Shown here piece after piece: positions 1-64,000 of a stretch of 64,000 bases of DNA. Source of the stretch: Arthrobacter stackebrandtii (GTDB lineage: Bacteria; Actinomycetota; Actinomycetes; Actinomycetales; Micrococcaceae); contig NZ_JAGIOI010000001.1 in the NCBI RefSeq assembly GCF_017876675.1, positions 3,596,001 through 3,660,000 on the forward strand, in the 5' to 3' direction. How positions within the stretch are numbered: the stretch's first letter is position 1; each line of letters starts with the position of its first letter. The position numbers and the translations under genes were made by a program. The notes beneath the pieces were generated by a model. It did no database searches and had not been told where the DNA came from. It saw only the letters and a program-made list of their open reading frames with translations.

Positions 1-920
1 ATCCCGGTGCGCAGCGTGGAGAGGTCGTAATCGGCAAAATTCGGCAGGCCCAGTTCGGCAATGAACATGGTGGGCACCCCGTACAGGGCGGTGCAGCGCT
101 CCTCCTCAACGGCGCGCAGGGTGGCGGCCGCCTCAAAGGACGGTGCGGGAATGACGATCGCCGCCCCGTGCGTCATGGCGCCCAGGTTGGCCATGACCAT
201 GCCGAAGCAGTGGTAGAACGGCACGGGCACGCACAGCTTGTCCTGCTCGGTAAAGCCAAGGGTCTCGGTGACAAAGTATCCGTTGTTGAGGATGTTGCGG
301 TGGCTGAGCGTGGCCCCCTTGGGGAATCCCGTGGTGCCGGAGGTGTACTGGATGTTGATGGGGTCGTTGGCATCCAGCGCCGCCATGGCCTGCTCGACGG
401 CGTCAGCCGGCTGGGTTGCGCCGCCCGCCACGAGCGCATCCCAGGAAGGTGTGCCGATGTAGGCTGCCGCTGCCAGGTCCGGGCATTCCGGGTGCACCTG
501 CTCCACCATGCCCTGGTAGTCGGAACCCTTGAATCCGGGCAGGGCGACGATCATCCTCATGCCGGACTGCTGTACGGCGTACTTCAGTTCGTGGACCCGG
601 TAGGACGGGTTGACGTTGACCAGGATGGCGCCGATCTTGGCCGTGGCGTATTGCAGCAGCACCCATTCGGGGACGTTGGGCGCCCAGATGCCCACCCGGT
701 CTCCCTTGCCCAGCCCGGCGGCGAGGAGCCCCCGGGCCAGGGTGTCGACGTCGTGGTTCAGCTGCGCATAGCTCCAGCGGCGCCCGGATGGCCTGTCGAT
801 GAGTGCCTCGCGGCCGGGAAACTGCTGGGCGATGTGGGTTAATTTCGTGCCGATGGTCTCTTCGAGCAGGGGCACGGGGGAGGAGCCGGACGCGTAGGAT
901 TCATGAACTTCAGTGGTCAT
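1..920 (-). CDS. Acyl-CoA synthetase / AMP-dependent ligase, N-terminal part
   Basis: Activates a carboxylic (probably fatty) acid to its acyl-adenylate and then acyl-CoA. The ATG is at 920 and the gene runs off the left edge, so only about the first 306 residues are present. The Thr/Ser/Gly-rich AMP-binding loop reads [12 protein letters not shown] and is followed by the usual SHRN, and the N-terminal region around [10 protein letters not shown] matches medium/long-chain acyl-CoA synthetases (ACSF2/FadD type). There is no Shine-Dalgarno. TACCAT at 927-932 (minus strand) ends 6 nt before the ATG, so the transcript may be leaderless. The substrate cannot be read from this part. Family membership is firm. 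Confidence 0.9.
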
Positions 921-926
921 GTCACG

Positions 927-932
927 ATGGTA
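927..932 (-). promoter_or_regulatory. -10 element of a probable leaderless promoter (acyl-CoA synthetase)
   Basis: TACCAT on the minus strand, then 6 nt, then the ATG. It has the same geometry as the hexamers before several other genes in this window. Confidence 0.4.
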
Positions 933-1075
933 TTACGGATTGGGTTAATGTGCAGTAACTCACATTGCGGCGTTTTGGCGCCGTGGCGGGCCGCCTCTCA
1001 GGCCGGATGCCGCGTCCGGACGCGGGGGCGCCGGCGGGTGTCCGCGGCTGAATGGCGAGCGTCACCCGGATTTGA

Positions 1076-1122
1076 TTAGGCTTAGCTAACCAATTGTCTA
1101 TACGATAAGGTAAGGCTAATAG
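1076..1122 (+). promoter_or_regulatory. Two overlapping DtxR/IdeR-like iron boxes
   Basis: TTAGGCTTAGCTAACCAAT at 1076-1094 matches the 19-bp DtxR/IdeR consensus (TTAGGTTAGSCTAACCTAA) at about 14 positions by eye. A second half-site-rich stretch, TAAGGTAAGGCTAA at 1106-1119, matches about 12. They lie 55-100 nt upstream of the DedA-like gene, in a 250-nt gap that otherwise holds only the divergent acyl-CoA synthetase promoter. TTGTCT (1094-1099) and TAATAG (1117-1122) are separated by 17 nt and could be the promoter. Iron control is inference. Confidence 0.45.
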
Positions 1123-1173
1123 CGCAGCATTCTGTGGCTATATTATTTCTTCCCCAGGGGGTTGCTCACACTC

Positions 1174-1725
1174 ATGATGGACAGCATTGTTTCACTTCCG
1201 TTCGTGTGGGCCTTCCTCATTCTCTTCGCCATCGTGATGCTGCGCTCCAACGGCACCTACTGGGCCGGCCGCGGCATCGCCGCCGGCGGGCGCAAGACCA
1301 AGATGCAAAAGTACCTCGACTCCCCGGCCGTTCTGCGCGCCGAGAAGCTCATTGCCCGCTGGGGCGCCCCCGCCGTCAGCGTCAGCTTCCTCACCATCGG
1401 GGTCCAGACGGCCGTCAACATGGCCGCCGGGCTGGGCCGCATGCCGCTGCGCCGCTACATCCCCGCCACCATCGTGGGCTCCATTGCCTGGGCCTGCATC
1501 TACGCCACGATCGGCCTGGCCGCGTTCGACGCCGCCATCGCCGCCGCGGCCGGCTCACCCCTGGCGCTGGTCCTGTTGGTCCTGGCCCTGGGCGCCGTGG
1601 TGCTGGGCGTGCACCTGTTCCGCGTTTCCCGCAACCGCAAGCTGGATGCAGCCGCGATGGAGGACTGCCCCGTCATGGGCGTCGAAATCGCCGCACCCGA
1701 GCGCACCGCCATCTCCGAGGCCTGA
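1174..1725 (+). CDS. Small DedA/VTT-like membrane protein
   Basis: A 183-residue integral membrane protein. A first hydrophobic helix spans about residues 5-20. A VTT/DedA-like core follows, with ARWGAPAVS, an amphipathic re-entrant-like segment with AAGLGRMPLRRYIP, then two further helices and a basic/acidic cytoplasmic tail. DedA proteins are thought to act in lipid recycling (undecaprenyl phosphate or phospholipid flipping) and membrane homeostasis. This one is shorter than canonical DedA (about 200-220 aa) and lacks a clear first catalytic arginine motif. The start was placed at ATG 1174, downstream of AGGGGG (1155-1161); TTG 1162 and ATG 1177 are alternatives. The iron-box-like sequences upstream are the unusual feature. 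Confidence 0.7.
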   Translation: MMDSIVSLPFVWAFLILFAIVMLRSNGTYWAGRGIAAGGRKTKMQKYLDSPAVLRAEKLIARWGAPAVSVSFLTIGVQTAVNMAAGLGRMPLRRYIPATIVGSIAWACIYATIGLAAFDAAIAAAAGSPLALVLLVLALGAVVLGVHLFRVSRNRKLDAAAMEDCPVMGVEIAAPERTAISEA

Positions 1726-1807
1726 CGCACCGGAGGAACGGTGCCCGGCTCCTGCCGTCCGCAGGCCTTCCGCCCGGCCGGTTTTCGGCCCCTGCGGCCG
1801 CTGGCGG

Positions 1808-1813
1808 TAGAGT
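1808..1813 (+). promoter_or_regulatory. -10 element of a probable leaderless promoter (thioesterase gene)
   Basis: TAGAGT, then 7 nt, then ATG 1821. No Shine-Dalgarno precedes the ATG. Confidence 0.45.
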
Positions 1814-1820
1814 CGTCCCC

Positions 1821-2642
1821 ATGGACCACACCTCAACCATCACAGCCGTCGAAGCCACCTCGTACTACCGCCACCTCGGCCGGAACCGCTACGAATCGAC
1901 AACCCACGCCCAGGGCGCATGGAACCCGCACGAGCAGCACATGGCGCCCGTTGCCGGCCTCCTCGTCCACGCACTGGAGCAGTTCGAATCCCGAGATGAC
2001 ATGCGCCTGGTCCGCATCAACTTTGACATCCTGGGCTTGATCCCGGCCGGCGAATTCACCATCGAGACCACCCTGCTGCGGCCCGGGCGGACCATCGAAC
2101 TGGTCCAGGCCGAGATGCTTGCAGGTGGACGGCCCGCCGTCCGCGCCACCGCCTGGAGGATGCAGAAAGGCGACACGTCCGCCGTCGAATTCTATGAGGA
2201 CGAGCCCCTGGGTGCGCCGGAAGACGCCGTGCCCTGGGATGGCATGAGCACCTGGCCCGGCGGCTTCATCAAGACCCTGGAAGGCCGCGCCCTGCCCGAG
2301 CACCGGCCGGGCCGCGGCCGCGCCTGGCTGCACAGCCCGTACACCATGCTTGACGGAGGGGAGCACTCCTCCGCGCTGGTGCGCCTGCTGGGCCTGGTGG
2401 ACAGTGCCAACGGAGTTGCCGCCCGCATGGTTCCGGAACCCGGCGGCTGGATGTACCCGAACGTGGACCTGTCCATCCACTTGTACCGCGAGCCGGTGGG
2501 TGAATGGCTCGGCCTGAACACCTCTGTCACCATCGGGGCCGACGGCGTCGGCCTCACCTCGTCCGTGCTCCACGATGTTGACGGGCCCTTCGGCCGCTCG
2601 GAGCAGATCCTGACGGTCCGTCCCCTCCCGCACGAGCAGTGA
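1821..2642 (+). CDS. Acyl-CoA thioesterase-family protein (double hotdog)
   Basis: Predicted 273-aa protein of the TesB-like/thioesterase-superfamily type common in Arthrobacter. The N-terminal half carries HEQHMAPVAGLLVHALE and INFDILGLIPAGEF, typical of a first hotdog fold. The C-terminal half, with ANGVAARM and YPNVDLSIHLYREP, forms the second. Such proteins hydrolyse acyl-CoA thioesters, but the true substrate is unknown. The stop codon overlaps the GTG start of the downstream lipoate-ligase-like gene (GTGA), so the two are probably translationally coupled. The start is set by ATG 1821 just after a -10-like TAGAGT. Confidence 0.75.
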   Translation: MDHTSTITAVEATSYYRHLGRNRYESTTHAQGAWNPHEQHMAPVAGLLVHALEQFESRDDMRLVRINFDILGLIPAGEFTIETTLLRPGRTIELVQAEMLAGGRPAVRATAWRMQKGDTSAVEFYEDEPLGAPEDAVPWDGMSTWPGGFIKTLEGRALPEHRPGRGRAWLHSPYTMLDGGEHSSALVRLLGLVDSANGVAARMVPEPGGWMYPNVDLSIHLYREPVGEWLGLNTSVTIGADGVGLTSSVLHDVDGPFGRSEQILTVRPLPHEQ

Positions 2643-3364
2643 GTTCCCCGATGGCGCCTGCGCTGCAGGTCCACCGCCAGGTGGCCAACAGCGGAGCAGC
2701 CGCCGACCTTGACCGCGCCCTGGACCTGCTGGCCGAGGTGAAGGCAGGCAGCCGCGAGGCGATGCTGCGCCTTTACCGGCCGGAACCCACAGTGGCCTTT
2801 GGCCAGCGCGATGCAAAAATGCCTGGCTTCGCCGCAGCGGAACAGGCTTCCCGGGACAACGGCTTTGTGCCTGCCGTGCGCCGTGCCGGCGGCCGGGCTG
2901 CGGCCTACCACCAGGGCACCTTGGTCGTTGACCACATCCAGCGTGAGGACGACGCCATCGCCGGGGCGAAGGCGCGCTTTGCCTTCTTCGGCGGGTTGTT
3001 CACGGAGGCCCTGAAGTCACTGGGCGTCGATGCCGGAGTGGGCGAGATCCCGGGTGAATACTGCCCGGGCGAGTTCAGTGTCTACGGCCGGGGCGCGGCC
3101 GTAGGGGCCGGTGCAGGACACAGCATCAAGCTGGTGGGCACCGCCCAGCGGGTGGTGTCCGGGGCATGGCTGTTCAGCTCCGTCATTGTGGTGGAAAACT
3201 CCGCCCCCATCCGCAAGGTCCTGACAGACAGCTATGCGGCGCTTGGGCTGGACTGGGACCCGGCCACGGCGGGCGCCGTCGAGGACCTGCGTCCCGGCGT
3301 CACGGTGGACGATGTGGAGGCGGCCGTGCTGGCGGAGTATGCGCACCACACGCAACTCACCTGA
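2639..3364 (+). CDS. Lipoate-protein ligase A family protein
   Basis: A 241-aa protein of the biotin/lipoate A/B ligase fold. Visible family motifs are TVAFGQRD near residue 60, VRRAGGRAAAYHQGTLVVD near 85-103 (the RRxGGGxxVxHxxG loop that binds lipoyl-AMP, here RRAGGRAAAYHQG), and GHSIKLVGTAQRVV near 160-173 (the ligase lysine loop). It would attach lipoate or an octanoyl-type group to E2/GcvH proteins. The middle Gly of the RRxGGG loop is Arg here, so it may not be a canonical LplA. The start is GTG 2639, overlapping the thioesterase stop. Confidence 0.75.
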   Translation: MSSPMAPALQVHRQVANSGAAADLDRALDLLAEVKAGSREAMLRLYRPEPTVAFGQRDAKMPGFAAAEQASRDNGFVPAVRRAGGRAAAYHQGTLVVDHIQREDDAIAGAKARFAFFGGLFTEALKSLGVDAGVGEIPGEYCPGEFSVYGRGAAVGAGAGHSIKLVGTAQRVVSGAWLFSSVIVVENSAPIRKVLTDSYAALGLDWDPATAGAVEDLRPGVTVDDVEAAVLAEYAHHTQLT

Positions 3365-3382
3365 TCCGCCGGGACACGCTTC

Positions 3383-3443
3383 GCCGAACGTACAGTTGAT
3401 GCCGGTGTTCTTGGAGAACACCGGCATCAACTGTACGTTCGGC
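3383..3443. repeat. Perfect 29-bp hairpin repeat, copy 1
   Basis: Left arm 3383-3411 and right arm 3415-3443 are perfect reverse complements around a 3-nt loop (TGG). The central 59 nt recur exactly at 7108-7166. It lies between two convergent genes (ending at 3364 and 3467) and has no T-tract, so it may act as a bidirectional terminator or mRNA 3' stabiliser, or it may be a REP/MITE-like element. Confidence 0.9.
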
Positions 3444-3466
3444 AGGGTGGAAGCCGTTGCCATGGG

Positions 3467-4507
3467 TCAGAGCGTGGCGGTGTCGATGACGAAGCGGTAG
3501 CGGACGTCGGAGGCCAGGACGCGTTCGTAGGCTTCGTTGATTTGCCCGGCGGAGATGACCTCGATGTCCGCTCCCAGTCCATGCTCGGCACAGAAATTGA
3601 GCATGTCCTGGGTCTCCCGGATCCCGCCGATGGTGGAACCGGCGAAGGAGCGCCGCCCCATGCTTAGCGAGAACGCCTGGACCGGGAGAGCTTCCGGAGG
3701 GGCGCCCACAAGGACCAGGGTTCCATTGAGTGAGAGCAGCTTCAGGTAGGCGTTGATGTCGACCGCGGCGCTGATGGTGCTGATGATCAAATCGAAGCTG
3801 CCGGCCAACCGGGTGAACGTCTCGGGGTCGCCAGTCGCAAAGTAGCGCTGGGCGCCCAAGCTAAGTCCGTCGTCGCGCTTGTTCAGGGTTTGGGACAGGA
3901 CAGTCACCTCGGCGCCCATGGCGGCGGCGAGCTTGACGCCCATGTGGCCCAGTCCGCCCATGCCGACGACGGCGACCTTTTTGCCCGGTCCGGCACCCCA
4001 GTGGCGCAGGGGTGAGTAGGTGGTGATGCCGGCGCAGAGCAGGGGTGCGGCGACGTCGAGGGCGAGGCCGTCGGGGATGCTGACGACGAAGTTCTCCGAG
4101 ACGACGATGTGGGTGGAGTAGCCGCCCTGGGTGATGGTGCCGTCGCGGTCCGTGGCGCCGTAGGTTCCGGTGTGTCCTGCCAGACAGTATTGCTCTTCGC
4201 CGGCGCGGCAGTGGATGCATTCGCCGCAGGAGTTGACCATGCAGCCCACGCCCACACGGTCCCCGACTGCGTGCCTGGTGACGGCGTGGCCGACCGCCGT
4301 CACGATGCCGGCAATTTCGTGGCCCGGGGCGAGCGGATAGCTTTGCGGGCCCCAGTCTCCGCGGACGGTGTGGATGTCGGAATGGCAGATCCCGGCAAAC
4401 TTGATGTCGATCAGCACATCATTCGGCCCTGGATCACGGCGTTCGATGGTGGTGGGTGTGAGCGGTCCGGTGGGCGAGGTAGCGGCGTAGGCCTTGACGG
4501 TGGGCAT
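3467..4507 (-). CDS. Zinc-dependent NAD(P) alcohol dehydrogenase (YahK/CAD type)
   Basis: A 346-aa medium-chain dehydrogenase of the cinnamyl-alcohol/YahK group that interconverts aldehydes and primary alcohols with NADPH. The catalytic zinc site is GICHSDIH near residue 39, with GHE near 63. The structural zinc site is [15 protein letters not shown] near 95-109. The Rossmann fold shows [11 protein letters not shown] near 180. The start is ATG 4507, 26 nt after the stop of the MFS gene, and the two appear to form an operon divergent from the XRE regulator at 6174. A role in clearing a reactive aldehyde exported or sensed by its neighbours is inference. Confidence 0.9.
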
Positions 4508-4533
4508 GGGGTTCTCCTGGTCTGTGTGTGGGA

Positions 4534-5811
4534 TTAGTGGTGGGCCGGGAAGGCCGTGCGGCGTGCGATGCAGGCGACGAGCAGAGCGGCGGCGGCGAGG
4601 CCGATCATGAGGACCGGCAGGACCATGCCGCCGAAGTGGGAGACGAGGACGGCACCGAGGAGTCCGGCCGCGAAGATGGCGACGTTGAAGGCGACACCGA
4701 GGAGGGAATTTGCGGCGTCGGCGTTTTCACCGCTTGCCACACTGATGGCCGTTTGAAGTTGTGGAGCCGCGCCGCCGAAGGCGATCCCCCACAGGACCAG
4801 TGCGACGAGTATCGCAGGGAGGGAATGTGCGCCTGCGAAGAAGACCACACCGGCGGTCAGGAACAGGGTGATGCTGGCCAGCACCAGGGGCCGGGGCGCA
4901 CGGTCGATGAGCATGCCGGTGACGACGATGCCGATCAGGGCTGAGACGCCGAACACGGACAGGGCCGCTTCGACGCCCAACGCAAGGTTGGCCGAGCGCA
5001 GGTACGGGGCGATGTAGGTGTAGACCGTGTTGTGGGCAAGCATCCAGGCAAAGATCACCAGGAGAATCACTGACACGCCGGGGATGGCAAACACCTTGGC
5101 CATGGGGATTTGAGATTCGACCCTCTGGCCGGCGGCATCGGGGACAAGCACGATGGCCAGAAGGGCCGTGAGGATTGCCAAGCCCGAGAGAACCCCAAAG
5201 GACCAGCGCCAGCCAAAGGTTGAGCCCAGCCAGGATCCAAAGGGCGTTCCCAGGGCCAGGCCCAGCGGCGTGCCTATGGAGGCGATGGCGAGGGCGCGGC
5301 CGGCCAGTTCCGGAGCGCTGATGCGGCGGGCATGCCCGGCAAGCATGCCCCAGAGCAGTCCAGAGAACGCGCCCGCCATGAATCGGGCGGCCAGGACCAG
5401 TGCAATGTCGGAGGAGAAGACGGTGATGGTGTTGGCGAGCAGGAAGCCAAGGATCCCGGCAAGAAGGGCAGGTTTGCGCCGCATGCCGCGGGTGAACGCG
5501 ATGGCGGGGATCGTGAGCACCACCGTGCCCAGGGCGAAGGCGCTGACCAGCTGGCCGGCGGTTCCTTCGGACACGTTCAACCCGCCCGCGATTTGCGGCA
5601 GGAGTCCGGCCGGCATCGTTTCGGTGGAGATCAGGATGAAGCCCATCAACGCCATGACCAACAATGCCGGCCAGGGCAGCCGGCGCACCCCTGGGGCTGT
5701 CGGGATTGCCGGTGCCGGCGGCACGGTCGTGACGTGGCCGAGGTGGGCCCCGGCGGGCGCGGCCGCGACGTTCACTCTGCCGTGGCCTGTTCGCGTAGTT
5801 TCTGAAGTCAA
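4534..5811 (-). CDS. MFS drug-efflux transporter (DHA1, Cmx/AraJ type)
   Basis: A 425-aa, 12-helix major facilitator. The N-terminal half carries [19 protein letters not shown] in helix 1, the motif-A-like loop [10 protein letters not shown], and the antiporter motif-C-like [17 protein letters not shown]. This pattern is typical of chloramphenicol/arabinose-polymer efflux proteins. The open frame extends much further upstream, but that extension is Pro/Arg-rich and would run through the divergent promoter. I chose TTG 5811, preceded by AGGAAG 13 nt upstream, as the start. First gene of an operon with the alcohol dehydrogenase; probably repressed by the divergent XRE protein. Confidence 0.85.
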
Positions 5812-5908
5812 GGTGGCGTGGTTTCTTCCTGTTGGCCGGTGCGGTTGCAAGTGGCTGCCGGTGTTGGTCGTTGTCCCTTGCCCAGTCAACATTGGCCGCA
5901 GGCAGCGG

Positions 5909-5920
5909 GGGAGTCCCTGT
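5909..5920. promoter_or_regulatory. Candidate operator, MFS side
   Basis: GGGAGTCCCTGT is the exact reverse complement of 6131-6142. GGGAGTCCC itself is a 4+1+4 palindrome. It lies 98 nt upstream of the MFS start. Confidence 0.45.
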
Positions 5921-6130
5921 TGAAAGGGGTACGGCCAGGCCCCCCCAGACGCCGCCGGGGCAGTTGGCAATCGGGAAGGTGGGCTGACAGCGGCGGGCCT
6001 CGTTCCGCCGTCGTGCATGGCAACGGGCAACAGGCCGGATGGCGGATGGGCAGCCCGGCACCGTTTGTGCCGCCTGCAGGCAGAACACCGTCCACTTTTC
6101 ATGGTTGCGCCTCTGCCGGGGGAGGCCTTG

Positions 6131-6144
6131 ACAGGGACTCCCTG
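6131..6144. promoter_or_regulatory. Candidate operator, XRE side
   Basis: CAGGGACTCCCTG at 6132-6144 is a perfect 6+1+6 palindrome. It overlaps both a TTGACA (6128-6133) and the -35 position of the -10-like TAGTGT at 6162-6167. Its 12-nt core recurs inverted at 5909-5920. This suits autoregulation by the XRE protein. Confidence 0.5.
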
Positions 6145-6161
6145 CACGGACGTGCCGCCGA

Positions 6162-6167
6162 TAGTGT
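6162..6167 (+). promoter_or_regulatory. -10 element (XRE regulator)
   Basis: TAGTGT, then 6 nt (GGAGGC), then ATG 6174. It is either a leaderless promoter or a chance overlap with the GGAGG ribosome-binding site. Confidence 0.35.
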
Positions 6168-6173
6168 GGAGGC

Positions 6174-7070
6174 ATGAACAATCGAGCAGAGGTGCGTGAG
6201 TTTCTCATGTCACGCCGTGCCCTGGTCAACCCCGGGCAGGTAGGCCTCCCGGCAGGCGCCAACAGGCGGGTCAAAGGCTTGCGCCGCAGCGAGGTGGCGG
6301 CCCTGGCGGGGGTGAGCATCGAGTACTACACGAGGATGGAGCGCGGTGCCATCAGCGGTGCTTCGCCCGAGGTCCTGGACAGCGTTGCCAAGGCCCTCCT
6401 GCTTGACGACGCCGAACGGGCGCACCTGTTCGATCTCGCCCACGCGGCGAGTCCGGTGGCCAGGCCGCCGAGGCGACGCAGTTCCAAGACGTGGACGGTG
6501 CACCGGAGCCTGCAGTGGACGCTGGATGCCGTCACCGCGGGTCCGGCATTTGTCCGCAACGGACGCATGGATTTGTTGGCGGTGAACAACCTGGCGCGGG
6601 CGTTTCACCAGGACGTCTACGACATGCCGGGCCAGCCGCCGAACATTGCCCGCTTCACATTTCTTGACGATCGGGCGCACGACTTCTACCCCGATTGGGA
6701 GTTGTTTGCCGAGGTGACGGTGGCCATCTTGCGCACCGAGGCGGCGCGCGACCCCCACAACAAGGAACTCCACGACCTGATCGGAGAACTGTCCACCCGC
6801 TCCGACGAGTTCCGGAGCCGCTGGGGTGCGCACAACGTCAGGCATCACGGCACGGGGTCAAAGACGTTCCATCATCCGGTGGTCGGCGAGATCACCCTGG
6901 CCTATGAGGGACTGGAAATGGCGGCTGAACCCGGCCTGACCCTGACGATCTACGCCGCCGAACCGGGTTCCGCCTCCGAGCAGGCCTTGCAGCTGTTGGC
7001 TTCGTGGGCAGCCACCGAATATGGTCCGCCGGCGTCCGCTGCGAAGGCGCAGGAGACCACCGACCGCTGA
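6174..7070 (+). CDS. XRE-family regulator with MmyB-like ligand-binding domain
   Basis: A 298-aa transcription factor. Residues about 30-85 form an XRE helix-turn-helix (GLRRSEVAALAGVSIEYYTRMERG). Residues about 105-280 match the MmyB-like PAS-type domain, with FVRNGRMDLLAVNNLARAF and later the FRSRWGAHNVRHHGTGSKTF segment that typifies the family. Some MmyB-like domains bind fatty-acid-like ligands. In actinobacteria these genes often sit divergent from a short-chain or zinc dehydrogenase or a transporter that they repress, which is exactly the arrangement here. The start is ATG 6174 with GGAGG just upstream. Confidence 0.92.
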   Translation: MNNRAEVREFLMSRRALVNPGQVGLPAGANRRVKGLRRSEVAALAGVSIEYYTRMERGAISGASPEVLDSVAKALLLDDAERAHLFDLAHAASPVARPPRRRSSKTWTVHRSLQWTLDAVTAGPAFVRNGRMDLLAVNNLARAFHQDVYDMPGQPPNIARFTFLDDRAHDFYPDWELFAEVTVAILRTEAARDPHNKELHDLIGELSTRSDEFRSRWGAHNVRHHGTGSKTFHHPVVGEITLAYEGLEMAAEPGLTLTIYAAEPGSASEQALQLLASWAATEYGPPASAAKAQETTDR

Positions 7071-7107
7071 CCCGTGGCGGAGCCCGGGCCGTCAGCAAGG
7101 CTGCCGC

Positions 7108-7166
7108 CCGAACGTACAGTTGATGCCGGTGTTCTTGGAGAACACCGGCATCAACTGTACGTTCGG
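7108..7166. repeat. Perfect 28-bp hairpin repeat, copy 2
   Basis: Arms 7108-7135 and 7139-7166 pair perfectly around TGG. All 59 nt are identical to the core of the copy at 3383-3443. Like the first copy it is placed between convergent genes, here the XRE gene (stop 7070) and the MBL gene (stop 7180). Confidence 0.9.
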
Positions 7167-7179
7167 CGGGGGCGTGGGG

Positions 7180-7806
7180 CTACAGCCCGTCCCGGGCGGC
7201 CGCGATGCCCGCGGCCTCGGCACCAACTGTGGTGGAGTCGCCATGGCCGGTGTTGACCACGGTCTCCGGCGCCAGCACCATGAGCCGCTCCGAAATCGAC
7301 TTCACGATCGTGGGGAAGTCGCTGTACGAGCGCCCCGTGGCACCCGGCCCGCCGTTGAACAGGGTGTCGCCGGAGAACACGGTGCCCAGGTCCGCTGCGT
7401 GGAAGCACATGGACCCGGGGGAGTGGCCGGGTGTGTGCAGGGCCGCCAGTTGTGTGCCGGCCACCTCAAACACGTCGCCGTCGGTGATGGTGCCGTCGGG
7501 CGTGGTGCCGGGGTAGATGTCCTCCCACAGCATCTGGTCGGCCGGGTTCATGAGCACCGGCGCCCCAACCAGGGCGGCGAAGGCGCGGGCGTGGCGGATG
7601 TGGTCGTCGTGGCCGTGCGTGAGCAGCACGGCCTTGACGGTGCGTTCCCCCACGGCCTCCCTGATGGCCTCCGGATTGTGCGCAGGGTCAATGACGTACA
7701 CCTGGGCATCGTCACCGACTATCCATACGTTGTTGTCCACGTCCCAGGTGCCGCCGTCGAGCGAGAAGGTGCCTGAGGTGATGAGCCGTTCAATGCGCGC
7801 GCTCAT
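7180..7806 (-). CDS. MBL-fold metallo-hydrolase
   Basis: A 208-aa metallo-beta-lactamase-fold hydrolase. The metal-binding motif THGHDDH is near residue 63, a second ligand histidine lies in [12 protein letters not shown] near 124, the Asp ligand in FSGDTLF near 145, and the last His in NTGHGDST near 186. This glyoxalase-II-like set of ligands suits thioester hydrolysis. Its ATG overlaps the stop of the mycothiol dehydrogenase (ATGA), so it is coupled to it. This gene pairing is common in actinobacteria, and hydrolysis of S-formyl-mycothiol is the natural proposal. The biochemical role is inferred. Confidence 0.85.
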
Positions 7807-8903
7807 GCGAATTCCACCACCGATCGCAGCACGGAGCCCTCGCCCATCTTGGCAAAAGCGGCCTCGATGTCGTTGATCGTGATGCGTTCGCTGACAAAGG
7901 CATCCAGGTCCAGCCTGCCCTGCTTGTACAGCTCAACCAGCATCGGGAAGTCGCGGGACGGCAGGCAGTCGCCATACCAGGACGACTTCATCGAACCGCC
8001 GCGCCCAAACACGTCCAGCAGCGGCAGCTCGAGCACCATCTCGGGGGTGGGCACGCCCACCAAAACCACTGTGCCGGCCAGGTCGCGGGCATAGAACGCC
8101 TGCTTGTACGTCTCGGGACGTCCGACGGCGTCAATCACCACATCTGCCCCGAAACCGCCGGTGTGGTTCTGGATGGCGACGACCGCATCCTCAACCGTGG
8201 CGTCCACCGTGTGCGTGGCGCCGAGCGCCTTGGCGGCGGCCAGCTTCTTCGGGTCGCGGTCCACGGCAATGACGGTGGTGGCGCCGGCCAGGGCGGCACC
8301 TGCGATGGCGGCCGCGCCGACTCCGCCGCAGCCGATGACGGCCACGGTGTCGCCGCGCTTGACGCCGCCGGTGTTGATGGCCGCGCCCAGGCCCGCCATG
8401 ACGCCGCAGCCAAGGAGGCCGACAGCGGCAGGGTCCACATCGGCGTCGACCTTGGTGCACTGCCCGGCAGCCACGAGGGTCTTCTCAATGAACGCGCCAA
8501 TGCCCAGCGCGGGGGAGAGCTCGGTGCCGTCCTCGAGCGTCATCTTCTGCGTGGCGTTGGCGGTGTTGAAGCAGTACTGGGCCTGGCCCTTGGCGCAGGC
8601 GCGGCAGTTGCCGCAGACCGCGCGCCAGTTCAGGATGACGCGGTCGCCGGGAACCACGTTGGTGACTCCGGCGCCGACCGTGTTGACCACGCCCGTGGCC
8701 TCATGGCCCAGCAGGAACGGGAAGTCGTCGTTGATTCCGCCCTGCTTGTAGTGCAGGTCGGTGTGGCAGACGCCGCTGGTGAGGATGTCGACGAGGACCT
8801 CGCCGGGACCCGGATCCGGCACGAGGATGGTCTCGAGCGTGACGGGTGCGTCCTTGCTGCGCACCACTGCGCCCTGGACCCTGTGAATGACCTTGTTAAC
8901 CAT
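7803..8903 (-). CDS. mscR: S-(hydroxymethyl)mycothiol dehydrogenase
   Basis: A 366-aa class-III-type zinc alcohol dehydrogenase that oxidises the mycothiol-formaldehyde adduct (and can reduce S-nitrosomycothiol) with NAD. The catalytic zinc site is SGVCHTDLH near residue 39 with GHE near 62. The structural zinc site is [15 protein letters not shown] near 90-104. The nucleotide fold shows [11 protein letters not shown]. The start is ATG 8903, preceded by AAGGAG; the open frame upstream is only an extension. Together with the downstream MBL gene it forms a formaldehyde/NO detoxification operon. Confidence 0.9.
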
Positions 8904-9044
8904 AAAGAGCTCCTTCAAGCAGCCGTGTTCCCTTGCCGGGAACATTCGATGGGGTTCCTGACAGGCTACATGGTTGGCGCTTGAAGGGGCTCTTGTGGTG
9001 GGGCCGCGTTGCGTGCGGCCCGGTGTCCGGCATGCCGGTGGCGG

Positions 9045-9302
9045 CTATGCGGCGAGGCGCTCCACGACGTCCTTCAGTGAGGGGTTGGTGGCGGCGGAGC
9101 CGTCCGGGAAGAGGACGGTGGGCACCGTCTGGTTGCCGTTGTTCAGGCTCTCGACGAGCTCGGCAGTGCCGGCCACTTCCTCAATGTTGATCTCCGTGTA
9201 GCCGATCCCCTCCGCATCCAGCTGCTTCTTCAGCCGCTTGCAGTAGCCGCACCAAGTGGTGGAAAACATGGTGATGGTGCCGGTCTCGGGTGTGAAGTCC
9301 AC
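9045..9302 (-). CDS. mrx1: Mycoredoxin (glutaredoxin-like)
   Basis: An 85-aa thioredoxin-fold protein with the active site TTWCGYCKRLK near residues 15-25 and the cis-proline motif NQTVPTVLFPDG near 56-67. CGYC is the signature of mycoredoxin-1, which reduces mycothiol-protein mixed disulfides. The start is GTG 9302, with AGGAG about 8 nt upstream. It lies 141 nt upstream of mscR on the same strand, so the two may share mycothiol-related regulation but probably not one short transcript. Confidence 0.88.
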   Translation of the reverse strand: MDFTPETGTITMFSTTWCGYCKRLKKQLDAEGIGYTEINIEEVAGTAELVESLNNGNQTVPTVLFPDGSAATNPSLKDVVERLAA

Positions 9303-9488
9303 GGTAGGTGCTCCTTGAAGGTAGATTGCTTGCTACTAGGCACAACGCTACTATCCGCCGTGCATATTCCTTGCTTCGGGACGTTCGACGGCGGTGCCTG
9401 CCTTCCCGGCGCCCCGCCACCTCCCGCCCGGGCCCGCCATGGGCCGGGGGCGCCCCGCCGGGGCCGAAAGTGTGCCACCATGGTTTTC

Positions 9489-10214
9489 ATGTGCGGACGC
9501 TATGTGATGGCAAGGGCAGTGGGCGACCTCGTGGCGGAGCTGGAGGCCGAGGCGGATGCCAACCTCGAGCTGCGCGCCTCATGGAACGTGGCACCCACCA
9601 CGGATGTGCCCATTGTGCTGGAGCGGATCATCGACGGCGCCGTGCACCGGCAGGTCCATGTCGCCAAGTGGGGCCTGGTGCCCGGCTGGGCCAAGGACCC
9701 CGCGGTGGGCGTGCGCGCCTTCAACGCCCGCAGCGAAACGGCCGCCGAGAAGCCCACCTTCCGGGCCGCCATGAAGGCCAGGCGCTGCGGCGTCCCCGTG
9801 GAGGGCTATTTTGAATGGAAAAAGTCGCCCGACGGCAAGACCAAGCAACCGTATTTCGTGCACAGCACCGACGGCTCGCTCATTGTCTTCGCCGGGCTGT
9901 ACGAGTGGTGGAAGGACCCTGCCAAGGAGGACGGCGCCCCTGACCAGTGGCTGCTCTCATGCACCATCCTGACCATGGCTTCCCCGCCCGACGGCGAATT
10001 GGCCACCCTGCATGACCGGCTCCCTGTGCCGCTGGGCAAGGACGGGCTGGTCGAATGGCTGGACCCCGGAACCAAGGATGCCGGCCCGCTGCTGGCCGCC
10101 GCACTGGACGAGGCCTGGGGCCTGGCTGCTGCGTGGGAGCTGGATGCGGTGGGCAGTGCGGTGGGCAATGTACGCAACAATGGCCCCGAATTGATCGAGG
10201 CCATTGAGGTGTAG
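9489..10214 (+). CDS. SOS response-associated peptidase (SRAP/HMCES/YedK family)
   Basis: A 241-aa SRAP protein that crosslinks to abasic sites in single-stranded DNA and protects them. The catalytic Cys2 follows the initiator Met (MCGRYVM). Other family residues visible are Asn in FNARSETA near 79, Glu in PVEGYFEW near 108, and His in LHDRLPVPL near 175. The frame is open upstream to 9315, but the catalytic cysteine must be exposed after Met removal, so ATG 9489 is the start. It lies near the dnaE2 locus in a DNA-damage neighbourhood. Confidence 0.93.
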   Translation: MCGRYVMARAVGDLVAELEAEADANLELRASWNVAPTTDVPIVLERIIDGAVHRQVHVAKWGLVPGWAKDPAVGVRAFNARSETAAEKPTFRAAMKARRCGVPVEGYFEWKKSPDGKTKQPYFVHSTDGSLIVFAGLYEWWKDPAKEDGAPDQWLLSCTILTMASPPDGELATLHDRLPVPLGKDGLVEWLDPGTKDAGPLLAAALDEAWGLAAAWELDAVGSAVGNVRNNGPELIEAIEV

Positions 10215-10271
10215 CAGTGGTGGTGCACCCGGCAGCGCGCCCAAGGCGGGCCGTGCGCCGTCGTGCCGGTG

Positions 10272-10778
10272 TCAGTCTTCGGCAGACTCCGGGGACCAGC
10301 GGTGGAAGTCCAGCGAGAGGTAGAGTGCCAGCGCGGCGGAGTTGCTGGCCTCCACGCGCAGGGCCACGTCCTTCTGGCCCTCGTTGAAGAGCGTGTCCAG
10401 GGTGGCCAGGACCAGGTCCTCGGCCAGGCCGCGGCGGCGGTGCTCACGGTCCGTGATCAGTTCGATGATGAAGGGTGCTTCCGGGGTGTCATCGCCCACG
10501 GCGCGTTCGACGACGAGGACCGCGGCAACGATCTTGCCGCTTTCATCCAGGGCAACGTGGGATGCCTCGGGCAGGAACGGGCCGTACTTGCCCTCCAGGG
10601 AGGCTTGCATGTCGGCAATGGCCACCTCGAGTGAATCGCCGGCAACACCGGCGTCGTAGGCGGTGAAGTAGAGCTCGCCGAGGCGCGGAAGGTCGGTTGG
10701 CTGCACGGTGCGGGAAGTGATGTTCAACTCCCGCTCCAACGGAGTGGTTTTGGCGATGAGGGTGACCATGTCTGTCAT
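10272..10778 (-). CDS. GNAT-family N-acetyltransferase
   Basis: A 168-aa protein with a GNAT core: PTDLPRLGELYF near residue 27, a beta-strand run around KIVAAVLVVE, the acetyl-CoA loop DREHRRRGLAEDLV near 110-124, and the terminal ASNSAALALYLSLDF. Substrate unknown. The start is ATG 10778, with AAGGAG 6 nt upstream. It converges on the SRAP gene across a 57-nt gap. Confidence 0.85.
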   Translation of the reverse strand: MTDMVTLIAKTTPLERELNITSRTVQPTDLPRLGELYFTAYDAGVAGDSLEVAIADMQASLEGKYGPFLPEASHVALDESGKIVAAVLVVERAVGDDTPEAPFIIELITDREHRRRGLAEDLVLATLDTLFNEGQKDVALRVEASNSAALALYLSLDFHRWSPESAED

Positions 10779-10970
10779 GGAACGCTCCTTAAAAATCGTT
10801 GTGGCGCTGGTAGCGCGCCTGAACCAATGGCCGTAAGGCCATGGTAGACGCCCGTTGCGTTGTCAGCTATCTACATAACGCGATCGATGCCGAACTGGTG
10901 CCCGGACCGTGCGTTCTTCCCAATTGAGCGGTTACTTCCGCATGGAATTGAGCGTACACTGAAATTCAGT

Positions 10971-10984
10971 CGAACATATATACT
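10971..10984 (+). promoter_or_regulatory. Promoter with candidate LexA box upstream of DUF6504-dnaE2
   Basis: TATACT (10979-10984) is a strong -10. CGAAC-N4-ATACT (10971-10984) matches the actinobacterial LexA consensus CGAAC-N4-GTTCG at 7 of 10 positions, with a perfect left half, and overlaps the -10. Damage control of dnaE2 by LexA is established in mycobacteria; here it is inferred. The stretch 10861-10990 is notably AT-rich for this DNA. Confidence 0.4.
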
Positions 10985-11060
10985 AATCAAATTTGCGGCA
11001 CTGGTATTCGGTGCGCGATTTGGGCCGGCAGTTGCTGCCGGCTGGGATGGGAGCACGTGC

Positions 11061-11459
11061 ATGGGCATCTTTAGCGAGGCCGTGGATGTGATGTATTCAG
11101 CGCAGGGGGAGCCCGCGCAGCTGGTGTGGCGCGGGACGGTCTACGACGTGGCCCCGCATCCGCTGTGCTGGTATGAGCGCCGGGCCTGGTGGGAGCGTGA
11201 CGAACGACTCCCGCCGGGCACCGGGGTGGGGGCCGTCGACACCCAGATCTGGCGCATGGTTCTCAGCGACGGCACGGCGCAGCCCTTCAGCCTGGACGTG
11301 GCCCACTACCGGCCCGCCGGCAGGTGGCGGGTCATAAAGATTTATGACCCGGAGGACGCCGTGTTTGCGGAGGACCCCGCGGACGGCGATCCTGGTGGCG
11401 CCGTGGACGCCGGCGGCGACTTTGGCCTGGACCCGGGGGAGGGGCTGGACGGTGCGTAA
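11061..11459 (+). CDS. DUF6504 family protein
   Basis: A 132-aa protein with conserved aromatic/acidic motifs (PAQLVWRGTVYDV, CWYERRAWWERD, QIWRMVLSDG, WRVIKIYD) and an acidic Gly/Ala-rich tail. DUF6504 genes are recurrent neighbours of the imuB-dnaE2 mutasome in actinobacteria, and their biochemical role is unknown to me. The start is ATG 11061; the frame is open further upstream but that part crosses the promoter. The stop overlaps the dnaE2 GTG start by 8 nt, so the two are coupled. Confidence 0.75.
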   Translation: MGIFSEAVDVMYSAQGEPAQLVWRGTVYDVAPHPLCWYERRAWWERDERLPPGTGVGAVDTQIWRMVLSDGTAQPFSLDVAHYRPAGRWRVIKIYDPEDAVFAEDPADGDPGGAVDAGGDFGLDPGEGLDGA

Positions 11460-14400
11460 CTTTGTCCACCTCCACGCCTCCTCAGCCTTCAGCGCCCACT
11501 TCGGTGTTTCGTGGCCGCAGGAACTGGTGGCGGCGGCCGCCGTTGACGGGGACGCACTGGGCATTGCGGACAGGGACGGGCTGTACGGTGCTGTCAAACA
11601 TGTGAAGGCCTGCATGGCGGCCGGGATCGACCCCATCGTCGGCGTTGACCTGGCCGTGCTGGAGGAAGGCCCGGACGGGATGGAGACTGCCGGGCGGGTG
11701 GTGGTGCTGGCCCACGGCGGCAGCTCACTGCCGCCGGGAACAGGGTACGCGGCCCTGTGCCGGCTCGTCTCGTCAGCACATGCCCAGCCCAGGAACCGGG
11801 TCGGGCTGACCTTGGGGCAGCTGGCTGCGGGGGTGCTGGACGCGGCCAGCGGAAAGCCGGCCCTGACGGTGCTGCTGGGGCCTGATTCGCCCGTGGCAAG
11901 GGCCCTGAACGGGCGCAGGTACCTGCTGCCGAGGACCAGGTTCCTGGCATGGCGCGCGGCCATGCCCGCCGGGTCCATGGTGGTGGAGATCGTCAGCCAC
12001 CAGAGCGAGCCCGGCGCGCCCATGAGCACCACGCACGCCGTGCGCATGCTGAAGCTGGCACAGGAATTCGATGTCCCGGCCGTGCTGAGCAACGCCGTCC
12101 GCTACGCCCGCGAGGTGGATGCCCCCACCGCCGACGTCCTGGACGCCGCCCGGAACATTGCCCCGCTGACGGCACTGGACAGGCACGAGGGCCTGCAGCG
12201 CACCAGCCGGGCCTGGCTCAAAAGTGCCGCGGACATGGAAGTGGTGGCACGGGAGGTCATCCGCCAGGGCGGCTGGGGCGGGGCGGAACTGCGGCAGCTG
12301 TGGGCCAACACCGCCCAGCTGGCCGACAAGTGCCGGCTTGACCCCGTGGCGGACCTCGGCTGGAAAACGCCCAGGACACCTGAAGCGCACGTGCTGGGCC
12401 TGTCCCAGCCTGCCGCCGCGGAACTGCGCCAGCGTGCCGAGTCGGGGCTGCACCAGCGCTTTGCCGGGCTGCGCGGGGAGAAGCTCCTAAAGGTGCGCAA
12501 CCGGCTGGAGACGGAGCTGTCCACGATTTCCGGGCTGGGCTTTGACTCCTACTTCCTCACCGTGGCCGAGGTCTCCGAAATGATCCGCTCCATGGGGGTG
12601 CGCCGGGCCGCGAGAGGTTCGGGTGCGTCGTCGCTGGTCAACTACCTGCTGGGCATCAGCGCGGTGGACCCCATCGCCAACGATCTCCTCTTTGAGCGCT
12701 TCCTGTCCCTGGACCGCTCCACGCTGCCGGACATCGACCTCGACGTCGAAAGCGCCGAACGGCACAACGTGTACCGCCGCATCTTTGAGCGCTTCGGCTC
12801 CGAACGGGTCACCCTGATGAGCATGCAGAACAGCTACCGGGCCCGCGGAGCCGTCCGGGATGCCGGGCTGGCACTGGGGATGGACAAGGGGGAGATCGAT
12901 GAAATCGCCAAGCAGCTGTGGCGGTTCTCTGCCGGATCCTTCCGGGAGGCGCTGGAGGAGAAGCCGGAGCTGCGCGACTTTGCCGCCCGCGTCCGGGAAT
13001 CCCGAGGGCTGAACGGCCCGGAGGACCCGGACGGCACCTATGGCATGGACGGCACTGGCCTGCCGGACGGCACTGACGGCACAGGTTTCCGCGACGGCGG
13101 CGGGCACCGGGGAGGGGCGCAGCTGGACCTGCTGGTGGACCTCACCGAGCGCCTGGACTCCCTGCCGCGGCACATCTCCATGCACCCGTGCGGGGTGATC
13201 CTGGGGGACTCCTCGCTTCTGGACCGCACACCGGTGCAGCCCAGCGGCATGGGCCTGCCCATGAGCCAGTTCGACAAGCACGACATGGACGCCATGGGCA
13301 TGCTCAAGCTGGATGTGCTTGGCGTGCGCATGCAAAGCGCCATGGCGTACGCGGTGCGTGAGGTCATCCGCCTGCACCCCTCGAAGGAGGCCGTGGCGGC
13401 GGAGGGCGGGCACGCACCGGACGCGCCGTTCATTGACGCCACCGGCGCCATAGACCTGGACGCCGTCCCGCTCGACGACGAACCCACCTTTGAGCTGATC
13501 CGCAGCACCCACACGCTGGGCTGCTTCCAGATCGAGTCCCCGGGCCAGCGGGAACTGGTGGGCAAGATGGCGCCCGCCGAGTTCAACGACCTCATTATCG
13601 ACATCTCGCTCTTCCGCCCCGGGCCCATGCAGTCAAACATGGTCAAGCCCTTCCTGGAAAGCAGGGCCGGATTCGCCGCACCCCGCTACCCGCACCCCGA
13701 CCTGGTCCCCGTCCTGGCGGAAACCCACGGCGTCACCGTGTTCCACGAACAGGTCCTGCGCACCTTCCACGTCATGACCGGATGCACGCTCTCACGCGCA
13801 GACGAATTCCGGCGCGCACTGGGCAAGGAAGATGTGGAGCCCGCGGTGGAAGCCTACTTTCGGGAGAAGGCAGCGGGACGGGGGTACGCGCCGTCGGCCA
13901 TTGAAGAGGTGTGGGGGACGCTGAAGGCCTTTGGCAGCTTTGGCTTCTGCAAGGCGCACGGGGCAGCGTTCGCCGTGCCCACCTACCAGTCGGCCTGGCT
14001 GAAGGCGCACCACCCTGCCGAATTCCTCACCGGGCTGTGGGAACACGACCCCGGCATGTACCCGCGCCGGCTGCTTGTGGCCGAGGCGCGGCGCCTGGGC
14101 ATCCCCATCCTGCCGCTGGACATCAACGCCAGCACCGGCGAGTACCGGGCCGAACGCACGCCGGACGGGACCACAGGGATCCGGCTGTCGCTGGCCGGGG
14201 TCTACGGTTTGAGCGGGACCGAGCTCAAGCGCATCGTTGCGGCCCAGCCCTACGACTCCCTCGCAGACCTGCGCGACCGGGCCAGGCTGAGCCGGCCCAC
14301 CCTGAAACGCCTGGCCCAGCTTGGCGCCCTCGACTCCCTGCACAGCAAGGCGAAGGAACTCACGGGCAACACGGCCAACCGGGCCGACCTCGTGGCGCAC

Positions 14401-14952
14401 GTCAACAGCCTGCCCGCCCGCTCGGCCAACAAGCGCAGCGAACCCATCTCCGGGCAGCTCGCCCTGCCCATGGAGGATGTGGAACTGGGTGCGCTCGCAG
14501 CCGAGCACCCGGCGCCCGCCATGGCGGAGACGGTGCGCACCGAGCTGGACCTGCTCTCCCTGGATGTCAGCGAACACCTGATGGGCAGCTACGCGCCCTA
14601 CCTGGACGCGGTGGGCGTGCACCGGGCGGAGGAACTGCTGGGCCTGCGCAACAACACCGAGGTGCTGGTGGCCGGGGTGCGGATCGCCACCCAGACCCCG
14701 CCCATGCGCGGCGGGAAACGGGTGGTGTTCATCAGTGTTGATGACGGCACCGGCTGCGTGGACACCGTCTTCTTCTCCGAGGCGCAGGACAAGTCCGGGC
14801 CGCTGCTCTTTGGCACCCGCATGCTGCTGATTCGCGGCCTGACCCGGCGGACGGGCCCGCGCGGCATCACGGTGCAGGCGCTGGAGGCGTGGGACCTGCA
14901 CGACACCGTCTCGCTGCCGGTGCCCGGCGCCGCGCCTGCGGCCGCCGGCTGA
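11452..14952 (+). CDS. dnaE2: Error-prone DNA polymerase III alpha subunit DnaE2
   Basis: An 1166-aa C-family polymerase for damage-tolerant, mutagenic synthesis. Domains in order: PHP domain (FVHLHASSAFS at the start), palm and thumb with the catalytic aspartates in LPDIDLDVE near residue 427 and LKLDVLGVRM near 623, fingers with the HGAAFAVPTYQSAWLK segment near 840, a helix-hairpin-helix region, and a C-terminal OB-fold (VAGVRIATQTPPMRGGKRVVF). There is no DnaE1-type C-terminal tau-binding extension. A Gly/Asp-rich insertion lies near residues 525-553. The start is GTG 11452 behind GGGGGAGGGG, overlapping DUF6504. No imuA or imuB lies beside it. Confidence 0.95.
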   Translation: MRNFVHLHASSAFSAHFGVSWPQELVAAAAVDGDALGIADRDGLYGAVKHVKACMAAGIDPIVGVDLAVLEEGPDGMETAGRVVVLAHGGSSLPPGTGYAALCRLVSSAHAQPRNRVGLTLGQLAAGVLDAASGKPALTVLLGPDSPVARALNGRRYLLPRTRFLAWRAAMPAGSMVVEIVSHQSEPGAPMSTTHAVRMLKLAQEFDVPAVLSNAVRYAREVDAPTADVLDAARNIAPLTALDRHEGLQRTSRAWLKSAADMEVVAREVIRQGGWGGAELRQLWANTAQLADKCRLDPVADLGWKTPRTPEAHVLGLSQPAAAELRQRAESGLHQRFAGLRGEKLLKVRNRLETELSTISGLGFDSYFLTVAEVSEMIRSMGVRRAARGSGASSLVNYLLGISAVDPIANDLLFERFLSLDRSTLPDIDLDVESAERHNVYRRIFERFGSERVTLMSMQNSYRARGAVRDAGLALGMDKGEIDEIAKQLWRFSAGSFREALEEKPELRDFAARVRESRGLNGPEDPDGTYGMDGTGLPDGTDGTGFRDGGGHRGGAQLDLLVDLTERLDSLPRHISMHPCGVILGDSSLLDRTPVQPSGMGLPMSQFDKHDMDAMGMLKLDVLGVRMQSAMAYAVREVIRLHPSKEAVAAEGGHAPDAPFIDATGAIDLDAVPLDDEPTFELIRSTHTLGCFQIESPGQRELVGKMAPAEFNDLIIDISLFRPGPMQSNMVKPFLESRAGFAAPRYPHPDLVPVLAETHGVTVFHEQVLRTFHVMTGCTLSRADEFRRALGKEDVEPAVEAYFREKAAGRGYAPSAIEEVWGTLKAFGSFGFCKAHGAAFAVPTYQSAWLKAHHPAEFLTGLWEHDPGMYPRRLLVAEARRLGIPILPLDINASTGEYRAERTPDGTTGIRLSLAGVYGLSGTELKRIVAAQPYDSLADLRDRARLSRPTLKRLAQLGALDSLHSKAKELTGNTANRADLVAHVNSLPARSANKRSEPISGQLALPMEDVELGALAAEHPAPAMAETVRTELDLLSLDVSEHLMGSYAPYLDAVGVHRAEELLGLRNNTEVLVAGVRIATQTPPMRGGKRVVFISVDDGTGCVDTVFFSEAQDKSGPLLFGTRMLLIRGLTRRTGPRGITVQALEAWDLHDTVSLPVPGAAPAAAG

Positions 14953-14966
14953 CCGACCCGCCCGTG

Positions 14967-14995
14967 TTGGTGGGCGCCCGGCGAACCGATACCAT
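14967..14995 (+). promoter_or_regulatory. Probable thrS promoter
   Basis: TTGGTG (14967-14972) and TACCAT (14990-14995) are separated by exactly 17 nt, and lie about 50 nt upstream of the thrS start. Confidence 0.5.
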
Positions 14996-15045
14996 CGAAG
15001 AGGCTCACAGCAACCCCCGTATGTTGCTTGGACAAGGAGCCGTAC

Positions 15046-17073
15046 ATGACAAACAAGGAGTTACCAGTGCCAGTGGATACACAGATCACCATTAATGTCG
15101 ACGGCGAGACGACTGCGGTGGCCACCGGCACCACCGGCGCGGAGCTGTTCTTTGAACGCCGCGACGTTGTTGTCATGCGCGTCGACGGCGCCCTGAAGGA
15201 CCTCGCAGCGGAACTCGTGGACGGCGCCTCCGTGGAAGCCGTCACGATCGATTCCCCCGACGGCCTGGACGTGCTGCGCCACTCCACCGCCCACGTCATG
15301 GCCCAGGCCGTGCAGCAGCTGCGCCCCGACGCGAAGCTCGGCATCGGCCCCTACATCACCGACGGCTTCTACTTCGACTTCGACGTCGCCGAGCCCTTCA
15401 CTCCCGAAGACTTGAAGACGCTTGAGAAGATGATGCTCAAGATCGTCAACCAGAACCAGAAGTTTGCCCGCCGTGTGGTCTCCGAGGACGAGGCCCGCGA
15501 AGCCATGGCCAACGAGCCCTACAAGCTGGAGCTGCTGGGCAAGAAGAACGACGGCGACTCCGCCGAGGGCGTGAACGTTGAGGTGGGTGCCGGTGACATC
15601 ACCATCTACTCCAACATCGACCGCAAGAGCGGTGAGGAAGTCTGGTGCGACCTCTGCCGCGGCCCGCACCTGCAAAACACGAAGCTGATCTCCAACGCCT
15701 TCGCCCTGACCCGCACCTCCGCTGCCTACTGGCTGGGCAACCAGAACAACCAGCAGCTGCAGCGCATCTACGGAACGGCCTGGCCCACCAAGGAAGCCCT
15801 CAAAGCCCACCAGGAGCGCATCGCCGAGGCCGAGCGCCGCGACCACCGCAAGCTTGGCGTGGAACTGGACCTGTTCTCCTTCCCGGACGAGCTGGGCTCC
15901 GGCCTGCCCATCTTCCACCCCAAGGGCGGCATCATCCGCAAGGAGATGGAGGACTACTCGCGCAAGCGCCACGTTGAGGCCGGCTACGAGTTCGTCTACA
16001 CCCCGCACATCACCAAGGCCAACCTGTACGAGGTCTCCGGCCACCTGGACTGGTACCGGGACGGCATGTTCCCGCCCATGCACGTGGATGCCGAACTGAA
16101 CGAGGACGGCACGGTGCGCAAGCCCGGCCAGGACTACTACCTCAAGCCCATGAACTGCCCCATGCACAACCTGATCTTCCGCTCCCGCGGACGCTCCTAC
16201 AGGGAACTGCCACTGCGCCTGTTCGAATTCGGCTCGGTATACCGCTACGAGAAGTCCGGCGTGGTCCACGGCCTGACCCGCGTGCGCGGCATGACCCAGG
16301 ACGACGCCCACATCTACTGCACCAAGGAGCAGATGAAGGATGAGCTCACCGAGACCCTGAACTTTGTCCTGTCCCTGCTGAAGGACTACGGACTGGAGGA
16401 CTTCTACCTGGAACTGTCCACCAAGGATCCGGAAAAGTTTGTCGGAGACGACGCAGTCTGGGAGGAAGCCACCCAGACCCTGGCCGATGTCGCCCGCGAA
16501 TCCGGCCTGGAACTCGTCGCCGACCCCGGCGGAGCCGCGTTCTACGGCCCCAAGATCTCCGTGCAGGCCAAGGATGCGCTGGGCCGCACCTGGCAGATGT
16601 CCACCATCCAGCTGGACTTCAACCTGCCCGAGCGTTTTGAGCTTGAGTACCAGGCAGCCGACGGCACACGCCAGCGCCCCGTCATGATCCACCGTGCCCT
16701 GTTCGGTTCCGTGGAGCGCTTCATGGGCGTGCTGACCGAGCACTACGCCGGCGCCTTCCCGGCCTGGCTTTCGCCGGTCCAGGTTGTGGCCATCCCCGTG
16801 GCCGAGGCCTTCAATGACTACATGTTCGACGTCGTCGCCCAGCTGAAGAAGGCCGGCATCCGTGCCGAGGTGGACATCTCCAGCGACCGCTTCCCGAAGA
16901 AGATCCGCACGGCCAGCAAGGACAAGATCCCGTTTGTCCTGATCGCCGGCGGCGACGACGCCGACGCCAACGCCGTCTCCTTCCGCTTCCGGGACGGCAG
17001 CCAGGACAACGGCGTGCCCGTTGAAGAGGCCGTCCGCCGCATTGTGGAGGCAGTCAGGAACCGCACGGCGTGA
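15046..17073 (+). CDS. thrS: Threonyl-tRNA synthetase
   Basis: A 675-aa class II synthetase charging tRNA-Thr. An N-terminal TGS domain (about 10-75) is followed by the editing domain with [11 protein letters not shown] near 86, the catalytic core with motif 2 around [23 protein letters not shown] near 400, motif 3 [16 protein letters not shown] near 550, and the HGTP anticodon-binding domain at the C-terminus. Two AAGGAG sites in tandem precede two in-frame starts, ATG 15046 and GTG 15067; I chose the first. The stop overlaps the GTG of the HIT gene. Head of the thrS-HIT-pgsA operon. Confidence 0.97.
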
Positions 17074-17708
17074 GCAATTTCGGTGGGGCGCCAGAGCCCG
17101 TTGTGGATGATTTTGAACTCCCCGGGGTTCCGGATGCCTTTCAGCGGCTGTGGACGCCCCACCGGCTCGCCTATGTCAAGGGCGGGCAGGAGCAGTTTTC
17201 CGGCAAGGACAGCTGCCCCTTTTGCGAAGCACCGAACCGCAGCGATGAACAGTCGCTGATTGTCCATCGCGGCAGGCTGAACTTCGTGGTGCTGAACCTG
17301 TACCCGTACAACCCCGGCCACCTGCTGGTCTGCCCGTACCGGCATGTGCCGGACTACACGGACCTGACGCTGGAGGAGACCGCCGAGTTCGCGGCCCTTT
17401 CGCAGCAGGCCATGCGGATTCTGCGCCAGGTGGCCAATCCCTCCGGCTTCAACCTGGGCATGAACCAGGGCGTGACCGGGGGTGCGGGCATTGCCGCGCA
17501 CCTGCACCAGCACATTGTGCCCCGGTGGGGAGGGGACGGAAACTTCATGCCCATCATCGCCAGCACCAAAGCCATCACCCAGACACTGGCGGATGTGCGC
17601 CAGCAGGTGTCGGAAGCCTGGGCCGCGGTGCCGTCACCCGGAGGGTCGGCACAGTCCGGTCCCGGGCAGGGCGCAGGGAACGGCGAGGGGGCCGCGGCCG
17701 GTGCTTAA
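17070..17708 (+). CDS. HIT-family protein (Ap4A phosphorylase-like)
   Basis: A 212-aa HIT hydrolase/transferase with CPFCEAP zinc-type cysteines near residue 50, [19 protein letters not shown] near 74, and the catalytic triad [11 protein letters not shown] near 145-155. The orthologue in the same position in Mycobacterium tuberculosis (Rv2613c) is a diadenosine-tetraphosphate phosphorylase, so Ap4A breakdown is likely; coupling to an aminoacyl-tRNA synthetase, a source of Ap4A, fits. GTG start overlapping the thrS stop (GTGA). A Gly/Ala-rich tail overlaps the start of pgsA. Confidence 0.9.
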
Positions 17709-18327
17709 CAAATACGCGCGGGCACTGTTTGCCGCCATCTTCACCCCTGTCGCCGCGCTCCTCGTGAGGATGCGTGTCTCACCCGACGCCGTCACCATCG
17801 TCGGCACCCTCGGCGTGGCCGCCGGGGCGCTCATCGGCTACCCCATGGGCGAGTTGTTTTGGGGCACAGTGGTCATCACTGTCTTCGTCTTTTCAGACAT
17901 CGTCGACGGGCTCATGGCCCGCATGCTCGGCCGTTCCGGCAAGTGGGGCGCCTTTCTGGACTCCACGCTTGACCGCGTGGGCGACGGCGCCGTGTTCGCC
18001 GGCATCGTCGTTTGGTTCTACACCGGCGGCGACAACCGCTTCATCGCCTCCATGGCGCTGACATGCCTGGTGCTGGGCTCCATCGTCTCCTATGCCAAGG
18101 CCCGGGCCGAGGGCCTGGGCATGACCGCCAACGTGGGCATCGCCGAACGCTCGGACCGGCTCGTGGTCGTCCTCGTGGCGACCGGGCTGGTGGGCCTGGG
18201 CATCCCGGAAGCCGTGCTCGCCGTCGTGCTTGTCCTGCTGGCCATTGCCAGCCTGGTCACGGTGTTCCAAAGGGTCGGCACGGTGCGGCGCCAGGCGCTG
18301 GCGGAAAGCCTTCCCTCAGGACAGTAA
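17701..18327 (+). CDS. pgsA: CDP-alcohol phosphatidyltransferase (phosphatidylinositol-phosphate synthase type)
   Basis: A 208-aa membrane enzyme with the complete CDP-alcohol motif DIVDGLMARMLGRSGKWGAFLDSTLDR beginning near residue 66 and about six helices. By position after thrS and HIT it corresponds to the actinobacterial pgsA1 that makes phosphatidylinositol phosphate from CDP-diacylglycerol and inositol-phosphate. GTG start at 17701, inside the end of the HIT gene. In mycobacteria the next genes are patA and pimA; here the next gene is pdxS. Confidence 0.88.
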   Translation: MLNKYARALFAAIFTPVAALLVRMRVSPDAVTIVGTLGVAAGALIGYPMGELFWGTVVITVFVFSDIVDGLMARMLGRSGKWGAFLDSTLDRVGDGAVFAGIVVWFYTGGDNRFIASMALTCLVLGSIVSYAKARAEGLGMTANVGIAERSDRLVVVLVATGLVGLGIPEAVLAVVLVLLAIASLVTVFQRVGTVRRQALAESLPSGQ

Positions 18328-18358
18328 CACCTGTTTTTATCCCCTCCGGGCCCCGGAA

Positions 18359-18364
18359 TAGACT
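18359..18364 (+). promoter_or_regulatory. -10 element, probable pdxS promoter
   Basis: TAGACT, 68 nt before the pdxS start, with only a T-rich stretch at the -35 position (18332-18340). Confidence 0.35.
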
Positions 18365-18432
18365 GAGGCTGCCGGTGCCACGGATCACGTGCGCCGGCTC
18401 TCACATACTGTTCCGTCCCAGAGGGGTTTTTT

Positions 18433-19335
18433 GTGTCTACACCCGAGGTAACACCTGTCACCGGCAGCAGCCGGGTCAAGCGCGGCATGGCCGACATGCT
18501 CAAGGGCGGCGTCATCATGGACGTGGTCAACGTTGAGCAGGCAAAGATTGCCGAAGACGCCGGCGCCGTGGCTGTCATGGCCCTCGAGCGCGTGCCCGCC
18601 GACATCCGTGCCCAGGGCGGCGTCTCCCGCGCCAGCGACCCTGACATGATCGACGCCATCATCGCCGCCGTGTCCATCCCGGTCATGGCGAAGGCCCGGA
18701 TCGGCCACTTCGTCGAGGCGCAGGTCCTGGAGCACCTCGGCGTGGACTACGTGGACGAGTCCGAGGTCCTGACCCCGGCCGACTACGAGCACCACATCGA
18801 CAAGTGGAACTTCAAGGTGCCCTTCGTCTGCGGCGCCACGAACCTGGGCGAAGCCCTGCGCCGCATCAACGAGGGCGCTGCCATGATCCGCTCCAAGGGC
18901 GAGGCCGGCACCGGTGACGTCTCCAACGCCACGGGCCACATGCGCAAGATCCGTTCCGAGATCGCCAAGCTGGCCGCCCTGCCCGAGGACGAGCTGTACG
19001 TGGCCGCCAAGGAACTGCAGGCACCCTACGAACTCGTGAAGGAAGTTGCCGCGACCGGCAAGCTCCCCGTGGTTCTGTTCACCGCCGGTGGCATCGCCAC
19101 CCCGGCAGACGCCGCCATGATGATGCAGCTCGGCGCCGACGGTGTGTTCGTGGGCTCCGGCATCTTCAAGTCCGGCAACCCGGCCCAGCGCGCCGCCGCC
19201 GTGGTCAAGGCCACCACGTTCTTCGACGACCCCTCGGTCATTGCGGACGTCTCGCGCGGCCTCGGTGAGGCCATGGTCGGCATCAACGTCGCCGACATCC
19301 CCGAGCCGCACCGCCTCGCCGAGCGCGGCTGGTAA
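18433..19335 (+). CDS. pdxS: Pyridoxal 5'-phosphate synthase subunit PdxS
   Basis: A 300-aa (beta/alpha)8-barrel that builds PLP from ribose 5-phosphate, glyceraldehyde 3-phosphate and ammonia supplied by PdxT. Highly conserved blocks are visible: [14 protein letters not shown] near residue 24, [11 protein letters not shown] near 50, [13 protein letters not shown] with the Schiff-base lysine near 80, the second lysine in [10 protein letters not shown] near 150, and [35 protein letters not shown] start at 18433. Its partner pdxT lies 23 kb downstream at 42507. Confidence 0.97.
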
Positions 19336-19357
19336 CCCCTCTCCGCGACGCTGCATC

Positions 19358-19405
19358 GGCCGTGCCAGGCAAAACTTCGGTTTGCCTGGCACGGCCTTTG
19401 TTTTA
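19358..19405 (+). terminator. Rho-independent terminator after pdxS
   Basis: A 16-bp perfect stem (19358-19373 with 19381-19396), a 7-nt loop, then TTTGTTTTA. Confidence 0.85.
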
Positions 19406-19484
19406 TCCAAAGGTTGCCAACCCTCCAGCGGTGAAGCTGGATGGTGAACACGTCATTGGTGGTGCAGCGTTGCGCAAAAACACG

Positions 19485-20618
19485 TCAAAGGTGATGCCGC
19501 GTCGCATGGGCGGTCTTGGCCCACACTTCGGCACGTTGGGCGGCCATCGTTGCCTTGGAGGCGCTGATGTCACCTGTAAAGGGCCGCAACCATGCTGACT
19601 GCGGATGTGCGTCAATCAGGATTGCCCGGGCAAACAATGAAAGCGGCACGGCCATGAGTGCGCCGAGCGGGCCCAGCAGGAACGACCAAAACATGACGGA
19701 CAGGAATGTCAGGGTCATGTTCAAGTTGACCGAGCCTGAGACGAATCTTGGCTGGATGACTGACTGGATCAAGGAATTGATCACGCCGTAAAACGCCACC
19801 ACAGCGACGAACGCGGGCAGTCCGCCGGCCAGCAGGGCCATGACGGCTGCGGGAACCAGGGAAATCCAGAATCCGATATAGGGGACAAATCCGCAAACGA
19901 ACGACAGCAATGCCCACAACCCGGCTCCCGGCACACCCAGGACAAGCAGCAGCAACAGGTTCAGGACAGCGACGACGGCGCCGAAAATGGTGGTCATGGT
20001 CATGAAGGAACGTGACATGCGGGCAAAGCTCCCCAAGGCCTCAACGAGTGGCGCCCGGTTCTTTTTCACCTCGCTGAGGATGGTGGGGAAGTACGTGGCG
20101 TCGATGCTCATGAACAAGACCAGCAACAAGAGAAAAACCATGCCCGAGCCCACGTTCAAGGCACCACCGAGCAGGTCGGCAACGGTATTAAAGACGGCCC
20201 GCAGGTCGATCGAGTCGACAATGGTGCGAACTTGTTCCTCGCCGATGCCGAGGCTCTCATGCAGGAAGATTCGCAGCTTTTCGCTCAATTCATTGATTTG
20301 AGGCGAGAACTGTGGAATTAGATTGGTGAACTGCACGGCGGATATCCACAGCGATGCCACCAGTGCAGCAATCATCGCGTAAACAGTCAAGACGGTGGAT
20401 ATGTCTGCCAACACCGGCGGAACCCCCCTGGCCAGGAGCCGTTGTTTGACTGGTTGGACGCAAATCGTCAGCACCAGGGCAAGGAACACGGGCCCCACGA
20501 TTCCGGAAATCCTGTTGAAGCCAACCAAGACGATCACCGCAGCTGCCAGGCTGATCAGGACATTGGCGCCCGAGGACCTGGCCGGGGGCATAGTGGTCCT
20601 GGGTATTTTGCTGCTCAC
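19485..20618 (-). CDS. AI-2E/PerM-family transporter
   Basis: A 377-aa membrane protein of the PerM/AI-2E exporter superfamily. Two N-terminal helices are followed by a soluble helical insert (about 100-160), then a block of hydrophobic segments including FVCGFVPYIGFWISLVPA and the family-typical GPLGALMAVPLSLFARAI near residue 325. Members have been linked to autoinducer-2 export or Na+/H+ antiport; the substrate here is unknown. GTG start at 20618 behind AGGAG. Third positions look less strictly G/C than in the flanking core genes (by eye). Confidence 0.85.
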   Translation of the reverse strand: MSSKIPRTTMPPARSSGANVLISLAAAVIVLVGFNRISGIVGPVFLALVLTICVQPVKQRLLARGVPPVLADISTVLTVYAMIAALVASLWISAVQFTNLIPQFSPQINELSEKLRIFLHESLGIGEEQVRTIVDSIDLRAVFNTVADLLGGALNVGSGMVFLLLLVLFMSIDATYFPTILSEVKKNRAPLVEALGSFARMSRSFMTMTTIFGAVVAVLNLLLLLVLGVPGAGLWALLSFVCGFVPYIGFWISLVPAAVMALLAGGLPAFVAVVAFYGVINSLIQSVIQPRFVSGSVNLNMTLTFLSVMFWSFLLGPLGALMAVPLSLFARAILIDAHPQSAWLRPFTGDISASKATMAAQRAEVWAKTAHATRHHL

Positions 20619-20696
20619 TGCTTCACTCCTAAAATATCCATTTCACCCATGCAACCCCATGCCCTGCTCGCCATGGTGGGATGCGTGAGCTGGCAG

Positions 20697-20738
20697 CCGA
20701 TGGGCAGGGGCGTTGACTTCAGCGTCCCTGCCCATCGG
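20697..20738. terminator. Hairpin between SHOCT gene and AI-2E gene
   Basis: A 13-bp perfect stem (20697-20709 with 20726-20738) downstream of the SHOCT gene. There is no T-tract, so termination is uncertain; it could instead stabilise the mRNA end. Confidence 0.5.
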
Positions 20739-20779
20739 TTCAAGCAGCCCTGGGCGGCTCCGATTGCTGTGCTTCCGCG

Positions 20780-21187
20780 TTAGGAAACAGCAACCTTGGT
20801 GGTGCCCAAAGCGTGGGCCTTGATGGCCTCGTATTCATCGGCGTTGATGGTGCCGGCATCAAAGAGGGCCTTGGCCTTGGCAATCTCGTCGCTGGGACTT
20901 GTCTGCGCGACGGTGCGGATGTAGTCCTCCGCCGCAGTCTGGTTTGCCACTGTTTCGCGGTATCCACGTTCGGCCATGCCCTGGCCGCGGAAGATCAAGT
21001 AGACCAGTGAGGTCAGCAGCGGGATGAGGACCAGTGCCAACAGCCACACGGCCTTGAGCCAGCCATTGAGTTTACGGTCACGGAACAAGTCGGTGACGAT
21101 GGAAAATAGGGCAATGAGGTAGCCAAGGAAGACCACGGCTGAAAGAAAGACAAGAATGATGTTCCAGAATGACGACCAAAAATCCAT
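20780..21187 (-). CDS. SHOCT-domain membrane protein with phospholipase D-like N-terminal segment
   Basis: A 135-aa protein. Two hydrophobic helices (about 5-35 and 42-65) contain LNGWLKAVWLLALVLIPLLTSLVYLIFRG, typical of the PLDc_N domain. The last 30 residues form a SHOCT domain (IAKAKALFDAGTINADEYEAIKAHAL), a short oligomerisation motif. Function unknown. The start is ATG 21187 with GGAG 6 nt upstream; the frame extends to a TTG at 21199. A second SHOCT gene lies at 33879 in the same accessory block. Confidence 0.8.
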   Translation of the reverse strand: MDFWSSFWNIILVFLSAVVFLGYLIALFSIVTDLFRDRKLNGWLKAVWLLALVLIPLLTSLVYLIFRGQGMAERGYRETVANQTAAEDYIRTVAQTSPSDEIAKAKALFDAGTINADEYEAIKAHALGTTKVAVS

Positions 21188-21365
21188 GATGTACTCCAAT
21201 TAGTTTTCCGTCCGTGTCAACGGACCGGGTCCAACGTATTCAGCCTGTGCTGTAGTGACAATTATTGGTTGGCGCTTCAAGGCGTGACAGCAATCGGAGC
21301 GCAGTGTGCATATTTTCACCAATGGTTGATGACTGGGCCCGGATTCCTGCACATGCGTGCCACTT

Positions 21366-21779
21366 CTACTTGTGCGCCAGCCGCGCGCTCTTCTGCGCCG
21401 CCCTGGTGGCAAGGCGCTTCTTGCGGAAGATCACGGGCAGCAGCCAGGCACCCAGGGCGGTGGTGATCCAAACGATGACGGGTGCCAGAACCCAAGCTGT
21501 TGCGCTGGAGATCTGCAGGCCCTCGGGGAAAAGGTTTGCCACCAGGGGTGCTGTGAGTGTGGACAAGAGGCCGATGCCACCCAAGGCCACGGGGGCGTAG
21601 CGGTTGGCAATCCTGAAAGTGAACGGCGAATGGAGTGAATGGGTGGCGGCAAATACCAGGATGGCTATGAAGAAGCCACTCACCTGGAGATTGAAGTCTG
21701 CCAGTACCCATGAAACAACGAGCAAGCCCAGTGCAGCGGTGCCAACGCAAATGGCTGCACGAATGAGAAAAATGATCAT
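21366..21779 (-). CDS. Small four-helix membrane protein, function unknown
   Basis: A 137-aa very hydrophobic protein with four predicted transmembrane segments (about 3-24, 30-48, 62-84 and 92-116) and a basic C-terminal tail (FRKKRLATRAAQK). The layout recalls small holin-like four-TM families, but I do not recognise a diagnostic motif. The start was placed at ATG 21779 because the upstream part of the frame is not hydrophobic and approaches the SulP gene. It follows that gene by 86 nt on the same strand and could be its last operon member. Confidence 0.55.
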   Translation of the reverse strand: MIIFLIRAAICVGTAALGLLVVSWVLADFNLQVSGFFIAILVFAATHSLHSPFTFRIANRYAPVALGGIGLLSTLTAPLVANLFPEGLQISSATAWVLAPVIVWITTALGAWLLPVIFRKKRLATRAAQKSARLAHK

Positions 21780-21865
21780 GGGACGACCCCGGAAAATCTG
21801 CTTCGCGCTGGCTGCGGATTGCCTCGCCCGGGGGCGTGAATCATCCACTATTGGTGGTGCCGCAT

Positions 21866-23557
21866 CTAGCTGTCCAGTCCAGAGCGCCACCTTTCTGCCG
21901 CCTCCACCGCGAGTTGGAGCGCCAGTCCCACCTGTTCCTGGGCAGGGAAGACCCGATCGTTGCCCAGAATGTCCAGGCTGCCGGTTGCCACCAGCTGGCC
22001 GTGCACCTTGGGTCCAACCCCGGCCAGCATCAAGGTGCCGCCGGCCGCAGCCAGAGCCTGTGAGTATCGTTCCAGCGCCTTGATGAAGGTGGCGCCAAGT
22101 TCATCTTTTCCTCGCAGCCGAATGATGATTGCGGTTCCCTTGCACTCGGCAGGCACCTGTGGCAGCTGTTGTTCAAAAATGGGGGAGGCTGCGAAGAACA
22201 AGCTCCCGTAGGGAACCAGGATGACCAGTTGGCTGTTGGCCAGTTTCCGGGGCGGCTCAGTTTCGCGCGGCAGTGCAGTCCCGGCAGTGAATTCCCAACG
22301 CTTCACCATGATTCTGTTGGACATGCGTGCAATATGCAGGATCACGGCCAGTCCGACGCCGGACAGCACCGCATACTGCAGCGGAATGAGCAGCGTCAGC
22401 GTGAAGGTGACGGTTGCAACGGTTGCCTGGATGGGCCCGGTACGCCACACCATCAGAAAATCGTGGATCTTCAAGGTCCTGAAACCCACCAGGATCAGCA
22501 ATCCCGCCAGTGCCGGCATGGCCATGAATCCAATGGCTGGAGCGAGGGCAAAGATGCACATGGCCATGATGGCACCGGCCACCAGGTTGGCCAGTGCCGT
22601 CTTGGCGCCGGCTGCACGGACAAGGGATGTTGCGGACATGGACCCGCCAACCGGCATGCCTTGAAACAGCCCGGTGGCCAGATTGGCCACGCCCTGGCCC
22701 CGGAAGTCCGCTGAGGCGTCGGGGTAGCGCCCGTCAGGGTTGGGTACCGAGCTGCTGATGGCGGATCCCTGGACCAGCCCCACCAGTGCCAGGGCGAGCG
22801 ATGGGACAATGAGGGCCGGGACCAACTCCAAGGTGGGAAGCGCCAGGGCCGGGAGCGAGTTGGGCACCTGGGCAACATCGCCCAGGAGTGCCACAGTGGC
22901 CTCCACAGCGGAGAAGTTCAACAGTGCAGCCAGTCCGGAGCCGGCAATGACGGCCACCACCATGGACATGGCGCCGAGGCGCGTGCGTTCCAGCAGCAGA
23001 ATCAGCCCCACCGTCACCAGGCCCACGGCCAGGGCGGCAGGATTGACCTCGAACACGTGCAGCACGGTGTCCGCGGCCCGCAGGATGCGGTTGGCGCCCT
23101 GGCCGTCGTAGCCCGTCAGGTTGTCCAGTTGGCCCAGGATGATGTTGATGGCGACGGCATTGACAAACCCCATCAGCACCGCCGTGGGAATGAACCGCAC
23201 CAGGGAGCCCAACTTGGCGAGCCCCAGCGCCAACATGATCAGGCCCGTGAGCAATGCCAGCGTGGCCAGGGCCGCGGCAGATTGCCGGGCGTCTTGGGTC
23301 TGCGGGACATCGGAGATGATGACGGACATGGCCCCGGTGGCCTGAACACTCATGAACGCTGAACCCGTGGCGAGGGCGCCTCCCACGGTGCCCAGCAGGT
23401 AGCCGTAGAGCCCGTGCACCGGGTTGACCCCGGCGAGAAGGCCTGCCGCCAAACCGTCCGGGACACTCTCAACGCCAAGAACCAGGCCTGCCTTCACATC
23501 CGCCTTGACCGTTCGCCGGTCGCCAAAACGCGCCATGTATTGACGCAAGGGAGCCAT
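21866..23557 (-). CDS. SulP-family anion transporter with STAS domain (second copy)
   Basis: A 563-aa permease for inorganic anions such as sulfate or bicarbonate. The first segments carry VLGVESVPDGLAAGLLAGVNPVHGLYG. The substrate-site region GMPVGGSMSATSLVRAAGAKT lies near residue 305. A C-terminal STAS domain (about 440-560) contains ILVPYGSLFFAA and AIIIRLRGKDELGATFI. It begins 2 nt after the stop of the GAP gene, so the sulP-GAP-sulP set is one operon. The two SulP proteins here are diverged paralogues rather than a recent duplication. Confidence 0.88.
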   Translation of the reverse strand: MAPLRQYMARFGDRRTVKADVKAGLVLGVESVPDGLAAGLLAGVNPVHGLYGYLLGTVGGALATGSAFMSVQATGAMSVIISDVPQTQDARQSAAALATLALLTGLIMLALGLAKLGSLVRFIPTAVLMGFVNAVAINIILGQLDNLTGYDGQGANRILRAADTVLHVFEVNPAALAVGLVTVGLILLLERTRLGAMSMVVAVIAGSGLAALLNFSAVEATVALLGDVAQVPNSLPALALPTLELVPALIVPSLALALVGLVQGSAISSSVPNPDGRYPDASADFRGQGVANLATGLFQGMPVGGSMSATSLVRAAGAKTALANLVAGAIMAMCIFALAPAIGFMAMPALAGLLILVGFRTLKIHDFLMVWRTGPIQATVATVTFTLTLLIPLQYAVLSGVGLAVILHIARMSNRIMVKRWEFTAGTALPRETEPPRKLANSQLVILVPYGSLFFAASPIFEQQLPQVPAECKGTAIIIRLRGKDELGATFIKALERYSQALAAAGGTLMLAGVGPKVHGQLVATGSLDILGNDRVFPAQEQVGLALQLAVEAAERWRSGLDS

Positions 23558-23559
23558 GT

Positions 23560-24282
23560 TCAGAACCACGGAATCGCCGCCAGGGACTTCTGGATTTGGC
23601 CAAAGGACAGCAGGGACAGGAACACGGTGCTGAGCGTGCCGTTGTTCCTTGCAATCCAGGCACGCAGCGTCTCCAACAAGGGGCCGGCTTTTTCGCCCTT
23701 GGCCAGTGTCAGCAGCACCGGGACCAACATGGGAACAATGCCCAACGCGATGAAGACGATCATGAACGTCGAGGACGTTCCAACCGACAGCGCCGCCAGC
23801 CTGATGTCCAGCGCCGCAATGAGTGCACAGGAGAGGTTGACCGGGTTCAAAAGGAAGATCCCCAGCCCCAGGGCATAGGAGCGGGGCCCCGTGAAGGAAG
23901 CCACGGCCTGCAGCCAGCCCGGCAGCTGGGGTGCCGCGGCCGCCACCTCTTCCGGCGTAGTGGCGCCGGCCATGGCGGAGAGCTTGGCACGGGAGCGCCG
24001 GTAGGTGAAAACGGCCCCGGCGCCCACCAGCAGGCCCGCAACCAGGCGCAGGGGAGGAACCCACTGAGGGGGGTCAAGCTCCGGAGCAACGTGGAGCCAG
24101 CCAAACAACCAGTAGCCGCCACCTACGGCAATCATGACCGCGCACGCCCAGCCGGCCAGGTACAGCACACCGTTCACACGGGCGTTTTTTGAGAGCAGCA
24201 CCGCGATCAGCGCCATCACGGCCAGGGGGCTGGCGACAATCCCCAAGAGGGCCGGGAGTAACTCCAAGGAGAGATCAATCAT
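23560..24282 (-). CDS. GAP/Sap-family membrane protein
   Basis: A 240-aa protein with six hydrophobic segments in the LysE-like fold of the GAP (Sap, sulfolipid-addressing) family. Visible markers are LGIVASPLAVMALIAVLLS at the N-terminus, LGLGIFLLNPVNLSCALIAALD in the middle, and the C-terminal WIARNNGTLSTVFLSLLSFGQI. Mycobacterial members help export glycolipids; the substrate here is unknown. Its start overlaps the upstream SulP stop (ATGA). Confidence 0.78.
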   Translation of the reverse strand: MIDLSLELLPALLGIVASPLAVMALIAVLLSKNARVNGVLYLAGWACAVMIAVGGGYWLFGWLHVAPELDPPQWVPPLRLVAGLLVGAGAVFTYRRSRAKLSAMAGATTPEEVAAAAPQLPGWLQAVASFTGPRSYALGLGIFLLNPVNLSCALIAALDIRLAALSVGTSSTFMIVFIALGIVPMLVPVLLTLAKGEKAGPLLETLRAWIARNNGTLSTVFLSLLSFGQIQKSLAAIPWF

Positions 24283-25958
24283 GGCTTTTCTGCTCCGTTC
24301 GGCAGGTCAGTGGAAACAGGGCCGGTCCGGGCAAGAACTGCCACGGCCTCGCGGTTTGTGGGAAATTCCCGGGTGCCCGCCAACAGCCCAAATCCATTGA
24401 GCTGCCTGCGCAGGCCGGGCCGCATCCGGGTGTAGGCGAAGGCAATCCCTTGCGTCCGGAGCCCGGCGATGACGCCCTGCAGGGCCTCTGCGCCGGTCAC
24501 ATCGATGTCGCTGACGGCCTCAACATCAAGCACGACGACGTCCAGCTCACCGCCGGCAGACTGCACCATCCCGTTGATGCGGTCCGCAAGAACCGAGCCA
24601 TTGGCGAAAAAGATGGGTGCCGCGATCCGCACCACGGCCACGCCCGGTGCGGTGAGGCGGGCGCCGTCGTTGCTTTCCAGCAGGGACACCGTGGGGTCAT
24701 CCCCGCCCGAGAGGACATCGATGGCCGGATTGGCGGCCCTGCGTGCCAGGTTCACCAGCGACAGGACAAAGGCCAGGAAGAGCCCGCCCAGCGGCCCCAC
24801 CAGCAGCACACCGCCAAAACAAGCCGCGCCAATGGCGAACTCCACACGGGAAAGGTGCCAGAGCTCGCGCAACTCCTCCAGTCCCAACAGCTTGAACACT
24901 GCAACGGCAACCACTGCGCCAATGGCAGGGGAGGGAATCTGCGCCAGCAGGGCCGTGCCGAAGAGCAGCAGCAGGGTGGTTCCTGCCGCCAAGACAACAC
25001 TGGGCAGCTGGGTGCGGGAACCCGTCTGGTCCACGGCCGCCGTGCGGGAGGTGGAGGAACCCACCGCGAATGAAGAGGACAGGCCGGCAGCCACATTGGC
25101 GGCGCCAAAGGCGAACAAGTCCTGGTTGGGCAAGGTGGCATAACCGTTCTTTTCGCCGTATGCACGGATCACCAGAAGCCCCTCGGCAACCGTGACCATG
25201 GTGAGCGCCAGTGCGGAGGGAATCAGGGAGATCCAACCGGCCAGGTCCAGGCGGGGGAGCTGGAACTGCGGCGGCCCGGCCGGCACTTCACCAAGCACGG
25301 ACACGCCGCGGTCCTCCAGGGCAAAGGCCACCGTGGCAACAGTCGCCAGGACCAGGACGGCCAGGGCCCACGGAAAGGACGGAAGAAACCTGCGGCCCAG
25401 CAGCAGCACCAGCAGGGACCCGGCACTGAGCGCGACAGCAAAGATGTTCAATCCGCCCAGACCAGTGAGCAGCTCCCACAACTTCTCCAGGAATTCCCCG
25501 CCGGAATTGATCTTGACGCCCAACATCTTGGCGGCCTGGCTGATCATGATCTCCAAGGCAAGGCCACCCACAAAACCCACCAAGATGGGCTTGGAGAGAA
25601 AATTGGCAATAAAGCCCAGCTTCAGGAACGATGCGGCAAAGAAGAGCAACCCGCTCAGGATCGCCTGGGCCCCGGCCATGAGCACAAAGTTTTCCGGAGC
25701 CACGCCCAGCCCCACCAGCGAGGAAAACACCAGGGCCGCGGCGGCTGCGTCGGGGGAGGCCACAACCTGCCGGGAAGAAACGAGCACGGCATAGACCAAG
25801 GTTGGGACGATCAGGGCGTAGAGTCCGGCACTGGCCGGAAGCCCGGCGATCTGGGCATAGCCAATGTTCAGTGGGACCGAGATGGCCAGAAGGGTGATCC
25901 CGGCCGTCGCCTCCCGCGCGACGTTGTCCCGCGTAAGGCCTGTGAATGGTCGCTGCAT
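24279..25958 (-). CDS. SulP-family anion transporter with STAS domain (first copy)
   Basis: A 559-aa permease. The SulP N-terminal block carries ISVPLNIGYAQIAGLPASAGLYA near residue 29. The signature near GLSSSFAVGSSTSRTAAVDQTGSRTQL is the anion-site helix, and LQGVIAGLRTQGIAFAYTRMRP lies in the C-terminal STAS domain, which also holds VVVLDVEAVSDIDVTGAEAL. First gene of a leftward operon with the GAP protein and the second SulP. Its start lies 117 nt from the palindromic operator at 26075-26096. Sulfate, bicarbonate or another anion are all possible substrates. Confidence 0.9.
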   Translation of the reverse strand: MQRPFTGLTRDNVAREATAGITLLAISVPLNIGYAQIAGLPASAGLYALIVPTLVYAVLVSSRQVVASPDAAAAALVFSSLVGLGVAPENFVLMAGAQAILSGLLFFAASFLKLGFIANFLSKPILVGFVGGLALEIMISQAAKMLGVKINSGGEFLEKLWELLTGLGGLNIFAVALSAGSLLVLLLGRRFLPSFPWALAVLVLATVATVAFALEDRGVSVLGEVPAGPPQFQLPRLDLAGWISLIPSALALTMVTVAEGLLVIRAYGEKNGYATLPNQDLFAFGAANVAAGLSSSFAVGSSTSRTAAVDQTGSRTQLPSVVLAAGTTLLLLFGTALLAQIPSPAIGAVVAVAVFKLLGLEELRELWHLSRVEFAIGAACFGGVLLVGPLGGLFLAFVLSLVNLARRAANPAIDVLSGGDDPTVSLLESNDGARLTAPGVAVVRIAAPIFFANGSVLADRINGMVQSAGGELDVVVLDVEAVSDIDVTGAEALQGVIAGLRTQGIAFAYTRMRPGLRRQLNGFGLLAGTREFPTNREAVAVLARTGPVSTDLPNGAEKP

Positions 25959-26074
25959 CTGTTCTGTGCCTGTCCGTCCGGTGGTCCTGTCAATGAAGGT
26001 CAGCAGCCGCCAGCCGGTTCTGCGCCTGCTAATACATTCGGGGATCTGAGGGTGTGAAGGAACATCCGGGAGCG

Positions 26075-26097
26075 CAAATCATCAGTTGCTGATGATT
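26075..26097. promoter_or_regulatory. Shared palindromic operator, copy 1
   Basis: CAAATCATCA-N5-TGATGAT at 26075-26096. The arms AATCATCAG (26077-26085) and CTGATGATT (26089-26097) are perfect inverted repeats. The same CAAATCATCA-N5-TGATGAT occurs at 32385-32406, also between divergent genes. Candidate regulon operator. Confidence 0.6.
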
Positions 26098-26153
26098 GAT
26101 GTTTGGTGAAGCCAGAGCAGGATGGATAGGGAAATCCGCAAACGAGGTACAAC

Positions 26154-27128
26154 ATGAACGGAAGGAAACCTGCCATGCAGGAATCCCCGGCAGACTGGGT
26201 AAGGATTCCCCCTGGCCGGTTTCTCATGGGGTCATGGGACTTTTACCCGGATGAACGGCCCCAGCACCAGCGCGCCGTCGAGGCCTTTGACATGTCCCGG
26301 ACACCTGTCACGAACGCCCAATATGCGGCGTTTGCAGCTGCCACCGGCTATGTGACCCTGGCAGAGCGGGGATTGGACCAGCAGGATTTCCCGCAGCGGG
26401 AAATCCAGGAGCTGGCTCCCGGATCATTGGTGTTCACCCCACCCGACGGCCCGGTGGACCTGAGGGACTGGCGAAGCTGGTGGTCCTGGGTGCCCGGCGC
26501 CAGCTGGCGGCACCCCCTGGGGCCCGGCAGCGACCTGTTCGGGCTGGAGGAGCACCCGGTAGTCCACATCGCCTACCCCGATGCCCTGGCCTACGCGCAG
26601 TGGATCGGGGCCCGGCTGCCCACCGAAGCGGAGTACGAGTGGGCGGCCAGCGGCGGGCACACCCCCCTGCCCTACAGCTGGGGGCGGGAGCGTGATCCGG
26701 ACGGGGTGGCGTTGGCCAATACCTGGCACGGCCGGTTCCCCTACCTGAACTCGAGCTCCGACGGATGGTTTGGCACGTCACCCGTGGGGATGTTTCCGCC
26801 CAACGGATTCGAGCTGTACGACAGCATTGGCAACGTCTGGGAATGGACCGGCGATCTGTACACCGGCTCCCATGCGGGCGCCGCCGGCGTTCTCCCCTAC
26901 GAATCGCCCCTGGCGCTGCCGTGCCGGGACGGCGGCGCAGAAGGTGCCGACGGCATCCCGCGACGCGTCCTCAAGGGTGGGTCGTATCTTTCCGCACCCG
27001 AATACAGCCTCAGTTACCGGCCGGCGGCTCGCATGGGGAGGGCCGAGGACTCCGCCTCATCGGATACAGGCTTCCGCTGTGTCCGCACGGCAGGAGCCGG
27101 CCCAGACGTCGGGGCCACCACGGACTAA
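26154..27128 (+). CDS. FGE/SUMF1-fold protein lacking the catalytic cysteines
   Basis: A 324-aa protein of the formylglycine-generating-enzyme/sulfatase-modifying-factor fold. Family motifs: IPPGRFLMGS near residue 18, PVTNAQYAAFAAATGY near 51, RLPTEAEYEWAASGG near 156, NVWEWTGDLY near 227, and the C-terminal GGSYLSAPEYSLSYRPAAR and GFRCVR. In true FGE the C-terminal loop reads GGSYxCxxxYC and its two cysteines bind copper and the substrate; here both positions are Ser, so sulfatase activation is unlikely. No sulfatase lies in the window. ATG 26154 has GAGG upstream. It precedes the LAL regulator by 60 nt. Confidence 0.85.
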   Translation: MNGRKPAMQESPADWVRIPPGRFLMGSWDFYPDERPQHQRAVEAFDMSRTPVTNAQYAAFAAATGYVTLAERGLDQQDFPQREIQELAPGSLVFTPPDGPVDLRDWRSWWSWVPGASWRHPLGPGSDLFGLEEHPVVHIAYPDALAYAQWIGARLPTEAEYEWAASGGHTPLPYSWGRERDPDGVALANTWHGRFPYLNSSSDGWFGTSPVGMFPPNGFELYDSIGNVWEWTGDLYTGSHAGAAGVLPYESPLALPCRDGGAEGADGIPRRVLKGGSYLSAPEYSLSYRPAARMGRAEDSASSDTGFRCVRTAGAGPDVGATTD

Positions 27129-27176
27129 CGGTTGCCCTTGGTGCCATCCGCTCCCTGAAAGGGGCGCGGGTGACGG

Positions 27177-27182
27177 TAGAAT
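27177..27182 (+). promoter_or_regulatory. -10 element of a probable leaderless promoter (LAL regulator)
   Basis: TAGAAT, then 6 nt, then ATG 27189. No Shine-Dalgarno is present. Confidence 0.5.
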
Positions 27183-27188
27183 CCCTGC

Positions 27189-29801
27189 ATGGGGACACGA
27201 GAAATTGCACAATGGAAACCGCTGCCCTGGTTTCTGGTATCGCCGCCGAAAAATGGTGGCCCGGCACGGTCAAGGGAACGGCTGCTCCGGCACATTGACG
27301 AGTTGGTGGACCTGTACCCACTGACATTGCTGTCCGCTCCATCCGGCTACGCAAAAACCGCTTTGCTGTCCACCTGGGCCGTCGCCGAGGGACGGCGTGT
27401 TGCCTGGCTCAGCCTGAGCCGGCACATCGGCGAAAATGAAGAGTCCCTTCTGGGCGGGATCATCAGTTCCCTTCATCGCCTGGCACCCCGGCTCGGCGCG
27501 AACGATGCACACCTGCTGTCCCGAATATTTCCCGACGAACAAGGAACGCAGGCAACCCTTGAGCTAGTGGCCAGCCGTCTGCTGGAGCTGGAAGAGCCAA
27601 TTGTCATGATTGTGGACGACGCGCACCTGGTCGGTTCCACCCTGTCCAGCGGCTTGCTGCAGACGCTCACCGACCACTGCCAAAACCGCCTCCGCTTTGT
27701 GCTGGCGGGCGCCGCTGAGCTGAACCAGTCCTTTAACCGAATGCTGGCGCGTGGAACTGCCACCCGCTTGGGGCCGGCGGAATTGTCCCTGACGGTGGCA
27801 GAGATCGTGGAGGACTTCCACCAGGTGGGCATTGCGCTGTCTGAGGAGGCCGCGCAGTCACTCCACAATGAAAACGGTGGCTGGCCCATAGCAGTCCAGC
27901 TGGAAATTGTTGCTCGCTCGTCAGGTTCCGGCGGTACCGGGCCCGTTGGCCATTCCGTGCTGACCGAATTCGTGGCGACGTCCATCCTGGGCCAAATGAG
28001 GCCGGAATTAGCTGAATTTGTCCTGGCCGGCACAACCTGCCTGCGGCTGGACGCGGCATTGGCACAGCTCCTGACGGGGGCGGGAAACAGCTCGGCACTG
28101 CTGGAAGAATGCGCCAACCAAGGAATCTTCCTTGACCGCTATGAGAGCGGGGAGCACCGGACCGTCTACAAGTGGCGCCAGGAATTTTCCACCCAATGCC
28201 AGCAGATCCTGGACCGCACGGACAGCGGCCGGCGGCGCCGGCTCAATGCCATTGCAGCCCAGGCCCTGGCTCGGTTGTTCCCCACGGAAGCCATGTCCCA
28301 CGCACTACTGGCCGGCGATTCCGAGGCGCTGATGGGTATTCTGCGGGAGCAATGGCTGCGGATCGTGATTGAATCCGGTGCCGCAGTGCTCAACGACATA
28401 TTGTTGCAGCTCCCCGGTGACATTGCCTTGAACCCCGAAATCCTGCTGATACGCTCGGCATGCCTTGACCTCCTGGGCGATGCTCCGGGTTCCACCCTTT
28501 TGCGTTTGCAGGCCCGCAGAGCATTGTCCGCCATGGACGTGGTGCCGCACCAAGTCCGCGCCACCTTGGCCTTTGCCACGCTTTTCACAGAGAACGACGC
28601 CGGTGCACTCGCCATCGCCGTGGACTCGGCCCGGGAGCATAGCGCCGAGCTGCAGGGCAATCCGGTGACAAATGCCTTCGCCATGTTCTTCCTGGGGTGG
28701 ACGGAACTGCGGCTTCGGCGCAATCCGGCCGCGGCCGTGCGCATGCTCCGTTCAGCCCTGGATCAGGCCGAGAATTCGGGGCTGCACACCCTCGCCCAAC
28801 GAACCCGTGCCAACCTTATGCTGGCGCTGAGCTTCGGCGGGTACTTTTCCTCGGCACTTGCGCTCATGGCCAAGTATGAGGTGCCCGGACAGGATGCCAC
28901 AGTTCTGGAATGGAACCACTATGACGGCGCCATTGAGCACTTTGCCCGCGGTATCGTCGATTTTTGGCAAGGAAGGCTGCCCGAAGCGAACCAGACCTTC
29001 CTGGACATGGTGGCGCAGGGTGGGCACCAGGCCTCCTACACGGCCCTGGCCCGGGTTTATCTGGCGTTCTGTGCCGCCGACACAGGGGATGCACGGGATA
29101 TCCGCGCAGCCGAATCCCGCCTGGATGGCGTTAGCCAGTCCCCCCAGCATGGGGTTCCATGGCCCACCTATGGGCTCATTGCCGCGGCCAGCTTGCGTGC
29201 TGCCTCGGGGGAGCCCGAGGCAGCATTTGAGATGGTCCGGGACATACGCGATGTTGCCCATGTCCCGGTGTGCCTGGCACTTGCCGCGGAACTCGCCCGT
29301 CTCGCGGGGCGCCCGGCCGATGCGCTTCAGATGCTTGGCGGTATTTCTGCAACCGGCATGACATCTTATGTATCCGTCAGTGCCCTCATTACCTCCGCCA
29401 TTATTTCAAGGGGGAAAGGGGAGGGTGATGCTGCCCACCGCCAGCTGGAAAGGGCCCTGGACCTTGCCGTGAAGGAATCCATTGTGCGGCCCTTCGCCGG
29501 AGGCGATGACGCCCTGGTCCAGCTGCTTACCGAACACGCGGCTTGGGGAACGGCACATGAAGGATTCCTCGCCGCAAGGCTTGCCCACGGCCCTGGCAAC
29601 ATCTCCAGGCAAGCCATGCTGGGAACGCAGCTTTCCAAGCGGGAGCAGGAGGTCTTTGGCTTCCTGCGGACCACCATGACGGCCGAGGAAATTGCGGCCG
29701 CGCTATTTGTCTCCGTCAACACAGTGCGGACCCACCAGCGCTCCATCTACCGAAAACTGGGTGTGAGCACACGCAGGGACGCCATTCGTCTTCGCCCCTG
29801 A
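27189..29801 (+). CDS. Large ATP-binding LuxR-family (LAL/MalT-like) regulator
   Basis: An 870-aa regulator. An N-terminal STAND-type ATPase carries a P-loop at SAPSGYAKTALLS near residue 49, where the usual GYGKT is GYAKT, and Walker B IVMIVDDAHLV near 138. A long helical TPR-like region (about 330-780) is the probable inducer sensor. The C-terminal LuxR helix-turn-helix is LSKREQEVFGFL through VNTVRTHQRSIYRKLGV near 815-862. It lacks a receiver domain. It probably has its own leaderless promoter. As the only regulator inside the accessory block it is the leading candidate to bind the two shared palindromes. It converges on the HerA-like gene with 20 nt between stops. Confidence 0.93.
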   Translation: MGTREIAQWKPLPWFLVSPPKNGGPARSRERLLRHIDELVDLYPLTLLSAPSGYAKTALLSTWAVAEGRRVAWLSLSRHIGENEESLLGGIISSLHRLAPRLGANDAHLLSRIFPDEQGTQATLELVASRLLELEEPIVMIVDDAHLVGSTLSSGLLQTLTDHCQNRLRFVLAGAAELNQSFNRMLARGTATRLGPAELSLTVAEIVEDFHQVGIALSEEAAQSLHNENGGWPIAVQLEIVARSSGSGGTGPVGHSVLTEFVATSILGQMRPELAEFVLAGTTCLRLDAALAQLLTGAGNSSALLEECANQGIFLDRYESGEHRTVYKWRQEFSTQCQQILDRTDSGRRRRLNAIAAQALARLFPTEAMSHALLAGDSEALMGILREQWLRIVIESGAAVLNDILLQLPGDIALNPEILLIRSACLDLLGDAPGSTLLRLQARRALSAMDVVPHQVRATLAFATLFTENDAGALAIAVDSAREHSAELQGNPVTNAFAMFFLGWTELRLRRNPAAAVRMLRSALDQAENSGLHTLAQRTRANLMLALSFGGYFSSALALMAKYEVPGQDATVLEWNHYDGAIEHFARGIVDFWQGRLPEANQTFLDMVAQGGHQASYTALARVYLAFCAADTGDARDIRAAESRLDGVSQSPQHGVPWPTYGLIAAASLRAASGEPEAAFEMVRDIRDVAHVPVCLALAAELARLAGRPADALQMLGGISATGMTSYVSVSALITSAIISRGKGEGDAAHRQLERALDLAVKESIVRPFAGGDDALVQLLTEHAAWGTAHEGFLAARLAHGPGNISRQAMLGTQLSKREQEVFGFLRTTMTAEEIAAALFVSVNTVRTHQRSIYRKLGVSTRRDAIRLRP

Positions 29802-29821
29802 GCGTGCCCTCGCCCTGCAGT

Positions 29822-30913
29822 TCAGGCGCCCGCCGTCATGGGTACCGAGACGTCAGAGCCACCCTCGGCCGTCACCCGGTCCCGCATCTGCACCAGGGTG
29901 GGGGCGCCGGCAAAACCGCCCGCCATCAGCGCCTGGCCCAGTCCGAAGTCCTTGGCCTGCGCCAGCATTTGCGCGGGAACGAAGCCGAACACTTCGCCCA
30001 GCTCCGCCAGGTCACGGGGTGCATTGATGCGCATGAGACCCAGGTTGTCGCACTGGGAGAGCACATTGGGGTGGATCTTGGTGGGCCGCTGGGTTGAAAG
30101 AAACAGCCACAGGCCAAACTTTCTGCCCTCTGCCGCGATCTGGACCAATTGTTCCGTCAGGGCCTTCTCCACGGCAGTTGCCGGGTGCGGGGAGCAGATG
30201 TTGTGAGCCTCATCAATCACAATGAGGATGGGCTTGCGGTCATGGCGGGTGGCCCACAGGTGTTCCAGCACGGCCAAGGCAGCCACCTTGGGTGCCGCCG
30301 GGGCAGTGAATCCGCCCAGGTCCATGACCGTGACCCGTGGTCTGGTGTCCACCACGTCGTTGACGGAATCCCCGCCGTACGACCACAGCTCCCAGTCCAG
30401 CGGGCGAAGGTTTTCCACCCGGTTGGCCAGCTTGACCTGGGCCGGCTTGCCGGAGTCGCGGAATTCCTGCAGCATGGTTGCGGCATCGAAGGTGGTGGGG
30501 TTCAGGTCGAAGTGCAACAGCTCGTTGTACTCGTCGGCGTCGGCAATGGGGTCCAGGCTGAGCACTGCAGCCTTGGACTCGACCGACAGGTCGGTGTACC
30601 GGGCATGAAGCCGCTCGCCGTCGGGGTTGGTGGAGTTGAGGATCCTCATGGGGATGGCCGAAAGACGCTGCGCCTCCTCGGCATTGGCGCCCGGGCGGGT
30701 CTCGTTCAACCGGACAAAGTCTGCATTGGGGTCCAGGATGAGCAGCGGCAGCTCTGTGTGCAGGAGCAGCTGTTCCAGGACCACACCCAGGGCGTAGGTT
30801 TTGCCGGAACCGCTTTGGCCGCACCAAAAGGTGTGGCGGTTGAATTTGTCCGCACGGATTTGCGCGGCCTCGCCCGGGGCGTCGATGCTGCTTCCGATTC
30901 TCAGTGTTTCCAT
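29822..30913 (-). CDS. HerA/DUF87-like ATPase
   Basis: A 363-aa P-loop ATPase of the HerA/FtsK-VirD4 superfamily. Walker A is WCGQSGSGKTYALG near residue 31-44, LLILDPNADFVRL follows near 57, Walker B is ILIVIDEAHNIC near 234, the arginine/sensor region is LSTQRPTKIHPNVLSQCDNLGLMRI near 276, and a C-terminal GFAGAPTLVQMRDRV closes the fold. Such proteins are DNA- or protein-translocating motors, often with nuclease partners, but no nuclease is next to it. Start is ATG 30913, 4 nt after the stop of the upstream DUF1254 gene with AGGAC upstream, so the two are coupled. Confidence 0.85.
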   Translation of the reverse strand: METLRIGSSIDAPGEAAQIRADKFNRHTFWCGQSGSGKTYALGVVLEQLLLHTELPLLILDPNADFVRLNETRPGANAEEAQRLSAIPMRILNSTNPDGERLHARYTDLSVESKAAVLSLDPIADADEYNELLHFDLNPTTFDAATMLQEFRDSGKPAQVKLANRVENLRPLDWELWSYGGDSVNDVVDTRPRVTVMDLGGFTAPAAPKVAALAVLEHLWATRHDRKPILIVIDEAHNICSPHPATAVEKALTEQLVQIAAEGRKFGLWLFLSTQRPTKIHPNVLSQCDNLGLMRINAPRDLAELGEVFGFVPAQMLAQAKDFGLGQALMAGGFAGAPTLVQMRDRVTAEGGSDVSVPMTAGA

Positions 30914-30917
30914 GGAG

Positions 30918-32270
30918 TTAGTCCTTTGCAATTCGGTGGATGGCGGGGATTTGGTAGCCGCCGTCGATCACGGCAGCATCGGGCACATACATGCGCAGGA
31001 GTGGACGGAAATCACCGTCGGGGGCCGGGAGCCAGTTGGCCAGTTTCGCCGGATCACCCGGCTTGCTTGCCCCGAGGTGGATTTGCAGTGAACCGTCCTG
31101 CCCGTAAACCAGGCCAGGGGTTCGGTCGCCCACGGAGTAGCGGTCAAGCGGGTTCTCCACAAGGAAGAAGTCGGGGACCGAGTACATGGTCAGGGACCAG
31201 AAGGCACCCACCGGCGGCGTTGGATCAAAGGTCAGGACGTAGTCGTTTTCGCCGTTGAGCTGCTTGCCGTCGGAGTCGACATAAACGGCCGCGTAGGCTG
31301 CCTCGTAGGCGTGGTTTCCCCAGAGCCCGGCAATCGCGGCTGCAGCGCGCAGGAGGGGGCGTTGCTCAGGATCCATGGCGGTGTAGAGCGGCTCATCAAG
31401 CGTTCCAACCTCAAAAAAGTCCAGGTTGTAGTCAAAGGAGTGGTACGCCAACTGCCAGCCATTGACCATGGGAACCCCGCCGCCGCGCAGGAATTCCAGG
31501 ACCATGCCGTGGGCGCCCTGCAGTGCCTGGGCCAATTCACCGATGGTCCCCTCATCCAGCCCCGCATAGGGGCTCGTTCCCTGCTCCGTGATGCCCAGCG
31601 GTGCCAGGGCTTCCAATGCCGGAAGGTCCCGCCCGGCCGGCGGAAAAGCCTGGGACCACAACCGCAGCTTTTCCAGAAACAGCAGGCTCTCCGGAACCCC
31701 GGGGGCGGGTGTTGGGATGCCCAAGGTGGGGGATGCGCCGTCGAGCGCGGAGAGCTTCATGGCGTCCTGGAGGCGGTGGATCCCGGGAAGGTCGGCCTCG
31801 CCGTCGCACGCCCACCGGCCCACAATCGAGGCGACAACTGTGGGGGACTGAATGAGCGTGGCATCTTCGGGCACTTGGCCTGTCCAAGCTGGCGGGACGA
31901 TCAGGAATTTCCCCGCCCCGGTACCGGTGGCGCGCTGGCCGACATACGCAAAGTTGTTGGTCCAGGCATCCACAAATTGCAACACATAGTAGCGTCCTGC
32001 AGTGTCGGGAACCTCCAGCAGCAGCGGGCCGGAGCTCAGGTCCAGCTGGGCCATGGAGTAGAGGGTGTCGTTGTTGATGGAGACAAAGGTGTCCGCAGGG
32101 CCGGCCAGCGTGCGCGCATGGCTGAATGAATTGAAGGGAGCGGCCGGGTTGGCACCCACACCGCTTTCAACGTAGCGGAGCACCTGGTCAAGGTTGAACA
32201 CCAGGGGAATGCCCAGGGCGTAGGCGTCTTGAACCGCCGAGGAATCAAAAGAGTACATGGGGATTTTCAT
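30918..32270 (-). CDS. DUF1254/DUF1214 protein (450 aa)
   Basis: An N-terminal DUF1254 domain (about 10-150) shows the typical NSFSHARTLAGPADTFVSINNDTLYSMAQLDLSSGPLLLEVPD pattern and RYYVLQFVDAWTNNFAYVG. A C-terminal DUF1214 domain (about 320-445) shows DYVLTFDPTPPVGAFWSLTMYS, DRYSVGDRTPGL and NWLPAPDGDFRPLLRMYVP. The biochemical function of the pair is unknown. No signal peptide is visible, so it is probably cytoplasmic. Its start lies 115 nt from the palindromic operator at 32385-32406. It heads an operon with the HerA-like ATPase. Confidence 0.88.
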   Translation of the reverse strand: MKIPMYSFDSSAVQDAYALGIPLVFNLDQVLRYVESGVGANPAAPFNSFSHARTLAGPADTFVSINNDTLYSMAQLDLSSGPLLLEVPDTAGRYYVLQFVDAWTNNFAYVGQRATGTGAGKFLIVPPAWTGQVPEDATLIQSPTVVASIVGRWACDGEADLPGIHRLQDAMKLSALDGASPTLGIPTPAPGVPESLLFLEKLRLWSQAFPPAGRDLPALEALAPLGITEQGTSPYAGLDEGTIGELAQALQGAHGMVLEFLRGGGVPMVNGWQLAYHSFDYNLDFFEVGTLDEPLYTAMDPEQRPLLRAAAAIAGLWGNHAYEAAYAAVYVDSDGKQLNGENDYVLTFDPTPPVGAFWSLTMYSVPDFFLVENPLDRYSVGDRTPGLVYGQDGSLQIHLGASKPGDPAKLANWLPAPDGDFRPLLRMYVPDAAVIDGGYQIPAIHRIAKD

Positions 32271-32384
32271 CCTTAACTTTTGTAGGGCGCGGGAATGATC
32301 GGTGCGATGTTTCCTTTTCAGAAGAGTTCCACAAGCCGGTGCCCATGGCCACGAATTGGATCACGTTGGGGGCCGTCAGGGGCC

Positions 32385-32406
32385 CAAATCATCAATCAAT
32401 GATGAT
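32385..32406. promoter_or_regulatory. Shared palindromic operator, copy 2
   Basis: CAAATCATCA-N5-TGATGAT, identical outside the 5-nt centre to 26075-26096. It stands between the divergent DUF1254 genes, 71 nt before the rightward start and 115 nt before the leftward start. The rest of the 206-nt gap shows nothing distinctive beyond promoters. Confidence 0.6.
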
Positions 32407-32476
32407 GACCTGTGCCCGGATTCCGGAAAAGCTGAGGGTGTTACTTTTTTGACCAGTGAAAGGCATCTGAGTTCCC

Positions 32477-33436
32477 ATGACTGAAATTCATGTCAACGCA
32501 GCAAACTTTGCCAGGGCAGAATCCGACCGCATGTTTGCGGCGATCGTGCACCAGGCCGGCGGGACGGGCCAATGGAGCCACGGCAAGGTTCCCACTCCCG
32601 TCGACGACCAGCCCATCATCCGGATGAACCGGGACACCCTCTACAGCGCCGCTGTCGTGGACATCTCAGCCGGTGCCGACTTGACCATTCCCGACGTCGG
32701 GAACCGCTACGTTTCCGTCATGGTGGTCAACCAGGACCACTACATCAACCGTGTGTTCCACACCCCCGGCAGCTACCGCCTGGACGTGGAGGAGTTTGGC
32801 ACCGGCCATGTCATGGTGGCCGCACGCATCCTTGTCGACCCGGAAAACCCTGAGGACGTGGCACAGGTCAACGCACTGCAGGACCAATTGGTGCTGCAGA
32901 GCGCAAGCAACCGGCCGTTTGTGCTGGAACCCTATGACGAGGAAGCCGTCACCGCGACCAGGGCGGCACTTTTGGAGCTCGCCAAGGGCCTCTCCGGCCT
33001 GGACGGCTGCTTTGGGAAGAAGCAGGACGTTGATCCCATCCGCCACCTGATCGGCACCGCGGCCGGATGGGGCGGGCTGCCTGATGCGGAGGCCAGCTAC
33101 ATCAACGTGACACCCGGCCTGCCCGCAGGACGTTACACCCTGGACATTGCCGATGTTCCGGTGGACGGATTCTGGTCCATCTCGCTGTACAACGCAGAAG
33201 GCTACTTCGAGGAAAACCCGGCCGGCGCCTACAACGTCAACAACATCACGGGAACCCCCAACGCAGATGGCAGCGTGACCGTGATCTTTGGCGGGGAGCC
33301 CGGCGAGCCCAATGCACTACCCATCATGGACGGCTGGAACTACCTGGTCCGCCTGTACCGCCCCCGTGCCGAGGTCCTCGACGGCGGTTGGCAGTTCCCC
33401 TCCATCAACAGCAAAGTGACGGTCAACCATGGCTGA
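32477..33436 (+). CDS. DUF1254/DUF1214 protein, short form (319 aa)
   Basis: A shorter member of the same family as the genes at 30918 and 35478. It begins at about the point where the others have reached the NRDTLYSAAVVDISAGADLTIPD motif, and lacks the longer N-terminal lead-in and most of the linker. The C-terminal DUF1214 part is complete: LDIADVPVDGFWSISLYNAEGYF near residue 217 and MDGWNYLVRLYRPRAEVLDGGWQFP near 286. Function unknown. First gene of a rightward operon; its stop overlaps the DUF6325 gene by 8 nt. Confidence 0.85.
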   Translation: MTEIHVNAANFARAESDRMFAAIVHQAGGTGQWSHGKVPTPVDDQPIIRMNRDTLYSAAVVDISAGADLTIPDVGNRYVSVMVVNQDHYINRVFHTPGSYRLDVEEFGTGHVMVAARILVDPENPEDVAQVNALQDQLVLQSASNRPFVLEPYDEEAVTATRAALLELAKGLSGLDGCFGKKQDVDPIRHLIGTAAGWGGLPDAEASYINVTPGLPAGRYTLDIADVPVDGFWSISLYNAEGYFEENPAGAYNVNNITGTPNADGSVTVIFGGEPGEPNALPIMDGWNYLVRLYRPRAEVLDGGWQFPSINSKVTVNHG

Positions 33437-33866
33437 GCAAGAGAATTTTGACTACGGACCCGTGGAGATCTTCACCGTGGAATTCCCCGGTGAGGCCCCC
33501 AGCCCCGGCGTGCTGGAATCACTGGCAAGGCTGGAATCCACCGGCACGGTCCGGCTGCTGGACATGGTGCTGGCCGGTCGGGCGGCGGACGGGTCCTTGA
33601 GGATTTCAGAATTGACCAAGGACGACGCCGCGGCGGCAGGCCTGGCGCCGGCACTGCCAGGACTCATTGGTGAGGAAGACGCCACAGAAGCGGCGCAGGG
33701 CATGCCCGAGGGGACTGGCGTGGCGCTTGTGGCACTGGAACTGAGCTGGGCCACTGAGCTTGCCGGCAACGTGGCTGCCGCCAACGGAACAGTCACGGAC
33801 TCCATCCGGATTCCGGCACCGATTGTCAATGGTTTCATCAACGAATTCGGCCAGGCCGACGCATAG
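33429..33866 (+). CDS. DUF6325 family protein
   Basis: A 145-aa soluble acidic protein. GPVEIFTVEFPGEAP at the start, the central VRLLDMVLAGRAADGSLRISEL, and the ALVALELSWATELAG motif resemble DUF6325 proteins, which are often placed beside SHOCT proteins in actinobacteria and resemble stress-related DUF1269 proteins. No enzymatic motif is visible. ATG 33429 lies inside the end of the preceding gene. Confidence 0.7.
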   Translation: MAEQENFDYGPVEIFTVEFPGEAPSPGVLESLARLESTGTVRLLDMVLAGRAADGSLRISELTKDDAAAAGLAPALPGLIGEEDATEAAQGMPEGTGVALVALELSWATELAGNVAAANGTVTDSIRIPAPIVNGFINEFGQADA

Positions 33867-33878
33867 AAAGGAGGGGCC

Positions 33879-34244
33879 ATGCCCTTCATCGGAAGAGTTG
33901 GAAGGCCCGGCCTGCTGGGGCTGGCTGCGCGGACAGCAGTTGTGGCCGGGACCGCATCGGCCGTGGGCGGTGCCGTAACCAGACGCCAGAACGAACGGGC
34001 TGCGGCCTCATACGCCCAGGACTATCCGCCGGCACCGCCTGCCCCGGCCCCGGTCCAGGCTCCCCCCGCGGAGCCAGCCCCGGCACCCGCACACGCTCCC
34101 CCCGCGGAGCCGGCCCCGGCACCCGCACAAGCCGCCCCCGTTGACATCGTGGGCAAGCTGACGCAGTTGGGGGAGCTCAAGCAACAAGGCCTCTTGGATG
34201 AGGCCGAGTTTGAACGCGCCAAGGCCCAATTGCTGGGCGGCTAA
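33879..34244 (+). CDS. SHOCT-domain protein with Pro/Ala repeat linker
   Basis: A 121-aa protein. An N-terminal hydrophobic segment (about 11-32, LLGLAARTAVVAGTASAVGGAV) is followed by a basic patch, then a repetitive Pro/Ala linker in which APPAEPAPAPA occurs twice at about residues 59-82, and a C-terminal SHOCT domain (KLTQLGELKQQGLLDEAEFERAKAQLL). The linker is encoded by near-identical direct DNA repeats (about 34066-34125). Follows DUF6325 by 12 nt, with AAAGGAGG upstream. Function unknown. Confidence 0.8.
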   Translation: MPFIGRVGRPGLLGLAARTAVVAGTASAVGGAVTRRQNERAAASYAQDYPPAPPAPAPVQAPPAEPAPAPAHAPPAEPAPAPAQAAPVDIVGKLTQLGELKQQGLLDEAEFERAKAQLLGG

Positions 34245-34301
34245 AACCCAGCAGTTCCACACACATCACTTTGTACCAGTCAGTAATTAACAGGAGTCAC
34301 C

Positions 34302-34718
34302 ATGCGTAAAGCAATCCAGATCATCACAGCCGTTTCCCTTGCCGCAAGCCTGGGCCTGTCCCTGGGCGCGTGCAGCAGCTCACCCTCGGAGAACAAGGCA
34401 GCCGCCTGCCAGGCCAACACGGCCTTTGTGGAAGCCGTAACCGGTGTCCAGAACTCCCTGGACTCCTCCTCCACCCTGGCCGAAATCAAGGCTGCCCGGG
34501 ACACGGTCAAAACTGCCTACACGGAGCTGGACAAGCAGCTGGACAAGGTCGGTTCAGACCAGGTGAAGGCCCTGGAAACGGCCTGGAAGGACTTGGACGA
34601 TGCCGTGTCCGGACTCGATGACAACCTCACGGTGCCTGAAGCGAAGGTTGCGCTGGAAGACAGCCTGGCCCAGGTGAAGAACGCCCAGGACAAGATTGAA
34701 TCCGGCCTGACTTGCTAA
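34302..34718 (+). CDS. Small secreted lipoprotein
   Basis: A 138-aa protein with a signal peptide (positive MRKAIQ, hydrophobic core to about residue 20) and a lipobox LGAC, giving a lipid-anchored Cys at position 24. The mature part is helical and likely coiled-coil (ARDTVKTAYTELDKQLDKVGSDQ) and ends in Cys. I do not recognise a named family. ATG 34302 has AGGAG 7 nt upstream. Its place in a run of membrane and stress-type genes suggests an envelope role. Confidence 0.75.
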   Translation: MRKAIQIITAVSLAASLGLSLGACSSSPSENKAAACQANTAFVEAVTGVQNSLDSSSTLAEIKAARDTVKTAYTELDKQLDKVGSDQVKALETAWKDLDDAVSGLDDNLTVPEAKVALEDSLAQVKNAQDKIESGLTC

Positions 34719-34755
34719 ATCCAACTGGCCGTCATCAACCCAACTTGGGGGAATC

Positions 34756-35430
34756 ATGAATGGAGCATTGGGGGAGATCCTCCCCTTTGCCGTCACCATT
34801 GCCATCAGCCCGGTGCCGATCATCGCCGCGATCCTGATGCTGATGTCGCCGCGGCCCAGGCCGCTCGGACTGGGGTTTCTGACAGGCTGGGTGGCGGGAA
34901 TTGCCGTTGCTGTTGGAGTTTTCACCCTGCTGGCGGGCGTCATCCCCGAAAAGGCTGACGATCCCGGTCCGCAGCCCATCGTGGGAAGCACTCAGCTGCT
35001 CTTTGGCCTGGCGTTGTTGTTCCTTGCGCTCAAGCAGTGGCGTTCGCGGCCCAAACCAGGTGAGGTGGCGCAGCTGCCCAAGTGGATGGCCGCCATCGAC
35101 ACGATGAAACCGGGTGCGGCACTTGGGCTGGGGTTCTTGCTGGCGGCCGTGAACCCGAAGAACCTGCTGATGGCTGCCGCCGCCGGTGTCTCCATCGGTC
35201 ACGCAACACTGGGCACAGGGCCTGCGCTCGTGGCGGTTCTGGCATTCATAGTCATTGCTGCGCTCAGTGTGCTGGCACCCGTGGTCATATACCTGGCGGC
35301 CCCGGCGAAAGCCACCGGGATGCTGGACCACGTCCGGATCTGGCTCACGGCCAACAACGCCACCATCATGATGGTTGTCATGCTGGTCCTCGGTGCGCAG
35401 TTGCTCGGCAAGGGGATCGGCAGCTTCTGA
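34756..35430 (+). CDS. GAP/Sap-family membrane protein (second)
   Basis: A 224-aa protein with six hydrophobic segments. Family markers: VTIAISPVPIIAAILMLMSPRPRPLGLGFLTGW, the mid-protein LGLGFLLAAVNPKNLLMAAAAG, and the C-terminal WLTANNATIMMVVMLVLGAQLLGKGI. It is a paralogue of the protein at 23560, so both arms of the block carry one. Exported substrate unknown. It sits 37 nt after the lipoprotein gene and 47 nt before the third DUF1254 gene. Confidence 0.8.
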   Translation: MNGALGEILPFAVTIAISPVPIIAAILMLMSPRPRPLGLGFLTGWVAGIAVAVGVFTLLAGVIPEKADDPGPQPIVGSTQLLFGLALLFLALKQWRSRPKPGEVAQLPKWMAAIDTMKPGAALGLGFLLAAVNPKNLLMAAAAGVSIGHATLGTGPALVAVLAFIVIAALSVLAPVVIYLAAPAKATGMLDHVRIWLTANNATIMMVVMLVLGAQLLGKGIGSF

Positions 35431-35477
35431 ATTCTTTGGCGGCAGAGTAACGAACCAATTCAAACGAGAGGGAAGTA

Positions 35478-36809
35478 ATGGAAAATCACCAACTGAAGCA
35501 ACTCGCTGTTGATGCGTACATGTTCGCGTATCCGATGGTCCTGATGGAGCTCACCCGGCTGCAGGCCTGCAACGTTCCGGACGCCAATACCTTGCCCCTG
35601 CGTGCCCCGGTGAACCAGTTCGCCCACGGGCGCAGCTATCCGGCGGCCGACGCGCGGGAAGTTGTCCGCTTCAACTTCGACACCTTGTACTCCATTGCGT
35701 GGCTGGACCTTCGGGAGGAGCCCATGATTGTCAGTGTCCCGGAAGGTGACGGGCGCTATTACCTGACTCCCATGTACGACATGTGGACGGACATCTTTGC
35801 TGTTCCGGGGACAAGGACCACGCAGGGCGCGGCCCGTGACTTCCTGATGGCTGCACCGGGTTGGGACGGTGACGCGCCGGAGGGGACCACCGTTGTCCAT
35901 GCACCGACTGCCGCCATGTGGATTGTTGGCCGGATCCAGACGAACGGCCCGCAGGACTACGCAAACGTGCACACGTTGCAGGACGGCTACCGGATCACAC
36001 CGTTGAGCAAATGGGGGCAGGACTACACCCCGCCTTCGGGCCTGCCCGTTGACCCGGCAATTGACAATGTGACGCCTCCCCTGGACCAGGTCAATGCCCT
36101 GGACCCATTTGAGTTCTTTGGCCTGTTTGCCCAGCTGCTGAAGTCCCAACCTGCGCACCCCAACGATTTCCCGATTCTGCACCGAATGGAAGCGCTGGGC
36201 TTCACTCCGGGGCAGGACTTCACCGCAGATTCACTCAGTGCAGAGGTCCGGGAAGCAATTGCGGCTTCACTTGACGCAGCCTTGGCGGACCTAGTTTCCA
36301 TTGTGGTCTCGGGCAGTGTGGGAATCGTAAAGAATGGCTGGAACTGGGATCAGGAGTTTGGCACCTACGGCACCAACTACCGCCTGCGCGCCATGGTGGC
36401 CATGGCTGGTTTGGGTGCCAACCTGGCTGACGATGCGATCTACCCGAATGCCATCACCGATGCGGACGGGAATCCTTTCACCGGCGAGAACAACTACGTC
36501 CTGCACTTTTCCCACGACAACTTGCCCAGTGTTGACGCGTTCTGGTCATTGACCATGTATGACGACGTGGGATTCCAGATCCCGAATATTTTGGACCGCT
36601 TTGCCATTGGCGACCGCGATCCCTTGGAGTACAACCATGACGGCTCGCTGGACCTCTACATCCAGACCGTCTCTCCAGGACCTGAGAAGGAAAGCAATTG
36701 GCTGCCGGCCCCGCAGGGTTCCTTTGCACCCATGCTGCGGCTCTACTCACCAACCGCCGGGACGCTCCGTGGAGAGTTTGTTCCCCCGGCCGTGGTCAAA
36801 GTGAGCTAA
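35478..36809 (+). CDS. DUF1254/DUF1214 protein (443 aa)
   Basis: Third family member. The N-terminal AYMFAYPMVLMELTR is the classic start of DUF1254; RAPVNQFAHGRSYPAADAREVVRFNFDTLYSIAWLDL and RYYLTPMYDMWTDIF follow. The C-terminal DUF1214 part has NNYVLHFSHDNLPSVDAFWSLTMYD and NWLPAPQGSFAPMLRLYSP. No signal peptide is seen. Function unknown. Last gene of the rightward operon, closed by the strong hairpin at 36833-36877. GAGAGGGAAG precedes the ATG. Confidence 0.88.
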   Translation: MENHQLKQLAVDAYMFAYPMVLMELTRLQACNVPDANTLPLRAPVNQFAHGRSYPAADAREVVRFNFDTLYSIAWLDLREEPMIVSVPEGDGRYYLTPMYDMWTDIFAVPGTRTTQGAARDFLMAAPGWDGDAPEGTTVVHAPTAAMWIVGRIQTNGPQDYANVHTLQDGYRITPLSKWGQDYTPPSGLPVDPAIDNVTPPLDQVNALDPFEFFGLFAQLLKSQPAHPNDFPILHRMEALGFTPGQDFTADSLSAEVREAIAASLDAALADLVSIVVSGSVGIVKNGWNWDQEFGTYGTNYRLRAMVAMAGLGANLADDAIYPNAITDADGNPFTGENNYVLHFSHDNLPSVDAFWSLTMYDDVGFQIPNILDRFAIGDRDPLEYNHDGSLDLYIQTVSPGPEKESNWLPAPQGSFAPMLRLYSPTAGTLRGEFVPPAVVKVS

Positions 36810-36832
36810 AAAGACCCAGGCTACGTTGCAAA

Positions 36833-36877
36833 AAAGGTGCCCTTTCCGCCAGATCAGCTGGCGGAAAGGGCACCTTT
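36833..36877. terminator. Bidirectional terminator between DUF1254 and GNAT genes
   Basis: A 20-bp perfect stem (36833-36852 with 36858-36877), 5-nt loop, with A-run before and T-run at the end of the arms. Serves the converging genes ending at 36809 and 36889. Confidence 0.85.
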
Positions 36878-36888
36878 CGTGGTGGTGG

Positions 36889-37572
36889 CTAGATGGCTTG
36901 CGGCGGGTGGAACCACCACGTCTGGCCCTTGCCGATCAGCTCAAAGCCGTGGTGGCGGAACAGCCGCTGGCCGTCGGGCGTCGCATTGAGCATCAAGTCC
37001 TCGGCACCGGCGTTGAACGCCGCCTCCACCAGCCGGTTCAGCATGGCTGAACCGATCCCCGAGCGGCGGTGGCCGGGCGCCACCTCCATGTCAAAGATCC
37101 CGGCAATGTGCTTCTTGCCCTGTTCCGGCGGCAGGTAGGCGTACGAGCGGCCCGTCCATTCATCCTCCGAACGGGCGGTTGACAGCCACACCTGGCCCGG
37201 CTGCACCTCCTGGAGCCCGACCCGTTCGTCCACGGCCTCACTGGCGGCGACCACGGATTCCACATCCAGCGTCCGGGTCATCCACCACGGCTGGGCACCC
37301 CGCTCAAAGCGGTACTGCGGCAGGATCCCCTCCCGCATGGCAGCGTTCATCCACACGCCCACGGACCGCACGCCCCGGCGCTCCGCTTCGGCCAGGGCCG
37401 GCTGCAGCCCCGCCTCGGTGATCTCCGTGGGAAAGAGACACAGCATTTCGGCCGTCTCAGGCAGCCACACCCAGTCCATCCGGTGCGTGGAGAAAGCCCG
37501 CCCGCCCGTGGCCTGCGCCAGGGCCCTGAACCAGGAATGCTGCGTGCGCTGGCAGTCAGCCAAGGTCACCAT
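36889..37572 (-). CDS. GNAT-family N-acetyltransferase
   Basis: A 227-aa protein with the GNAT acetyl-CoA loop MEVAPGHRRSGIGSAMLNRLV near residues 172-192 and the terminal LNATPDGQRLFRHHGFELIGKG. The N-terminal half (QHSWFRALAQATGGRAF) is a family-specific extension. Substrate unknown. Its ATG overlaps the M3 peptidase stop (TGATG), so the two are translationally coupled. The open frame continues upstream, but that part is a Pro/Arg-rich shadow of the peptidase. Confidence 0.82.
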   Translation of the reverse strand: MVTLADCQRTQHSWFRALAQATGGRAFSTHRMDWVWLPETAEMLCLFPTEITEAGLQPALAEAERRGVRSVGVWMNAAMREGILPQYRFERGAQPWWMTRTLDVESVVAASEAVDERVGLQEVQPGQVWLSTARSEDEWTGRSYAYLPPEQGKKHIAGIFDMEVAPGHRRSGIGSAMLNRLVEAAFNAGAEDLMLNATPDGQRLFRHHGFELIGKGQTWWFHPPQAI

Positions 37573-39593
37573 CAGGCCAACCCCCGGCGTTCCAGCAGGG
37601 GCTCGGTGCGGGCATCGCGGCCGGCGAAGGACCGGAAGGCTTCCAGGGGGTCGACCGAGTAGCCGCGGCTGAGGAGCCTGCTGCGGAAGTGCTCGCCGTT
37701 GCTGCGGTCCAGCCCGCCATTGGCCTTGAACCAGGCCACAGTGTCGGCGTCCAGCACCTCGCTCCAAATGTAGGAGTAGTATCCGGCGGCGTAGCCCCCG
37801 GCGAAGATGTGGTTGAAGTAGCCGGTGCGGTAGCGCGGCGGCACGGCCTCCAGCTCCAGCCCGGCCCGGGCCAGCGCTGCTGCCTCAAAGGCCAGGGGGT
37901 CGGCCACGGCGGGGCCGGGTTCCAGCTCGTGCCAGGCGAGGTCCAGCAGCGCAGCCCCCAAGTATTCCGTGGTGGTGAAGCCCTGGCCCCACAGGGAAGC
38001 AGCCTGCAGCTTCTCAGCCGTTCCTTCCGGCAGTGGCTCGCCGGTGAGGTGGTGCCGGGCGTAGCTGGCCAGCACCTCCGGCCACAGGATCCACATTTCG
38101 TTGACCTGCGACGGGTACTCCACAAAGTCCCGGGGCACGTTGGTGCCGGAGAACTTGGGGTATTCCACGTTGGAGAACAGCCCGTGCAGTGCATGGCCGA
38201 ACTCGTGGAAGCAGGTGACCACTTCGTCGTAGCTCAGCAGGGCGGGCTCGCCGGGCGGCGGCTTGGGAATGTTGAGGTTGTTGACCACGACGGCGCGCGT
38301 CTCCAGCAGGTGCGACTGTTCCACGAAGGAGTTCATCCAGGCCCCGCCGCGCTTGGTGTCGCGGGTGAAGTAGTCGCCCAGAAACAGGCCCAGGGTGGTG
38401 CCGTCGCCGTTGAAGACCTCCCACACGCGGACGTCGGGGTGGTAGCCGGCCAGGTCCGTGCGTTCGGTGAAGGACAGCCCGTACAGCCGGCTTGCGGCGT
38501 GGAAGACGCCGTTGACCAGCACCGACTCCAGCTCGAACCACGGCCGCAGCGCAGCCAGGTCCACGCCGTATTCCTCCCGGCGCACCCGCTCCGACCAGTA
38601 GGCCCAGTCCCATGCTTCAATCTTGTGGCCGGCGGTGGCCGCCAGCCGCTCCGCCTCCACACCCGCATTCCGGACGGCGGCGCGCGTGATGGGCGCCAGC
38701 ATCTGGTGCACGGCTTCCAAGGACGGGGCGGTCTGCCGCTCGATGGCCCGGGCGGCCTCGCAGGGGAAGCCCAGCAGCGCCGCCTTCTCAGCCCTGAGTG
38801 CGGCCATGGCGGCGGCCAGTTCCAGCGTCCGGCCGGCCCCGGCGTCCCCGCGGCCCACGGATGCCTCATGCAGCCGCCGGCGCGTGTCCCGGTTCTCCAG
38901 GACTTCCAGTGCGGGCTGGGCGGTGGGCAGGATCAGTGTCAGCAGCCAGCCGCCGTCGTGTCCGGCTGCCAGAGCGGCCGCAGCCGCGGTGGCCAGGTCG
39001 TCACTGCCCAGGCCGGCCAGTTCGGCCGCATCACTGACATGCAGGGCTGCCTCGTTGCCGTTGTGCATGACTGCCTGGGAAAACTCGGTCCCCAAGCCGG
39101 CCAGTTCGGTGTTGATGGCCCGCAGCCGGTCCTGCTCCGGACCGGCCAGGCCCACGCCGGCCAGGGCAAAGTCCTTCAGGTATTCCTCCAGCAGCCGCGC
39201 GGCAACAGGTTCCAGCCCCGCCGCGGGAACGGCGAGAAAGCGCTGGTGCAGGGCGGCATTCATTAGCACGGCGTCGCTGTGGGCGGTCAGCGCCGGGGCG
39301 ATCCGCCGCTCAATGTCCTGGATGGCGTCCGTCGCATCGGCCGCGGCCACGTTGAAAAAGACGTTGGCTGCACGCTCCAGAATGGCTCCGCTGCGCTCCA
39401 TGGCCAGCACGGTGTTCTCGAAGCTTGCGGGCTCCGGATTGGCCGTGATGGCAGCGATCTCAGCCAGCTGTTGCGCGAACCCGGCCTCAAACGCCGGCTC
39501 GTAGTGGCTGTCCCGGATGGCGGAAAAGTCGGGAAGCCGGTGCACCAGCGTGCTGGCCTCCCGAAACGGGTTGGTGGAATTCTCCTGCGTCAT
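37572..39593 (-). CDS. M3-family metallopeptidase (oligopeptidase / dipeptidyl carboxypeptidase type)
   Basis: A 673-aa thimet-like zinc peptidase that degrades short cytoplasmic peptides. The zinc motif HEFGHALH lies near residue 465 in VVTCFHEFGHALHGLFSN, followed by FVEYPSQVNEMW with the third zinc ligand Glu. The C-terminal FNHIFAGGYAAGYYSYIWSEVLDAD is the substrate-binding Gly/Tyr loop of the family. Length and the N-terminal RDSHYEPAFEAG fit Dcp/OpdA. No signal peptide. Coupled to the downstream GNAT. Confidence 0.95.
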   Translation of the reverse strand: MTQENSTNPFREASTLVHRLPDFSAIRDSHYEPAFEAGFAQQLAEIAAITANPEPASFENTVLAMERSGAILERAANVFFNVAAADATDAIQDIERRIAPALTAHSDAVLMNAALHQRFLAVPAAGLEPVAARLLEEYLKDFALAGVGLAGPEQDRLRAINTELAGLGTEFSQAVMHNGNEAALHVSDAAELAGLGSDDLATAAAAALAAGHDGGWLLTLILPTAQPALEVLENRDTRRRLHEASVGRGDAGAGRTLELAAAMAALRAEKAALLGFPCEAARAIERQTAPSLEAVHQMLAPITRAAVRNAGVEAERLAATAGHKIEAWDWAYWSERVRREEYGVDLAALRPWFELESVLVNGVFHAASRLYGLSFTERTDLAGYHPDVRVWEVFNGDGTTLGLFLGDYFTRDTKRGGAWMNSFVEQSHLLETRAVVVNNLNIPKPPPGEPALLSYDEVVTCFHEFGHALHGLFSNVEYPKFSGTNVPRDFVEYPSQVNEMWILWPEVLASYARHHLTGEPLPEGTAEKLQAASLWGQGFTTTEYLGAALLDLAWHELEPGPAVADPLAFEAAALARAGLELEAVPPRYRTGYFNHIFAGGYAAGYYSYIWSEVLDADTVAWFKANGGLDRSNGEHFRSRLLSRGYSVDPLEAFRSFAGRDARTEPLLERRGLA

Positions 39594-39622
39594 GCTTTGA
39601 CTCTTTCATGTTTTAACCCAAG

Positions 39623-39654
39623 GACGACGGCGAAACCTGGGTTTCGCCGTCGTC
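39623..39654 (-). terminator. Hairpin terminator after asnB
   Basis: A 14-15-bp perfect stem (39623-39637 with 39640-39654). It lies in the 97-nt gap between asnB and the M3 peptidase; the U-tract on the minus strand is weak. Confidence 0.6.
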
Positions 39655-39690
39655 TCTCGGAAAATGCGGCCTGGCCGTGGAAGCGGCGGG

Positions 39691-42375
39691 CTACTTTTGC
39701 TTGAACACCAGCGACATCGGGGTGGTCTCCGTGGTCTGGCCCTGCGGGTTGTCGCGGAAGATGTCCTCGAGAACCTGCTTGTCCAGGGCGGTGTCATGGC
39801 CCAAGGCCACGACACCGAGGTCGTTGGCATCCATGATGGCGGTGCCGGCGAAGGTGGCGGCATACTCGGCCGGCACCGTGGCGCGGACCAGGGCGCTCAG
39901 GCGTGCGGCCACGCCGTCGGGATCAATCGGTGCGTACTTCACCGAGTGGGTGGAGGTTCCCACCTGGTAGCCGGCGGCGCCGTCGATCGCGTTGATGTTG
40001 TGGCCCACCACCTCATAGAACACGCCGGACTTGCCCTGCAGCTTGCCAATGACCGAGCGTGCCGAGGCGTACATGATCTTCGGCAGGCCCACCTCGTCGA
40101 TGGCCAGCTGCATGGACCAGGGGCTGGCCAGGCCGATGCCGCCGGGGTTGCGGGTGACGAACTTGGAGAAGATGCGTGCCGCGTTGGAGACCTTGATGTC
40201 CCACACCGGGATGGAGCGCCCCTGGGTCATGGCCACGATCTTTTCCGAGACGAACAGGTACCAGGGGGTGTCCGCGGTGGCCGTGCCGTGGTCGCCGCCG
40301 GCCGCGGGGAGCCCGTCAAAGTAGCGCTTGACGTACGACATCACTGCGGGGTCAAAGTCGGTTTCCTTGTAGAAGACTTCGGTGCGCAGCGGGTAGCGGC
40401 GGAACGTGCCGGCACTGCCGGGGACGGTGATGTCCAGTTCCTTGTCGGCATTGGGAATGTAGTCGCTCTTGTTTTCAATGCCGGCCACGACTGCGGGCTC
40501 GTCAAAGAATTCGCGCAGCCACAATTCGGTGTTGATCAGGCGCCAGAAAACCATGGTGGAGCCGGAGGACTTGCCGCTGAGCAGTTCCTCAAAGGCATAA
40601 ATGACGGCGTCCTGGTTCCAGTACGGGCGATCCCCGAACGAGGTGGACAGGAAGATTTCGTAAATCTTTTCCTTCATGTGCCCAAACCATTCGGCCTCGG
40701 GCGTGGTGAAGCCAATCTTGTTGCGGCGGTTGCTGATCATTTCCGGCAGCAGCTCGCGGGTGGCATCGCGCAGGATCCGCTTGTTCCAGCCGCCCTTGAT
40801 GATGGATTCATCGTCCAGGCTGAAGAGGAACTTCACCACTTCCTTGTCCAAGAACGGCACGCGGCCCTCCAGTGAGAAGCGCATCGTGTTCTTGTCTTCA
40901 TAACGCAAAACGGCCGGAAGCGACTTGTGGAACAGGTCGTCAATGAGGCGCAGTTTCAGGTTGTCGGGAATGTTGGAGAATTTCTCGGACTTGTATTTGG
41001 CCGTGAATTTCTTGTCCAGCAGGGCGGAAATGCCCAATTCCTTCTTCAGGGTCAGCTTGCCCTTGATGCGGAAACGCGCCAGGCGGAACAGGATGTCGGA
41101 ACTGGAGGCCAATTCCTTCGCCAGCTTCGCATTCTGGCCATTCTTTTTCAGCTGGCGCAGGTAGGCGAAGTAGTACGGGATGTAGCCGGCCATCATCTCG
41201 TCGGCGCCCTGGCCGTCCAGCAGCACCGTGACGTGCTTGGACGCTTCGCGCATGACCTGGTACTGGGCGTACGGGCCGGAGGAGATGATGGGCTCCTCCA
41301 TGGTGCGCACAAAGTCCTCAAGATCCTCTACGAACTCGCCCGGCTGGGGCAGGATCTTGTGGCTGATGACGTTGCCTTCGCAGCGGGCCAGGACGGCGTC
41401 GGCGTACTTCTCCTCGTCGTTGATGGAGTTGGGGAAGATGGCCGAGAACGTCTGCTGCTTCGCGCCGAGTGAATCGGTGGCGGCAGCCTTCTCCTGCATC
41501 AGCTTGTTGATCGTGACCACGACGGCGGAGGAGTCCAGCCCGCCTGACAGGGCCGTGCCCACGGGGACCTCGGACTGCAGGCGCAGGCGCACGCCCTCGG
41601 TGAAGCGTTCCCGGTATTCGTCGATGACGGCCTGGGAGTAGGGTGTCTCCACCTTGGCCAGTTCGGCGAGCTCTTCCTTGAACCGCGTGTAGGGGCTGAT
41701 CGTGACGGTGCCCGCGGGGCCGGCCTCGGTGTCGACCGTGTTCAGGACCAGCTTTTCGCCGGGCATGAGCTTCTGCACGCCGGCAAAGAAGGTGGCGGGT
41801 TCGTCGTCGTGGATGCGGAACTGCAGGTAGCGGAAAAGGATGCGCTCATCCACGCTGCGCTCGATCTTGTTGGCGGCCAGAAGCGGCTTGATTTCCGAGC
41901 CGAAGAGCAGCGTCGGGGCTTCCTCGGTGCCGGCCGTGGCGTAGTAAAGCGGCTTGATGCCGAAGTGGTCGCGGGCCAGCACCAGGCGGTTGTTCTTGCG
42001 GTCGTGGATGGCAAAGCCAAACATGCCGTTGAAGCGGTCAAATGCGGCGTCGCCCCACTCCTCGTACGACTGCAGCACCACTTCGGTGTCCGAATTGGTG
42101 GTGAAGGTGCGGCCCAGCGCCTCCAACTCGGCGCGCAGGTCCAGGTAGTTGTAGACCTCACCGTTGTAGACCAGGACGGTCTCGCCGTCGGCGCTGAACA
42201 TGGGCTCCTGGCCGTGGGCCACATCAATGATGGACAGGCGGCGGTGCGCCAGCCCTACGTTGCCCTGCGTGTAGATGCCCTCGCCGTCGGGGCCGCGGTG
42301 CACCATGCACGCATTCATCTGCTGCAACAGGGATTCGTCGTCCCCATATCCGTAGTAACCGGCAATTCCGCACAT
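39691..42375 (-). CDS. asnB: Asparagine synthetase B fused to an F420-0:gamma-glutamyl ligase-like domain
   Basis: An 894-aa protein. Residues 1-~210 are the glutamine amidotransferase (Cys2 after Met, MCGIAGY, HRGPDGEG, RLSIID, YNGEVYN). Residues ~240-640 are the asparagine synthetase domain with the pyrophosphate loop SGGLDSSAVVV near 285. Residues ~660-890 match uncharacterised F420-0:gamma-glutamyl ligase-like (CofE-fold) proteins: WYLFVSEKIVAMTQGRSIPV near 706, GIGLASPWSMQLAIDEVG near 746, MDANDLGVVALG near 855 and RDNPQGQTTETTPMSL at the end. Ordinary AsnB of this type ends near 640. ATG 42375 has GAGGT upstream. The tail's role is unknown. Confidence 0.9.
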   Translation of the reverse strand: MCGIAGYYGYGDDESLLQQMNACMVHRGPDGEGIYTQGNVGLAHRRLSIIDVAHGQEPMFSADGETVLVYNGEVYNYLDLRAELEALGRTFTTNSDTEVVLQSYEEWGDAAFDRFNGMFGFAIHDRKNNRLVLARDHFGIKPLYYATAGTEEAPTLLFGSEIKPLLAANKIERSVDERILFRYLQFRIHDDEPATFFAGVQKLMPGEKLVLNTVDTEAGPAGTVTISPYTRFKEELAELAKVETPYSQAVIDEYRERFTEGVRLRLQSEVPVGTALSGGLDSSAVVVTINKLMQEKAAATDSLGAKQQTFSAIFPNSINDEEKYADAVLARCEGNVISHKILPQPGEFVEDLEDFVRTMEEPIISSGPYAQYQVMREASKHVTVLLDGQGADEMMAGYIPYYFAYLRQLKKNGQNAKLAKELASSSDILFRLARFRIKGKLTLKKELGISALLDKKFTAKYKSEKFSNIPDNLKLRLIDDLFHKSLPAVLRYEDKNTMRFSLEGRVPFLDKEVVKFLFSLDDESIIKGGWNKRILRDATRELLPEMISNRRNKIGFTTPEAEWFGHMKEKIYEIFLSTSFGDRPYWNQDAVIYAFEELLSGKSSGSTMVFWRLINTELWLREFFDEPAVVAGIENKSDYIPNADKELDITVPGSAGTFRRYPLRTEVFYKETDFDPAVMSYVKRYFDGLPAAGGDHGTATADTPWYLFVSEKIVAMTQGRSIPVWDIKVSNAARIFSKFVTRNPGGIGLASPWSMQLAIDEVGLPKIMYASARSVIGKLQGKSGVFYEVVGHNINAIDGAAGYQVGTSTHSVKYAPIDPDGVAARLSALVRATVPAEYAATFAGTAIMDANDLGVVALGHDTALDKQVLEDIFRDNPQGQTTETTPMSLVFKQK

Positions 42376-42494
42376 ACTGCTTACCTCATCTATAGCACGT
42401 CAGTCCTGCCGACAATGGTACTTGCTTGAGCAGGCCCTGCCGTCCACCGCGCCCGGTGCGTAACAGAAGTTGGGGGTGTGAGATTGCGCCCACC

Positions 42495-42500
42495 TAAGAT
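42495..42500 (+). promoter_or_regulatory. -10 element of a probable leaderless promoter (pdxT)
   Basis: TAAGAT, then 6 nt, then GTG 42507. It supports this start over later GTG codons. Confidence 0.45.
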
Positions 42501-42506
42501 GAAAGG

Positions 42507-43286
42507 GTGACTCCCAACACCCCAGATTCCCCGGCGGAACGCAACGAACCCGACTCCTTCGCCAGCACCATTTTCCCGGATCCGCCCCGCTCCGGGGGCC
42601 CGAGGGTGGGCATCCTGGCCCTGCAGGGCGATGTCCGCGAACATGCGAGGGCGTTGGAGGCCTGCGGCGCCACCGCCGTGCCGGTCCGCCGCCCCGGCGA
42701 GCTGGCCGCCGTCGAAGGTCTCATCATCCCCGGAGGCGAGTCGACCACCATTGACAAGCTCACCCGGATATTCGGCATGCGGGACCCGCTGCTCGAACGC
42801 ATCGCGGCGGGCCTGCCCGTCTACGGCAGTTGCGCCGGCATGATCATGCTCGCCGACGAGATCGCCGACCCCGCCCGGGACCTGGACGGCAATCCGCAGC
42901 AGACCCTGGGCGGGCTGGACATCACCGTGCGCCGCAACGCGTTTGGCCGGCAGGTGGATTCCTTTGAAACGGAACTGGAATTCCAGGGCCTGGCTCCGGA
43001 GGGCGGGGCTGAGACGCCGCTGCACGCGGTGTTCATCCGGGCGCCCTGGGTGGAGCGGGTGGGGGTCGGTGTGCAGGTGCTCGCCACGGTCCGCGCTCCC
43101 GGCACCCTGGCGCCCGCGGCGCCAAACCCGGGGCAGACCGGCGGCCAAACAGCTAGGATTGATCCTGAAGTCCGTGCGGTGGCCGTCCGATCGCAGCATT
43201 TGCTCGCGACATCCTTCCATCCGGAGGTGACCGGTGAGCGCCGCATTCACGAACTGTTTATCCGCATGATTAGAGGAGAAGCGTAA
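42507..43286 (+). CDS. pdxT: Pyridoxal 5'-phosphate synthase glutaminase subunit PdxT
   Basis: A 259-aa class-I-type glutaminase that feeds ammonia to PdxS. Motifs: [17 protein letters not shown] near residue 34, [10 protein letters not shown] near 74, nucleophile Cys in [11 protein letters not shown] near 111, and the His/Glu pair in [11 protein letters not shown] near 238. It is about 60 residues longer than typical PdxT: an acidic/Pro-rich N-terminal extension and a small insertion near residues 197-218. GTG 42507 is supported by the -10-like TAAGAT 6 nt upstream; GTG 42606 is the alternative. It starts the core run with yebC (2-nt gap) but is parted from pdxS by 23 kb. Confidence 0.94.
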
Positions 43287-43288
43287 CC

Positions 43289-44044
43289 ATGTCAGGCCAC
43301 TCCAAATGGGCAACAACCAAGCACAAAAAGGCCATCCTGGACAGCCGCCGGGCCAAGTCCTTCGCCAAGCTGATCAAGACCATTGAAGTTGCTGCCCGCG
43401 GTGGCGGCGCTGACCTTGCCGGCAACCCGGCCCTCGAACTGGCGGTCACCAAGGCCAAGAAGACCTCGGTGCCTGCCGACAACATCGAGCGCGCCATCAA
43501 GCGCGGCGCCGGCCTGCTGGGCGACGCCGTCGACTACCAGACCATCATGTACGAAGGCTACGGCCCGCAGGGATCGGCCATCCTGATCGAGTGCCTCACC
43601 GACAACAAGAACCGGGCTGCCTCCGAGGTCCGTCTGGCCGTGGGCCGCAACGGCGGCAACATGGGCGACCCCGGATCCGTCGCGTACATGTTCACCCGCA
43701 AGGGCATCGTGGGCCTGCCCAAGAACGGTCTCAGCGAGGATGACGTGCTCATGGCGGTCCTGGATGCCGGCGCTGAGGAGGTCAAGGATGAGGGCGAGAG
43801 CTTTGAGATCATCTCCGAGCCCCAGGACCTGCCCGCCATCCGTGCCGCGCTGGCCGAAGCCGGCATCGAGTACGAAAGCGACGAGGCCGGCTTTGTGCCC
43901 TCCATGCAGGTCGAGCTCGACGTGGACAATGCCCGCAAGTTCATGAAGCTCTACGACGCACTGGAAGACCTGGACGACGTCCAGAACATCTACTCCAACG
44001 CCGACATGAGCCCCGAGGTGCTTGCCGCGCTGGAAGAGGGCTAG
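43289..44044 (+). CDS. yebC: YebC/PmpR-family protein (probable translation or transcription factor)
   Basis: A 251-aa protein of the universally conserved YebC/TACO1 family, with [40 protein letters not shown] at the start and the acidic C-terminal [16 protein letters not shown]. Family members bind DNA or help ribosomes translate polyproline stretches. Located 2 nt after pdxT, with AGAGGAGAAG upstream, and 3 nt before ruvC, so it belongs to the pdxT-yebC-ruvC transcript. Confidence 0.95.
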
Positions 44045-44047
44045 GAC

Positions 44048-44635
44048 CTGCGTGTTCTCGGCATCGACCCGGGCCTGACCCGGTGCGGGCTTGGCGTCGT
44101 TGACGTCGCCGCCAACCGCACTGCCACCCTTGTGGGTGTCGGTGTGGTGGGCAGTTCACATGAATTGAGCCTTGACGCCCGGCTGCTGGTCATCGCGGAA
44201 GCGGTTGACCAGTGGCTGGATGCGTTTAAGCCCGATGTCCTGGCCATTGAGCGGGTGTTTGCCCAAACCAACCTCAGCACCGTCATGGGTGTTGCACAGG
44301 TCCAGGGTGCCGTGCTGGTGTGCGCCGCCCGCCGCGGCATCCCCGTCGCCATGCACACGCCGTCGGAGGTCAAGGCCGCCGTCACGGGCAGCGGCCGCGC
44401 CGACAAGGCATCCGTCACGGCCATGGTCACGCGGATCCTGCGCCTGGATGAGCCGCCCCGCCCCGCCGATGCCGCCGACGCCCTGGCCCTTGCCATCGCG
44501 CATGCCTGGCGCTCCGGCAGCGCATTTTCCGCCGGAGGTGAAAGTGCGACGGCGGCGCAACAGTTGTGGCGTTCGGCTGAGAGCAAGTCGAAGACCAAGA
44601 AGAACAAGGAAAAGCCCGGCGCCACGTGGCACTAG
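44048..44635 (+). CDS. ruvC: Holliday junction resolvase RuvC, apparent CTG start
   Basis: A 195-aa endonuclease that cuts Holliday junctions with RuvAB. The catalytic acids are visible: first Asp in [11 protein letters not shown] at residue 7, Glu in [11 protein letters not shown] near 70, and the Asp pair in [14 protein letters not shown] near 140. The frame has an in-frame TAG at 44042, and between it and the essential first Asp the only possible start is CTG 44048, with GGAAGAGG 10-17 nt upstream. ATG/GTG starts further in (GTG 44132) would delete the catalytic Asp. A C-terminal basic tail follows the core. Confidence 0.92.
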
Positions 44636-44712
44636 GTGTTAGTAAGTATGTTCTATATGCTTGGTATTGTTGAGTGAACAGCACGATCCACACCCTTCAG
44701 GAGCAATAAGCA

Positions 44713-45345
44713 ATGATCAGTTTTGTTCGCGGCCCCGTGGCTGCGCTGACCCTCGCCCAGGCCGTCATTGACGTCAACGGGGTGGGCATGCTGGTCCATG
44801 CAACGCCCAAAACGCTCGGAGAGCTGCGGCTGGGGGAGGAGGCCACCCTCACCACCGCCATGATCGTGCGTGAGGACTCCATGACGCTCTACGGGTTTGC
44901 CGGCGAGGATGAGCGCGAGGTCTTCGACACGCTGCTCAGCGTCAGCGGCATCGGCCCCCGCCTGGCCCTGGCCATCCTGTCCGTCCTTGAACCGGAGAGC
45001 ATCCGGCTCGGCGTGGCCAATGCCGAGCCCAAGGCGTTCACCAAGGTTCCCGGCGTGGGGCCCAAGGTCGCCGGCCGGATCGTCCTGGAACTGAAGGGCA
45101 AGCTCAAGCCCACGGGAGCCGCCGTCGCACCGGCCGCGGCGGCGCCCGCCATGGAATGGAAGGACCAGGTGGTGGCGGCCATGACGAGCCTCGGCTGGAA
45201 CGAGCGGGATGCGCTCAAGGCCATCGACGCCACGGTCGCGGCCGAGCCTGAATTGGCCGACGGCGGCAACGTCCCCGCCGTGCTGCGGGCCACGCTGCGC
45301 TGGCTCGGCCAGGACACCAGCCGCAACAGGGCCGGTGGGCGGTAG
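44713..45345 (+). CDS. ruvA: Holliday junction branch migration protein RuvA
   Basis: A 210-aa DNA-binding subunit. OB-fold N-terminal domain ([12 protein letters not shown]), two helix-hairpin-helix motifs ([16 protein letters not shown] near residue 75 and [23 protein letters not shown] near 110), an Ala/Pro linker, and the RuvB-binding C-terminal domain ([19 protein letters not shown]). AGGAG lies upstream of the ATG. It follows ruvC by 77 nt of AT-rich DNA that may hold its own promoter, and is 2 nt from ruvB. Confidence 0.96.
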
Positions 45346-45347
45346 CC

Positions 45348-46487
45348 ATGGCAGGCACTGACGACGCAGCGCCCCTGCTCCCAGGGCAGATCAACTTGGC
45401 CGGTTCCGGCAGCGGCCACGGCGGAAGCGCCGCCGGCCGGGGTGCCGGGGAACTGGCAGCCCCGATTGCCGAACCCGAGGAACGGGAACTGGAAGCGGCG
45501 CTGCGCCCCAAGAACCTTGACGACTTCGTGGGCCAGGAGCGCGTGCGCAAGCAGCTGTCGCTGGTCCTTGCGGCATCGAAAATCCGCGGACGCAGCGCCG
45601 ACCACGTGCTCATGTCCGGCCCGCCCGGGCTGGGCAAAACCACCCTGGCCATGATTGTTGCCGCCGAGATGAACGCGCCGCTGCGCATCAGCTCGGGCCC
45701 GGCCATCCAGCACGCCGGAGACCTTGCCGCCATCCTCTCCTCGCTGACGGAGGGGGAGGTGCTCTTCCTGGACGAGATTCACCGCATGTCCCGCCCCGCC
45801 GAAGAGATGCTGTACATGGCCATGGAGGATTTCCGGGTCGACATCATCGTCGGCAAGGGTGCCGGCGCCACCGCCATCCCGCTGGAGTTGCCGTCCTTCA
45901 CCCTGGTGGGCGCCACCACGCGTGCCGGCCTGCTGCCTGGCCCCCTGCGCGACCGCTTTGGCTTCACAGGCCACCTGGAGTTCTACTCGGTTGGGGAGCT
46001 GGAGCTTGTGCTGCGCCGCTCCGCCGGCATGCTCGACCTAAAACTGACCAGCGCCGGCTTTTCCGAGATCGCCGGCCGGTCACGCGGCACGCCCCGCATC
46101 GCCAACCGGCTGCTGCGCCGTGTTCGCGACTGGGCGCTGGTCCACGGCGTGGAGACCATCGACGCCCGCACCGCCTCGGCTGCCCTGGACATGTACGAGG
46201 TTGACGTCCGCGGACTGGACAGGCTCGACCGCTCGGTGCTGGAGGCCCTTGTCAACAAGTTCAACGGCGGGCCTGTGGGCCTGTCCACCCTTGCCATAGC
46301 GGTGGGGGAGGAGACCGAAACGGTGGAGACCGTGGCCGAGCCCTTCCTGGTCCGTGAGGGCCTGCTGGGCCGCACCCCGCGCGGGCGCATCGCACTCCCC
46401 GCGGCCTGGGAGCACCTGGGCCTGAAGATGCCCGGCAACGCGGTGGCCGCCGCCATGCTGCCCTTCGACGACGAGTTGGATCCCTAG
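45348..46487 (+). CDS. ruvB: Holliday junction branch migration ATPase RuvB
   Basis: A 379-aa AAA+ motor. Walker A is [13 protein letters not shown] near residue 88, Walker B is LFLDEIHRM near 140, with sensor/arginine-finger region [18 protein letters not shown] near 190. The winged-helix domain ends with [15 protein letters not shown]. An Ala/Gly-rich N-terminal extension of about 40 residues precedes the conserved [15 protein letters not shown]. Confidence 0.97.
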
Positions 46488-46664
46488 CGTTCCCTGTTGC
46501 GGGCCGGTCCGATGGCGGGCCGACCCGTTGGGTACGGGCGTCATTTTGGCGCTTCTGCGGGAACTTTCATGTTGCGCCCAGCTTTACCCACTACACTGGT
46601 ATGACGTCCGGCACGTTTTACGGCGCCGGCCGCCACCACTTACTTAACGAATGGAACTCCAGCT

Positions 46665-47108
46665 GTGTCTTTCAGCAGTATTTTGGCCGAAACAACCGCC
46701 GCGCCCGCACCCGGCCTCTTGAGCCCCATGAACCTGCTGCTGTTCGCCATGTTCGGGCTGCTCATCTTCATGATGCTCCGCAAGCAGAAGAAGGCCAAGG
46801 CGGCACAGCAGGAACAGCGTTCCAAGCTGGCTCCCGGCGTTGACATGATGACCAACTTTGGCCTCTTCGGCAAGGTCATCTCCATCGACGACGAAGAGAA
46901 CAAGATTGTTCTGGAAATCTCTCCCGGCGTCACAGCCACGGTGCACCGCCAGACGGTTGCGAAGATCATCGAGCCGGCCGAGGCTGAGGCGGTTGTCCCC
47001 GACGACGCCTCATCCCTGACCATTGGGCTGGAGAAGAAGGCACCCGAGGCGGAATCCGTTGAGGAGTCCCTGGAACGCCTGAACAACGAAAACAACAAAG
47101 ACAACTAG
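46665..47108 (+). CDS. yajC: Preprotein translocase subunit YajC
   Basis: A 147-aa accessory protein of the Sec translocon. A single membrane helix (about 22-39, NLLLFAMFGLLIFMMLRKQKK) is followed by the conserved GVDMMTNFGLFGKVISIDDEENKIVLEISPG and an acidic tail typical of actinobacterial members. GTG start at 46665. TACACT at 46592-46597 is the best -10 in the 177-nt gap after ruvB. With secD and secF it forms the SecDF-YajC set. Confidence 0.93.
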   Translation: MSFSSILAETTAAPAPGLLSPMNLLLFAMFGLLIFMMLRKQKKAKAAQQEQRSKLAPGVDMMTNFGLFGKVISIDDEENKIVLEISPGVTATVHRQTVAKIIEPAEAEAVVPDDASSLTIGLEKKAPEAESVEESLERLNNENNKDN

Positions 47109-47125
47109 CCTTATCCGGGTTGGCA

Positions 47126-47160
47126 GCTGCTGTGCCCCGCGCAAGCGCCGGCACAGCAGC
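47126..47160 (+). terminator. Hairpin between yajC and secD
   Basis: An 11-bp perfect stem (47126-47136 with 47150-47160) in the 94-nt gap. There is no T-tract, so partial termination or mRNA processing is as likely as a full stop. Confidence 0.5.
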
Positions 47161-47202
47161 CTTGCCATGTTCACAACCCGTGATCAATAGAAGGATCCCT
47201 TG

Positions 47203-48978
47203 ATGGTACGAACTGGTCCGACGTCGGCAGCCCGCAGAACCTTGCTGTGGCTCGCGGCGATCATCATTGCATGCACCCTGGCAGTAGGCGGCGGTGTCCT
47301 TGCCGGCGCCATTTCCTGGGCGCCAAAGCTTGGCCTCGACCTTGAGGGCGGCACCCAGATGATTCTGCAGCCCAAGGTGGAGGGCTCCGGAGCCGTCACC
47401 CAGGAGCAGCTGGACCAGGCCGTCGCCATCATCCGCCAGCGCGTGGACGGCTCCGGTGTGTCTGAAGCCCAGATCTCCACCGAGGGCGGCAAGAACGTTG
47501 TTGTGAGCATGCCCGGCAAGCCCACGGACGAAGAGCGCAACCTCATCAAGGCCTCGGCCAACATGAACTTCCGCCCCGTCATTGCCGCCAGCCAGGGCCC
47601 CTCGGGTGCCGTGCCTGAAGCCGAGCGCACGCCCGAGGACAAGCTGCCCGTCCCCACGGCCAAGCCCGTGAACGCCAGCGACCCCAACTGGGTGGATGCC
47701 GCGGTCATGAAGGAATATGAGGCCACCAGCTGCATCGCGCCGCTGACCGAGCGGCCCACCACCTCGGACGCCGACAAGCCGCTCGTCAGCTGTGAACCTG
47801 ACTCCGGCATCAAGTACATCCTCGGCCCGGTGGAAATCCCCGGCAAGTGGATCAAGGACGCCTCCTACGGCCTGCAGCAGGGTGCCCAGGGGGCCACCAC
47901 AAACCAGTGGTCTGTCAACCTGACCCTGGAGAAGCCGGATGGCGCCCAGGCTTTCAAGGAAGTCACCCAGCGCCTGAATGGCAAGTACCTGGTGAACCCG
48001 AACGACCCCCAGGCCCGCTTCGCGATCGTGCTGGATGACAGCGTCATCTCGGCACCGGCCTCCATGGCTGTCATCACCGACGGCCAGTCCTCCATCACCG
48101 GCAACTTCACCGAAGCCAGTGCCAAGGCCCTGTCGGACCAGCTGAAGTTCGGCTCACTGCCCATCAGCTTTGACATCCAGAGCGAAACCCAGATTTCTGC
48201 AACGCTGGGCCTGCAGCAGCTTGAAATGGGCATCCTCGCCGGCCTGATCGGCCTGGGACTGGTGGTCATTTACTCGTTGTTCCAGTACCGTGCGCTCGGT
48301 TTTGTCACCATCATCTCCCTCGTCATCGCCGGCGTCCTGACCTACCTGGCCATCGTGCTGCTCGGCTGGGCGGAGAACTACCGCCTGTCCCTCGCCGGCG
48401 TGGCAGGCATCATTGTGGCCATCGGCCAGACCGCGGACTCGTTCATCGTCTACTTCGAACGAGTCAGGGATGAGCTGCGCGACGGCCGCGGCCTGGTGGC
48501 CGCCGTCGACAACGGCTGGGCCCGCGCCAAGCGCACCATCCTGGCCTCCAAGGCCGTGAACATCCTGGCCTCGGTGGTCCTGTACTTCGTGTCCGTGGGC
48601 AGCGTCAAGGGCTTCGCGTTTACGCTGGGCCTGACCGCCGTGGCCGACCTCATCGTGGTCTTCATGTTCACGCACCCCACACTGATGCTGCTGGCCCGCA
48701 CCAAGTTCTTCGGCGAGGGCCACCACTTCTCCGGCCTGGACCCCAAGCAGTTGGGCGCCGTCCCGCTGTACCGCGGTGCCGGACGCTTCCGCACCCCGGC
48801 GGAGTCCCTGGAGGTTGCCAAGGGCAAGAATGCGCGTGCAGCGGGCGAGGCGGAGCGCCGCCAGACCATCGCCGAGCGCCGCCTGGCCGCCAAGGAAAAG
48901 GAAATGGCGGGCACCGGCGGGCGAAGCAATGGTGCGTCCACATCCGGCTCCAGTGACGACTCCAAGGAGAACAACTAA
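47203..48978 (+). CDS. secD: Protein translocase subunit SecD
   Basis: A 591-aa membrane protein that uses the proton gradient to pull secreted proteins across the membrane. N-terminal helix (about 13-36), then LGLDLEGGTQMIL near residue 46 (the conserved D1 motif), a large extracytoplasmic domain with an actinobacterial insertion (about 130-230), and five C-terminal helices including AGIIVAIGQTADSFIVYFERVRDE near 400. It ends in a long basic/Ala-rich tail. ATG 47203 lies 7 nt after AAGGA. The stop overlaps secF (TAATG). Confidence 0.95.
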   Translation: MVRTGPTSAARRTLLWLAAIIIACTLAVGGGVLAGAISWAPKLGLDLEGGTQMILQPKVEGSGAVTQEQLDQAVAIIRQRVDGSGVSEAQISTEGGKNVVVSMPGKPTDEERNLIKASANMNFRPVIAASQGPSGAVPEAERTPEDKLPVPTAKPVNASDPNWVDAAVMKEYEATSCIAPLTERPTTSDADKPLVSCEPDSGIKYILGPVEIPGKWIKDASYGLQQGAQGATTNQWSVNLTLEKPDGAQAFKEVTQRLNGKYLVNPNDPQARFAIVLDDSVISAPASMAVITDGQSSITGNFTEASAKALSDQLKFGSLPISFDIQSETQISATLGLQQLEMGILAGLIGLGLVVIYSLFQYRALGFVTIISLVIAGVLTYLAIVLLGWAENYRLSLAGVAGIIVAIGQTADSFIVYFERVRDELRDGRGLVAAVDNGWARAKRTILASKAVNILASVVLYFVSVGSVKGFAFTLGLTAVADLIVVFMFTHPTLMLLARTKFFGEGHHFSGLDPKQLGAVPLYRGAGRFRTPAESLEVAKGKNARAAGEAERRQTIAERRLAAKEKEMAGTGGRSNGASTSGSSDDSKENN

Positions 48979-49982
48979 TGAAGAGTTTCGCCACATTCGG
49001 CAACGAGCTGTACACCGGTGAACGGTCCTACGAATTCATCGGCAAGCGCAAGATCTGGTTCTCCATCACCGGCGTCCTCGTGGTCCTGTCCATCCTGATC
49101 CCCATCCTGGGCGGCGGCTTCAACTTCGGCATCGAGTTCCGCGGCGGTTCGCAGTTCACCGTCTCCGCCGTCACCCACACGGATGTCACAATCGGTGAAA
49201 AGGCCGTGGCCGAGGCCATCCCCGGCACCGCCGCCGTCGTCACCAACATAGCCGCCGACACCATGCAGGTCCAGACGGACAAGCTCACCGACGACCAGAC
49301 GATCGCCGTCAAGGACGCACTGAAGACCGCCTATGGCGTGTCCGAGGATGAGATCACCTCAACGTTTGTCGGCCCCACCTGGGGACAGGATGTTTCGCGA
49401 CAGGCCGTCATCGGCTTCTTCGTGTTCGTGCTCCTGGCCACCGTGCTCATGGCCCTGTACTTCAGGACCTGGCGCATGTCCATTGCCGCCATTGTGGGCC
49501 TGCTCGTCGTCATGGTCGTGACGGCGGGCGTCTACGCGGCGTCGGGCTTCGAGGTGACGCCGTCGGCCATCATTGGCTTCCTGACCATCCTGAGTTATTC
49601 GCTATACGACACCGTGGTGGTCTTCGACAAAATCAGGGAAAACACGGCAGACATCGACAAGTCGGTGCGCCGGACCTTCGCCGAGGAAGTCAACCTGGCC
49701 GTCAACCAGACGCTGGTCCGCTCCATCAACACCATGATGGTGGCCGTGCTGCCGGTGGGCTCCATCCTGTTCATCGGTGCCCTGCTCCTTGGCGCGGGAA
49801 CCCTGCGCGACCTTTCCCTCGCCCTGTTCATCGGCATCATCGTGAGCACCTTCTCCACGATCTTCGTCGCCGCGCCGCTGTACTCCCTGCTACGCGAACA
49901 CGAGCCCGACCTGGTGAAGCAGGCCAAGAAGGTCCAGCAGCGCCGTGCAGTCGAAGCGCCTGAAACGGTCGACGCCGGATAG
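48978..49982 (+). CDS. secF: Protein translocase subunit SecF
   Basis: A 334-aa partner of SecD. N-terminal helix after FIGKRKIWFSITGVLV, the conserved FNFGIEFRGGSQFTV near residue 50, and five C-terminal helices with LTILSYSLYDTVVVFDKIRENT near 206 and RSINTMMVAVLPVGSILFIGAL. Translationally coupled to secD. The terminator at 50035-50078 follows. In Streptomyces an apt gene stands between secF and rel; none is present here. Confidence 0.95.
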   Translation: MKSFATFGNELYTGERSYEFIGKRKIWFSITGVLVVLSILIPILGGGFNFGIEFRGGSQFTVSAVTHTDVTIGEKAVAEAIPGTAAVVTNIAADTMQVQTDKLTDDQTIAVKDALKTAYGVSEDEITSTFVGPTWGQDVSRQAVIGFFVFVLLATVLMALYFRTWRMSIAAIVGLLVVMVVTAGVYAASGFEVTPSAIIGFLTILSYSLYDTVVVFDKIRENTADIDKSVRRTFAEEVNLAVNQTLVRSINTMMVAVLPVGSILFIGALLLGAGTLRDLSLALFIGIIVSTFSTIFVAAPLYSLLREHEPDLVKQAKKVQQRRAVEAPETVDAG

Positions 49983-50034
49983 CGGCTTCGCATTTCGGCC
50001 CGCCTGAGTGCGGGCGCAGCATGGCTGCGGGAAG

Positions 50035-50078
50035 AAAGCCGGGGTTGGATGCCAGTCATCCTGCCCCGGCTTTGTTTT
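50035..50078 (+). terminator. Rho-independent terminator after secF
   Basis: A 10-bp perfect GC-rich stem (50035-50044 with 50064-50073), 19-nt loop, then GTTTT. Confidence 0.8.
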
Positions 50079-50168
50079 GGTCAACATTCACGGCAATCGC
50101 ACCTTAGACTGGGGTAATGCCCCGCAGCGGGGGCGCATGGTGAGCAAGTGCGTGAGGGAGGTAATGCG

Positions 50169-52511
50169 TTGAACGATGAATCGCCCTCGCATGAAGTCAT
50201 GGCCGGCCAGGCCGGAACAACGGAAGCCGGTGCCACCCCCGTGCGCCCGGCGGAGCCGCGGCCCACATTCCCGGGCAGGCGCGAACGGACACGGTCACGG
50301 CTGGCCCGGCTGACAGGCTGGTCCACGGAAAGCTACTCGCCGATCCTGGAACCGCTGCTGCGCATTGTGCGGGCCCGGAACCCCAAGGAAGACTTCGAGC
50401 TGATCCAGCGCGCCTTCACGGTGGCGGAAAAATACCACGAGGGCCAAAAGCGCAAGAGCGGCGACCCCTACATCACCCATCCCGTGGCCGTTGCCACCAT
50501 CCTCGCCGAGATGGGCATGACCGGCAGCACCCTTGCCGCGGCCCTGCTGCATGACACCGTGGAGGACACCCCCTACACACTGGCCGAGCTGGAACGGGAC
50601 TTCGGCAGCGAAATCGCCATGCTCGTGGACGGTGTGACCAAGCTGGACAAGGTTGAGTTCGGTGCCGCCGCGCAGGCCGAGACCGTGCGAAAGATGGTCA
50701 TCGCCATGGCCAAGGACATCCGGGTGCTCGTCATCAAGCTTGCCGACCGGCTCCACAACGCCCGCACCTGGCGCTTTGTTTCCGCCTCTTCCTCAGGCAA
50801 AAAAGCCCGGGAAACCCTCGACATCTTCGCCCCGCTGGCCCACCGCCTCGGCATGAACGCCATGAAGTGGGAGCTGGAGGAACTCTCCTTCGCCGCCCTG
50901 TACCCCAAGGTGTACGAGGAAATCGTGCGCATGGTGCAGGACCGCTCCCCGGAGCGCGAGAAGCAGCTGAGCATCATCCGCCGCGAAATCGTCGAGATGC
51001 TCCGGGTGTCCAAGCTCAAGGCTGATGTCACCGGCCGGCCCAAGCACTACTACTCCATCTACCAAAAGATGGTGGTGCGCAACAAGGACTTTGACGACAT
51101 CAACGACCTCATCGGCGTCCGCGTCATCGTCGACACCGTGGGCGACTGTTACGCGGCGCTGGGCCAGATCTACGCCCTGTGGAGCCCGCTCGTGGGCCGT
51201 TTCAAGGACTACATTGCGCTGCCCAAGTTCAACATGTACCAGTCGCTGCACACCACGGTGGTGGGCCCGGGCGGAAAACTGGTGGAGATCCAGATTCGCA
51301 CCCTGGAAATGCACCAGCGCGCCGAATACGGCGTCGCCGCCCACTGGAAGTACAAGAGCGGCAACAAGGCGCCGGTCAGTGTCCAGGAGGACATGAACTG
51401 GCTGCGGACCCTGGTCGACTGGCAGCAGGAAACTTCCGACCCCAACGAGTTCCTGGAGTCGCTGCGCTATGAGATGAACTCCAAGGAGGTGTACGTCTAC
51501 ACCCCCATGGGTCGGGTCATCGCCCTCCCCGAGGGCTCAACTCCCGTGGACTTCGCCTACTCGGTGCACACCGAGGTGGGCAACCGGACCATCGGCGCCC
51601 GGGTCAACGGCAAGCTCGTTCCGCTCAACAGCGAGCTGGCCCACGGCGACACCGTGGAGATCTTCACCAACAAGGCCGAGGGTGCCGGGCCCAGCCAGGA
51701 CTGGCAAAACTTTGTCAAGAGCGCCCGGGCACGGAACAAGATCCGCCAGTGGTTCACCAAGGAACGCCGCGACGAGTCCATTGAAAAGGGCAAGGAGCTG
51801 CTGACCAAGGCCATGCGCAAGCAGAACCTGCCGCTGCAGAAGATGATGACCCACGAGGCTCTGCTTTCCGTCACGGAGCACTTCCACTACGTGGACATCG
51901 CCGGTCTCTATGCCGCAGTGGGAGACGGCCACACTTCCGCACAGTCCGTCGTGGAGCGTCTGCGGGACATCCTGGGCCCGCACGATGACATCGAGGACGC
52001 TCCGGCCCCCATCGACACCCACGTCTCCAACACACGCCCGCGGGTCTCCGACTCCGGCGTCATTGTCCACGGCGTCGGCGACGTCCTGGTCAAGCTGGCC
52101 CGCTGCTGCACGCCCGTGCCGCCGGATCCCATTGGCGGCTTCGTCACGAAGGGCTCGGGCATCTCCGTCCACCGCCAGGACTGCCCCAACCTCATGCACC
52201 TGAAGAGTGAGCCCGGCCGGCTGGTCGACGTTGACTGGGCGCCCACCCAGTCGGGCGTGTTCCTGGTGGAGATCCAGGTGGAGGCGCTGGACCGCAAGAA
52301 CCTGCTCTCCGACGTCACCCGCGTGCTCTCCGAAAGCCACGTGAACATCCTGGCCGCCAGCGTCCACACCTCCCGCGACAGGGTGGCGGTGTCAAAGTTC
52401 GCCTTTGAAATGGGCGATCCCAAGTACCTGGACCACGTGTTGAACTCCGTGCGCAGGATCGACGGCGTTTTCGACGTGTACCGATCCACCGGGAGCCACC
52501 GCCGCGCCTAG
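50169..52511 (+). CDS. rel: Bifunctional (p)ppGpp synthetase/hydrolase Rel
   Basis: A 780-aa long RelA/SpoT homologue controlling the stringent response. N-terminal HD hydrolase domain (YHEGQKRKSGDPYITHPVAVA near residue 90 and LLHDTVEDTPYT near 126, so hydrolase-active type), synthetase domain with DDINDLIGVRVIVDT near 310 and KFNMYQSLHTTVVGPGG near 353, TGS domain (VYVYTPMGRVIALPEGSTPVDFAY near 442), a CC motif (VKLARCCTPVPPDPIGGFVT near 640), and a C-terminal ACT domain. I chose TTG 50169, with GGGAGG 7 nt upstream; GTG 50148 is possible. TAGACT at 50105 may be the -10. Confidence 0.96.
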   Translation: MNDESPSHEVMAGQAGTTEAGATPVRPAEPRPTFPGRRERTRSRLARLTGWSTESYSPILEPLLRIVRARNPKEDFELIQRAFTVAEKYHEGQKRKSGDPYITHPVAVATILAEMGMTGSTLAAALLHDTVEDTPYTLAELERDFGSEIAMLVDGVTKLDKVEFGAAAQAETVRKMVIAMAKDIRVLVIKLADRLHNARTWRFVSASSSGKKARETLDIFAPLAHRLGMNAMKWELEELSFAALYPKVYEEIVRMVQDRSPEREKQLSIIRREIVEMLRVSKLKADVTGRPKHYYSIYQKMVVRNKDFDDINDLIGVRVIVDTVGDCYAALGQIYALWSPLVGRFKDYIALPKFNMYQSLHTTVVGPGGKLVEIQIRTLEMHQRAEYGVAAHWKYKSGNKAPVSVQEDMNWLRTLVDWQQETSDPNEFLESLRYEMNSKEVYVYTPMGRVIALPEGSTPVDFAYSVHTEVGNRTIGARVNGKLVPLNSELAHGDTVEIFTNKAEGAGPSQDWQNFVKSARARNKIRQWFTKERRDESIEKGKELLTKAMRKQNLPLQKMMTHEALLSVTEHFHYVDIAGLYAAVGDGHTSAQSVVERLRDILGPHDDIEDAPAPIDTHVSNTRPRVSDSGVIVHGVGDVLVKLARCCTPVPPDPIGGFVTKGSGISVHRQDCPNLMHLKSEPGRLVDVDWAPTQSGVFLVEIQVEALDRKNLLSDVTRVLSESHVNILAASVHTSRDRVAVSKFAFEMGDPKYLDHVLNSVRRIDGVFDVYRSTGSHRRA

Positions 52512-53086
52512 CGCAGCGGGCCGCCGTCGATCATTTCCTGCACCAGGGCCTGGCCACGGACCTTGCCCGGCACATGCGCTGCGGCGAGCAGTGCCATCCT
52601 GATCCGGGGCAGCGGGCAGTGCAGCGAGGGGGTGCGGGCCATGGCTTCCAGCACGGGCCGGGCCGCTGACGCCGGGGCGGAGCGAGCCACATCCAGCGCC
52701 GTGCGCAACGGGCTGGTGACAGGGACCCCGCCAATGGTGACCACGTCCTGCGGACCCAGCCGGACCTGGCGCAGCGTGCATCCGCTGAATGGAGGCAGGG
52801 CTGCGCTGCGCCCTCCGGGATTGACCAGCAGTGCCACGGTTTCGGGCGGGGGAGCACAGCCGTAGACCCAGGCCGCACTGAGCTGGCCCAGCGCCGCACG
52901 GGGCGCCAGGGCGGCCGGAACCTGGTTGAACAGCGCAGCAGCACGGTGCCCGGCGCTCTCTTCCCCCTGGGCAATGCGGAAGGCGTCGCCGGCCACCGGG
53001 GCCAGGACGCCGTCAATCTTCATGGCGTGCAGCTCCCCGAGGAGGAACTGACCGCCGGGGACCAGCAGGGCTGTCGAAGGGTTCAT
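52508..53086 (-). CDS. AbiEi-antitoxin-like protein, orphan
   Basis: A 192-aa protein. GQFLLGELHAMKIDGVLAPV, the middle VTIGGVPVTSPLRTALDVARSA near residue 128, and the C-terminal LAAAHVPGKVRGQALVQEM resemble the C-terminal part of type IV antitoxin AbiEi-family proteins often found singly in actinobacteria. No adjacent AbiEii nucleotidyltransferase toxin is visible. ATG 53086 sits directly after GGAGGG, too close for an ideal ribosome-binding site. Its stop codon and that of rel share CTAG at 52508-52511 on opposite strands. Confidence 0.5.
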   Translation of the reverse strand: MNPSTALLVPGGQFLLGELHAMKIDGVLAPVAGDAFRIAQGEESAGHRAAALFNQVPAALAPRAALGQLSAAWVYGCAPPPETVALLVNPGGRSAALPPFSGCTLRQVRLGPQDVVTIGGVPVTSPLRTALDVARSAPASAARPVLEAMARTPSLHCPLPRIRMALLAAAHVPGKVRGQALVQEMIDGGPLR

Positions 53087-53117
53087 CCCTCCACACTGCC
53101 CCGGCTGCGGGCAAAGC

Positions 53118-53165
53118 AAAAGGCCTCCGGACCGGATTGTGGAAAACCCGGCCCGGAGGCCTTTT
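53118..53165. terminator. Bidirectional terminator downstream of the DUF349 gene
   Basis: AAAAGGCCTCCGG (53118-53130) pairs perfectly with CCGGAGGCCTTTT (53153-53165), giving A-run and T-run at the two edges of the stem. It would stop leftward transcription from the DUF349 gene. Confidence 0.8.
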
Positions 53166-53228
53166 ACTTGCGTTAAACTCCTGCCCCTGCGCCCCCGGAA
53201 TGATGGGGGAAACCGCGGCGGGACGGTG

Positions 53229-54701
53229 TCAGGAGAAGTCGGCTGCAGCCTTCTGGACCTGTTCCAGCCACAGCTCGCGGGCGGCGAGTGCCTCGGTGGC
53301 CTTGGCCACCTTGCGGGCGTCGCCGGCCTTCTCGGCCTTCGCCAGGTCTTCGCGCAACCCGGCAATCGTGGCTTCGAGCTGGCTCAGGGCGCTGCTGGTG
53401 CGTGCCTTGGCCTCGGGGTCGCTGCGGCGCCAGTTGTCCTCGTCGGCGGCGCGCACGGCGTCCTCCACCTTGCGCAGGCCGGCCTCGACGCGCTGCATGT
53501 CGGCGCGCGGCACCTTGCCCGCTTCCTCCCAGCGGTCGCGGATGTTCTGCAGCGCCTTCTTTGCGGCGTTCAGGTCCGTCACCGGCAGGAGTGCCTGGGC
53601 CTCGGCGATCAAGGCCTCCTTGACCACCAGGTTGGCGCTAAACTCCTCGTCCAGGGCGCTGTTGGCGGCCTGGCGGGCGGCAAAGAACTTGTCCTGGGCT
53701 CCACGGAAACGGGCCCACAGTGCGTCGTCGTCCTTGCGGCTGGCCCGCGGGGAGCCCTTCCACTGGTCCATGAGGCGGCGGTATTCCCCGGCAGCCCAGC
53801 CCCATTCCGTGGAGCTGGCGAGCTCTTCCGCCTCGGCAATGAGCGCCTCCTTGGCGGACTTGGCGGCGGCGTTGTTGTTGTCCAGCTGCGAGAAATACGC
53901 GCGGCGGTGGCGGTCGAACACGGTGCGGGCGCTGCGGAACCGCTTCCACAGGCCTTCCTCCGTGGCACGGCCCAGCCTCATGCCCGACTTCTGGGCCTGC
54001 TTCCAGGACTCGAACAGCTCGTTCATGCGGGCGCTGCTGACCTTCCACTGGATCGTTGCGGGGTCGCCGGCCGCAATGGCCTCGGCCTCGGCAACAATTG
54101 CCTCGCGGGCGGCCAGCTCAACGGTCCGGGCGGCGTCGTGGGCGGCGCGCTCGGCGGCCGCCAGCTCCTTGATGCTCTGCTCCAGTGCGTCCACGCGGGC
54201 AAGTGCGGCATTGACGTCGCCCACGGAGGTGCGCTCGCCCAGCTGCTCGCGCAGGTGCGCCACGGTCTTGTTCATGTCCGTGGTGGGGGCCTTGGCCTCA
54301 ACACGCTGTTCCAGCAGTGCGAGCTGGGCGACGATGTCATCAAACTTGCGCACAAAGTAGCTCAGCGCCTCGTCCTTGCTGGCGCCCGGGTACTGGCCCA
54401 CCGGGAACTCTTCGCCGTCCAGGATCAGGAACACGTGCCCGTCTTCCTCGGCGCGGCCGAACTTGGCGGCTTCGGTGAGATCGACGGCGGGCACTGCCGG
54501 GGCGGACGTTGCCGGAACCGCGGCCGGGGCCGGGGACTTGGGCCGGGCCGCGAAGGCAGCCGGGGATGGTGAGGGGGCTGGAACCGCAGCCGGCGCCGGG
54601 ACGGGAGCTGCCGCCGTCGTGCCGTCAACAGGGGCATTCTCCGTTACGGGTTCTGCTGGTGTTGTGGCAGTTGTTTCGTCGGATTCTTGACTGTGTGTCA
54701 C
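53229..54701 (-). CDS. DUF349 domain protein (coiled-coil)
   Basis: A 490-aa protein. An Ala/Pro-rich low-complexity N-terminus (about 10-75) is followed by tandem DUF349 repeats, each with W-K and F-R-x-A patterns such as LFESWKQAQKSGMRLGRATEEGLWKRFRSARTVF near residue 225, MDQWKGSPRASRKDDDALWARFRGAQDKFF near 305, and IRDRWEEAGKVPRADMQRVEAGLRKVEDAV near 395. The protein is strongly helical. Its function is not well defined, although the position downstream of rel is conserved in actinobacteria. GTG start at 54701. Confidence 0.88.
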   Translation of the reverse strand: MTHSQESDETTATTPAEPVTENAPVDGTTAAAPVPAPAAVPAPSPSPAAFAARPKSPAPAAVPATSAPAVPAVDLTEAAKFGRAEEDGHVFLILDGEEFPVGQYPGASKDEALSYFVRKFDDIVAQLALLEQRVEAKAPTTDMNKTVAHLREQLGERTSVGDVNAALARVDALEQSIKELAAAERAAHDAARTVELAAREAIVAEAEAIAAGDPATIQWKVSSARMNELFESWKQAQKSGMRLGRATEEGLWKRFRSARTVFDRHRRAYFSQLDNNNAAAKSAKEALIAEAEELASSTEWGWAAGEYRRLMDQWKGSPRASRKDDDALWARFRGAQDKFFAARQAANSALDEEFSANLVVKEALIAEAQALLPVTDLNAAKKALQNIRDRWEEAGKVPRADMQRVEAGLRKVEDAVRAADEDNWRRSDPEAKARTSSALSQLEATIAGLREDLAKAEKAGDARKVAKATEALAARELWLEQVQKAAADFS

Positions 54702-54819
54702 CGCTAAAAGTCTTTCGCTGGATGGAAATTGGTGGGTGCTGCATCGGCCTGGCCGGGACCGCAGTGGTGCGTGCGCTGCTGCAGGCGGCTGCCCGCGGCG
54801 GTGCAGGCCGGGTGGAAAA

Positions 54820-55629
54820 TTAGTTGAGCTGGAACGAGTCTATCGTCACCTTGGTGGTGGGTGCACCGTCCGAGGCCCCGCCTTCGATGCCGCCGGCGGC
54901 AATATCCTTCACCGCATCAAGGCCGCTGGTGACCTTGCCGACAATGGTGTAGCCGCCCGTGTCCTGGGGCAGCGTGGTGTCGCCATAGGTGATGAAGAAC
55001 TGCGTGCCGTTGGTGTAGGTGCCGTTGCCGCGGGCCACGGCAATGGTGCCAGCCGGGTATTTTCCGTCGGCGGGGGAGTTCTCCACCGGGCCCCACTGGA
55101 AGCTGGGGTCGCCGTTGCCGTCGCCCTTCAGGGAACCGCACTGGAGCAGCTCAAAGTCGGGCGAGTTGGTCAGGCGGTGGCAGCTCTTGCCCGTCATGAA
55201 GCCCTCGTCGGCGAGCTGTTTGAACACGGCGGCGGCCTGGGGCGCCTTGGTCCCGTCCAGCTCCACGCCCATCGGCTGGCCGTTCAGGGTCAGGGTTCCG
55301 GTGAAGGTCTTGCCCTTGGCCGTGTCCGCGCTGGCGACGCCGGCGCTGTTGGTCTCCTGCGCACTCGGCGTGGCGCTGGGCGTGGCATCGGCGGAGGCGG
55401 TGGCCGTCGGCGTGGCGGTGCTGTCCGCGGCGGCGTCCGTGCCGTCCTTGGGGGCGAACACGGTCAGGGCCAGCACCGAGGCGATGGCCACGGCGGCAAG
55501 AATGGCAATGATGGCCACCAGGTTGTCACGCTTGCGGCGCTGCACCTGCTCCTGGTACATGGCCTGGTTGGCCTCCATGCGGGCAACGCGTGCCTTTGCT
55601 TCCCGGCTGGTCTTCTTGCTGCTGGCCAA
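54820..55629 (-). CDS. Membrane-anchored cyclophilin-type peptidyl-prolyl isomerase
   Basis: A 269-aa protein. A basic cytoplasmic N-terminus (about 1-35), one transmembrane helix (about 36-60), a Thr/Ala/Ser-rich extracytoplasmic linker, then a cyclophilin domain (about 105-269) with FMTGKSCHRLTNSPDFELLQCG, the VARGNGTYTNGTQFFITYGD block (family consensus MANAGPNTNGSQFFI) and YTIVGKVTSGLDAV. Assists folding of exported proteins. Start is TTG 55629, with AAGGAG upstream; the open frame upstream is antisense to hisS and not coding. Confidence 0.9.
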   Translation of the reverse strand: MASSKKTSREAKARVARMEANQAMYQEQVQRRKRDNLVAIIAILAAVAIASVLALTVFAPKDGTDAAADSTATPTATASADATPSATPSAQETNSAGVASADTAKGKTFTGTLTLNGQPMGVELDGTKAPQAAAVFKQLADEGFMTGKSCHRLTNSPDFELLQCGSLKGDGNGDPSFQWGPVENSPADGKYPAGTIAVARGNGTYTNGTQFFITYGDTTLPQDTGGYTIVGKVTSGLDAVKDIAAGGIEGGASDGAPTTKVTIDSFQLN

Positions 55630-55848
55630 GGGTGCCTCTCCTTCAATTGAGCGGTATGTACACCTGCCACAGCGGTGCCGGGCGGGCGGGTTAGGGGTGC
55701 GCGGCCAAACCTTATAAAATGGCAGCCGGTGCCAGTTTACCCATGACTCGCCCCCACACAGGGGATCATGAAGCGCACCGTGACGATTACCCGCCCCGCC
55801 GCACCGGCCCCTTGCACGGGTCCGCTGCATGTTAGGAGAGCAACACCC

Positions 55849-57195
55849 ATGGCACGCAACGCCTCCTTGTCCGGTTTTCCCGAGTGGCTTCCCGAGGAGC
55901 GGCTGGTGGAGCAGCACGTGCTGGACACCCTGCGCCGCACCTTTGAGCTGCACGGCTTCAGCTCCATTGAGACCCGGGCCGTGGAAACCGTGGGCCACCT
56001 GTTGCGCAAGGGCGAGATCGACAAGGAGGTGTACGGCCTCTCCCGCCTGCAGGACGACGACGGCAACACCGCGGTTGCTGCCAAGGACGATCCCAACGCC
56101 CTGGCCCTCCACTTTGACCTGACGGTGCCGTTCGCCCGCTACGTGGTGGAGAATGCCGGTTACCTCTCCTTCCCGTTCCGCCGCTACCAGATCCAGAAGG
56201 TGTGGCGCGGCGAGCGTCCCCAGGAGGGCCGTGCCCGCGAGTTCACCCAGGCTGACATTGACGTGGTGGCCGACGGCGTCCTGCCCTTCCGCTACGACGT
56301 GGAACTTGCGCTGGTGATCGCCGAGGCGCTCTCCGCACTGCCCATCCCCGCCTTCAAGCTGCGCATCAACAACCGCAAGCTGGCCGAGGGCTTCTACCGC
56401 GGCATTGGCCTCACCGACACGGCCGGGGTCCTGCGCAGCATCGACAAGCTGGAAAAGATCGGCGCCGAGAAGGTTGCGGAATTGCTCAAGACCGAGCTGG
56501 GTGCCAGCGACGAGCAGGCTGCCAAGGCCCTGGCGCTGGCCTCCATCCGCACCGAGGACACCTCCTTCGTTGCCGCCGTGCGTGCCCTGGGTGTGACCGA
56601 CGAACTGATGGAGGAAGGCCTGAACGAGCTCGAACAGGTCATCGCCGCAGCCGTCAAGAGCGCCCCCGGTTCCGTTGTGGCCGATCTCTCCATTGCACGC
56701 GGCCTGGACTACTACACCGGCACCGTCTACGAAACCGTCCTGGTGGGCCACGAGCAGCTGGGCTCCATCTGCTCCGGCGGCCGCTACGACGCCCTCGCCT
56801 CCAAGGGCAACCGCAAGTTCCCCGGCGTCGGGCTGTCCATCGGCGTCACCCGCCTCGTGGCACGCATCCTGAGCCAGGAATTCGCCAAGGCCTCCCGCTC
56901 CGTCCCCACCGCCGTGCTGGTCACCCTGGCAGACGAGGACTCCTGGTCCGACGCCCAGGACGTGGCCGCAGCGCTGCGCGCCCGCGGCATCGCCACGGAG
57001 GTCGCCGCCAAGGCCGACAAGTTCGGCAAGCAGATCAAGTACGCCGACAAGCGCGGCATCCCCTTCGTCTGGTTCACCGATGAAACCGGCGCCCACCAGG
57101 TCAAGGACATCCGCTCCGGCGACCAGGTTGCCGCCGACCCCGCCGCCTGGACGCCCCCGGCCGAGGACCTGACGCCGCAGATCGTCAAGGCGTAA
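55849..57195 (+). CDS. hisS: Histidyl-tRNA synthetase
   Basis: A 448-aa class II synthetase. Motif 1 lies around FSSIETRAVETV, motif 2 around FPFRRYQIQKVWRGERPQEGRAREFTQADIDVV near residue 105, the histidine loops ARGLDYYTGTVYE near 282 and SICSGGRYDALA near 305, and a C-terminal anticodon-binding domain. This actinobacterial form has the variant motif-2 RAREFTQAD. ATG 55849 has TTAGGAGAG upstream. Confidence 0.96.
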   Translation: MARNASLSGFPEWLPEERLVEQHVLDTLRRTFELHGFSSIETRAVETVGHLLRKGEIDKEVYGLSRLQDDDGNTAVAAKDDPNALALHFDLTVPFARYVVENAGYLSFPFRRYQIQKVWRGERPQEGRAREFTQADIDVVADGVLPFRYDVELALVIAEALSALPIPAFKLRINNRKLAEGFYRGIGLTDTAGVLRSIDKLEKIGAEKVAELLKTELGASDEQAAKALALASIRTEDTSFVAAVRALGVTDELMEEGLNELEQVIAAAVKSAPGSVVADLSIARGLDYYTGTVYETVLVGHEQLGSICSGGRYDALASKGNRKFPGVGLSIGVTRLVARILSQEFAKASRSVPTAVLVTLADEDSWSDAQDVAAALRARGIATEVAAKADKFGKQIKYADKRGIPFVWFTDETGAHQVKDIRSGDQVAADPAAWTPPAEDLTPQIVKA

Positions 57196-57210
57196 CCGCG
57201 CTGCCCTTTG

Positions 57211-57283
57211 CATCTATGACGCACTTGTTGCAGTGGAAGGCGCTTTCCGTGGCCGTTTTCGTGCAGTAAGTGCGTCATAGATG
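57211..57283. repeat. Long imperfect hairpin between hisS and aspS
   Basis: Arms 57211-57226 and 57268-57283 are perfectly complementary over 16 bp. As RNA the stem continues through two G-U pairs and four more base pairs. It begins 16 nt after the hisS stop with no T-tract. Possibly a dispersed intergenic repeat; only one copy is in this window. Confidence 0.75.
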
Positions 57284-57363
57284 TTGGAAGGGAGGGGGAG
57301 CGGGGCTCTCGTGCCCGATCTGCGCCGCCGCGAAACACCGGTAAACTTCTAGACAAACTCTCT

Positions 57364-57384
57364 TTCGGCCCGGACCGGGCCGAA
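57364..57384. promoter_or_regulatory. Perfect 21-bp palindrome in the aspS leader
   Basis: TTCGGCCCGG-A-CCGGGCCGAA, 10+1+10, ends 13 nt before the AAGGA ribosome-binding site of aspS. TAAACT at 57342 is a possible -10. Operator or leader structure; not a typical terminator. Confidence 0.5.
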
Positions 57385-57407
57385 CAATTTCCATTGAAAG
57401 GAATGCT

Positions 57408-59189
57408 GTGCTGCGCACACATGACCTGGGCTCCCTGCGGGCTGAACACATTGGCCAAACCGTCACCCTTGCGGGCTGGGTTGCCCGCCGCCGCGACCAT
57501 GGCGGCGTCGCCTTCCTTGACCTGCGCGACGCCTCCGGCGTGGCACAGGTCGTGGTGCGTGAGGAGGAAGTCTTCCACGCACTGCGCAACGAGTACGTCC
57601 TGCAGATTACCGGCACGGTCTCCCGCCGCCCCGAAGGCAACGAAAACCCGGCCCTCGCAACAGGCGAAATCGAGGTGTTGGCCGATGACGTCATCGTCCT
57701 CAACGAGGCCGCACCCCTGCCGTTCCAGGTGGACGAACACGTGGAGGTTGGTGAGGAAGCGCGCCTGAAGCACCGCTACCTCGACCTGCGCCGCCCGGGA
57801 ATGCAGCGCAACATCCGCCTGCGTTCCGAGGCCAACCGCGTGGCCCGCGAACTGCTGCACGAGCAGGGCTACATTGAGATCGAGACGCCCACGCTGACGC
57901 GTTCCACCCCGGAAGGCGCCCGCGACTTCGTGGTGCCCGCACGCCTGGCCCCCGGCTCCTGGTACGCGCTGCCGCAGTCCCCGCAGCTGTTCAAGCAGCT
58001 CCTGCAGGTGGGTGGCTTTGAGAAGTACTACCAGATCGCCCGCTGCTACCGCGACGAGGACTTCCGTGCGGACCGCCAGCCCGAGTTCACACAGCTGGAC
58101 ATCGAGGCCAGCTTCGTGGACCAGGAAGACATCATCGCCCTCGGCGAGAAGATTGTTTCCGCCCTGTGGAAGCTGATCGACGTCGAAATCCCCACGCCGA
58201 TCCAGCGCATGACCTACCGCGACGCCATGGCCCGCTACGGCTCGGACAAGCCTGACCTGCGCTTCGGCCTGGAGCTGAGCGACCTGACAGAGTTCTTCAA
58301 GGACACCAACTTCGGTGTCTTCAAGGCTCCCTACGTCGGTGCCGTCGTCATGCCCGGCGGCGCCTCGCAGCCCCGCCGCCAGCTGGATGCCTGGCAGGAA
58401 TGGGCCAAGCAGCGCGGCGCCAAGGGCCTGGCCTACGTGCTGTTCAAGGAGGACGGCGAGCTGGCCGGCCCCGTTGCCAAGAACCTGACCGACACCGAGC
58501 GTGCCGGCCTGGCCGACGCCGTCGGCGCCAAGCCCGGAGACTGCATCTTCTTCGCCGCCGGAGACGTTGCCTCCTCGCGCGCCCTGCTGGGTGCCGCCCG
58601 TGTTGAGATCGGCCACCGCACCGGCCTGATCGACCCCAAGGACTGGGCGTTCGTGTGGATCGTTGACGCGCCCATGTTCGAGCCCGCCTCCGCGGCCGTC
58701 GCCTCCGGTGACGTTGCTGTTGGCGCCGGCGCATGGACTGCCGTGCACCACGCATTCACCTCGCCCAAGCCCGAGTTCCTGGACACCTTCGACACCGACC
58801 CGGAGTCCGCACTCGCCTACGCCTACGACATCGTGTGCAACGGCAACGAAATCGGCGGCGGCTCCATCCGCATCCACCAGAGCGATGTCCAGAAGCGTGT
58901 CTTCGAGGTCATGGGACTCTCCCGCGAGGACGCCCAGGAGAAGTTCGGCTTCCTGCTCGAAGGCTTCAAGTACGGCGCCCCGCCGCATGGCGGCATTGCC
59001 ATCGGCTGGGACCGTGCCGTGTCCCTGCTGGCAGGTGTCGACTCCATCCGCGACGTCATCGCCTTCCCGAAGTCCGGCGGCGGCTACGACCCGCTGACCG
59101 CGGCACCGGCCCCCATCACGGCGCAGCAGCGCAAGGAAGCGGGCGTGGACTTCAAGCCCGAAGCCAAGCCCGAGGCCGGCGAGAAGTAA
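57408..59189 (+). CDS. aspS: Aspartyl-tRNA synthetase
   Basis: A 593-aa class IIb enzyme of bacterial type. N-terminal OB-fold anticodon domain ([24 protein letters not shown]), motif 2 [33 protein letters not shown] near residue 203, the bacterial GAD insertion (about 285-420), and motif 3 [14 protein letters not shown] near 525. Whether it is discriminating or also charges tRNA-Asn cannot be settled by eye. GTG start with AAAGGAAT upstream; terminator at 59200-59234. Confidence 0.96.
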
Positions 59190-59199
59190 CACCCGCGCG

Positions 59200-59234
59200 A
59201 AAGGCCGGTCTTCCAGTTGTGGGGGCCGGCCTTT
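59200..59234 (+). terminator. Terminator after aspS
   Basis: AAAGGCCGG (59200-59208) pairs with CCGGCCTTT (59226-59234), with a 17-nt loop. Confidence 0.7.
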
Positions 59235-59248
59235 GCCATGCCCGGCGC

Positions 59249-59254
59249 TAGTAT
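59249..59254 (+). promoter_or_regulatory. -10 element of a probable leaderless promoter (GNAT gene)
   Basis: TAGTAT, then 6 nt, then ATG 59261. No Shine-Dalgarno. Confidence 0.5.
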
Positions 59255-59260
59255 TGTCCA

Positions 59261-60061
59261 ATGCTGAAACCCGCTGCGCCCTCCCTTGACCTGCTGGAAT
59301 CACTCATGGCTGCGGCCTGGCCCGCCCTGGAAAGTTCGACGGCGGATGGCTGGGTTCTGCGGTCGGCCGGCGGGGTCACCCAGCGCGCCAACTCGGTCTG
59401 GCCCGCCGAACCCGCCAGTGACGAATTGGCTGCCCTGCGGTCTGCCGAGAACTGGTACGCAGGGCGGCGCCAGCCGGTCATCTTCCAGCTGACCCGCCGG
59501 GAGGAAAATGCGCCGCTGGAGGCCCTTTTGGACACGCAGGGCTATTCACAACAGTCCGAAACCATCGTCATGACCTCGCCGGTCCCGCCCGCAGCGCCCG
59601 TCCCTGGCGCGGCTGCCCCGGAAGGTGCCGCAATCCGCGTGGAGGTGGCGGGGACGCCGTCGGAGGAGTGGCTCGAGCTGTGGTGGCGGGTTGACGGGCG
59701 TGGCGGGGCGGCCGAGAAGCAGACTGCGCGAAGGATCCTGCTGGGTGCCTCATCCCTGTATGCAACGGCGCGCAGCAGTGAAGGTGTAGCCGTGGGCACG
59801 GGCCGGCTGACGTTGGTGGATGGCTGGGCCGGCGTCTACGGCATGGCCACGCACCCCGACTTCCGGCGCCAGGGCGTGGCATCGGCTGTGCTGGCCGAAC
59901 TGCTGGGCCAGGCCTTCGCCGCGGATGTTGCCGGACTGTGGCTCATGGTGACCGCCGCCAACGCGGGTGCCCAGGCGCTGTACGAACATGCAGGATTTGC
60001 AGAGGCCGCCCGCTACCACTACCGCCAGGCCCCGCTGCGACGGGCGTTCGGAGCCTGCTGA
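59261..60061 (+). CDS. GNAT-family N-acetyltransferase
   Basis: A 266-aa protein. The N-terminal half (SLDLLESLMAAAWPALESSTADGWVLRSAGGVTQRANSVWP) is the non-catalytic lobe of a double-GNAT family seen in actinobacteria. The catalytic C-terminal half has VYGMATHPDFRRQGVASAVLAELL near residue 190-213 and VTAANAGAQALYEHAGF near 230. Substrate unknown. The start follows a -10-like TAGTAT by 6 nt. Confidence 0.85.
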   Translation: MLKPAAPSLDLLESLMAAAWPALESSTADGWVLRSAGGVTQRANSVWPAEPASDELAALRSAENWYAGRRQPVIFQLTRREENAPLEALLDTQGYSQQSETIVMTSPVPPAAPVPGAAAPEGAAIRVEVAGTPSEEWLELWWRVDGRGGAAEKQTARRILLGASSLYATARSSEGVAVGTGRLTLVDGWAGVYGMATHPDFRRQGVASAVLAELLGQAFAADVAGLWLMVTAANAGAQALYEHAGFAEAARYHYRQAPLRRAFGAC

Positions 60062-60079
60062 CCGCCCATCCCCATCCCC

Positions 60080-60175
60080 GACGCCGCATCACATCGGGCG
60101 CGGTTTCCCCCGATCCCGCATCACATAATCCCCATTTTCCGCCGATGCCGCATCACATCGGCGGCGGTGGCCAAT
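60080..60175. repeat. Tandem ~32-nt imperfect repeats, block A
   Basis: Three head-to-tail units begin at 60080, 60112 and 60144, each exactly 32 nt apart and each opening with GAYSCCGCATCACAT. Units 1 and 3 are most alike (GCATCACATCGGSGGCGGT-like); unit 2 diverges after the first 15 nt. Between this block and block B (60176-60341) I see only scattered GATGC motifs and no gene. Confidence 0.7.
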
Positions 60176-60341
60176 GCGGGAGATTATCTGAGAAGAGGCC
60201 AGACCGATGCCGGACTGCCATGGCGGACAAGTCAGATGCAAGGCACTGGTGGGAAGTCCAGCCCGATGCGGGGCGAGTCACGCTGCAGCGGTCCTGCATC
60301 AAGCCTGCCAGCGGGCACCTGGCCTGCCAGCATCCATGGCA

Positions 60342-60425
60342 GATGCGGCGTTCGTGAAAACAGCCACTTATCTGATGCCGCGTTCGGGAAAACAGCGACT
60401 TATCTGATGCCGCGTCCGGGAGGGA
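60342..60425. repeat. Tandem 32-nt repeats, block B
   Basis: Units 60342-60373 and 60374-60405 differ at three positions. A third, partial unit (60406-60425) follows. Units open with GATGCSGCGTTCG, related to the opening of block A units. The block runs up to 6 nt before the stop of the convergent acVLRF1-like gene. Confidence 0.8.
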
Positions 60426-60431
60426 CAGCGG

Positions 60432-61055
60432 TCAGGGGCCGGCCGGGTCGGTGATCCTCACCCGGACGGCGCAGAAGTCCGCGGCAGCCTTCTCCAGCAC
60501 GGCCATCTTGGGGTCGGGCACGGCCAGCGGGTCCAGCCGCGGCTGGACCCGAACGGAACGCAGCGCAGGCACCGCCAGCACCGCTTCAACCAGCAGTTTG
60601 TCTCCACCCGTGGCCAGGTATTCAAAGCCCTGCCCGGCAAAGACCTTCAGGGCCTCGGCGGCCGCCCGCTCCACCACTGCCGCGCCCGGATCCCCGCCGC
60701 GGGAGCGCGACGAGGCCGTCCCCACCTTGCTCGCCAGCAGCTTGCCGGCCGCAGCAACCCCGACCCCATAGCCGCCGCGGCGCACCAAAACCAGCCCGAA
60801 CCGCCGCTCCTGCGAGGCGAGGGACACCAGCCGTTCCACCGGCCCGGCACCCCGGCCCGGCCGGCCGTCGTCGGGCCATGGCGGGGTGAGCAGCGCGGTG
60901 GCGCCGTCGCGCATGGCCAGCAGAACGCCGTCGTCTGTGTCAGTGGTGGAGGCCAGGCCGCGGTGGGAAGCGGCAAAGCGGGCCACCCAGCCGTCAAGGC
61001 GGGCGGCTGCGACAAACGCGGATCGGCTGGACGGGTTCTGGCTGGAGGGGTTCAC
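60432..61055 (-). CDS. acVLRF1-like protein (Vms1/ANKZF1-type release-factor domain), degenerate catalytic loop
   Basis: A 207-aa protein. LDGWVARFAASHRG, GVLLAMRDGATALLTPPWP and LVLVRRGGYGVGVAAAGKLLASKVGT near residue 85-115 match actinobacterial VLRF1 proteins, relatives of eukaryotic peptidyl-tRNA hydrolase Vms1. In that family the loop after SKVG normally carries a GGxxQ(Q)R-type motif with the catalytic Gln. Here the segment reads SSRSRGGDPGAAVVERAA: shortened and without Gln. It may be inactive or use another mechanism. GTG start at 61055; TAGGCT lies 6 nt before it on the minus strand. Confidence 0.55.
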   Translation of the reverse strand: MNPSSQNPSSRSAFVAAARLDGWVARFAASHRGLASTTDTDDGVLLAMRDGATALLTPPWPDDGRPGRGAGPVERLVSLASQERRFGLVLVRRGGYGVGVAAAGKLLASKVGTASSRSRGGDPGAAVVERAAAEALKVFAGQGFEYLATGGDKLLVEAVLAVPALRSVRVQPRLDPLAVPDPKMAVLEKAAADFCAVRVRITDPAGP

Positions 61056-61061
61056 GCTGCC

Positions 61062-61067
61062 AGCCTA
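61062..61067 (-). promoter_or_regulatory. -10 element of a probable leaderless promoter (acVLRF1-like gene)
   Basis: TAGGCT on the minus strand, then 6 nt, then GTG 61055. Confidence 0.45.
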
Positions 61068-61095
61068 TCGGGCGGACGATGTCAGCCGGTGGCGA

Positions 61096-61101
61096 TAGCC
61101 T
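61096..61101 (+). promoter_or_regulatory. -10 element of a probable leaderless promoter (rarA)
   Basis: TAGCCT, then 6 nt, then GTG 61108. It is back to back with the acVLRF1-like promoter in a 52-nt divergent gap. An AGGGGGG also touches the start. Confidence 0.4.
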
Positions 61102-61107
61102 AGGGGG

Positions 61108-62538
61108 GTGAGTGACCTTTTTAGCGCCCTGCACGGCGACGACGACACGGACGACGACGGCTCCCTCTCCTTTGGCGGGTCGACGGCGGAGGGTTCGCGC
61201 CCCCGCAGCCCGCTCGCCGTGCGCATGCGCCCGCGCAGCCTCGAGGAGGTGGTGGGCCAGCAGCACCTGCTCGGCCCCGGATCGCCGCTGCAGATGCTGG
61301 CCGCCGGCGGCAGTGCCGGGGGAGCGGCCGGACCGGCCTCCGTCATGCTCTGGGGGCCTCCCGGCACTGGCAAGACCACCCTGGCGCACGTGATTGCGCG
61401 CGGACCGGGACGCAAGTTCGTGGAGCTGTCCGCCATCACGGCCGGCGTGAAGGACGTGCGCCGGGTCATGGACCAGGCACTGACGGACCGCGACCTGCAC
61501 GGGCGCACCACCGTGCTGTTTCTGGACGAGATCCACCGCTTCAACAAGGCCCAGCAGGACGCGCTCCTGCCCGGTGTGGAGAACCGCTGGGTGGTGCTGA
61601 TTGCCGCGACCACCGAGAACCCCTCATTCTCCGTGGTGGCTCCGCTGCTGTCGCGCTCCATCCTGCTCACGCTGCAGCCGCTGACCAACGCCGACATCCA
61701 GGACCTGCTGGAGCGGGCCGTTGCCGACCCTCGCGGCCTGGACGGGCTCGTCTCGCTGACCGACGAGGCCATGGACCACCTGGTCCGGCTCGCCGCCGGC
61801 GACGCCCGCCGCGCCCTGACCACCCTCGAGGCAGCCGCGGGCGTGGCGCTGTCGGAGATTCCGGCCGAGACTGCCGAGGACGATGAGCCCGTGGTCATCG
61901 ACCTGGCCGTTGCGGAACGCGCCATCGACGCAGCCGCCGTCCGCTACGACCGCGCCGGGGACCAGCACTACGACATCATCAGCGCCTTCATCAAGTCCGT
62001 GCGCGGCTCCGACGTCGACGCCGCCCTGCACTACCTGGCCCGCATGCTGGAGGCGGGGGAGGACCCGCGTTTCATCAGCCGCCGCATCATGATCTCCGCC
62101 TCCGAGGACGTGGGCATGGCCGACCCCACCGCCCTGCAAACTGCAGTCGCCGCGGCCCAAGCCGTGGCGTTGATCGGCATGCCGGAGGCCCGGATCATCC
62201 TGGCGCAGGCCGTGGTGCACGTGGCCACGGCGCCCAAGTCCAATGCCGCCTACAGCGGCATCAACGCCGCGATCGCCGACGTCCGCGCCGGCCGCGGCAC
62301 CACCGTCCCGCCGCCGCTGCGCGACGCCCACTACGCCGGATCCGCCGGCCTGGGCCACGGCAAGGGCTACATCTACTCCCACGATTCCCCGCACTCGATC
62401 GCCACCCAGCAGTACCCGCCGGACGACCTCGTGGGCAGGAACTACTACACGCCCACCGCCAACGGGCATGAGCGCGACCTGGGGCCGCGCCTCACCCGGC
62501 TGCGGGAGATCATTCGCGGCACCGGCCCGGCGAAATAG
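61108..62538 (+). CDS. rarA: Replication-associated recombination protein A (RarA/MgsA, AAA+ ATPase)
   Basis: A 476-aa clamp-loader-like ATPase acting at stalled replication forks. An acidic N-terminal lead-in is followed by [16 protein letters not shown] near residue 37, Walker [17 protein letters not shown] near 79, Walker [24 protein letters not shown] near 137, and the C-terminal tetramerisation domain with [28 protein letters not shown] and [17 protein letters not shown]. Confidence 0.95.
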
Positions 62539-62845
62539 GGTTTGGTGACCTCCGACGCCGGACCCCGCCGCCGGGGTGGCCGGCACCCGGGCGGGGCAAG
62601 GCTGGGAGACGGGACGCGCCGTCGTGCTTCATGCGGGGCGGATGGTAGAGTTGATGGCGCACTGGCAAGCTCTGGCTCCATGCACAACATCCATGTACGG
62701 TTCGCGCGGTTTTGGCCGCGTATTTCATGTGCTTTCAAGGATTTGTTGCGTATGCCCAGGTGCTGCAGCGAAGGGCCGCAATAGCCCCAGCTCTCCACAA
62801 TGGAGGCCAGGTAAAACACTTATTGCACATATTGGAAGGACACAA
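62539..62845 (+). other. Intergenic region and leader of rpsD
   Basis: 307 nt with no supported gene. TAGAGT at 62646-62651 is a possible -10. The stretch from about 62700 is AT-richer and contains short inverted repeats (such as CTCTCCA-CAA-TGGAG near 62793). A long leader would allow S4-type autogenous control, but nothing diagnostic is seen. Confidence 0.35.
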
Positions 62846-63472
62846 GTGGCTAACAACACACGTGCCCGCCGTCAGGCCCGCCTTTCGCGGTCCCTCGGCA
62901 TTGCTCTGACTCCGAAGGCAGCCAAGTACCTCGAGCGCCGCCCGTACGGCCCCGGTGAGCACGGCCGCGCCCGCAAGAAGCAGGACAGCGACTACGCAGT
63001 ACGCCTCCGCGAAAAGCAGCGTCTGCGCGCCCAGTACGGCATCCGCGAAGCACAGATGACCCGTGCCTTCGAAGAAGCCAAGCACACCAAGGGCATGACC
63101 GGTGAAAACCTGGTTGAGATCCTTGAAAGCCGTTTGGACGCCCTGGTCCTGCGTGCAGGCTTCGCCCGCACCACCGCCCAGGCACGCCAGCTGGTTGTCC
63201 ACCGCCACATCATGGTTGACGGCGCCCGCGTGGACCGCCCGTCCTACCGCGTTGCCGAGGGTCAGCTGATCCACGTGCACCCGCGCAGCCAGACCATGGT
63301 TCCCCTGCAGCTTGCTGCAGCCGGCGCCCACCGCGACGTGCTCCCCGCCGTCCCGGCCTACCTGGATGTGAAGCTGGAGAGCCTGCAGGCCCGCCTGGTT
63401 CGCAAGCCCAAGCGCTCCGAGGTTCCCGTAACCTGTGAAGAGCAGCTGGTTGTTGAATTCTACTCACGCTAA
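62846..63472 (+). CDS. rpsD: 30S ribosomal protein S4
   Basis: A 208-aa small-subunit protein that nucleates 16S rRNA assembly and regulates translation. N-terminal MANNTRARRQARLSRSLGIAL, the conserved RRPYGPGEHGRARKKQDSDYAVRLREKQRLRAQYGI near residue 32, and the S4 RNA-binding domain VEILESRLDALVLRAGFARTTAQARQLVVHRHIMVDG near 92. It lacks the zinc-finger cysteines of the C+ form. GTG start at 62846 with GGAAGGA upstream; the frame is open much further upstream but not conserved. Terminator at 63527-63560. Confidence 0.97.
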   Translation: MANNTRARRQARLSRSLGIALTPKAAKYLERRPYGPGEHGRARKKQDSDYAVRLREKQRLRAQYGIREAQMTRAFEEAKHTKGMTGENLVEILESRLDALVLRAGFARTTAQARQLVVHRHIMVDGARVDRPSYRVAEGQLIHVHPRSQTMVPLQLAAAGAHRDVLPAVPAYLDVKLESLQARLVRKPKRSEVPVTCEEQLVVEFYSR

Positions 63473-63526
63473 ATCCCTTGGGAAGCAGCGAGAAGTAGGG
63501 CTTGCAACACGCAAAGCTTGAAACAC

Positions 63527-63560
63527 AAAACAGCCCGCGGCACGCGCCGCGGGCTGTTTT
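63527..63560. terminator. Terminator after rpsD
   Basis: A 15-bp perfect stem (63527-63541 with 63546-63560), ACGC loop, ending in TTTT. Confidence 0.9.
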
Positions 63561-63672
63561 GTAGCCAAAACCGGTTGAAAGCCGAAACCGAACGGCATTT
63601 GTGGGTAAGGTACTTTGGGAGAAACGTCCGGAACCGAGCCGGGACCCAAGCAGGAATTGAGGCGGCACATTC

Positions 63673-64000
63673 ATGAGTGGTGGCGACATTGCAGGACTCA
63701 TAGCGGCAGGCGTGTTCGCCGTGCTTGTGGCATTGCTTGCCGTGCCCATCATCAAGCTGGGCAGGGTGTTCGATGAAATGCGCACCACCATCAAGGAGAT
63801 CAGCGACGGAACCACCCCGCTGATTGAGGAGGTCACCGCCACGGTGGCCACCACCAACACCCAGCTGGGCAAGGTTGACGGGATATCCAACAACGTCTCG
63901 GACGCCACAGCCAATATTTCGGCGTTGTCCGCGCTGGTTGCGGCCACGATCGGGCAGCCGCTGATCAAGGTCTCCGCCTTCTCCTACGGCGTGCGCCAGG
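63673..64000 (+). CDS. DUF948 domain protein, N-terminal part
   Basis: The first 109 residues are present and the gene runs off the right edge. One N-terminal membrane helix (about 5-27, IAGLIAAGVFAVLVALLAVPIIKL) is followed by a helical region with KEISDGTTPLIEEVTATVATTNTQLGKVDGISNNVSDATANIS, typical of DUF948 (YtxG-like) proteins. Actinobacterial members lie near rpsD and alaS. Function unknown; a stress or envelope role is suggested for some relatives. ATG 63673 with GAGG upstream. Confidence 0.85.
   Translation, partial: MSGGDIAGLIAAGVFAVLVALLAVPIIKLGRVFDEMRTTIKEISDGTTPLIEEVTATVATTNTQLGKVDGISNNVSDATANISALSALVAATIGQPLIKVSAFSYGVRQ

Follow-up and report, generated by a model that had tools for sequence, protein, structure and literature searches.

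Does the palindrome that occurs twice in an accessory gene block of Arthrobacter stackebrandtii serve as an operator, and if so, which regulator reads it? The window analysed here, a stretch of 64,000 nt, contains one copy, O1, that reads CAAATCATCAGTTGCTGATGATTG and starts at 26075 (N5-spaced core 26078-26096), and a second copy, O2, that reads CAAATCATCAATCAATGATGATGA and starts at 32385 (N5-spaced core 32388-32406). The arms of O1 (26077-26097) are perfect over 9 nt each around a centre of 3 nt. The original prediction had placed the copies at 26075-26096 and 32385-32406, where both were present, each between divergent genes. Re-measurement of the distances to the leftward start codons, at 25958 and 32270, returned the predicted values of 117 nt for O1 and 115 nt for O2. 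The analysis suggests, with a probability of about 80%, that the LAL regulator encoded at 27189-29801 on the forward strand uses the palindrome as its operator, and that four such operators coordinate the block, most likely by activation.

O1 lies between the genes for the transporter SulP1 (24279-25958, reverse strand; Sulfate_transp and STAS domains) and an FGE-like protein (26154-27128, forward strand; FGE-sulfatase domain), each being the first gene on its side. The predicted SulP1 operon also includes, on the reverse strand, genes for a SfLAP (GAP family) protein (23560-24282) and a second transporter, SulP2 (21866-23536). O2 (32388-32406) lies between two DUF1254/DUF1214 genes. The left one (30918-32270) forms a predicted operon with the gene for a HerA-like (DUF87) ATPase of 363 aa (29822-30913), both on the reverse strand. 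The right one (32477-33436) opens a predicted forward-strand operon that continues with genes for a DUF6325 protein (33429-33866), a SHOCT protein (33879-34244), a 138-aa protein without a Pfam match (34302-34718), a SfLAP (GAP family) protein (34756-35430) and, last, a third DUF1254/DUF1214 protein (35478-36809).

The original prediction had been staked on the motif not being scattered throughout the genome, and its exact copies were not. Across the whole genome, one contig of 4.43 Mb, ATCATCA-N5-TGATGAT matched exactly twice, both times in this block and between divergent genes. There were no one-mismatch copies and nine two-mismatch copies in the same 4.43 Mb, and seven of the nine were a single identical 19-mer within a repeated element that carries a transposase (six of these copies were retrieved, and five were compared with L003, giving 97-99% identity over 1.6 kb). 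Exact copies were found in 7 of 197 family genomes, namely the genome itself, a Glutamicibacter genome with a homologous block (G023) and five others in which the copy lies outside any such block. Those five have no LAL and carry one exact copy each, between genes in four cases. At this background rate of 5/195 family genomes, the chance of two copies in one genome is p ~3e-4, a value that leaves aside the 6.3-kb separation and the intergenic place of both copies.

The sites might instead be chance palindromes, terminators or repeats, an explanation that we consider very improbable. It could draw on the roughly 5 in 195 family genomes with an exact copy and no block, on the 5-10% of AT-richer intergenic intervals that could hold weak matches, and on the two-mismatch copies in the own genome, which are mostly one repeated element. 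Against it, both strong sites have a divergent start on either side, a setting in which a terminator would be unusual, and sites recur at the same places across genera with a fixed spacer, as described below.

That there was no third copy held for exact copies genome-wide but not for degenerate ones. A degenerate copy, O3 (21315-21333; TTCACCAATGGTTGATGAC), precedes the gene for a SHOCT/PLDc_N protein (20780-21187, reverse strand), and another, O4 (21840-21858; ATCATCCACTATTGGTGGT), precedes the gene for a protein of 137 aa that matched neither Pfam nor NCBIfam (21366-21779, reverse strand). Both belong to the leftmost part of the block. Four copies at three or fewer mismatches compare with 0.75 expected, and 3 of 100 shuffles reached four, so the count is not decisive alone. 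A symmetric matrix was seeded with the window consensus and trained on loci of other genera only: its top windows in the 64 kb were 26077 (28.9), 32387 (27.7), 21314 (21.7) and 21839 (19.8), corresponding to O1, O2, O3 and O4, and the next scored 13.0. The weak copies were accepted because of this other-genera matrix, their constancy in L081, a locus with a 95% identical LAL, and, for O3 only, a Glutamicibacter counterpart, TTCACCAATTGGTGATGAG. These comparisons support a block with at least four predicted operators, two strong and two weak. The proposed grouping of the block into one regulon stood; its restriction to two block-specific operators did not. A similar site at genome position 4120012, flanked by an ion-channel and a membrane-protein gene, is not claimed as a fifth operator; a congener without the LAL has a similar site near the channel homologue, on the opposite side of that homologue.

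The LAL most similar to that of the window is found in Arthrobacter sp. HY1533 (95%). Only 2 of 23 genomes of the genus carry the LAL, the own genome and G953 (whose match position is that of HY1533), and the block is therefore accessory. In L081, O1 to O4 are all unchanged and in place, although the surrounding stretches are 84-86% identical; the third DUF1254/DUF1214 gene is absent from its place there. The block of Glutamicibacter protophormiae (G023, L030/L084) lacks SulP1 and the first DUF1254 gene, and its LAL is ~43% identical. Both strong operator positions are nevertheless retained, as ATCATCAGCAGTTGATGAT and ATCACCAACATTTGATGAT, although the flanking genes differ; the counterpart of O2 has one mismatch. 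Conservation in relatives that carry the block, on which the original prediction also depended, was thus seen in Glutamicibacter and L081, and the operator is kept at the same promoters across genera. Degenerate forms precede the same gene families, though not at every locus, in Leucobacter, Microbacterium and other actinobacterial relatives. Among 13 close loci, 18 intergenic matches at three or fewer mismatches were found in 13.8 kb compared to 6 in 220 kb of genic sequence; 7 of the 13 loci had a match and 6 had none. The true half-site ranked first of 210 permutations in these loci (18, runner-up 5). In a scan of spacers 0-11, spacer 5 was best (18), and the high counts at spacer 8 (13) and spacer 2 (10) arise because ATCATCA is itself repetitive.

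A genome scan for LAL relatives yielded 80 loci, of which L081 was excluded from the statistics. A motif-free search of every 6-mer inverted repeat at spacers 2-10 in 65 distant loci (L138 and L147 left out) ranked TCACCC-N5-GGGTGA first, with 32 intergenic and 15 genic occurrences and presence in 26 of the 65 loci. The more general TCAYCM-N5-KGRTGA occurred 101 times in 233 kb of intergenic and 30 times in 1354 kb of genic sequence in the 79 LAL loci, many of which are close Microbacterium relatives, so that the counts are not independent events. At least one site was present in 60 of the 79 loci, and no TCAYCM-N5-KGRTGA site was found in the other 19. The same half-sites at other spacers from 2 to 9 gave 0-2 intergenic sites, and among 360 half-site permutations the true one came first, the runners-up (77 and 76) sharing its letters. 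When all arrangements were compared at spacers 0-30, none came near the count of inverted, facing half-sites with spacer 5. Inverted pairs at spacer 0 numbered 15 intergenic and 7 genic. The best direct arrangement was at spacer 14, with 9 intergenic and 0 genic pairs compared to the 101 inverted intergenic pairs at spacer 5, and MalT-like direct repeats were rejected as the main arrangement.

Sixteen further loci were picked after the pattern had been fixed and four duplicates removed, although the short flanks of most had already been tallied with the same pattern; they contained 22 intergenic and 8 genic sites, with 12 loci carrying a site, 4 carrying none, and counts of 0 or 1 at other spacers. 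A chance or repeat origin was rejected on the permutation, spacer and replication controls. Collectively, these results support an operator type that belongs to the LAL family as a whole and is not a peculiarity of the window block.

The LAL of the window has 870 aa, close to the ~900 aa of LAL proteins. Its C-terminus matches PF00196 (GerE; E 1e-13, residues 814-868) as well as GerE and other HTH structures. The N-terminal part is a STAND-type ATPase with a Walker A motif, in which P51, G53, K56 and D143 are invariant in 15 relatives; the Pfam AAA_22 match was below the cut-off. A Foldseek search with the AlphaFold model (mean pLDDT 85.5) returned MalT (8bob_C) as the nearest PDB match, along with STAND proteins. 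The protein shares with MalT, which governs the maltose regulon of E. coli, an architecture of STAND ATPase, repeat domain and GerE HTH. It is not a MalT proper, scoring 155.5 bits against the MalT family (equivalog) model with its cut-off of 537.

The recognition helix of the window LAL reads NTVRTHQR (R847 codon at 29727-29729), and that of most relatives NTVKTHQR. At the sixth base of the half-site, A was found in 26 of 40 half-sites from 14 R-type loci; in 63 K-type loci the base was C in 160 and A in 9 of 176 half-sites. A Fisher value for this contrast is not relied on, as it counts each half-site as an independent observation. In a tree of 74 rows, from which seven short rows were left out, two R/K changes suffice: one gives a clade of 14 that fits the half-site shift, and the other gives L157, which does not, having an R-type helix yet keeping TCACCC. 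One locus without a usable frame (L150) was left out of both the helix comparison and the tree. The 16 further loci added no R-type row; 11 of them had a K helix according to at least one of the patterns used, and in the rest there was no pattern match or the helix was not seen. The helix change goes with the half-site shift essentially within one clade, which fits a contact between the LAL and this base. We do not claim this covariation as proof of binding, as one clade of 14 fits and L157 does not. A wider reading, to which we give somewhat less than even odds, joins two statements: that a K-to-R change at R847 in the clade of the window rewrote the last half-site base from C to A and so separated this regulon from those of its relatives, and that the whole actinobacterial LAL family reads face-to-face MalT boxes across exactly 5 nt and governs recurring uncharacterised envelope and transport genes (SHOCT/PLDc_N, DUF6325, DUF1254, SulP, AI-2E and HerA-like).

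Because the loci above were chosen for their LAL, all of them have one by design, and genomes were therefore also sampled by target gene. The HerA-like sample used 21 of the 22 non-own genomes (G410 was left out), with sites counted within 350 nt upstream at one mismatch or fewer and the LAL called at E 1e-25. A site preceded the HerA-like gene in 6 of 11 genomes with the LAL compared to 0 of 10 without it (p 0.0085 by genome). In five of the six positives (G372, G459, G255, G208 and G356), the LAL is on a different contig or at a distance of hundreds of kilobases. By genus, the contrast was 3/8 to 0/8 (p 0.10), four of the six positives being from one genus. Since this association was weaker by genus than by genome, a SHOCT sample was added, consisting of the best 30 loci of 76 SHOCT-bearing genomes, of which one was the own genome and 29 were used. 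At one mismatch or fewer, a site lay upstream of the SHOCT/PLDc_N gene in 9 of 11 genomes with the LAL and 1 of 18 without it (p 5e-5 by genome), or in 6/8 compared to 1/7 by genus (p 0.03). Most of the nine positives have one mismatch. Control spacers from 2 to 9 other than 5 gave sites in 0-3 of the 30 loci. The sole LAL-bearing genome of one genus (g52) has the SHOCT site and its five LAL-less genomes do not, whereas in another (g59) the sole LAL-bearing genome is without a site like the others in the genus. The one LAL-less positive, G080, has a 1-mismatch site.

Among 157 operator-gene pairs, which were de-duplicated while the gene totals were not, operators lay upstream of 25/32 SHOCT/PLDc_N, 12/32 DUF1254, 5/15 HerA-like, 8/28 AI-2E, 15/54 DUF6325 and 14/55 SulP genes, compared to 60/962 other genes. 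Enrichment was absent or unclear for SfLAP (6/54) and FGE (3/14), and the LAL gene itself showed none, with an operator in front of 6 of 90 LAL-like gene calls. Most of the target families are membrane or transport proteins, from which we would guess at a role in ion or envelope homeostasis.

BldM is a response regulator and not a LAL. According to excerpts of PMC4125116, it has a LuxR/NarL-type HTH, and its group I operator in Streptomyces, TCACcCgnncGgGTGA, has the same half-site, TCACCC/GGGTGA, as the K-type LAL relatives, but with a spacer of 4 instead of 5. The sites could belong to a different GerE-type regulator encoded elsewhere, with the LAL merely a neighbour. Such a regulator of the same HTH fold does read this half-site (PMC4125116, in part), sites of this kind are also found with LALs from other subfamilies (L068 and L077), and one is present in a congener that lacks this LAL (L202). 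We nonetheless think this unlikely, as the sites go with the LAL in both of the samples that were not drawn by LAL, also where the LAL is unlinked, and as the BldM-type TCACCC-N4-GGGTGA was rejected, spacer 4 giving 1 intergenic site in 79 loci. The LAL is very likely the binder of the sites. The cross-genus positions, the enrichment at spacer 5 and the LAL-linked SHOCT and HerA-like samples support the single regulon that was originally proposed with the LAL as its obvious binder.

Conservation, fixed spacing, family-wide occurrence and association with LAL presence were seen directly in the comparison; binding, activation, operon structure and a ligand are inferred, as follows. As a multimer activated by ATP and ligand, the LAL would use two HTH domains to read two half-sites facing each other over a 5-nt gap, TGATGA in the window and GGRTGA in most relatives. 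ATP and ligand would control multimerisation as in MalT, judging by the family. The two strong and two weak operators would coordinate the SulP-SfLAP-SulP genes, the FGE-like and LAL genes, the DUF1254-HerA pair, the DUF1254-DUF6325-SHOCT-SfLAP-DUF1254 run and the small SHOCT/PLDc_N and 137-aa genes, most likely as activating sites placed immediately upstream of the -10 region at divergent promoters. A weak enrichment of -10-like sequences was present at 31-44 nt, measured from the centre of the operator (at 37-42 it comprised 21% of the 117 sequences, compared to 3-15% in other windows); the -10-like score was 0.80 at offset 31, but nearly equal, 0.74, at offset 86. This weak signal would place the operator ~43-55 nt before the transcription start. 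Such a distance is usual for LuxR-type activators, and activation is favoured because the placement resembles theirs.

The LAL is probably an activator. That it binds the sites as a repressor is distinctly less probable: the divergent gene arrangement would also suit repression, and one LAL, SCO6993, is a repressor of its targets (PMC9628970, in part), but with the weak -10 signal 31-44 nt from its centre taken as a guide, the operator would stop short of the core promoter on the upstream side, and MalT and TpdR are activators according to the accessible parts of PMC9628970 and PMC6099782.

To our knowledge, few LAL operators are known. In the sections of PMC9628970 available to us, the MalT box is quoted as GGA[TG]GA, which equals the LAL-family half-site GGRTGA, here inverted; MalT sites are direct repeats (PMC6099782, in part). 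The LAL-family half-sites thus differ from those of MalT in being inverted at a fixed 5-nt spacer, and their targets are not maltose genes. SCO6993 is likewise a LAL that binds palindromes, but excerpts of PMC9628970 give no consensus for it and nothing that resembles TCAYCM-N5-KGRTGA. TpdR is likewise a LAL and an activator; its proposed 15-nt direct repeat is unlike TCAYCM-N5-KGRTGA (PMC6099782, in part). These two cases share no operator consensus in the accessible parts of the two papers. Within open-licence PMC literature, as far as its accessible text goes, we found no naming of this operator or regulon, so that publication elsewhere is possible, and no papers on DUF6325 or on two combined topics, while DUF1254 returned five.

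The operator described here is fixed and easily scanned, so that candidate targets of the LAL family may be listed in any actinobacterial genome. It links several unnamed gene families that turn up repeatedly alongside it. It also poses a small question of protein-DNA specificity, in which R or K in the helix would be matched with A or C at one base.

The HerA-like (DUF87) protein of 363 aa (window 29822-30913) is present in 23 of the 297 genomes of the order, where the surroundings of its gene vary and the accessory block is frequently absent. A second copy of the SHOCT/PLDc_N gene, with 62% identity, was found outside the block in A. stackebrandtii itself (genome position 2025337-2025732). 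The block holds an FGE-like gene (window 26154-27128), and no sulfatase was found among its annotated genes.

Five genomes of the family without LAL (E 1e-25) each contain a single exact ATCATCA-N5-TGATGAT (L032:9990, L033:10014, L034:10004, L035:8369 and L036:9421; fetched locus:position). These copies were intergenic in four of the five genomes, and block genes were near none of them. In A. stackebrandtii, one identical 19-mer accounts for seven two-mismatch operator near-hits (L003, L004, L006, L007, L009, L010 and genome position 3492200). The repeated element around it, which is 1.6 kb or longer, includes a transposase-like gene, and six fetched copies of the seven share 97-99% identity. 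A site resembling that of the K-type LAL relatives, TTCATCCGCTGCGGGTGAT (L161:1501-1519, genome position 4120012-4120030), is flanked by divergently oriented ion-channel (Ion_trans_2) and membrane-protein genes. A similar site was observed at L202:2436 in a congener without this LAL, on the opposite side of the channel homologue compared to L161.

A LAL relative (35%) is encoded on a 592-kb plasmid of Rhodococcus qingshengii (L080), together with two DUF1254 genes, one SulP gene and TCACCC-N5-GGGTGA at two places (11916 and 18724). Plasmids are therefore a further vehicle of the module.
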